This document shows positions 1-32,643 of a stretch of DNA of 32,643 bases, piece by piece. This DNA is from Phycisphaeraceae bacterium. GTDB taxonomy: Bacteria; Planctomycetota; Phycisphaerae; Phycisphaerales; Phycisphaeraceae. The stretch spans positions 1 to 32,643 of the forward strand of contig JAFIFY010000049.1 of NCBI GenBank assembly GCA_020831765.1. The letters are read 5' to 3'. The notes below the pieces were generated by a model, which saw only the letters and a program-made list of their open reading frames with translations, ran no database searches and was not told where the DNA came from. How positions within the stretch are numbered: position 1 is the first letter of the stretch; every line of letters begins with the position of its first letter. The position numbers were made by a program, and so were the translations under genes.

Positions 1-58
1 TTGAGTTAAATCGATTGGAGGCACATGCTGTGATGAGACTGCAATGGAATGATCGACC

Positions 59-1198
59 ATGACTGAACCCCATCCAATCCCGACCCATCCCTCACCGTTT
101 CCACGTCTTGTGCTCTTGCTCCTGCTGCTGGCCGGCGGGGCGTGGTATTTCGGCCTGTTCTCCCACCGGACCTCGCCGTCAACTTCTTCGGCATCGCCCC
201 AGCCGCGAGCCGTCGAGCCGCGCGGCGATTTGAGCCGCGGCGAGCTGGACCAGATCGAACGGTTCGAATCGGCAAGCCCATCGGTGGCCTACATCACCAC
301 GAGCCAGCGGCGATTCAATCCGTTCTCGATGCGGCCGGTCGAGGTCCGGCAAGGCAGTGGGTCAGGCTTCGTGTGGGATCAGGACGGTCACATCGTCACC
401 AACTGGCACGTCATTCAGCACGCTTCGGCGGCGCAGGTGGTGCTCGGTGATCAGTCGGTGTTCAACGCCCGACTGGTCGGCGCTTCGCCGGCCCATGACC
501 TTGCGGTGCTTCGCATCGATGTGGAAAAGGGCAAGCTTGCGCCGCTGCCCCTGGGCGCAAGCCACGATCTGCGTGTGGGCCAATTCGCCATGGCGATCGG
601 CAATCCGTTCGGCCTTGATCGCACGCTGACGACCGGGGTGGTCTCGGCGCTGGGCAGGCAGATTTCCGGTCCCGGCGGTCGGGTGATCGAAGAAGTCATC
701 CAGACCGACGCGGCGATCAACCCGGGCAATTCCGGTGGGCCGCTGTTGGATAGCGCCGGGCGGTTGATCGGCGTCAATACGGCGATTTACAGTCCTTCGG
801 GCGCTTCGGCGGGCATCGGCTTCGCCATTCCCGTGGACACGGTCAATCGCGTGGTGCCGCAGTTGATCGCCCACGGGGAGTATCAGCCGCCTCGACTCGG
901 CATCACGTTCGATGAAGGCATCAACCGGGCCATGACCCAGCAGACCGGCGTACGCGGCGTGCTGGTGTTGCAGGTCGAGCCGGATTCGATCGCCGCCCGC
1001 ATCGGATTGCGGCCCACCGAACAGCGGCGCGACGGCACGCTGGTGCTGGGCGATGTGATCCAGTCGATCAACGACCGGGAGATTCGAACCGGCAACGACC
1101 TGATGCATCAGATGGAACGCGCCAAGCCCGGCGATGAACTGAAAATCACCATCTGGCGCGAAGGCCGAACGCGAACGGTCACAGCCGAGGTTCGCTGA
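59..1198 (+). CDS. HtrA/Deg-type trypsin-like serine protease with one PDZ domain
   Basis: Periplasmic quality-control protease that cleaves misfolded envelope proteins, held to the inner membrane by an N-terminal anchor. A hydrophobic helix lies at about residues 17-33 and a Ser/Pro-rich spacer follows. The protease domain carries the full triad: H117 (TNWHVI), D147 (AHDLAVL) and S225 (GNSGGPLL). A single PDZ domain fills about residues 280-375. The 379 residues and one PDZ domain resemble DegS or a short DegQ more than DegP, which has two. The ATG at 59 has only a weak GGAA upstream; a better GGAGG at 17-21 is too far away and leads only to a two-codon frame. The 3' end overlaps the converging hydrolase gene by 20 bases. 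Family is certain; substrate is unknown. Confidence 0.93.
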   Translation: MTEPHPIPTHPSPFPRLVLLLLLLAGGAWYFGLFSHRTSPSTSSASPQPRAVEPRGDLSRGELDQIERFESASPSVAYITTSQRRFNPFSMRPVEVRQGSGSGFVWDQDGHIVTNWHVIQHASAAQVVLGDQSVFNARLVGASPAHDLAVLRIDVEKGKLAPLPLGASHDLRVGQFAMAIGNPFGLDRTLTTGVVSALGRQISGPGGRVIEEVIQTDAAINPGNSGGPLLDSAGRLIGVNTAIYSPSGASAGIGFAIPVDTVNRVVPQLIAHGEYQPPRLGITFDEGINRAMTQQTGVRGVLVLQVEPDSIAARIGLRPTEQRRDGTLVLGDVIQSINDREIRTGNDLMHQMERAKPGDELKITIWREGRTRTVTAEVR

Positions 1199-2465
1199 AG
1201 TGCTGATCCTCCGCCCTGGCTGGTCCGGCCTCGGATGCCCAGGTCAGGCGAGGATGGAGCCCCGCCAAGCGCATCCGGCGGTATTGGTCGAATACATCCC
1301 ATGTATTTGATGCGAAATTCTGCTCAAGCCACGCCCCGGGTGACCATGGTCGCACGATGCGCGGCTTGAAGTTGTCGGGAAGGATCAGGCGGCACCTGTC
1401 GGGTTCAACGCCGGCCGATGATGCGCCGGCCGTGTCACGCCGATCATCGGCACGCCATTGCTCGATGCATTCTCTGAACATTCCCGCCAACGGCTTGGGC
1501 CGGTTGTCCGGCGTCAGAAGCCCGTACCGATACTCCTGGCGGTTGAAAGCCAGGTCAGCGATTTTGTCGTGGCTGCACCACCAGGTGAACATGCCGGCAC
1601 CACCGGTCCGTGCATCGCTAATGGCCTGTTGCATGAAGCGCCGCCTCGCTCCGATATCGCCCCACAGGTCACAACATCCGCTCTCCTGAACCCAGATGGG
1701 CATGCCGTTGGCGGTATGGAGCCTTGCCAGATCGATCATGAAACTGGTCAGGTCGAGTGATGGCCCGCCATCGAGCGGTCCACGCTCCAGGCACCCTGTG
1801 AACGCGGGCCAGATATGCAGGCAGCAGGCGTCGTAGTCGTGGCCCAGGTGGTCAAGGGAAAAGGTCGTGCCGCTGATCCACGGCGAGTGATCGACTCCAT
1901 TGACCACAGGCGTTTTGCCATGCCGCCGAACCCATCCGATGGCGGCGCGCCCCCAGGAGTCGCCCTGGTCGATCGGCAGTTCATGGTCCAGGCAGTTGAT
2001 CTCGTTGCCAAGGTCAAGACCCATCAGGTTCGGTCGGTCACCGATCCGGTCGAGCACAGCTCCGAAGAGTGAAGCTTCCTGCTCCAGAACCGAGGGGTTC
2101 GTGAAAACCTCTCGTCCGGTCACACCCCAAGGGAGGAAGACATAGCCGGAAAGGAAGCCGGTCAGAACACTGACCAGAACATCCAGGCCTTGGTCGGCGG
2201 CAAGAGCCATGATCCGGTCAAGCCGGTCCAGATGCCCCGGCGATACCCAGCCGGGATTGGGCATGAACCACGGCCAGATGAGTTGAAGGCGAATGTGATC
2301 GATCCCCAACGCCCTCATGGCATGCAGATCCCCGGCCACTTCAACCTCTCGAAAATCGTTCCAGAAGTAATACCAGCGCAGCCCGGGTGTGTAGTTCAGG
2401 CCAAGGCGCTGTGAGTGCCCAGTGAACCAGCGATCAGCCGCCTTTGGAGATTGGGGGTACGACAT
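1179..2465 (-). CDS. Glycoside hydrolase family 5-like (cellulase/mannanase fold)
   Basis: Probable retaining beta-glycosidase with a TIM-barrel fold. The two expected catalytic glutamates are visible: E155 in DLGNEIN (acid/base) and E261 in WVQESG (nucleophile), each at the end of a predicted strand as in clan GH-A. Aromatic residues typical of sugar sites surround them (HIWPAF, MFTWWCSHD). The 428 residues show no signal peptide, so the enzyme may be cytosolic and act on imported oligosaccharides. The C-terminal 80 residues or so are outside the usual barrel. No clear ribosome site precedes the ATG. It lies 60 bases downstream of the HAD phosphatase on the same strand, so the two may be cotranscribed. 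Substrate cannot be told from sequence; GH-A families other than GH5 remain possible. Confidence 0.8.
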   Translation of the reverse strand: MSYPQSPKAADRWFTGHSQRLGLNYTPGLRWYYFWNDFREVEVAGDLHAMRALGIDHIRLQLIWPWFMPNPGWVSPGHLDRLDRIMALAADQGLDVLVSVLTGFLSGYVFLPWGVTGREVFTNPSVLEQEASLFGAVLDRIGDRPNLMGLDLGNEINCLDHELPIDQGDSWGRAAIGWVRRHGKTPVVNGVDHSPWISGTTFSLDHLGHDYDACCLHIWPAFTGCLERGPLDGGPSLDLTSFMIDLARLHTANGMPIWVQESGCCDLWGDIGARRRFMQQAISDARTGGAGMFTWWCSHDKIADLAFNRQEYRYGLLTPDNRPKPLAGMFRECIEQWRADDRRDTAGASSAGVEPDRCRLILPDNFKPRIVRPWSPGAWLEQNFASNTWDVFDQYRRMRLAGLHPRLTWASEAGPARAEDQHFSEPRL

Positions 2466-2525
2466 GGAACGGGTCGATCGTTCAGGTCCGGTTGCCGGCG
2501 CGCAACCGGTTCCGTCGGGGAACGT

Positions 2526-3380
2526 TCACCACTCGCCTTCGAGGAGCCGGTCGATGGCATGGGCGACGCCGTCCTGATCACAGGCGAGCGTGGTGTGTCG
2601 CGCCGCGGCCAGCGTCACCGGTGTGGCATTGGCCATGGCGATGCCGCAGCCGGCCTGTGCGACCATGCAGGCATCGTTGACCTCGTCGCCGATCGCGGCG
2701 ATCTCGTGGGGCTGGATATCCCACTGCGCCGCCAGATGCTTTAAGCCCGCCCACTTGTCCATGCCCCGCGGAAAAACTTCCATCACGTGCATCGGACCAT
2801 CGGGTGCCGGCAGCGCGGCAAAGTGATGCCAGTGGACAAGGTCCGAAAGGCCATTGCCCAGCCGATCGCCCGCTGTTTCGATGTTCGATGGTGAAGCGAC
2901 GATCCCGATCCGAAGCACATGGTCCAGGTGCGGTCCCGTCGGCTCGGGCTGATGGCACACCTCGACATTGGTGGCATCGAACCACCACCGCGTGTTTTCC
3001 GAGACGCGGCCGGTGCCGGTGACCAGGTAATCGTGGCCCGCCAGCGATCGCTCGCGAAAGACCAGCACCGCATCCGGCAGGTCGTAGAGTGAGCGGATCA
3101 CCCGGTGGGCGAGTTCCGGCTCATAGCCGCGCACTTCGATCGCCCGGCCGGTCTTCAGATCGTTGACGACCGTGCCCGTGACAAAAACCCCGACCGGCAT
3201 GGCATCGGTCAGTGGTTCGAGGAACGCGTGCGATTCCCGCCATGCCCGTCCGGTACACGGCACCACCCTGACGCCCTGTTGGGCGGCTTGGCGGACAGCG
3301 CGTTGGTTGGCGGGGCTGACGGTCCCATTCGGGCCCAGCAGCGTTCCATCAAGATCAATGGCCAGCATTCGGTACTTCAT
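2526..3380 (-). CDS. HAD-superfamily hydrolase, Cof/YidA-type phosphatase
   Basis: Mg-dependent phosphatase of the Cof-like (subfamily IIB) group, usually active on sugar phosphates or nucleotides in the cytosol. Motif I is at residues 8-14 (IDLDGTL, nucleophile D9, acid/base D11). Motif IV is near the C-terminus (IGDEVNDACM) and is followed by the typical GIAMANA segment. The region between them fits a C2-type cap. Length 284 is normal. The start ATG follows a TATACT box by only 11 bases, so the message may be nearly leaderless; a second ATG four codons on is an alternative. It is divergent from the Fe-S carrier gene and lies just upstream of the family-5-like hydrolase, suggesting a shared role in sugar metabolism, which is inference. 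Confidence 0.88.
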   Translation of the reverse strand: MKYRMLAIDLDGTLLGPNGTVSPANQRAVRQAAQQGVRVVPCTGRAWRESHAFLEPLTDAMPVGVFVTGTVVNDLKTGRAIEVRGYEPELAHRVIRSLYDLPDAVLVFRERSLAGHDYLVTGTGRVSENTRWWFDATNVEVCHQPEPTGPHLDHVLRIGIVASPSNIETAGDRLGNGLSDLVHWHHFAALPAPDGPMHVMEVFPRGMDKWAGLKHLAAQWDIQPHEIAAIGDEVNDACMVAQAGCGIAMANATPVTLAAARHTTLACDQDGVAHAIDRLLEGEW

Positions 3381-3391
3381 AAAGCATCGGA

Positions 3392-3397
3392 GTATAC
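3392..3397 (-). promoter_or_regulatory. Candidate -10 box for the HAD gene
   Basis: On the minus strand this reads TATACT, five of six matches to the sigma-70 -10 consensus. It ends 11 bases before the start codon at 3380, so a transcript starting about 7 bases downstream would have a leader of only a few bases. No convincing -35 is seen. Confidence 0.3.
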
Positions 3398-3574
3398 GCC
3401 CGGTCGGTCGCGTGATGATGAGCAGGGCGTTTTGGGGGTCGGGGTGCGGGAAAACAGGAGTATTGTATCCGATCTTTCCGGGCGTATCCTCTGCTACGGC
3501 AACGGCTCGTCACCGGTTTGTCTGGCCGGGCGAAATCAAGCGCGGCGAAAAGCGGTGGCCGTATACGAAATTCG

Positions 3575-3613
3575 GGACTATACTGTCCAAGATGTCCGGT
3601 CGGAAATCCGGAC
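3575..3613 (+). promoter_or_regulatory. Promoter/operator region of the Fe-S carrier gene
   Basis: A TATACT -10 box at 3579-3584 has no recognisable -35 partner. The box sits exactly inside an inverted repeat, GGAC at 3575-3578 and GTCC at 3585-3588. Six bases later a second perfect inverted repeat occurs, GTCCGG at 3594-3599 and CCGGAC at 3608-3613. Two palindromes over and just after a promoter suggest binding by a repressor or activator. An Rrf2-family Fe-S regulator would be a logical candidate because of the downstream gene, but the protein is not encoded here and this is inference. Confidence 0.4.
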
Positions 3614-3660
3614 CGTAATTGCGCAAGACCCCTAAAAGCGCTTTCTGGAGTGTTATATCG

Positions 3661-3993
3661 ATGGCGATTATTCTGACTGAGACCGCTGCCAAGGAAATCG
3701 GCTCGATTATCGAGAATCACAGCCTTGATGCCGACAAGACACGTCTCCGTGTCGGGGTCAAGGGTGGCGGATGCTCGGGCTTCAGCTATGTGCTGGACCT
3801 GACCGAGCAGGAGCGGGATACCGATGAGTTGTTCGAGCAGCACGGGGTTAAGGTCATCTGCGACCCCAAGAGCTACCTCTATCTCAACGGTACGACGATC
3901 GATTTTCGTGATGAGGTGATGGGCCGGGGCTTTGTCTTCAACAACCCCAACGCCACAAGCAGTTGCGGCTGCGGCTCCTCGTTCACGGCCTGA
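3661..3993 (+). CDS. A-type iron-sulfur carrier protein (IscA/ErpA/SufA family)
   Basis: Small cytosolic protein that accepts Fe-S clusters from the assembly scaffold and passes them to target enzymes. All three conserved ligands are present: C38 in GGGCSGF, and C102 and C104 in the C-terminal SCGCGSSF. Its 110 residues match the family. The ATG at 3661 has GGAG about 10 bases upstream, and the protein begins with the normal family start (AIILTETAA), so in-frame sequence from 3619 is leader. It stands alone, without iscS, iscU or suf genes nearby, so which of the IscA, ErpA or SufA roles it plays cannot be decided. The upstream palindromes suggest regulated expression. Confidence 0.95.
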   Translation: MAIILTETAAKEIGSIIENHSLDADKTRLRVGVKGGGCSGFSYVLDLTEQERDTDELFEQHGVKVICDPKSYLYLNGTTIDFRDEVMGRGFVFNNPNATSSCGCGSSFTA

Positions 3994-4142
3994 CTGACCG
4001 ACCGGGCTGGCTTTTGGGTCAGGCGGTTCCGTGTGGCCGTGGCTCGGCCGCGCGTCGGAGCGTCGATCGCTGTTCAGTGTTGGCGGAAAGCGGCCGCGCT
4101 CGATGTGGATGAGCTGATGCTGCCCAGCGCCATGACCGTTGA

Positions 4143-4171
4143 TTGAAGCGGCCGTGCCGGACGGGTAGAGT
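4143..4171 (+). promoter_or_regulatory. Candidate sigma-70 promoter of the dapA operon
   Basis: TTGAAG at 4143-4148 and TAGAGT at 4166-4171 are separated by exactly 17 bases, each matching the consensus at four of six positions. Transcription would begin near 4178, giving a leader of about 60 bases before the dapA start at 4237. Confidence 0.4.
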
Positions 4172-4236
4172 GTCAGCAGGCTAAGGTCCGCATCGCCACG
4201 ATGGTGTGCGGCCGCAGTTCCGTGAGGAAGCGCGCC

Positions 4237-5148
4237 ATGCCAACCCCCCGCATTCACGGTGCCATCACCGCTCTTGTCACCCCTCTGGCCGAAGGTCAGG
4301 TCGATTGGGATCGCCTCAAGGCCAATGTCGCCGAACAGATCGAACAGGGGATCGATGCCCTTGTGCCCTGCGGCACGACCGGCGAAAGTCCGACGCTCAG
4401 TCACCATGAACATGAGCGTGTGGTCGCCGAGGTCATTGAGGCCGCCGCCGGGCGCGTGCCCATCATCGCCGGCACCGGCTCCAACTCGACCGAGGAAGCC
4501 ATCGCCCTGACCCGCCACGCCCGCTCGGCCGGCGCGGCCGCTTCGCTTCAGGTCGTGCCCTATTACAACAAGCCGTCGCAGGAAGGGCTCTACCGCCATT
4601 TCATGACCATCGCCGAGCGATGCGATCTGCCGATCATCCTCTACAACATCCCCGGCCGAACCGGCGTCGAGCTGTCGGCCGAGACGATCCAACGCCTGGC
4701 CGAACACCCCATGATCATCGGGGTCAAGGAAGCGACCGGCTCGCTCGACATGGCCAGCGACATTGCCCAGCGATGCGACCCCGAAGCCTTTATCATCCTG
4801 TCCGGCGACGATTCGCTGACCATCCCCATCATGGCCATCGGCGGGTGTGGGGTGATCAGTGTCGCGGCCAATCTGATTCCCCGGCGGGTTTCGGCCATGG
4901 TCCACACGGCGCTGGAGGGCGATTTTGACCTGGCCCGGCGGCAGCACCTGGACCTGTATACCCTTTTCAGGGGACTTTTTGCCGAAGGCAATCCCACCAC
5001 CGTCAAGGCCGCGATGAAGCTTTGTGGCATGGATACCGGTGAAGTTCGCCTGCCGCTTGCGCCGATGTCCGAAGCGGGCACGCAACAGCTCAAGGCGCTT
5101 CTGGATCGGCACGAGATCGGCTCCAGTTCGGTGGCTGGCGCGGTCTGA
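4237..5148 (+). CDS. dapA: 4-hydroxy-tetrahydrodipicolinate synthase
   Basis: Condenses pyruvate with aspartate semialdehyde, the first committed step of diaminopimelate and lysine synthesis. The (beta/alpha)8 barrel carries the pyruvate-binding GTTGE at 46-50, Y136, the substrate-binding R141 in NIPGRTG, and the Schiff-base K164 in GVKEATG. Length 303 is close to the usual 290-300. The ATG at 4237 is chosen because GAGGAAG lies 6-8 bases upstream and the family start (IHGAITALVTP) follows; the open frame from 4201 lacks a ribosome site. It is the first gene of a tight run with the transglutaminase-like gene (19-base gap) and rsmJ (17-base gap). Confidence 0.95.
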   Translation: MPTPRIHGAITALVTPLAEGQVDWDRLKANVAEQIEQGIDALVPCGTTGESPTLSHHEHERVVAEVIEAAAGRVPIIAGTGSNSTEEAIALTRHARSAGAAASLQVVPYYNKPSQEGLYRHFMTIAERCDLPIILYNIPGRTGVELSAETIQRLAEHPMIIGVKEATGSLDMASDIAQRCDPEAFIILSGDDSLTIPIMAIGGCGVISVAANLIPRRVSAMVHTALEGDFDLARRQHLDLYTLFRGLFAEGNPTTVKAAMKLCGMDTGEVRLPLAPMSEAGTQQLKALLDRHEIGSSSVAGAV

Positions 5149-5167
5149 AGATGAGGATGAACCCGGC

Positions 5168-7171
5168 ATGAGCGATTCCCGTTCCGATCGAAACTGGTGG
5201 TTTAAGGTGGTTGCCCCCGGCGGTTGGTGCGCGGCATTGCTCCTTGCCTTGTGCGCGATCGGGTTGACCGGCCCGGGGGCGCAGGCTGAATCGGTGGGGC
5301 GCGATGTTGCCGTCACCGAACGAAGCGGGGACGAGGCCGAGACGGAGGTCGGTCAGGCCTCGACCACTCCCGCAGCGCCCGTCCGCCAGATATCGCTTCA
5401 TGACCACGTCCAGCAGGTGACGCGCCAGGCATTGGAAGAGATCAGCCAGGGCGCTGCCGTCGAACCGATCCAGGTACGGCTCACCGAGCTTTTCGACAGC
5501 CTGATCGCGCACGCCGATCTGCGGCAGACCCAGGCGTTCCGTGATGCGGCCGTCGGGCTTCGCCTGGCGATGCAGTTGCGCACCCTGCCCGAATCGCAGC
5601 GGAAAACCCTGGCTCAGTGGCTGCTTCGGCATCCGGATTTCGCCCGCACCCTGGCGCTGACCATACGCATGGGCGAGGAGAACCCGCGGCCGATTCTCGA
5701 GCTGGTGCTCCGCATGATCGATCGGTTTGGCGACCGGGTGGCCGGATACGCCAACCTTGCCGTGGCCATTGCCGTGGTTCACGATCAGCCGCTGGTCAAG
5801 CGGCTCAATGAGAACACGGCCCGTGCCAGCGATCCCCTGGACCTCATGGCCTTTTACATCGCCAATGAGCGGGCGATGATGTTCGGCGTTCGCGATGTCC
5901 CCCCGGAGCTGCTGATCCACGTCGTGAACACCACCGCTTCGGTCGATGAACTGACATGGGCGTTGAGGCGGTATCGCGGCGATCAGAAGGTCGGGGCGCG
6001 GTTCTTCGATATCCGCTATGACTACACCCACTTTCGCCAGGGCGCGCCCAAGCGCGTCACCGTGGCGGGCTTCAATCTGCCCAATATCCTTCAGCACGGC
6101 GGCGTCTGCATCGACCAGGCGTACTTTGCCGCGTCGGTCGGCAAGGCCATTGGCGTGCCCACCTCGATCGTCTACGGAAGGGGCGGCAATGTCTCGCATG
6201 CGTGGATCGGGTTCTTTGAAACCCAGGGCCGCCGGGGCGCATGGAACTTCGACATCGGGCGATATCCCGAGTACCAGGGCATACGGGGTCTGATCACCGA
6301 TCCACAGACGCGCCAGCGTGTCCCCGATGGCTTCGTGTCGCTTCAGGCCGAGGCCCTTCAGATCAGCGAACCGTCCCGGCACTATTCCCAGGCGCTGGTC
6401 GATGCCGCCGGGCGCCTGGTTCAACTGGCCGCGGCCGATGTGACCAGCTTCGGCGTAGCGCGCCCGGAGAATGTCCGGGCCGCCCACTTCATCCGCGTGC
6501 CGCGAACGCCGGGGGTCGAGACGAGCCTGAGCATGATCGATGCGGCGCTGGGGCACAACGCGGCCAATCTCCGCGCCTGGGCCACGCTTCGGCACCTGGT
6601 GGAAAACGATCAGCTCGATCTGAACCTCATCCGGGCATGGGCCGGTAAGCTTGAAGAGTTCTGCGGCCGACGATATCCGGACTTCGCGGCGTTCATGCTC
6701 ACGTCGATGATCAACAAGGTTCCGGACATCCGGCATCGCGACCAGCTCTGGGACCGGGCGTTCATGTTCTTCCGCTCGCGCGCTGACCTGGCGGCGGAGA
6801 TTCGACTGGCTCAGGGCAGGATGTGGGAGGAGGCCGGCGATCCAAGACGCGCCGGACGCGCTTATTTCGACATCATCGAACGCTATGCCAACGACGGTCC
6901 GTTCGTGATCGATGCGCTTCAGAGATCGGCACGCATGCTCGAATCGATCAACGAGCCGGGCAGGCTTCCGGAGCTTTACGCGCGGGCGTTCTCCCAGCTT
7001 CGACCGCCACGCCCATCGGCCTACAACAGCCAGAGCAATTACTATCGGGTCGGCGTTCAGTACGCGCAGGTGCTTGATCGTTTCGGGCGCTCGGCCGAAG
7101 CCCGGGAAATCCGCCGGCTGATCGGCCAGATGGATACGCGTGAAGCCTCGCCGCACCGCCCGCGCGGCTGA
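5168..7171 (+). CDS. Secreted transglutaminase-like cysteine protein
   Basis: A 667-residue exported protein. A signal peptide is evident: hydrophobic stretch about 18-36 and an AQA-type cleavage site near residue 40. A transglutaminase-like core is recognised from the ordered triad C314 (HGGVCIDQAYF), H344 (NVSHAWIGF) and D362 (WNFDIGRY), with the spacing typical of that superfamily. These enzymes include bacterial proteases, peptide ligases and amidases, so the reaction is open. The regions on either side are helical and resemble repeat scaffolds; the last 200 residues look TPR-like (ARMLESINEPGRLPELYARAF). Start 5168 is preferred over the in-frame sequence from 5024, which would run inside dapA and lose the signal peptide. 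The position between dapA and rsmJ hints at a cell-wall or envelope role through diaminopimelate, but this is inference. Confidence 0.75.
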   Translation: MSDSRSDRNWWFKVVAPGGWCAALLLALCAIGLTGPGAQAESVGRDVAVTERSGDEAETEVGQASTTPAAPVRQISLHDHVQQVTRQALEEISQGAAVEPIQVRLTELFDSLIAHADLRQTQAFRDAAVGLRLAMQLRTLPESQRKTLAQWLLRHPDFARTLALTIRMGEENPRPILELVLRMIDRFGDRVAGYANLAVAIAVVHDQPLVKRLNENTARASDPLDLMAFYIANERAMMFGVRDVPPELLIHVVNTTASVDELTWALRRYRGDQKVGARFFDIRYDYTHFRQGAPKRVTVAGFNLPNILQHGGVCIDQAYFAASVGKAIGVPTSIVYGRGGNVSHAWIGFFETQGRRGAWNFDIGRYPEYQGIRGLITDPQTRQRVPDGFVSLQAEALQISEPSRHYSQALVDAAGRLVQLAAADVTSFGVARPENVRAAHFIRVPRTPGVETSLSMIDAALGHNAANLRAWATLRHLVENDQLDLNLIRAWAGKLEEFCGRRYPDFAAFMLTSMINKVPDIRHRDQLWDRAFMFFRSRADLAAEIRLAQGRMWEEAGDPRRAGRAYFDIIERYANDGPFVIDALQRSARMLESINEPGRLPELYARAFSQLRPPRPSAYNSQSNYYRVGVQYAQVLDRFGRSAEAREIRRLIGQMDTREASPHRPRG

Positions 7172-7188
7172 AGGAACCAGCCCCGATC

Positions 7189-8010
7189 ATGTCCTCGCCC
7201 CGCCTTCCGCTGACCCGAATCGATTCCACCGCCGATCCGGCGCTTGGGCAACGGGTGAGGCAACTCGAATCGCAGGGGGCCTTGATGCACCACGCCCCAT
7301 CGGCGGCCGATGGCGATGATGAGCCTCAACTGGCGCTGTGCGCCACCGCGCAGGGTCTGGAGCTTCGGTTGCTTGATGGCCCCGCCGATCTGAGCCGCGC
7401 CCATCCGCTGCGGATCGACTTCGGCCGGCTGGATATCTCCAGCCCCGCCGCGCGCTCATCGCGCCACCCGCTCTTCCGAGCGCTGGGTATCCCGGCCGAT
7501 CGGGCCATCGGTTGCGTGGTCGATGCCACCGCGGGACTTGGCGAAGACAGTTGGCTGATGGCATCGCGGGGTTTTCAGGTCATCGCCCTGGAGCGCCATC
7601 CGGTGGTGGCGGCGATGCTCGAAGACAGCCTCGCCCGCGCTTCGATCAATCACCCTGACATCGCCGCGCGGATCAGCGTGATCTGTTTGGACAGCGCATC
7701 CTGGTTGGCCGCCCGGGCGGAACAGCGGCCGATCCACGCCTTGCTGCTCGATCCGATGTATCCCGATCATGGCCGGCGAAAGGCGCTCCCGGGCAAGGAG
7801 ATGCGCATCTTGCGCATGCTGGTGGGCGATGATGACGATGCGGCCGATCTGCTGCGTGCCGCGCTGAGCTGTCCCGTGGGCAGAACGATCGTCAAGCGCC
7901 CGGTTCATGCTCCGAAGTTGATCCCATCGCCACCGGCGGACTGGACCATCCGGAGCCAACGCGTGCGTTACGATGTCTATCGGCAGCGCACCGGTGCGGC
8001 GGCGGGATGA
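7189..8010 (+). CDS. rsmJ: 16S rRNA (guanine-1516-N2)-methyltransferase RsmJ family
   Basis: SAM-dependent methyltransferase that modifies G1516 of 16S rRNA in E. coli. The SAM-binding motif is at about 111-120 (VDATAGLGED) and an acidic end of strand two is at VIALERHP. The family hallmark follows at 188-206: DPMYP, then a basic stretch and GKEMR, matching the E. coli protein closely. The C-terminal VKRP and RYDVY motifs also agree. Length 273 is slightly above the typical 250. It ends the dapA operon and converges on acsA with a 7-base gap. Assignment to the family is strong, while the exact target nucleotide is by homology. Confidence 0.88.
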   Translation: MSSPRLPLTRIDSTADPALGQRVRQLESQGALMHHAPSAADGDDEPQLALCATAQGLELRLLDGPADLSRAHPLRIDFGRLDISSPAARSSRHPLFRALGIPADRAIGCVVDATAGLGEDSWLMASRGFQVIALERHPVVAAMLEDSLARASINHPDIAARISVICLDSASWLAARAEQRPIHALLLDPMYPDHGRRKALPGKEMRILRMLVGDDDDAADLLRAALSCPVGRTIVKRPVHAPKLIPSPPADWTIRSQRVRYDVYRQRTGAAAG

Positions 8011-8017
8011 AAAGCGC

Positions 8018-10072
<2,055 letters not shown>

Positions 10073-10271
10073 GATCTGCTCCCATCTTGGATTCAGGTTG
10101 GGCCGGAGAACGGCCGGGGACGATGCCCATCTCAACGGATCATCGGCTGAACGTCAACCGCGCGGCGGCGGAGCGAGCCGAACAAAAAAGTCGGTCCGCT
10201 CCGGTAATGCAGTTCCTATTATGCTTTAATTGCATTGGATCGAAGCCGACCTGCGAGCGGGGATTCAGACC

Positions 10272-10904
10272 GTGGCCGAGATGATCGTCGATGGTGCCAA
10301 CCTGCTTTATCACGAGATGCCGCCGGAGCTTGCCGGGCTGGATCGTGATGGGCTGTGCCGTTTGATGGCCGGGCTGGCTCGATGGCAGGGCAAGCCGCTG
10401 AGCCGGATCCTGCTGGTATTCGATGGCAAGCCGTCTCCGCCGGCGTTTCTGCGGCCGGATGACTCGACGCTGAGTGATACGCGGATTCTTCCCGGCTCGG
10501 GATCGATGGGCGGGCGTGTGGGCGATGTTCTGGAATTTCGCTACAGCGGACCTGATCGTGAAGCGGATGCGTTGATCTTTGAAGCGATCGGCCGGAGCGA
10601 TGCGCCCCGTGGGCTCTTTGTGGTGACGCGTGATCGTGCGATTCAGAAGGTGGCGCGGGCCCGCCGCGCCAAGGTGGTTGAGCCTTCGGTGCTGATCGCA
10701 CATCTTGAGCGCCGGTGTACGACCGGCGGCGATGCATCCGGCGGCGGCCGGCAGGCGGCCAAGCCCCAAGCGCGAGGGGATGGATCGGCCCTGGCCGACT
10801 ATGTCCGCTGGTTCGGGCCCGATGCCATCAAGCCGCCCGAGGCGCCCCAGCTCGATGACAGGCTCAAGCGAATGGTTCGTAAGACCGGAGCCCGGCGAGG
10901 CTAG
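10272..10904 (+). CDS. YacP-like NYN-domain (PIN-fold) protein, probable ribonuclease
   Basis: Small cytosolic protein of the YacP/Rae1 NYN family, metal-dependent PIN-fold RNases; Bacillus Rae1 cleaves mRNA in the ribosome A site. Acidic residues expected at the metal site are at IVDGANLL (D7), LLVFDGK, DREADALIFEAI and VTRDRAIQ. The last 60 residues are basic and low in complexity. Three starts are possible: TTG at 10230, GTG at 10272 and ATG at 10281. GTG is chosen because GCGGGGA ends 8 bases before it. The family normally begins just before the IVDGAN strand, which fits. Its activity is by homology only. Confidence 0.7.
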   Translation: MAEMIVDGANLLYHEMPPELAGLDRDGLCRLMAGLARWQGKPLSRILLVFDGKPSPPAFLRPDDSTLSDTRILPGSGSMGGRVGDVLEFRYSGPDREADALIFEAIGRSDAPRGLFVVTRDRAIQKVARARRAKVVEPSVLIAHLERRCTTGGDASGGGRQAAKPQARGDGSALADYVRWFGPDAIKPPEAPQLDDRLKRMVRKTGARRG

Positions 10905-11118
10905 GTCGGGCTCGAGCCGGCGGCCAACGCTTGGGGCCGCGGGATGAGGACGCGGTCTAAACCAAAAAACGTCTTAAAATGAGCGTTTCATGGTTACTTA
11001 AGCGAATAATACGATCGTCTGCTTGCCTAAAAACGAACCGGACGTTACGCTCCATTGCATGGGCCCCTGGACAGGAATGCGCGGCAGAATGCTCCAGGGT
11101 GCCTCAAGCGGCTGACAC

Positions 11119-11134
11119 AGGAGGCACCAAGGTG
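11119..11134 (+). promoter_or_regulatory. Strong ribosome site fixing the GTG start of the AraC-type gene
   Basis: A perfect AGGAGG at 11119-11124 lies 7 bases before GTG at 11132. The frame is open from an ATG at 10979, but that ATG has no ribosome site, and the sequence between is comparatively AT-rich and looks like promoter and leader. Confidence 0.8.
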
Positions 11135-12315
11135 TCCACGTTGCCCGAAGACCAGGGCGTTGCGCCTCTTCCCTGGGAGGAAACAGCGCCGGAACTCGGA
11201 CGCAGGCTCAAGTCCTTGTTGGGCTGCGATGCGTTCGCGGTTCAGATCGTCGATCTCAATGCTCGGCGGCATGATGGCTTGCTCGCGACCGATGGTTTCG
11301 ACCAGTCCCTGCTGGCCAGCTATCTCGACGCTCCGCCGTCCGATGATCCATTACTGGGTGATGCGGTTGGGGCCGGATGGGTCGATTGCTCCGGCCGGAC
11401 ACCGGAAGCGGGCCGGCATGCGGGGTTGGCGTCTTTGCTGGGCAACCGCCGCGCCACGGTGCATGTCGTGCCCGAATCCATGTTGGATAAGACCTGGTGG
11501 GTGCTTGTACTGCGCTGGCCGGAAGGCGCGGAAAAAATTCCGGATGATGCGGCCAGGCGGTTGCGCGGCGATCTGCTGCTGCGCCGCTGGCACATCAACT
11601 TCAACCGGTGCATCAAGCCCGAGGGAACCCGGACCCTGCTCGCCGATGATGGACGCACGCTGGCCGCTGATGTCGCCGACCGATGGACGGCCATCGACCA
11701 GCCCAAGGATGATCGATCGATTCTCAACGCGCTGCGCCAGATGATCCCGCAGTGGTTCCCATCCTTCGTTCCCGGTGCGTGGCACGACCTGTCGCTACAG
11801 ACCGAAGCCGGCCCCCGATGGATTCGATTCCAGCAGCGCAGCGCGACCGCCGCCAATGGGCAGGGGCCCTTCTACTGGCTTCTGGAATCGCATCCGCTGA
11901 TGGAGGATGACCCGCCGGTGGTCGGCCGCATCGAAGACTCGCGCGTCGCCGAGGCGCTGACCCTGATCCATCATCGATATCGCGAATCACCCACGCTCAA
12001 AAACCTGGGCGATTGGCTCAAAATCAGCCCGTTCTATCTCCATCGCCTCTTCATTAAGGAAGTGGGCATCAGCCCGAAACAGTATCTCCAGCGAAGGCAA
12101 CTCCAGATGGCGCGGCTGCTGCTCCTGAGCACGGACCGCGCCGTCGGCGATATCGCCGGCGAGTGCGGCTTTGCCAGTCATGGCCATTTCACCACCACCT
12201 TCCACCGCGTGGCCGGCGTCAGTCCGATCGATTTCCGCCGGGCCGATGCCGACTCCGGCGATGATCCGCCGCCACCCCGCGGTCGCCCAGGCCGCAGGCC
12301 CAAGCAAGCCACCCA

Positions 12316-12319
<4 letters not shown>
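11132..12319 (+). CDS. AraC-family transcriptional regulator with uncharacterised N-terminal sensor
   Basis: DNA-binding regulator of 395 residues. The C-terminal two-helix-turn-helix AraC module spans about 272-369: first helix pair around [19 protein letters not shown], second around [11 protein letters not shown] followed by [19 protein letters not shown], the classic signature. Residues 1-270 show no cupin or GATase pattern. The order of strands and helices could be a GAF- or PAS-like sensor, which I cannot confirm. A Pro/Arg/Lys-rich tail ends the protein. The stop overlaps that of gcvP by four bases in a convergent arrangement. Targets are unknown; the neighbouring genes give no clear clue. 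Confidence 0.85.
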
Positions 12320-15285
<2,966 letters not shown>

Positions 15286-15328
15286 TCGCATAATCCTTTG
15301 CTTGATGATCAAAATCTGGGAACGGGAC

Positions 15329-15357
15329 ATTGTAGGACAACCCGAACACGATCCCAA
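15329..15357 (-). promoter_or_regulatory. Sigma-70-like promoter of gcvP
   Basis: On the minus strand TTGGGA (15352-15357) and TACAAT (15329-15334) are separated by 17 bases. The -10 matches the consensus at five of six positions and the -35 at four. Transcription would start near 15322, about 37 bases before the ATG at 15285. Confidence 0.55.
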
Positions 15358-15416
15358 CCGGAGAGGGAAGCGACCCCCCGAGCTGTCGATCCCGCATCCG
15401 GCCCCCCGGAACCCCG

Positions 15417-15453
15417 GCCCCCACGGGTGGCGCCGCTCCATCCCCGTGGGGGC
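15417..15453. repeat. Perfect 11-base inverted repeat (GC-rich hairpin)
   Basis: GCCCCCACGGG at 15417-15427 pairs perfectly with CCCGTGGGGGC at 15443-15453 around a 15-base loop. It lies between the two divergent promoters. No T-run follows on either strand, so it is not a normal intrinsic terminator. It could be an operator or a structure insulating the two units. Confidence 0.6.
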
Positions 15454-15534
15454 GCGAAAAGTGGCTCCCCAACCGCTCTGGACGACGCGGCGGCAAGGTG
15501 GTGCGTCAGTGAGCCGAACGCCATGGATCACTCT

Positions 15535-15563
15535 TTGCCCCGCGCCTCGGCCCCCATTAGAAT
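15535..15563 (+). promoter_or_regulatory. Sigma-70-like promoter of the restriction-modification cassette
   Basis: TTGCCC (15535-15540) and TAGAAT (15558-15563) are spaced by 17 bases. The -10 matches at five of six positions. A start near 15570 gives a leader of about 75 bases. I see no controller-protein box of the PvuII C-box type and no controller gene. Confidence 0.45.
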
Positions 15564-15645
15564 CCTTGGTCGGCAGGATCGCAGCACCCGTTCCGCTCAA
15601 CGGTTCGGCGGCGTGACCGCTCTCGACCAACGGAGTGCCCCCATC

Positions 15646-16638
15646 ATGCTGTCGCTTGAAAACTCGGCGACTGACCTTCCCTGGCTGGAGAGAATCGGCC
15701 TGGCGAAGCAAAAACCTTTCTACCACACCAACCTTGGTGCGGCCTTCCTGGGTGACTCGTTGGCCGGAATGAAGCGGATTCCCTCGGAATCCATTGATCT
15801 GGTCGTGACCAGCCCGCCATTCGCCCTGACTCGAAAAAAGGAATACGGCAACGAGCCGATCGAGCGATATCTCGAATGGTTTATTCCTTTTTGTGAGGAG
15901 ATCAAACGAATCCTGACGCCGAAGGGGTCGTTCGTCCTGGACATCGGCGGGGCGTGGATTCCCGGAGCTCCGGTTCGAAGCACCTACCATTTTGAGGTCG
16001 CGGTTCAACTCGCACGAATGTTCCATCTCGCTCAGGATTTCTATTGGTACAACCCGGCCCGTCTGCCGACGCCCGCCGAGTGGGTGACCGTTCGGCGCGT
16101 CCGTGTCAAGGATGCGGTCAACACCGTGTGGTGGTTCAGCAAGACCGAGAACCCCGATGCGGACAACCGTCGCGTCCTGGTCCCGTACAGCGAGTCCATG
16201 AAATCGTTGATCAAGAACGGGTATAAGGCCAAAAAGCGGCCCAGCGGACACGATATCTCGGAAAAGTTCGGCAAGGATAACGGTGGCGCGATTCCGCCGA
16301 ATCTGCTCACCATCGCCAACACCGAGTCCAATTCCGCGTACCTAAGGCTCTGCCGGGAGTTCAGCGTCAAGCCCCATCCCGCGCGTTTCCCCGCCAAGCT
16401 GGTTGAGTTCTTCGTTGATTTTCTGGTCGATCGAGATTCCGATCCGCTGATTCTTGATCCGTTCGGCGGAAGCAATGTCACCGGGTCAGTGGCTGAGGAT
16501 CGTGGATTTCGCTGGGTCACGTTTGAACAAAGTGATGAATACATGCGAGGCTCGATGCTCAGATTTCTTGATGGGCCTTTGTTCACCGAACCCCGGATCC
16601 GGTCGTTGATCTCGGGTGAATCGACCGGTCGAAAGTAG
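15646..16638 (+). CDS. DNA (cytosine-N4) methyltransferase, M.PvuII-like
   Basis: Modification enzyme, 330 residues. Catalytic motif IV is at 55-59 (TSPPF), the form typical of N4-cytosine methylases; SAM-binding motif I is near the C-terminus at 271-280 ([10 protein letters not shown]). This order defines the beta class. From memory of M.PvuII, several segments match nearly word for word: [42 protein letters not shown]-like, IPPNLL and [10 protein letters not shown].PvuII makes CAGCTG into its N4-methyl form, so this site or a close relative is the likely target. Start 15646 is set by GGAG 10 bases upstream and by the M.PvuII alignment. Codon use seems less GC-skewed than in neighbours, suggesting acquisition by transfer. 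The nuclease gene follows after 5 bases. Confidence 0.93.
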
Positions 16639-16643
16639 TCCAT

Positions 16644-17675
16644 ATGCCGGGAATCAGGTTTCCACATATCGCGGAGAAATTTCTCGCGGCCCTTGAGCTG
16701 GCCGGAGCGACCGTCATCCTTCAATCCGCCGTGGATTCCCGGCCTCTGACCGCGGGTGTGGTCGTGGGTGGAGAATCCTACCGCATGGAAATCTACCTTT
16801 GGACGATTACCCACGGTGGTAAGGGGCGAAAACGCCCGCGCGAATACAGAATTCAGAGGACCGCCGCCGCGCCGTTCGTGTTGAAGGCCGGCGTTCGAAC
16901 AATCATGGGAGGATGGCACGAGGATACCGGGACGTGGGCGTTCTGGGATGTCCGTCGACACCTGACGAAAGCCAAGTCGCCGAGTTCGCAGATTTCTCTT
17001 GACACTCTCGAGAAGGCGTCGATCGCAGGGCTGGCCACGGAAACGAGGAATCTTCACGAAGGGCGGGAGATCGCCATCGCGGTTCAGCCTGACTTTCTGC
17101 TCTGGTATATCCAGGAGTATGAGCGAATCTACGACGTTGCTCCCGAGGTTGACGATGCGGGGAATCTGGTGGACGCCTCGCCGGAGGATGAGCGGAACTT
17201 CATTGATACAGCGTCGGATGAACATGCGGTCTCCCGCCGCCATGGGCTCGTGGAAGTCGTGCGACAGTTCCGAGAGGCACGGTTCAGACCGCTCGTTCTG
17301 CGAGCCTATGGCTACCGCTGTTGCCTGACCGGAGTCGCCCTCAGGCTGGTCGATGCCGCCCATATTGTCCCGGTCTCTGATCCGGGAAGCACTGACGATC
17401 CCCGCAACGGCCTTGCGCTGAACCCGTTGCTTCACCGCGCTTATGATGCCGGCCTGCTCGGCCTTCTTCCCGGGGGGCGTACAGCGCTCAACGAGCGACG
17501 TCTCGATGGGTTGCGTGCTCAAAGATTGGATGGTGGCCTCAACTTGCTCCGACAGTCGCTCCCCCCTGAAATGCGGATGCCCAGTTCGCCGGAATTTCGT
17601 CCTCCCGATGAATACTTTCTCAGGGGGTTGCGAGCACGAGGGTGGACGGACGACGACATCGGATCATCCGCCTAA
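16644..17675 (+). CDS. HNH endonuclease, probable cognate restriction enzyme
   Basis: Probable restriction partner of the methylase just upstream; the 5-base gap indicates translational coupling. The C-terminal HNH nuclease of the HNH_2 type is clear: paired cysteines C226-C227 and LTG, then H240 (DAAHIVP), N255 (RNGLALN) and H264 (LHRAYDAG). Residues 1-200 form a separate domain with alternating strands (YRMEIYLWTITHGG, REYRIQRT, IAIAVQPDFLLWYI) that resembles the N-terminal domain of stand-alone HNH_2 nucleases and probably reads DNA. R.PvuII itself is a 157-residue PD-(D/E)XK enzyme, so this is a different nuclease fold beside a PvuII-like methylase. Restriction at the same site is inferred from the pairing. 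Confidence 0.87.
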   Translation: MPGIRFPHIAEKFLAALELAGATVILQSAVDSRPLTAGVVVGGESYRMEIYLWTITHGGKGRKRPREYRIQRTAAAPFVLKAGVRTIMGGWHEDTGTWAFWDVRRHLTKAKSPSSQISLDTLEKASIAGLATETRNLHEGREIAIAVQPDFLLWYIQEYERIYDVAPEVDDAGNLVDASPEDERNFIDTASDEHAVSRRHGLVEVVRQFREARFRPLVLRAYGYRCCLTGVALRLVDAAHIVPVSDPGSTDDPRNGLALNPLLHRAYDAGLLGLLPGGRTALNERRLDGLRAQRLDGGLNLLRQSLPPEMRMPSSPEFRPPDEYFLRGLRARGWTDDDIGSSA

Positions 17676-17753
17676 GCTGAATTATTCCGTCCGATGAGCG
17701 ACCATTGCGTCCCGGATCGGCTCGCCACGCCACGCGCTCCCATCGCCGACCCC

Positions 17754-17791
17754 GCCGCGCTATGCGGCACATGCGTCCGGCGGAGCGCGGC
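17754..17791. repeat. Inverted repeat between convergent genes
   Basis: GCCGCGCT (17754-17761) and AGCGCGGC (17784-17791) form a perfect 8-base stem. It sits in the 226-base gap after the HNH nuclease stop and before the end of the converging unknown gene. There is no T-run, so a terminator role is only possible. Nothing else is recognised in this gap. Confidence 0.35.
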
Positions 17792-17901
17792 CCCGCAAGT
17801 TCACACTCGTGTCCGCGATTCCGATTCGTGAGTCCGCCTCATCGACAGGCGCGCCCGTCTCGTCATCGAGCGATATTCACTTTTCACTTCGCGTTGGTGG
17901 G

Positions 17902-19152
17902 CTAGCTGCTGTCGAGTTTTGTCGGCTCGAGGTGGGTGTTGTGCGGGTTCATCGCCGGGGATTGGCGGTAGACGGGGCTTCGTTCGAGCAAGCGCTCATC
18001 CGGGCGCCAGTGGAGGTGCGGATCGCCCTGGGCTTCGAGCATCTCGTCGAGCATCTTCGCTTCTTCGATCTGTTGCCAGCCGGATATCGAGACGGTGCGA
18101 CCGCCGGGCGACATGGCATCGACCAATTGCGCGGCCAGATCGTGGCGGCGTTTGGCGACCTGTTCGACCGGTTCTTCGGGCCGTGGCGGATGGATCGACT
18201 CGGCCGGTGGCTCGATGCCGGCCTCAACCAGATGCTCGGCCTGTTCCTCCGGGTCGCCGAGATGATCGCTCTCGATCATGAGCGCTTCTTCCTCGCGAAG
18301 CAGGTGGGCCATCAGAGCATCCTGGTATCGCTGTTGACCTCCGTCCGATTCAGCTTGGCGCTCATTGGCGTGGGCATCCGAAGCCGGTGTCGGGCATCCG
18401 GTGTTGTTCAGGCCATGACCGACCTGATGATCGTGACGATCGGCGGTGGCGCCATGCTGGGAGGCATCGCGGCAACCCGTTGACATTGGCGACAGCTCGG
18501 CCATGTCGCTGGAGGCGGGGTCGCGGCCGAAAGTCGAGTCATTCCGCCGCGCATATCGGGTGGTGGATGGATCGCGTGGGTACGGGGTGGGTCTTAGCCC
18601 CAGGAGTTCTTCGATGCATCGCAGGGCGCGCAAACGTTCGTTGTTCCTGGCTTGGGGATCGGCGACGATCCGCTGATACCAGGCGATCAACTCGGCCGTT
18701 ATCTGCTCGCGGGGCCGCTTCAGCCGGGCCACCATTCGTTGTCGGGCTTGCTCGATCCAGCGTGTGATGATCGGCGCGCTGGCGTTGCCCAGTTCATCGC
18801 AGAGTTTCAGACGAATCCGCGACTCATCCTGCGCCTCGGAGAGCATCACCACGCAGCGATCGATCATCAATGTCTCGAAATGAGCTTCTTCAGGAGAGGG
18901 CTGACCTTCCGGGCGCATCGCCTCCGCGGGCGGGGCTTCCCGGGGCGGGCGATCGGCTTCCGGGGGCGGGCGATCGGCTTCCGGGGGTAGGCGATCGGCT
19001 TCCGGGGGTGGGGGCTGATGGGCATTCTGGGTCGAGCGTCGCGGCGCTTCAGCGCATCGGCTCGGCGCTTCATCGAGCTGCATTGAGAACGTCGCCTCGA
19101 TGCCGTGGATGGGCAGGGCGTTGGTGCCGGGATGTTCGAGCAGTTGGGTCAT
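17902..19152 (-). CDS. Hypothetical protein with Pro/Glu repeats and a terminase-small-subunit-like helical region
   Basis: Function not recognised; 416 residues, charged, no signal peptide or membrane span. From the N-terminus: a short leader, then about three and a half copies of a PPPEADR heptad at about 47-75 encoded by a 21-base tandem repeat. A helical segment at about 95-190 follows (ITRWIEQARQRM, LIAWYQRIV, RCIEELLGL), whose pattern recalls the HTH-plus-helix arrangement of phage terminase small subunits seen often in planctomycetes. The rest is acidic and low in complexity, ending in further helices. No ribosome site precedes the ATG at 19152; the ATG at 19083 is an alternative that keeps all repeats. 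It is divergent from pilT. The opposite strand is also open in part, but this frame has the more protein-like composition. Confidence 0.6.
   Translation of the reverse strand: MTQLLEHPGTNALPIHGIEATFSMQLDEAPSRCAEAPRRSTQNAHQPPPPEADRLPPEADRPPPEADRPPREAPPAEAMRPEGQPSPEEAHFETLMIDRCVVMLSEAQDESRIRLKLCDELGNASAPIITRWIEQARQRMVARLKRPREQITAELIAWYQRIVADPQARNNERLRALRCIEELLGLRPTPYPRDPSTTRYARRNDSTFGRDPASSDMAELSPMSTGCRDASQHGATADRHDHQVGHGLNNTGCPTPASDAHANERQAESDGGQQRYQDALMAHLLREEEALMIESDHLGDPEEQAEHLVEAGIEPPAESIHPPRPEEPVEQVAKRRHDLAAQLVDAMSPGGRTVSISGWQQIEEAKMLDEMLEAQGDPHLHWRPDERLLERSPVYRQSPAMNPHNTHLEPTKLDSS
18933..19016. repeat. 21-base tandem repeat (PPPEADR-coding minisatellite)
   Basis: Three clear units run at 18954-18974, 18975-18995 and from 18996, with a degenerate one before them at about 18933-18953. 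Each contains TTCCGGGG(G) followed by GCGATCGG or a near form. The length of 21 bases keeps the reading frame, so copy number can vary without breaking the gene. It shares its G-rich core with the motif found elsewhere in the window. Confidence 0.85.
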
Positions 19153-19486
19153 GACCGGGCGTGGATCGATCGTGCCGTGATGGCCGCGCGGCGGAGAAGG
19201 GCGTTGGCACCGATGCCGCCGCGCGGAAAATGAACGACTTGGTCACATCTCCATTTGCCGGGCCGGCCCTGAGCAGCGCGATCGGCGGTGCCGACCGCAC
19301 CGTTACCGGACGATTGCGCCCCGGCACCAGGGCTGGTTCTGCCGGATGCGACGATCGCGCGGGTTGGGCGGGCCGGCGACTTTATGCGGCGGGCGCTGAC
19401 TGGATCATGTCCGGGGAAAAGTTGGCCGATAGCTTCCGGGCGGGTCGGCGGACCCGGCGAACGATCCACGGGGAGCGAGGGAACCG
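19153..19486. other. 334-base divergent intergenic region upstream of pilT
   Basis: No convincing gene is seen. It contains a perfect 11-base inverted repeat (19184-19226) and must carry the promoters of pilT and of the divergent unknown gene, but I cannot identify clear -35/-10 pairs. GAGGGA lies just before the pilT start. Confidence 0.45.
19184..19226. repeat. Perfect 11-base inverted repeat upstream of pilT
   Basis: CCGCGCGGCGG (19184-19194) pairs perfectly with CCGCCGCGCGG (19216-19226) around a 21-base loop. No T-run follows on either strand. It lies 32 bases from the start of the unknown gene and 260 bases before pilT, so it may be an operator or a structure in the leader of a divergent transcript. 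Confidence 0.55.
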
Positions 19487-20542
19487 ATGCAACTGGACAC
19501 CATACTCAAGCGCGCCGTCGAACTGGAGGCCTCGGATATCCATCTGGTCAGCGGCCATGTGCCGATGGCCCGGATTCACACCATCATGGCGCCGTTGGAT
19601 TTTCCGGTGATCACGCCCGAGAGCGCGATGCGGATGGCCCAGCAGATGGCCTCCGAGGACCATCAGAAGCACCTGGCCAAGATCAAGGATGCCGACTTCT
19701 CTTACGAGATTCCCGGCCTGGCGCGCTTCCGCGTCAATGTTCACATGCAGCGGCACGCGGTCGGCATCACCATGCGATTGATCAAGACCAAGATTCCGCC
19801 GTTCGATGCGCTGGGTCTACCCGAGGTGGTCAAGCGCCTGACCTACCTGCCGCGCGGCCTGATCCTGGTCACCGGCGATACGGGCTCGGGCAAGAGCACG
19901 ACGCTGGCGGCCATGATCGATTCCATGAACTGCCGGTATCGCAAGCACATCATCACGCTGGAAGACCCGGTGGAATACACCTTCGTCTCGAACAAATCGC
20001 TGATCGAGCAGCGTGAACTGGGCGACGATGTGCCCAGCTTCAGCTCAGGTCTTCGCCACGTGCTGCGTCAGGATCCGGACATCATCCTCGTCGGCGAAAT
20101 GCGCGATCTGGAAACCACCGCCGCGGCCATCACCGCCGCGGAAACCGGACACCTGGTGTTGAGCACGCTGCACACCATCAACGCCTCGCAGACGGTCGAG
20201 CGAATCGTCGATATGTACCCCGCCGATCAGCAGAACCAGATTCGGTCCATGCTGGCCAACACCCTGCAGGCCGTGATCAGCCAGACGCTGCTTCGCCGGA
20301 CGGACAAGAAGGGCATGATCCCGGCGGTCGAGGTGATGCTGTGTACCCCGGCGGTGCGCAACCTGATCCGCGAGAACCGGGTGTTTGAAATTCCCAACGT
20401 GATCGAGACCAACCGCGTCCTGGGCATGAACACGCTGGACAACGCGATCACCGAGCTTTACTTCAACGGATTGATCAGCCGTGAGGATGCGGTGGCCCAG
20501 GCGGCGTATCCGGACAAGATCGAGCGGCAACTCGCCGCCTGA
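19487..20542 (+). CDS. pilT: Type IV pilus retraction ATPase PilT
   Basis: Hexameric AAA-like secretion ATPase that depolymerises type IV pili and drives twitching. The N-terminal PAS-like region begins with ASDIHL. Walker A is at 130-138 (GDTGSGKST), the Asp box at about 158-163 (LEDPVEY), Walker B with E204 (ILVGEMRD) and the His box at 223-230 (LVLSTLHT). The PilT-specific helix motif is present near residue 288 as PAVRNLIREN, which separates it from PilB. Length 351 is standard. GAGGGA precedes the ATG. It heads the pilus cluster and is followed after 80 bases by pilC; no pilB is in the window. Confidence 0.95.
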   Translation: MQLDTILKRAVELEASDIHLVSGHVPMARIHTIMAPLDFPVITPESAMRMAQQMASEDHQKHLAKIKDADFSYEIPGLARFRVNVHMQRHAVGITMRLIKTKIPPFDALGLPEVVKRLTYLPRGLILVTGDTGSGKSTTLAAMIDSMNCRYRKHIITLEDPVEYTFVSNKSLIEQRELGDDVPSFSSGLRHVLRQDPDIILVGEMRDLETTAAAITAAETGHLVLSTLHTINASQTVERIVDMYPADQQNQIRSMLANTLQAVISQTLLRRTDKKGMIPAVEVMLCTPAVRNLIRENRVFEIPNVIETNRVLGMNTLDNAITELYFNGLISREDAVAQAAYPDKIERQLAA

Positions 20543-20571
20543 TCGGCCGGCATCGAGGATGAGAGACATCG

Positions 20572-20580
20572 AAGGAGGTG
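20572..20580 (+). promoter_or_regulatory. Perfect Shine-Dalgarno-like sequence without a matching start
   Basis: AAGGAGGTG is fully complementary to the 3' end of 16S rRNA but lies 42 bases before the homology-supported pilC start at 20623. The in-frame GTG at 20578 overlaps it and cannot use it. A TTG at 20582 would be followed by only a few codons. Confidence 0.4.
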
Positions 20581-20622
20581 GTTGATCCGGCGCTGACCAG
20601 GCGCGGGATCACCGGCAGAGCC

Positions 20623-21846
20623 ATGCCCCAGTACCGCTATCAGAGCCGCAACAACGAAGGTCAGATGCAGGGCGGCATCCTCGTGGCCGAGAACGCCATG
20701 GCCGCGGCCCAGACGCTGCGCAATCGCGGCCTGCGCGTGGTCAATCTCTCGGTCACGGACACCAAGACCCGCACCCTCGCCGAAACCCTCAAGGCCCTCA
20801 ACTACCAATCCGGCCCCACCCAGCGCGATGTGCTCAATTTTACCAGCCAGCTCGCCGTCATGATCCGCGCCGGCATCAGCCTCCGCGCCGCGATCGAGGG
20901 CATCGCCGAACAGCAGGAAAACCTCAAGTTCCGCAACATCCTGATGCAGATCAAGCAGGATGTCGAGGCCGGCAAGAGCTTCTCCGAGTCGCTGGCCAAG
21001 CATCCCAAGCAGTTCAACCCGCTGTATGTGAACATGGTCCGGGCGTCGGAGGTCTCCGGCTCGTTCAGCCGGATGCTCGACCGGATCGCGGCCTATCTGA
21101 CGCAATGGATCGAGACCCGGGCGATGGTCATCGGCGCGATGATCTATCCGGGCGTGATCATGGGCCTGGCCGTGTCGGTGACGGTGTTCCTCCTGACGTT
21201 CGTCTTGCCCAAGTTCGCCGCCGTTTTCGAGGGCAAGGAATCGGCCATGCCCTGGCCGACGATCTTCCTGATGAACCTCTCGGCGTTCATGATCGAGTGG
21301 TACTGGGCGATCGCGCTGGGCGCTTTGTTCGGCGGGCTGGGATTGTTCCTGTTCCTCCGCACCGATGTCGGGGCGTGGTGGTTCGATGGGGTCAAGCTCA
21401 AGTTTCCGATCTTCAAGAAGATGTTCCGCGCGCTGTACATCGGTCGCGGCCTTCAGACCATGGGCGAACTGGTCAACGCCGGTGTGCCCATGCTCGATAC
21501 CATCCAGATCACGGGCGATATCTCCGGCAACCGGCACTATCGGCGAATGTGGAAGCGCGTGTTCGCCTCGGTCAAGGAAGGCAAGAAGATCGCAACGCCC
21601 CTGTTGCGAACCTCGCTCTTTCCCAATTCCGTGACGCAGATGGTCGCCGCCGGCGAGGAGTCGGGCAAGCTGGGCGAGGTTCTGGATGAGGTCTCGACCT
21701 TCTATGCCAAGCAGCTTCGCGAGACGATCAAGACCGTGACGAGCATGATCGAGCCCATCATGATCATCATCATGGGCAGTGTCGTCGGCTTCATCGCCAT
21801 GGCGATCATCCTCCCGATCTTCAAGCTCTCGACGCTCGTGCAGTAA
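20623..21846 (+). CDS. pilC: Type IV pilus inner-membrane platform protein PilC
   Basis: Polytopic membrane protein (GspF family) that couples the PilB/PilT motors to pilus subunits. The 407 residues contain two T2SSF domains, each with TSQLAVMIRAGI- or MGELVNAGVPML-type cores. Three membrane spans are evident: about 170-195 (GVIMGLAVSVTVFLLTFVLP), 225-245, and the C-terminal MIEPIMIIIMGSVVG region. The start MPQYRYQSRN matches the normal PilC start; the frame is open upstream to 20578. It is probably cotranscribed with pilT and the minor pilin genes that follow. Confidence 0.93.
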   Translation: MPQYRYQSRNNEGQMQGGILVAENAMAAAQTLRNRGLRVVNLSVTDTKTRTLAETLKALNYQSGPTQRDVLNFTSQLAVMIRAGISLRAAIEGIAEQQENLKFRNILMQIKQDVEAGKSFSESLAKHPKQFNPLYVNMVRASEVSGSFSRMLDRIAAYLTQWIETRAMVIGAMIYPGVIMGLAVSVTVFLLTFVLPKFAAVFEGKESAMPWPTIFLMNLSAFMIEWYWAIALGALFGGLGLFLFLRTDVGAWWFDGVKLKFPIFKKMFRALYIGRGLQTMGELVNAGVPMLDTIQITGDISGNRHYRRMWKRVFASVKEGKKIATPLLRTSLFPNSVTQMVAAGEESGKLGEVLDEVSTFYAKQLRETIKTVTSMIEPIMIIIMGSVVGFIAMAIILPIFKLSTLVQ

Positions 21847-22080
21847 CGACGGCCGGACGCCGATCGCCGAGCCCGCGACGCCAGGACCGGGCCGGGTGGG
21901 TGGTTCGATCGTGGATCGGCGCGGCGATGACCGGCCGGACGGCAAGGCATCTTGCGCGCATCTGTATCGGTCGGGCGGGGCGTGACGGTGGGTGAATGGA
22001 GTAAACCACGGCCGATGGAGCAATTCCGGCGACATGGCCGGCCGATCAATCGTATATCTACCTTGACGGGTGCAACAGCC

Positions 22081-22845
22081 ATGAACACCGAAGATTCCAT
22101 TGCCAATCTGTCCGTCGCCGGCCGGATCGCGTCCGAGGTCGAAGCCGTGGATGCGGCCACGAGCCTCGGGGGGGCCGCCGACGCCCGACGCGCCTGGTCG
22201 CTGGCCAATGAACTGGCCGGCTCGATCGCCTTGAGACGCCAGCCCAGCGCCATGACCCGGCCCAAGATCGCAGCGCGGTTCGGGCGCGGCGGCCTGAGGC
22301 GACGGGGCTTCACGCTGATCGAGGCGTCCCTGACCACGGTCATCATCGGAACCGGTGTCCTGGCCATTATGGCCGCGCAGCAGGCCTATCACCAGCAGAA
22401 CCACTGGGCCCAGCGTACAGGCACCGCCATGCTGCTGGCCAATGAAATCCGCGAAATGACCATGCATCTGCCGCACCATGATCCGGCGGTCGGCGCGGAG
22501 AACTACGGCCCGGAACTGGGCGAGGACACGATCCACGATTACAACGACCTTGACGATTTCATCGGCGGTCTAGACGGTGCCGGACGCGCCTTGCCCAGGT
22601 CGTTCACACACCCCGACGGGCCGATCAGCGCTGTACGACAGGTGATCCCCGGCATGGAACAGTGGGAACAGGTGCTGCTGATCGAGAATGTGCTGCCCGA
22701 GGCGATCAATGTTCCTTCGGAGCAGACCATGCCGCTGGGCTCCACCGACCTGATGCGCCTGACGGTGACGGTCAACTTCATCGACCCGAACAGTGGCGAC
22801 CGGGAAGCGGTCACCACGCTGAGCTGGCTTGTACCCCGTTGGTGA
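22081..22845 (+). CDS. Type IV prepilin-like minor pilin (PilV/GspI-like)
   Basis: Minor pilin candidate, processed by prepilin peptidase. The cleavage site is RRRG/FTLIEA at G76/F77 with the conserved E81 at mature position 5, and a hydrophobic helix follows (TTVIIGTGVLAIMAAQ). With the ATG at 22081 the leader is an unusual 76 residues; the ATG at 22252 would give an ordinary 19-residue leader and may be the true start, though neither has a good ribosome site. The mature domain of about 178 residues has the strand-rich character of pilins. It belongs to the pilus cluster, about 98 bases before the PilX-like gene. PilV is the nearest familiar label, based on place and size only. Confidence 0.75.
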   Translation: MNTEDSIANLSVAGRIASEVEAVDAATSLGGAADARRAWSLANELAGSIALRRQPSAMTRPKIAARFGRGGLRRRGFTLIEASLTTVIIGTGVLAIMAAQQAYHQQNHWAQRTGTAMLLANEIREMTMHLPHHDPAVGAENYGPELGEDTIHDYNDLDDFIGGLDGAGRALPRSFTHPDGPISAVRQVIPGMEQWEQVLLIENVLPEAINVPSEQTMPLGSTDLMRLTVTVNFIDPNSGDREAVTTLSWLVPRW

Positions 22846-22850
22846 CCCCG

Positions 22851-22910
22851 CCCCCGGAAGTACTTCCGGCCCCGGACCCAGGAAGGGCCCCAGGAACATG
22901 CCCCCGGAAG
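22851..22910. repeat. CCCCCGGAAG motifs with a 16-base perfect palindrome
   Basis: The gap between two minor-pilin genes contains CCCCCGGAAG at 22851-22860 and again at 22901-22910. The first copy joins an inverted copy to form the perfect palindrome CCGGAAGTACTTCCGG at 22854-22869. It may form a cruciform or hairpin in the polycistronic mRNA, or be a protein-binding site. The same motif recurs at other places in the window. Confidence 0.7.
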
Positions 22911-22943
22911 TTGGCGTCGTTGGAAGGCCAGTGGAGATAGACC

Positions 22944-25229
22944 ATGCAGCAAGCCGGAAACATCAAAGCCAAACGCATGCGCGCCGCTCCCAGGTCTCGC
23001 GGCGCCGCGGCCATTCTGGCCATGATCTTTCTGGTGATCTTCTCATCCCTGGCCGCATCCATGGCCATCATCGCCCAGGGCAACCTGTCCACGGCCGACA
23101 GTCATCTGCGGATCAACCGATCCCTGGCCGCGGCCGAAAGCGGCATCCAATTCGCCCAATACATGATCGAGGAGGTCATCCGCGAGGATTCGCTGAACAA
23201 TCGCGAGCTGTGGACCTTCGAGGGTGATATCACCGTCGCCGAGGCGCGGCGGCTGTGGTTCGATGCCGTCGACCCCCAGGCCGGACTCAAGTACAAGCTG
23301 AACGAGCGCCTCGAGGGCTTTGGCAGCAATTATCAGAACAACGCCGCGCCGCTGATCATCGGGCCGGTCGAGATCGTACCGGGTGGGCCGCGCTTTGAGA
23401 TTCACATCATCCAGCATCCGATCGGCGGCGGTTACAGCTATGACCAGGGCTACTACCAGCGCCCGCCGTTCACCGATCTTTCCCCGGCGGTCTCCGATGA
23501 ATCGCCGCTGGATGAGCGATTCATCCGAGTGATGGTGATCGGGCGCGATGGCCTGCCGGACCGTGAGATCAGCCGCGCCATCCAGTACGATTTCAGGATC
23601 GAGAAGCGGAACCGCTATGCGGTGCTTTCGCGCAGCCGGATCATGATCGGGCGGAACGTCAACATCGAGGGGCCGGTGGCCTCGACCTTCCAGGACACCG
23701 ATCTGCCCTTCGGCCATCCCATTCAGATGATGAGCGACTTCATGGGACTGGACCCGGACCTCGATCAGGTGTTGCTGGCCTTCCGCCAGGTGCTGCACAC
23801 CAACGATCTGAACTTCGACAACCGGATCAACCTCTCCAGCCCCGGCGAGACGGCGGACCTGCCCGAGTGGCTCGAGGATTCGGACGGCAACATCATCGAT
23901 GTCAACGGCGACGGCTACCTCGATGAGTTCGATTTCTTCCTGGCTCACTTCGATATGTCCGGCGATGGCAAGGTGGACGGCATGGAGCTGGGCATTTCCG
24001 GCGATCCCTCGCGGCGCCAGTTGTTCGAGCTTCTGGATGTCAATGGCGATGGGGTGATCGACAGCCTCGACCACTACGCCAAGATTCGCGGCCAGGTGAT
24101 GATGCGGCGTCATAGCTATGAGCAGTGGATGGATGCCCTCGATGCCCGCGGGCAGAAGATGCAGGAGCATTACCAGGGACCGATCCATCCCGAGCACCGC
24201 CAGGCGCCGGTTAACTTCGATGCCGATGTGGACCTGGATATCGACCTGAACCCGCAGTATTTCGCCGGTGGAGTCCATGCGAGCAAGATCCGAACGGTGG
24301 CCGGTTCATTCGAGACTCAGGTGCAGGTCAATCTCATGTCGCACGATCCCGGCGACCCGGACTCGCCCCAGTACATTCCCGCCGCCGACAGAGCCCCCGA
24401 AGGCGTGCCTTATGGCACCGCCCAGGCTTACGATGAATACAGGCGGCCGCTCTACCGCAACATGACCTTCACCAACGTGCGGATTCCCAAGGGCACCAAC
24501 GCGCTCTTTGAAAACTGCACCTTCGAGGGCGTGGTCTTCATCGAGACCCATCGCCACAACGAAGACCCGATGTACAACTATGCCGGCTCGTTCGGACGCG
24601 AGGACCTGACGGCCCTGGTCTTCGACGATGCCCTGGGCGCCAGCGTGCCCGTGACGGACACCAAGCCGCTGGCCAACAACATCCGATTCCACGGCTGCAC
24701 CTTCCGAGGCGGCGTCGCCGGCGACATCCCCAACGAATTCACCCATGTGCGCAACAAGATCGCCATGACCGGGCGGACGCGATTCGATCTCGAAGGCTCG
24801 CCCGATCCGGCCTTCTTCCGGCGAAGCACGATCATGATGCCCCATTGGTCGATCGAAGTCGGCCCGTTCGATGCCATCACGCCCGAGGATGAGATCGAAC
24901 TGTTCGGAACCATCGTCGCCGGCATCATCGACATGCGCGGCCAGGTGACCGTGCTCGGCTCGATCGTCACCACCTTCGAGCCCCAGCAGGATGTGGGGCC
25001 GGTCATGGGTGCCACCAGCCCGAACTTCAACACCACCATCGGCTATTTCACGATGGAGCAGGGCGATTTCGAGGTCGATCAACTGCCGCCGGGCGGCATC
25101 GGGCGCATTCGCATCCGTCATGATCCGACCATCCCGCCGCCGGACGGCATCCACGGCGCCATCGAACTGCGGCCGATCCGTACCAGCGATGGGGTGGTCA
25201 ACAGCTACTTCGAGGTGCCAGCGCCATGA
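22944..25229 (+). CDS. PilX-like pilus assembly protein with EF-hand loops and a beta-helix-like tail
   Basis: A 761-residue protein with a PilX-type N-terminus: basic leader, then RSRG/AAAILAMIFL and a hydrophobic helix to about residue 44, followed by the usual LRINRSLAAAESGIQFAQ helix. The glutamate at mature position 5 typical of pilins is missing, as in PilX/GspK-like proteins. Three EF-hand loops with good calcium ligands lie at 319-330 (DVNGDGYLDEFD), 337-348 (DMSGDGKVDGME) and 365-376 (DVNGDGVIDSLD). The C-terminal 300 residues carry repeated short strands with ENCTF, HGCTF and FGTIVAG, suggesting a beta-helix or bactofilin-like stack. GGAG precedes the ATG. Its stop overlaps the next start (ATGA). 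PilX proteins are normally near 200 residues, so this one is greatly enlarged; calcium-dependent adhesion is plausible but inferred. Confidence 0.8.
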   Translation: MQQAGNIKAKRMRAAPRSRGAAAILAMIFLVIFSSLAASMAIIAQGNLSTADSHLRINRSLAAAESGIQFAQYMIEEVIREDSLNNRELWTFEGDITVAEARRLWFDAVDPQAGLKYKLNERLEGFGSNYQNNAAPLIIGPVEIVPGGPRFEIHIIQHPIGGGYSYDQGYYQRPPFTDLSPAVSDESPLDERFIRVMVIGRDGLPDREISRAIQYDFRIEKRNRYAVLSRSRIMIGRNVNIEGPVASTFQDTDLPFGHPIQMMSDFMGLDPDLDQVLLAFRQVLHTNDLNFDNRINLSSPGETADLPEWLEDSDGNIIDVNGDGYLDEFDFFLAHFDMSGDGKVDGMELGISGDPSRRQLFELLDVNGDGVIDSLDHYAKIRGQVMMRRHSYEQWMDALDARGQKMQEHYQGPIHPEHRQAPVNFDADVDLDIDLNPQYFAGGVHASKIRTVAGSFETQVQVNLMSHDPGDPDSPQYIPAADRAPEGVPYGTAQAYDEYRRPLYRNMTFTNVRIPKGTNALFENCTFEGVVFIETHRHNEDPMYNYAGSFGREDLTALVFDDALGASVPVTDTKPLANNIRFHGCTFRGGVAGDIPNEFTHVRNKIAMTGRTRFDLEGSPDPAFFRRSTIMMPHWSIEVGPFDAITPEDEIELFGTIVAGIIDMRGQVTVLGSIVTTFEPQQDVGPVMGATSPNFNTTIGYFTMEQGDFEVDQLPPGGIGRIRIRHDPTIPPPDGIHGAIELRPIRTSDGVVNSYFEVPAP

Positions 25230-25858
25230 GTGGGATTCAAGCCATCGACCGATGCCCGTTGATTCATCACCGACGCCGCCGCGCAGCGCGCCGTCGCGGC
25301 CTGACGCTGATGGAACTGCTCGTCGCGCTGCCGATCATCGCGTTGCTGCTGACCGCGACCATGGTGGCCATCGATGTGAGCTTCCAGGCGTACAGCTCGG
25401 CGGCTCGCGAAGCGGCCACACAGGCCTCCACGCGAATGGTCGTACACCGGCTGCTCACCCTCGTCCGCACCAGCACCGCCCACGAGCCATTGAACGCATC
25501 GGGCGATGCGCTCTGGCCCGTGACCACCGACGGCGATCTGCTTACTTCCGGATTCATCACGCTGATCGATCCACGGGGCGATGAAATCCGCATCGAGTTC
25601 CGCCAGGACATCGAGGAACTCTGGGCCATTCGAACCACGCCCGGCGGCACGGTCACCATGGAACCGATCCTGGGCAATGTCGAATCGGCGGTGTTCACCT
25701 CGCGGCGCCGGCTCGACCGAACCGGCGTTTTCGTCCTCGAGCGGGCCACGATGGATATCGCCGTGCGCTCCGATCAGGAAGGCATCCTCACCGTCGAAGG
25801 CAGAGCCGATCAGCCGGTCCGGTTCGTGGCATCGACCGCGCCGCGGAAGATCGATTGA
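25226..25858 (+). CDS. Type IV prepilin-like minor pilin (PilW/GspJ-like)
   Basis: Minor pilin of 210 residues. The prepilin peptidase site is RRRG/LTLMEL at G25/L26, with E30 as the conserved mature position-5 glutamate and a hydrophobic helix after it (LLVALPIIALLLTATMVAID). The mature domain contains many short strands (EIRIEFRQDI, GTVTMEPI), in keeping with a PilW or GspJ pilin. It is translationally coupled to the PilX-like gene by an ATGA overlap and is the last gene of the cluster, ending 77 bases before a converging gene. With the other two it would form the tip or priming complex of the pilus. Confidence 0.8.
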   Translation: MSGIQAIDRCPLIHHRRRRAARRRGLTLMELLVALPIIALLLTATMVAIDVSFQAYSSAAREAATQASTRMVVHRLLTLVRTSTAHEPLNASGDALWPVTTDGDLLTSGFITLIDPRGDEIRIEFRQDIEELWAIRTTPGGTVTMEPILGNVESAVFTSRRRLDRTGVFVLERATMDIAVRSDQEGILTVEGRADQPVRFVASTAPRKID

Positions 25859-25935
25859 GCCCGCGGAATCGATGAGCGGCCCGCGTGCCGAATTCGCCTT
25901 GAGCGGTGGATGGGAAGCGGGTTGGCGGGATTCGG

Positions 25936-26778
25936 TCAATCGCCCGGCGGTTGGGGGCGAAGCGCAAAGAGCAGAAGTGCGGCGGTGACCGAGGCATTGA
26001 GCGAATCCACCGGCCCCGGTGACATATCGATTCGTGTGGGCACGACCCGCGGATGCGGCTCCAGCCAGCGTGGATGCAGGCCACGATCCTCAGCGCCGAT
26101 GACGATGGCCATGCGATCGGCCGGGGCGATCCGATCATGTCGCATCGTGCCCCGAGGATCGGCCACGATCAGGGTGTAGCCGTTTTCGATAAGCCACGTT
26201 CCGGCCTCGGCCTGGCCGCACTCGATCACATCCATGGCGAAGCACGCCCCGGTCGAGCCGCGCAATACCTGCGGGCTCCATGTGTCGCAGCCCGGCTCGG
26301 TGACCAGAACCGTGCCCACGCCCGCCGCCGAAGCACTGCGCATCATCGCCCCGAGATTGCCCGGCTTCTCGATGCGGTCGGTGACGAGGATGCGATCAGG
26401 CATGGCCGGCTCGAGGTCGGCCAGCGAACGCTGGGGACGTCGAAACAGGGCCAGCACACCCTCGGGGTTCTGGCGGTAGGCCAGCTTCTCGAGAACGGCC
26501 GGGGTGCAGGCGATCGCCTCGACATGGGCAGGCCCCGGATCGAGCTCGTGGAGCTCATCGCCGGCCGGCATGATCCGGCCCCGCTCATCCATCAGGCTTC
26601 GGTCGGCCAGCAGGGCGAGCGGAGCGAGGCCGGCCTCGAGGGCGCGGCGGATTTCCCTTGCCCCCTCGGCGAAGAACACGCCCCGCTCGCGGGCATGACG
26701 TGGCTTGCGGAGTTGGGCCAGCGCCTTGACCCGCGCGTTGGCCGTGCTCGTGATGGTCCGCCAGTTCAAAGGCATCAT
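25936..26778 (-). CDS. SpoU/TrmH-family RNA 2'-O-ribose methyltransferase
   Basis: Methylates the 2'-OH of a ribose in rRNA or tRNA using SAM bound in a trefoil knot. The N-terminal substrate-binding domain begins ITSTANARVKAL and includes FFAEGAREI. The three SpoU motifs follow: EKPGNLGAMMRSA (motif 1), IVIGAEDRGL (motif 2) and VDSLNASVTAALLLFAL (motif 3). Length 280 fits the TrmH/RlmB-like group; the exact target base is not predictable. The start is preceded only 19 bases away by the poly-T end of a terminator on the same strand, leaving little room for a promoter, and there is no strong ribosome site. Confidence 0.9.
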   Translation of the reverse strand: MMPLNWRTITSTANARVKALAQLRKPRHARERGVFFAEGAREIRRALEAGLAPLALLADRSLMDERGRIMPAGDELHELDPGPAHVEAIACTPAVLEKLAYRQNPEGVLALFRRPQRSLADLEPAMPDRILVTDRIEKPGNLGAMMRSASAAGVGTVLVTEPGCDTWSPQVLRGSTGACFAMDVIECGQAEAGTWLIENGYTLIVADPRGTMRHDRIAPADRMAIVIGAEDRGLHPRWLEPHPRVVPTRIDMSPGPVDSLNASVTAALLLFALRPQPPGD

Positions 26779-26797
26779 GGGCCGGGCTCAGGGCGAT

Positions 26798-26836
26798 AAA
26801 AACAACGCATCTTCCGCGGGAACGAAAGATGCGTTG
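26798..26836 (-). terminator. Intrinsic terminator after the FlgO-like gene
   Basis: On the minus strand an 11-base perfect stem (CAACGCATCTT at 26803-26813 and AAGATGCGTTG at 26826-26836, 12-base loop) is followed at once by TTTTT (26802-26798). It lies 40 bases after the FlgO-like stop codon. It is also only 19 bases before the methyltransferase start, so it might act as an attenuator for that gene. Confidence 0.88.
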
Positions 26837-26876
26837 AGATTGATCATGGGTCGATCGCCGGACAGCGCCGAAGCGC

Positions 26877-27476
26877 TTAGCGAAGCAGCGTCCGCAGCCG
26901 GGGGCCGACGGGAAGCTCATAGTTGGTGCCGGCCAGGAGCGAGCTGTCATTCACATCGATCATGCGGAGCGAGACGAGCACCGTCTGGTTGTCGCCCGTG
27001 CCGCTGATGACGTAGGTGCCCACGACGACCGCATCGGCCTCGTGCTCGGCACGGATCTTGTTCAACTCGCGCGAGAGCACGAACTCGCCGCGATTGTCGA
27101 TCACGGCCATCTCGTGGCGAAGGTTGACGCTGACGGTCTTGTAGCCCATCTGGGCCAGGCGATTGCCCACCATCTCGCCACTCATCCGGCCGAACTGGTT
27201 GGTGCTTCGCAGGTCATTCAGGTTGACGTAGGTCGCCACCAGGATGCGCTTGTTCATGTCCAGACGCGTGCGGGCACTGTTGACCATGTTGTCCACGGCT
27301 GTGTAGGTGTCGCGGATGAGCCGGACATCGCCGGGCGGATCGATCGTGGTGGTCACCGGGCCGCCATCAAGCTGGTCGTGGTGGCGCGAGGTCGCCGGAG
27401 GATTGGGAATCAGGCAGCCCCCAAGCATGGCGGTGACGGTCAAAAGCGCGGTTGCAATTCCAAAAGTACGCGGCAT
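26877..27476 (-). CDS. FlgO-like outer-membrane lipoprotein
   Basis: A 199-residue lipoprotein: signal peptide and lipobox LGG/C with C21. The body matches the FlgO-domain pattern (AVDNMVNSARTRL, ILVATYVNL, FGRMSGEMVGNRLAQMGY, DAVVVGTYVISG, NDSSLLAGTNYEL). In Vibrio, FlgO is part of an outer-membrane flagellar ring, but the domain is widespread in bacteria without such rings. Start 27476 is chosen because GGAG lies 9 bases upstream; the in-frame TTG at 27491 would overlap that site. It follows the LPP20-like gene by 108 bases on the same strand and is closed by the terminator. Confidence 0.85.
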   Translation of the reverse strand: MPRTFGIATALLTVTAMLGGCLIPNPPATSRHHDQLDGGPVTTTIDPPGDVRLIRDTYTAVDNMVNSARTRLDMNKRILVATYVNLNDLRSTNQFGRMSGEMVGNRLAQMGYKTVSVNLRHEMAVIDNRGEFVLSRELNKIRAEHEADAVVVGTYVISGTGDNQTVLVSLRMIDVNDSSLLAGTNYELPVGPRLRTLLR

Positions 27477-27584
27477 GGTCAATGGCTCCAATGATTTCGG
27501 TTCGCGGCCGGCATGTCGCGGCGGCGGTTTGGGGGATGCGGGTTCAGTCGAGGTTGGGGACGCACAAATGTCCGTGGACGTCGG

Positions 27585-28238
27585 TTACTGGGCAACGACC
27601 GGGAATACCGCTCGATCTCGCGGAGCGATCGAATTGTTCTGCAGGTTGCTGGCCATCTCCTCAAGATCTTGGCGGTCGATCTCAACCAGAACCCAGCACT
27701 TGTAACGGAAGGCCCACCACAAATGCAGGAATGGGCGCTCACGTAGTCGCCACCGCTCCCAGTGCGTTTCGATCGGGTTGATCATGCTCACCAGGGCATC
27801 GGACGCCTGGGCACCAGTGTACTCGGACTTGTCTTCAACAAAGTGGGGCAGCTTTCTGTCCATGACCGGACATCGGTGCCTCCAGTTATCAGCGCCTCGC
27901 CGCATGGAAGAGACGCCCGGCCCACGGGTATCGGACATCTCCAGGCTGCTGGACACGTGTGTTTGGACAAGTTTGGCCACCTGTTCGGCCGCATGGGCCA
28001 GAGCGGCGTCGTAGGCTGCTCGCTCATCCAACACATTCACACCCACGCTGCGACCCACGACATAAATCTTGTCGTCAGTGGCCGGCAGCGCTCCAAGACG
28101 GACCCATTCGGGCGCATCTTCGTTTGGCGTGATGCCCGTGTGAAGCAGACGCTCCGACGCGCAGCCGCCACTGAACATCAGCATGCTCGCGCTGAAAGCA
28201 ACCAGAACCAGGGTCCGAGCAAGAGAAGCCATTTTCAT
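27585..28238 (-). CDS. LPP20-family lipoprotein
   Basis: A 217-residue lipoprotein with signal peptide and lipobox SGG/C (C26). The segment IYVVGRSVGVNVLDERAAYDAALAHAAEQVAKLVQ is typical of LPP20/FlgP-like proteins, in which a GxS/A strand is followed by a long amphipathic helix. A central insert contains two cysteines and WW-rich strands near the end (HLWWAFRYKCWVLVEI). GAGGTGA just before the ATG is a good ribosome site. Vibrio and Helicobacter relatives sit in the outer membrane near the flagellum. Pairing with a FlgO-like gene suggests the two act together, which is inference. Confidence 0.8.
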   Translation of the reverse strand: MKMASLARTLVLVAFSASMLMFSGGCASERLLHTGITPNEDAPEWVRLGALPATDDKIYVVGRSVGVNVLDERAAYDAALAHAAEQVAKLVQTHVSSSLEMSDTRGPGVSSMRRGADNWRHRCPVMDRKLPHFVEDKSEYTGAQASDALVSMINPIETHWERWRLRERPFLHLWWAFRYKCWVLVEIDRQDLEEMASNLQNNSIAPRDRAVFPVVAQ

Positions 28239-28359
28239 ATGTCACCTCGTTTGGGGCGGCGAAGGATTCGCACGCCGCGTGGATAATCCGTCGGATGGCG
28301 CAGATGCCGTTCTTGACACCATCCTTGCCCGCGAGCCGGGCCGGGGTACAACATCGCAG

Positions 28360-28389
28360 AGTCTACCGGGCGTCCGCTGGCCCTGTCAA
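28360..28389 (-). promoter_or_regulatory. Sigma-70-like promoter of the LPP20-FlgO operon
   Basis: On the minus strand a perfect TTGACA (28384-28389) is followed after 18 bases by TAGACT (28360-28365). Transcription would start near 28353, about 115 bases before the ATG at 28238. It lies just beyond the terminator of the preceding operon. Confidence 0.6.
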
Positions 28390-28421
28390 AACCCGCCATG
28401 AGCCGCTGATGCCCCGCCGCG

Positions 28422-28452
28422 AAAAATCGGGCCCGAATCCTCCATGAGCCCG
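28422..28452 (-). terminator. Intrinsic terminator after the MlaFE-like gene
   Basis: On the minus strand CGGGCTC (28446-28452) pairs with GGGCCCG (28428-28434) through seven pairs, one of them G-U, with an 11-base loop. ATTTTT follows (28427-28422). It is 62 bases after the transporter stop codon. Confidence 0.6.
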
Positions 28453-28513
28453 GCCCGCCGGCGCGATGCCCGCCCCCGCGCCACCACCGCCGCCGCCAAC
28501 GCCGCGCCGCCGC

Positions 28514-30304
28514 TCAATACTCGAAGAACGCGAACACCACGTGTACCATCAGCACCAGAAGCGTCGCCCACAGAATCGTCAGCGTCACCGATCGGCCTAC
28601 ATCGCGGCTGCTGTTCTTCGGCCGCGCCCCTAAGTGGTAGGCCACCGCCCCGACCCCCAGGGCCGAACACAGCGACTTGGCCAGAACCCAGCCCGTCCCC
28701 TCCAGGAACATATCCCCCGGCCGGCGGATGCTCTGGTGAAAATGCAGCCGCCAGAACCACGGGTCCAGGTCCGGATTATTGGCCAGGAACACCACCAGGC
28801 TGACCACCCGCGACGCCTCGAACGCCAGCCACACCAGCACCGGCGTGGCGATCACGAAGGCCAGCAGCGTGGTCGAGAGCAGATACCGGCGGGGCGGGGC
28901 ATGGAGCACATGCAGGCTGTCGAGTTGCCGCGAGTAGGTCCGCTGACCGATGTCCTGTGCCGCCGCGGCGCCGCACCGCGCGGCGATCAGCACCGTGGCC
29001 AGAAGCGGAATCAACGTTCGATACAACGCAAAGCCCACGCCCTCGAGCAATGTCTCTTTCAGCAGAGGATCGGTAACGCGGGCATAGGGCAGGAAGCGGA
29101 AGGTGAAATCGGTGGCGACGAAGCCGACGATCGCCCCGACGATCCCGATATACACCCACGCCGAAACACCGCCCACCAGCCGAAGCTGATCCCAAAGCAG
29201 GCGCAACCCCCATCGCGGACAACGCCAGATCGGCAGTAGATCAGCCGGCAGCCGCGCAAGCTCCGTCGCGGCGCGGCCAGTAACCCGCGCCATACCGACC
29301 GCGCCGCCAAGGGCCCGCCCGCCCATCGTGACCAAGTTGCCCCCGGCCGCCGGTGGCGATGTTCGGGGCGTGGCGGCTTCCTTCGTCGGTCCGGCCGACG
29401 TCCCGGCTTGCTCTTCATCCCAGCGCAGCCGATCGGAGCCCGCATGGATGCCGGGTGCCACTCCATCGGCGGCTCGGGCCCCGTCTTCCTCAGAACGCGC
29501 GGCAATCACCGGGCCGCTTTCAGAAGTCCCGGGGCCGGGGCTTCCGGGGGTACTTCCGGGGGCGGGGCTTCCGGGGATACTTCCGGGGATACTTCCGGGG
29601 GCGGGGGCGGGGGTGGGGGCGATCCAGATGGAGTGATCGGCCATGGATTCGGGCAGGCGGTGATCGTGCGTGGCGATGATCGTCGTCTGCGGGTGGTTGG
29701 CTCGGGTCTGGCTCAGCAGGTCGAGCACACGTTGGGCGCTCTGGTCATCCAGCCCGGAGGTCGGCTCATCGAAAAGCACCAGGCGAGGCCGCTGTCCGAG
29801 TGTTCGGGCGATGGCCAGCCGCTGCTGCTGGCCGCCGGAGAGTTGTGCCGGGCGAAGGTGGTGGGGCACGCCCAGCTCATCGAGGATCGCCGCGGCTTCG
29901 CGTGCCGCCTCGGCCGCGCCGGGCGCAGGGCCATCGCCGCGCCGGTGCTGAATCGCGAATCGCACGTTATCCAGTGCCGACCACTGATCGAACAGCGCGA
30001 ACTGCTGAAACACCACACCCACGCCATCGCACGTCCGACCCTGGGCGACCGTCCGGCCGCCGATCCGGATCGCCCCCGTCGATTCAAACGGACCGCGCCC
30101 GGGCGTGAGCAGACCGCTGATCGCGGCCAGCAGGCTGCTCTTACCCCCGCCGCTGGGGCCACGAATGAGCATGATCCGACCCGGTTCGAGCCGCAGCGAC
30201 AGGGGCGCGAAGAGCCTTCGCCCGCCGACCGACAGTGAATACCGATCGAAGACAAGGTCAAGCGCCCGCGCGGCGGGGTGATGAGTGTGTTCCGTGCCGC
30301 TCAT
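28514..30304 (-). CDS. ABC transporter, fused MlaF-type ATPase and MlaE-type permease
   Basis: Single 596-residue chain combining both halves of a lipid-transport ABC exporter/importer of the Mla class. The ATPase has Walker A at 49-57 (GPSGGGKSS), Q-loop at 100, signature LSGGQQQR at 155-162, Walker B LVLFDEP at 175-181 and H213. A low-complexity linker at about 230-325 begins with repeated PGS/IPGS units. The permease from about 355 has the MlaE core ([20 protein letters not shown], then QLDSLHVL and PPRRYLLS). MlaF and MlaE are normally separate proteins. The start overlaps the stop of the upstream partner gene by four bases, indicating coupling. Substrate is presumed phospholipid or another hydrophobic molecule by family. 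Confidence 0.88.
29541..29602. repeat. Tandem TTCCGGGG repeat coding the linker of the ABC fusion
   Basis: Five CTTCCGGGG cores occur at 29541, 29553, 29568, 29580 and 29592, spaced by 12, 15, 12 and 12 bases. All spacings are multiples of three, so the frame is kept and Pro-Gly-Ser units are encoded on the minus strand. Further G-runs follow to about 29620. Confidence 0.85.
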
Positions 30305-31683
30305 GGGCGCCGGCTCCAGGTCGAACCCTGAAGCATGGGCAGCATGTTGGCCGGGGCGGCGTCCATGGGCGCATGCTCGATGCGAAACGCGCCCGCCTGG
30401 CCGGCGGGGCGGGGCCGGGCCGCTTCCTCGGCCGACAGCGGCTCAAGCACGAACCAGCGCCGATCCTGGCGCAGCAGCATGACGCGGATGATGTGCGTGA
30501 ATTCCGGCGACAGGCCGCCTTGCTCATCCTCAAAAATGCGCTTGCCGATGTCGACCAGCCCCGGCTCCAGCCGATCGAGCACCATCGAGAGCATCGCCTC
30601 GGCGCGCGGCCCGGTCCATTGCTCGATGAGCAAGTTGTGCAGCTCGGGGTTCTCCATCAGCAGTTGATCGAACATCCGGCGGCTGAACGTCTGGATGCGT
30701 TCGGATTCCATGATGTCCGAGATGTTCCGCATCAGCGTCGCATGCACCTCTTCATGCTCGGCCAGTTTGCCGCCGATCTTGGCGGCGGCCTCGAGCAGCA
30801 CATCGGAATGATCGGCCAGCACCTGGCTCCATTCCTCTTCGATGATGCGGGCGACCTCGCGTCGGAAGCGATCCCCGCCGGCCATGTCCTGGACCGCTCG
30901 ACGCGCAAGGCCCCACCACGGCACCTTGGCCAGCAGTTCGGGCATGATCTGCTCGAGCATGATCGGCTCGAGCACCTCGCGCGCCATGGGCAGCGCATGC
31001 TTGGAGGCCAGCGGCAGCCACTGGGCCAGCACTTCATCGCGAAGCTCGATGCCGATCTCACCCAGCTCCGTCTCATGCCGCCGCAGAAAATCCGGAATCT
31101 GCGCCGCCAGGACACTCATCGATGCGCTCAGCGAATCGATGATCATCTCACCGGCATGTACCGCGATCTCATCGCCATGCTCCTGGAACATCCTGGCCAG
31201 GTCGGCCTGGATGAGCTTGAGCTTTTCCGGGGGGATCAAGGTGCGCACCACCCACTCGGCCGACGGCCGCGCACGGTGGTAGACCAGCTTGTAGCGGTCC
31301 GGATCGTCGATATCGACGCCGAAGAACCGAACCTCGCCCTCGGAGACATGCCCACCCCGCCGCGCAGCCCCGCCCGTGGTCGGATAAACGCCGGATATCT
31401 CCCCGACCCGACGATACCGCCCATCGCCATCCACGATATGGATCGAATCCCCAATCGCCGTATACACCACCGGATCAAACGCCACCGGATACCGCACCGG
31501 CCGCGCAACCTGAAAATGTGCCGCGGTCGCCACCGCCGACCGCACCGGCGAAGCCGAACCCCACCCAAACCACCAAACCAACCCGCCCAAGCCAACCAGA
31601 ACCCAGACCGCCAACCCCACCACGACATACCCCGCACCGTGGCGATGGATCAGGGCCAAGAGATTGCCTCGGGCTAAGAACAT
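30301..31683 (-). CDS. Membrane-anchored helical protein, probable partner of the MlaFE-like transporter
   Basis: Function not directly recognised; 460 residues. One membrane helix lies at about 18-41. After it comes a strand-rich segment (about 60-150; YTAIGDSIHIVDGDG, RRVGEISGVYP, EVRFFGVDID) that may be a very divergent MCE-type domain. Then about 250 residues are predicted helical (IPDFLRRHETELGEIG, AREVLEPIMLEQIMPELL, HEEVHATLMRNI). The position occupied by MlaD in classical operons is taken by this gene. Start 31683 is fixed by GGAGG 6 bases upstream; the frame is open to 31740 without support. It is translationally coupled to the ABC gene. A role as periplasmic bridge for lipids is inference from context. 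Confidence 0.75.
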   Translation of the reverse strand: MFLARGNLLALIHRHGAGYVVVGLAVWVLVGLGGLVWWFGWGSASPVRSAVATAAHFQVARPVRYPVAFDPVVYTAIGDSIHIVDGDGRYRRVGEISGVYPTTGGAARRGGHVSEGEVRFFGVDIDDPDRYKLVYHRARPSAEWVVRTLIPPEKLKLIQADLARMFQEHGDEIAVHAGEMIIDSLSASMSVLAAQIPDFLRRHETELGEIGIELRDEVLAQWLPLASKHALPMAREVLEPIMLEQIMPELLAKVPWWGLARRAVQDMAGGDRFRREVARIIEEEWSQVLADHSDVLLEAAAKIGGKLAEHEEVHATLMRNISDIMESERIQTFSRRMFDQLLMENPELHNLLIEQWTGPRAEAMLSMVLDRLEPGLVDIGKRIFEDEQGGLSPEFTHIIRVMLLRQDRRWFVLEPLSAEEAARPRPAGQAGAFRIEHAPMDAAPANMLPMLQGSTWSRRP

Positions 31684-31754
31684 GAAAAACCTCCGGCGGA
31701 CGATGGCCACCAAACCGCCAACCGCCCCGCGAAGCGCCACACCAAGCAGGGCCG

Positions 31755-31796
31755 CCCCCGGAACCCCTGACCCCCGGAACCCCCGGAACCCCCGGG
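31755..31796. repeat. Clustered CCCCCGGAA repeat
   Basis: Copies of CCCCCGGAA occur at 31755-31763, 31771-31779 and 31780-31788, with a truncated fourth copy, CCCCCGG, at 31789-31795. It lies 70-110 bases upstream of the Mla-like operon start and has the same core as the repeat inside that operon's second gene. Confidence 0.85.
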
Positions 31797-31968
31797 CCTA
31801 CCCGGCATTTATAGCAGCCGCGCAAGCCCCGCGACAGCCGGGCAACCAGAGGTGGACCCCAGATCACGCCAGCGGGCGCGGCAGGTGGATCGCGTTGTGG
31901 CGGTTGAAGTGAGAAGTGTGAAGTCAGAAGTGAGAAACCGGAAGATGGATGGCTCGCTCTCCCAGAAT

Positions 31969-32027
31969 CTTCGTGCCTTTGTGCCTTTGTGAGAGACCTT
32001 GATGCATGCTCTCACCAAGGCACGGAG
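31969..32027. repeat. Hairpin repeat, copy A
   Basis: A 59-base element with arms TGCCTTTGTGAGAG (31982-31995) and CTCTCACCAAGGCA (32009-32022), 13 of 14 positions paired, and a 13-base loop containing GATGCAT. It matches copy B at 32451-32509 at 51 of 59 positions by hand alignment, in the same orientation. The two copies bracket the GxxExxY gene. Confidence 0.9.
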
Positions 32028-32043
32028 GACCGAGGAAGCTCGC

Positions 32044-32427
32044 CTACAGATTTCCATTGATGATCCGCGTGATGCCATTTTTCATCAGTTCGTCGCCGAA
32101 ATTCAGAAGAAATCCAAGTTTCAGCCCTGTCAGTTTCAGGTAGGTGAGAAGCTGCTTCTTGTGCACAGGATGAACCTTTTCCACCGATTTCAATTCGATG
32201 ATGACCAACTGGTTGACGATCAGGTCGGCACGAAATCCCTCATCGAACGACATGCCGTCGAACTGGATCGGTACCGCGACCTGGCGTTGAACGGACAGCC
32301 CGGCACGCTCCAATTGATTTGCCAGGAGAGGTTCATAAACCGACTCCAACAGTCCGGGACCAAGCGCCTTGTGCAGATTGACGGCACAGTCCACAACGGT
32401 CACCCCAATCTCATTTTCATGCATCAT
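32044..32427 (-). CDS. GxxExxY family protein
   Basis: A 127-residue protein of the GxxExxY family (function not established), named for the motif seen here as G25-LL-E28-SV-Y31. A later segment has D68 (FRADLIV) and E78-L-K80 (IIELKS) with a following KKQLLTYL helix, the arrangement of a PD-(D/E)XK nuclease core, so nuclease-like activity is conceivable. Two ATGs are adjacent; GGGAG lies 3 bases before the first and 6 before the second, so 32424 may be used. It stands alone, flanked by the hairpin repeats and next to an IS110-type transposase, in DNA less GC-rich than the rest of the window. This suggests a mobile or laterally acquired unit. Confidence 0.9.
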   Translation of the reverse strand: MMHENEIGVTVVDCAVNLHKALGPGLLESVYEPLLANQLERAGLSVQRQVAVPIQFDGMSFDEGFRADLIVNQLVIIELKSVEKVHPVHKKQLLTYLKLTGLKLGFLLNFGDELMKNGITRIINGNL

Positions 32428-32450
32428 TAGCTCCCTTTCCTTTCCAAAAA

Positions 32451-32509
32451 CTTCGTGGCGTTGTGCCTCCGTGAGAGACTCTGATGCATCCTCTCACCAA
32501 GGCACGAAG
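32451..32509. repeat. Hairpin repeat, copy B
   Basis: Arms TGCCTCCGTGAGAG (32464-32477) and CTCTCACCAAGGCA (32491-32504) with a 13-base loop containing GATGCAT. Same orientation as copy A. The right arm is identical in the two copies while the left differs at two positions. Its end is 16 bases from the transposase stop codon. Confidence 0.9.
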
Positions 32510-32524
32510 CGGCTGTGTTCGATG

Positions 32525-32643
32525 TCAAGTGTTTTTGACGAGTTTCAGTTGGGACCATTCCAGATCGTCGCGAAGCATTGCGTTGAGGATGGTGGTCAGT
32601 TTGCGCATGCAGGCGACGATCACGACTTTGCCGAGTTTGCCGG
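32525..32643 (-). CDS. IS110-family transposase, C-terminal fragment (cut by the window edge)
   Basis: The last 38 codons of a gene entering from beyond the window. The readable segments GKVVIVACMRKLTTILN and AMLRDDLEW are characteristic of the C-terminal Transposase_20 region of IS110-type DEDD recombinases. Whether the gene is intact cannot be seen. IS110 elements lack long inverted ends and often insert at a defined site in repeated hairpin sequences; the adjoining hairpin copy B is a plausible target, which is inference. Confidence 0.82.
   Translation of the reverse strand, partial: GKLGKVVIVACMRKLTTILNAMLRDDLEWSQLKLVKNT

Follow-up and report, generated by a model that had tools for sequence, protein, structure and literature searches.

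A PvuII-like methylase gene coupled to an MTaX1-HNH gene in a Phycisphaeraceae genome, a probable type II restriction-modification pair most likely directed at CAGCTG

The stretch of DNA considered here, referred to throughout as the window, comprises 32,643 nucleotides of contig JAFIFY010000049.1 from the Phycisphaeraceae assembly GCA_020831765.1, and near its middle lie two genes on the same strand that are separated by a gap of 5 bp. The upstream gene (15646..16638, +) encodes a 330-residue protein resembling M.PvuII, a beta-class N4-cytosine DNA methyltransferase, and the downstream gene (16644..17675, +) encodes a 343-residue restriction endonuclease candidate in which MTaX1 is joined by a linker to an HNH_2 domain. 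A sequence-only reading of this DNA had described both open reading frames, their sizes and their coupling, all of which were reproduced, and had noted that the methylase had neither a controller gene nor the PvuII nuclease beside it. That was also what our searches returned: no homologue of R.PvuII or C.PvuII was found among the open reading frames of at least 40 residues in the window (phmmer, E 0.01), and the product of the second gene is an HNH_2 protein. The neighbors of the pair are a gcvP gene, which shares at most 61% identity with its counterparts in 20 other genomes, and, past a gene for an unassigned 416-residue protein, that for a PilT-type ATPase; the G+C content of the pair (0.58-0.60) is below that of the surroundings (about 0.61-0.66). 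In the genome of 4.71 Mb, one second methylase-like match was found at E 0.001, and it was weak (31% over 72 residues). The 416-residue neighbor (17905-19152, -) has no Pfam match, but it does have ten more partial matches in the same genome, three of them with in-frame stops, and only a single weak match among 14 relatives, i.e., it belongs to a genome-specific multi-copy family.

The top match of the methylase in the Protein Data Bank is M.PvuII (1boo, E 2.9e-106), with the runner-up at E 3.9e-8, and profile searches matched PF01555 (110 bits) and the PADLOC model MTase_II (388 bits); the E-values exclude a chance resemblance. Where it aligns with the plasmid-borne M.PvuII, at residues 24-308, the window methylase is 55.5% identical to it, and the alignment bore out the statement in the sequence-only reading that the two proteins share nearly identical blocks, e.g., RPSGHDI and one block of 16 residues. 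The similarity is full-length and includes the SPPF/SPPY catalytic motif typical of the M.PvuII family, present here as SPPF (15811..15822, +; residues 56-59), which we take to be the motif type expected for N4-cytosine methylases; across 11 aligned sequences S56, P57 and P58 are invariant and F59 nearly so. In the same 11 sequences D271, F273 and G275 are invariant in the motif DPFGG (16456..16470, +; residues 271-275), presumably the SAM-binding motif. By its sequence, the gene is that of an N4-cytosine methylase, whose product would be expected to modify N4. Between the conserved motifs, we set the boundaries of a presumed target-recognition region (16051..16374, +; residues 136-243). Among the methylases linked to an HNH gene, mean identity is 0.711 in this region vs. 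0.599 in the remainder, as one shared site would predict. Between the HNH-linked methylases and those linked to a PvuII-type nuclease, identity is 0.579 in the recognition region and 0.529 in the remainder, and diagnostic differences from M.PvuII occur within the region at positions 144, 151, 184, 192, 205 and 226, together with a 3-residue insertion, so that the site could differ from CAGCTG.

The partner protein matches MTaX1 (PF20296; 70.5 bits, cut-off 25) in its N-terminal part, a domain that the earlier reading had overlooked and whose original description is reportedly that of Krishnan 2020, and HNH_2 (PF13391; 46 bits, cut-off 21) beyond it. All 71 family members that were aligned contain both domains, and a scan of those members at E 0.001 matched MTaX1, HNH_2 and HNH only. 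The HNH_2 nuclease domain (17319..17462, +; residues 226-273) contains H240, N255, H264 and D268, each retained by 78-79 of the 84 rows in the family alignment, and in a predicted model of the whole protein (pLDDT 90.5) the catalytic His, Asn and His of an HNH nuclease sit in a predicted beta-beta-alpha-metal fold. The closest structural matches of the model were TagI (residues 209-343, Z 12.6), whose structure entry is titled as modification-dependent, and VcaM4I (residues 177-336, Z 11.1), a modification-dependent enzyme whose non-HNH domain reads modified bases. Three of the four presumed zinc ligands are absent from the window protein, which has T229, N260 and L263 at these positions, and the family is divided there as well: across the 84 rows C229 occurs in 41, C260 in 40 and H263 in 41, while 38 rows have T or S at position 229 and 36 have S at position 260. 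Loss of the zinc site was therefore rejected as a sign of decay, since many other family members are without it.

The MTaX1-containing domain (16644..17126, +; residues 1-161; AF2 pLDDT 92.2) has a predicted PD-(D/E)XK-like fold. Both alone and within the whole model it matched I-Ssp6803I (Z 8.1), Hjc (Z 7.8), SPARDA (Z 7.6), DpnI (Z 4.8) and SwaI (Z 3.5), all of which are nucleases of the PD-(D/E)XK superfamily, and the best 15 structural rows for the domain model were entries of the first four. The top Z is modest, and a Foldseek search with the domain gave nothing below E 0.001 (the best was SPARDA, 7.8e-3), but the reading is persuasive nonetheless because unrelated families agree on it. 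The presumed catalytic place, located by topology, reads D102...S114-x-Q116, of which D102 is retained by 67 of 68 sequences and the other two residues by all 68; it has no conserved lysine column, and with the usual E and K absent, recognition rather than cutting would be expected of this part. On the predicted fold, MTaX1 is probably an inactive recognition module of PD-(D/E)XK-like build, and the HNH domain the part that cuts.

Beyond this genome, the pairing was followed by scanning genomes, one for each species, with three HNH query proteins, each beside a PvuII-like methylase, and the best 80 of 85 relatives were considered (the search patterns were based on the parts of MTaX1 near Y51-G58 and G90-W98, which means that invariance there is partly built in). 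At 72 of these 80 loci, drawn from many phyla, a PvuII-like methylase lies within 1 kb of the MTaX1-HNH gene, the methylase coming first in 60, the HNH gene in 10, and the two lying on opposite strands in 2 (same strand, 70/72); a few of the 72 pairs have broken or cut HNH or methylase frames, e.g., L070, L086, L088 and L093. Eight loci have no methylase within 1 kb. Three of them (L043, L050 and L075) have two 5-methylcytosine methylase genes, at a fourth (L089) a PvuII-like methylase lies about 3 kb off, and at the remaining four, one of which (L085) is cut by a contig end, neither arrangement was seen. Neither a PvuII-type nuclease nor C.PvuII was found at the 80 loci (phmmer, E 0.01). The pair also occurs on plasmids in Thiothrix and Roseivivax (two), and 11 plasmid records have PvuII-type nucleases, which accompany different methylases of this family. 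Among 50,697 phage records, none matched the HNH protein over as much as 80% of its length. Sixty relatives of the window's own genome gave no full-length MTaX1-HNH match and HNH parts only, which, together with the lower G+C of the two genes, suggests that the pair was acquired by horizontal transfer.

Several of the loci had features of their own. Where two 5-methylcytosine methylase genes are present they precede the MTaX1-HNH gene, an arrangement that suggests an asymmetric site. At six loci (L004, L027, L031, L035, L038 and L039) a third gene, for a Mrr_cat-type nuclease of about 455 residues, lies upstream of the methylase gene, with a short partial match at L056. One methylase in Ensifer (L005, 3782-5035) has no HNH neighbor and carries an N-terminal extension, a candidate ribbon-helix-helix domain, and possibly regulates itself; longer methylases occur in HNH-first loci too.

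A tree of 83 methylases bears on the proposal, made in the sequence-only reading, of an exchanged nuclease partner. In it the six methylases linked to PvuII-type nucleases are united in a single clade (100/99), opposite to which lie the 75 that are HNH-linked and two that are unpaired; the six represent 6 of the 11 plasmid records (four Acinetobacter records, Saccharobesus, whose methylase is in four pieces, and G032, a relative of the window's genome with all three genes (R, C and M) of the classic PvuII system, were omitted), and the bootstrap of the tree was unsettled (0.980). The methylase of the window sits on a long end branch (0.56), its placement within the HNH side being unsure. The minimum number of changes between the two partner types on this tree is one, and with the two kinds of methylase on opposite sides of it, a single old change of partner would suffice to explain them. 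The different fold of the partner is supported, but its exchange was not a local event, and a nuclease swap in the window's own lineage was rejected on the basis of the tree and the 72/80 loci. The distances among methylases also correlate with those among their HNH proteins (r 0.655, with 0/1000 permutations as high, in 71 of 75 pairs, four short HNH rows being excluded), and this holds for the N-terminal (r 0.650) and C-terminal (r 0.614) parts of the HNH protein. Shared host descent could account for part of the correlation; chance neighbors, however, were rejected given this co-variation.

The genomes themselves offered indirect evidence on the recognition site, as CAGCTG is rare in those that carry the pair. 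Counts were made in 54 pair-bearing genomes, i.e., the window's own and 53 from the 72 loci, chosen by us, and observed/expected ratios (O/E) in 51 of them (G108, G110 and G114 omitted), amounting to 2.3 Mb. In 308 kb of the window's own genome there are 12 copies of CAGCTG against 73.5 expected, making it the most depleted of 54 palindromes with an expected count above 5, and the total in 4.71 Mb is 70 copies. In the pool of 51 genomes CAGCTG was found 251 times against 622.9 expected (O/E 0.40; 0.44 without the window's own genome), the lowest of 64 palindromes, and a scan of the 4009 hexamers with an expected count of at least 200 in pair-bearing genomes also placed it lowest, at O/E 0.39, its one-base neighbors lying at 0.89-1.36. 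The controls were seven of the eight genomes whose loci have no methylase within 1 kb (L085 was omitted), and in these the O/E was 0.76, rank 25 of 64. Whole-genome density had a median of 83 copies per Mb in the 54 genomes vs. 328 in the seven controls (p 0.0027), the latter being few, mixed and scattered from 72 to 878 copies per Mb, and including one (G119, of locus L089) whose HNH gene does have a PvuII-like methylase at a distance of about 3 kb and whose density, 328 per Mb, is not low. Within Pseudomonadota alone, the O/E was 0.48 in 19 pair-bearing genomes (rank 2, after CTCGAG) vs. 0.74 in six controls (rank 24; p 6e-4).

The depletion is not uniform. In 17 of the 45 pair-bearing genomes with an expected count of at least 4, the O/E is 0.5 or more, and in two it is above 1. 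GTCGAC, GAGCTC and CTCGAG are likewise low in the pair-bearing pool, and when the sequences flanking all 72 loci are pooled as one set CAGCTG ranks second after CTGCAG, although it ranks first with a per-locus expectation. Among 61 relatives, density is lower in the six with a strong PvuII-like methylase (of mixed types, the window's own genome included) than in the other 55 (p 0.0065; p 0.018 with the own genome removed). However, three of those 55 (G033, G022 and G002) are below the window's genome in density and two (G035 and G018) are close to it, and in 47 kb of relatives' loci the O/E is 0.28 (4 copies against 14.5 expected), a background avoidance that weakens the support from depletion for this particular genome. 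In the one genome for which a comparison within its own circle of relatives was made, G082, the first of four drawn at random from the pair-bearing ones, CAGCTG was 7th lowest of 25, with no clear effect. Taken together, the counts lend indirect support to the earlier suggestion that the recognition site is the same as that of PvuII, and CAGCTG is the likely shared site of the methylase and the HNH nuclease.

It is our view, held with a probability of roughly 0.6, that the two genes form a type II restriction-modification system composed of a methylase and an MTaX1-HNH nuclease, with CAGCTG as its most likely site. As in type II systems, a methylase gene stands beside an endonuclease gene, here at a distance of 5 bp and in the family at 72 of 80 loci. 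We infer that the methylase would mark one cytosine per strand (at N4) of a palindrome, most likely CAGCTG, and that the MTaX1-HNH protein, presumably as a dimer, would recognize the same site when it is unmarked, methylation thereby blocking cleavage. The HNH domain would cut, one strand per subunit, and the MTaX1 part, with its own catalytic residues probably lost, would serve in recognition of the site or in dimerization. The pair would then represent an old alternative to the PvuII nuclease, mobile and spread widely across taxa, in which the same methylase family is served by a different cutter.

An alternative that we regard as possible, but a good deal less probable, is that the pair is a cognate type II system for some other palindrome or for a degenerate site near to CAGCTG, its specificity having changed and the depletion being background avoidance. 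The diagnostic replacements and the 3-residue insertion that divide the two methylase clades would fit such a change, as would the avoidance of CAGCTG among the window's relatives and the low counts of GTCGAC, GAGCTC and CTCGAG in the pool, but it is difficult to reconcile with a free scan in which CAGCTG came first of 4009 hexamers, with one-base neighbors near 1, and with its rank of only 25 in the controls. Improbable, in our estimation, is a modification-dependent (type IV-like) HNH protein that cuts foreign-marked DNA and merely travels with the methylase. The structural proximity of its HNH domain to TagI and VcaM4I is what recommends this idea, but the protein is tightly linked to, and co-varies with, one type of methylase, and CAGCTG is depleted in the company of the pair, both of which fit a nuclease that cuts at one specific site unless its partner has protected it; the predicted fold of the N-domain, moreover, resembles PD-(D/E)XK nucleases rather than SRA readers. 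The related suggestion in the sequence-only reading of a nuclease that reads another state of the DNA likewise found no positive support in sequence or fold, although discrimination of modified DNA has been proposed in print for MTaX1 (PMC10853773). We give very little credence to a decayed or inactive nuclease that leaves the locus to act as a solitary methylase: the missing zinc ligands might be cited in its favor, but these are absent from many members, whereas H240, N255, H264 and D268 are kept, the frame is open and the predicted fold is good (pLDDT 90.5).

The obvious precedent for the cognate type II pair favored here is the PvuII system of the Proteus vulgaris plasmid pPvu1, with which it has in common the family of its methylase, the combination of a methylase with a nuclease and probably the site CAGCTG. 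The differences are nevertheless considerable: the PvuII nuclease is a 157-residue protein of the PF09225 fold rather than an MTaX1-HNH protein (PF20296 and PF13391), its system has a C gene, for which a search at E 0.01 gave no homologue in the window or among the 80 loci, its genes are divergent and not in one orientation, and the methylases linked to such nucleases are separated from that of the window by the 100/99 branch. PvuII systems are known from other plasmids, e.g., in Aeromonas, in a study that also proposed a restriction-modification pair made up of a C5-cytosine methylase and an adjacent HNH gene in a prophage (PMC5446998), and for methylases of Salmonella plasmids CAGCTG methylation was predicted but not observed (PMC4393132). 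HNH chemistry is itself known in type II restriction, e.g., in KpnI, SphI, Hpy99I and PacI (reviewed in PMC4081073); the likeness of these enzymes to the window protein is by description only, and none of them appeared when solved structures were searched by sequence with E values allowed up to 1. TagI, an SRA-HNH protein (PMC10853773), and VcaM4I share the HNH domain with the window protein, but their other domains read modified bases, whereas the window has MTaX1 and a paired methylase. In CxC ABC-ATPase loci, MTaX1 has been described in the vicinity of 5-cytosine methylases and of permuted N4 methylases, and it is also known from several restriction-modification systems, with "modified DNA-discrimination" as its proposed role (PMC10853773). 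The window protein shares with these its adjacency to a methylase, but a PvuII-like pairing and a nuclease-like fold do not appear in the available portion of that account, and the matches listed in our literature search included none that dealt with an HNH partner of a PvuII-like methylase.

A more speculative proposal, which we hold only tentatively, is that the protein is a re-armed enzyme, in which MTaX1 would be an ancient PD-(D/E)XK core that kept its recognition, probably of CAGCTG, and lost its active site (from D..ExK to D102..S114-x-Q116), and then acquired the HNH domain as its new blade. PvuII and the HNH enzyme would then be isoschizomers, with one site read by nuclease-like folds and cut by unrelated chemistries. 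MTaX1, until now named by association, would gain a fold and a testable role, and a well-known methylase family would prove to have a second nuclease partner, unrelated in build to the PvuII nuclease and present in many phyla. The approximately 70 pairs offer material for testing whether one methylase type with two different cutters shares one site. Two relatives, G001 and G045, have a further type of PvuII-like methylase with a different recognition region; its partner, encoded divergently (L126, 2530-3231; L127, 2511-3215), has about 233 residues, and one copy of it has a sub-threshold PD-(D/E)XK match (E 0.017).
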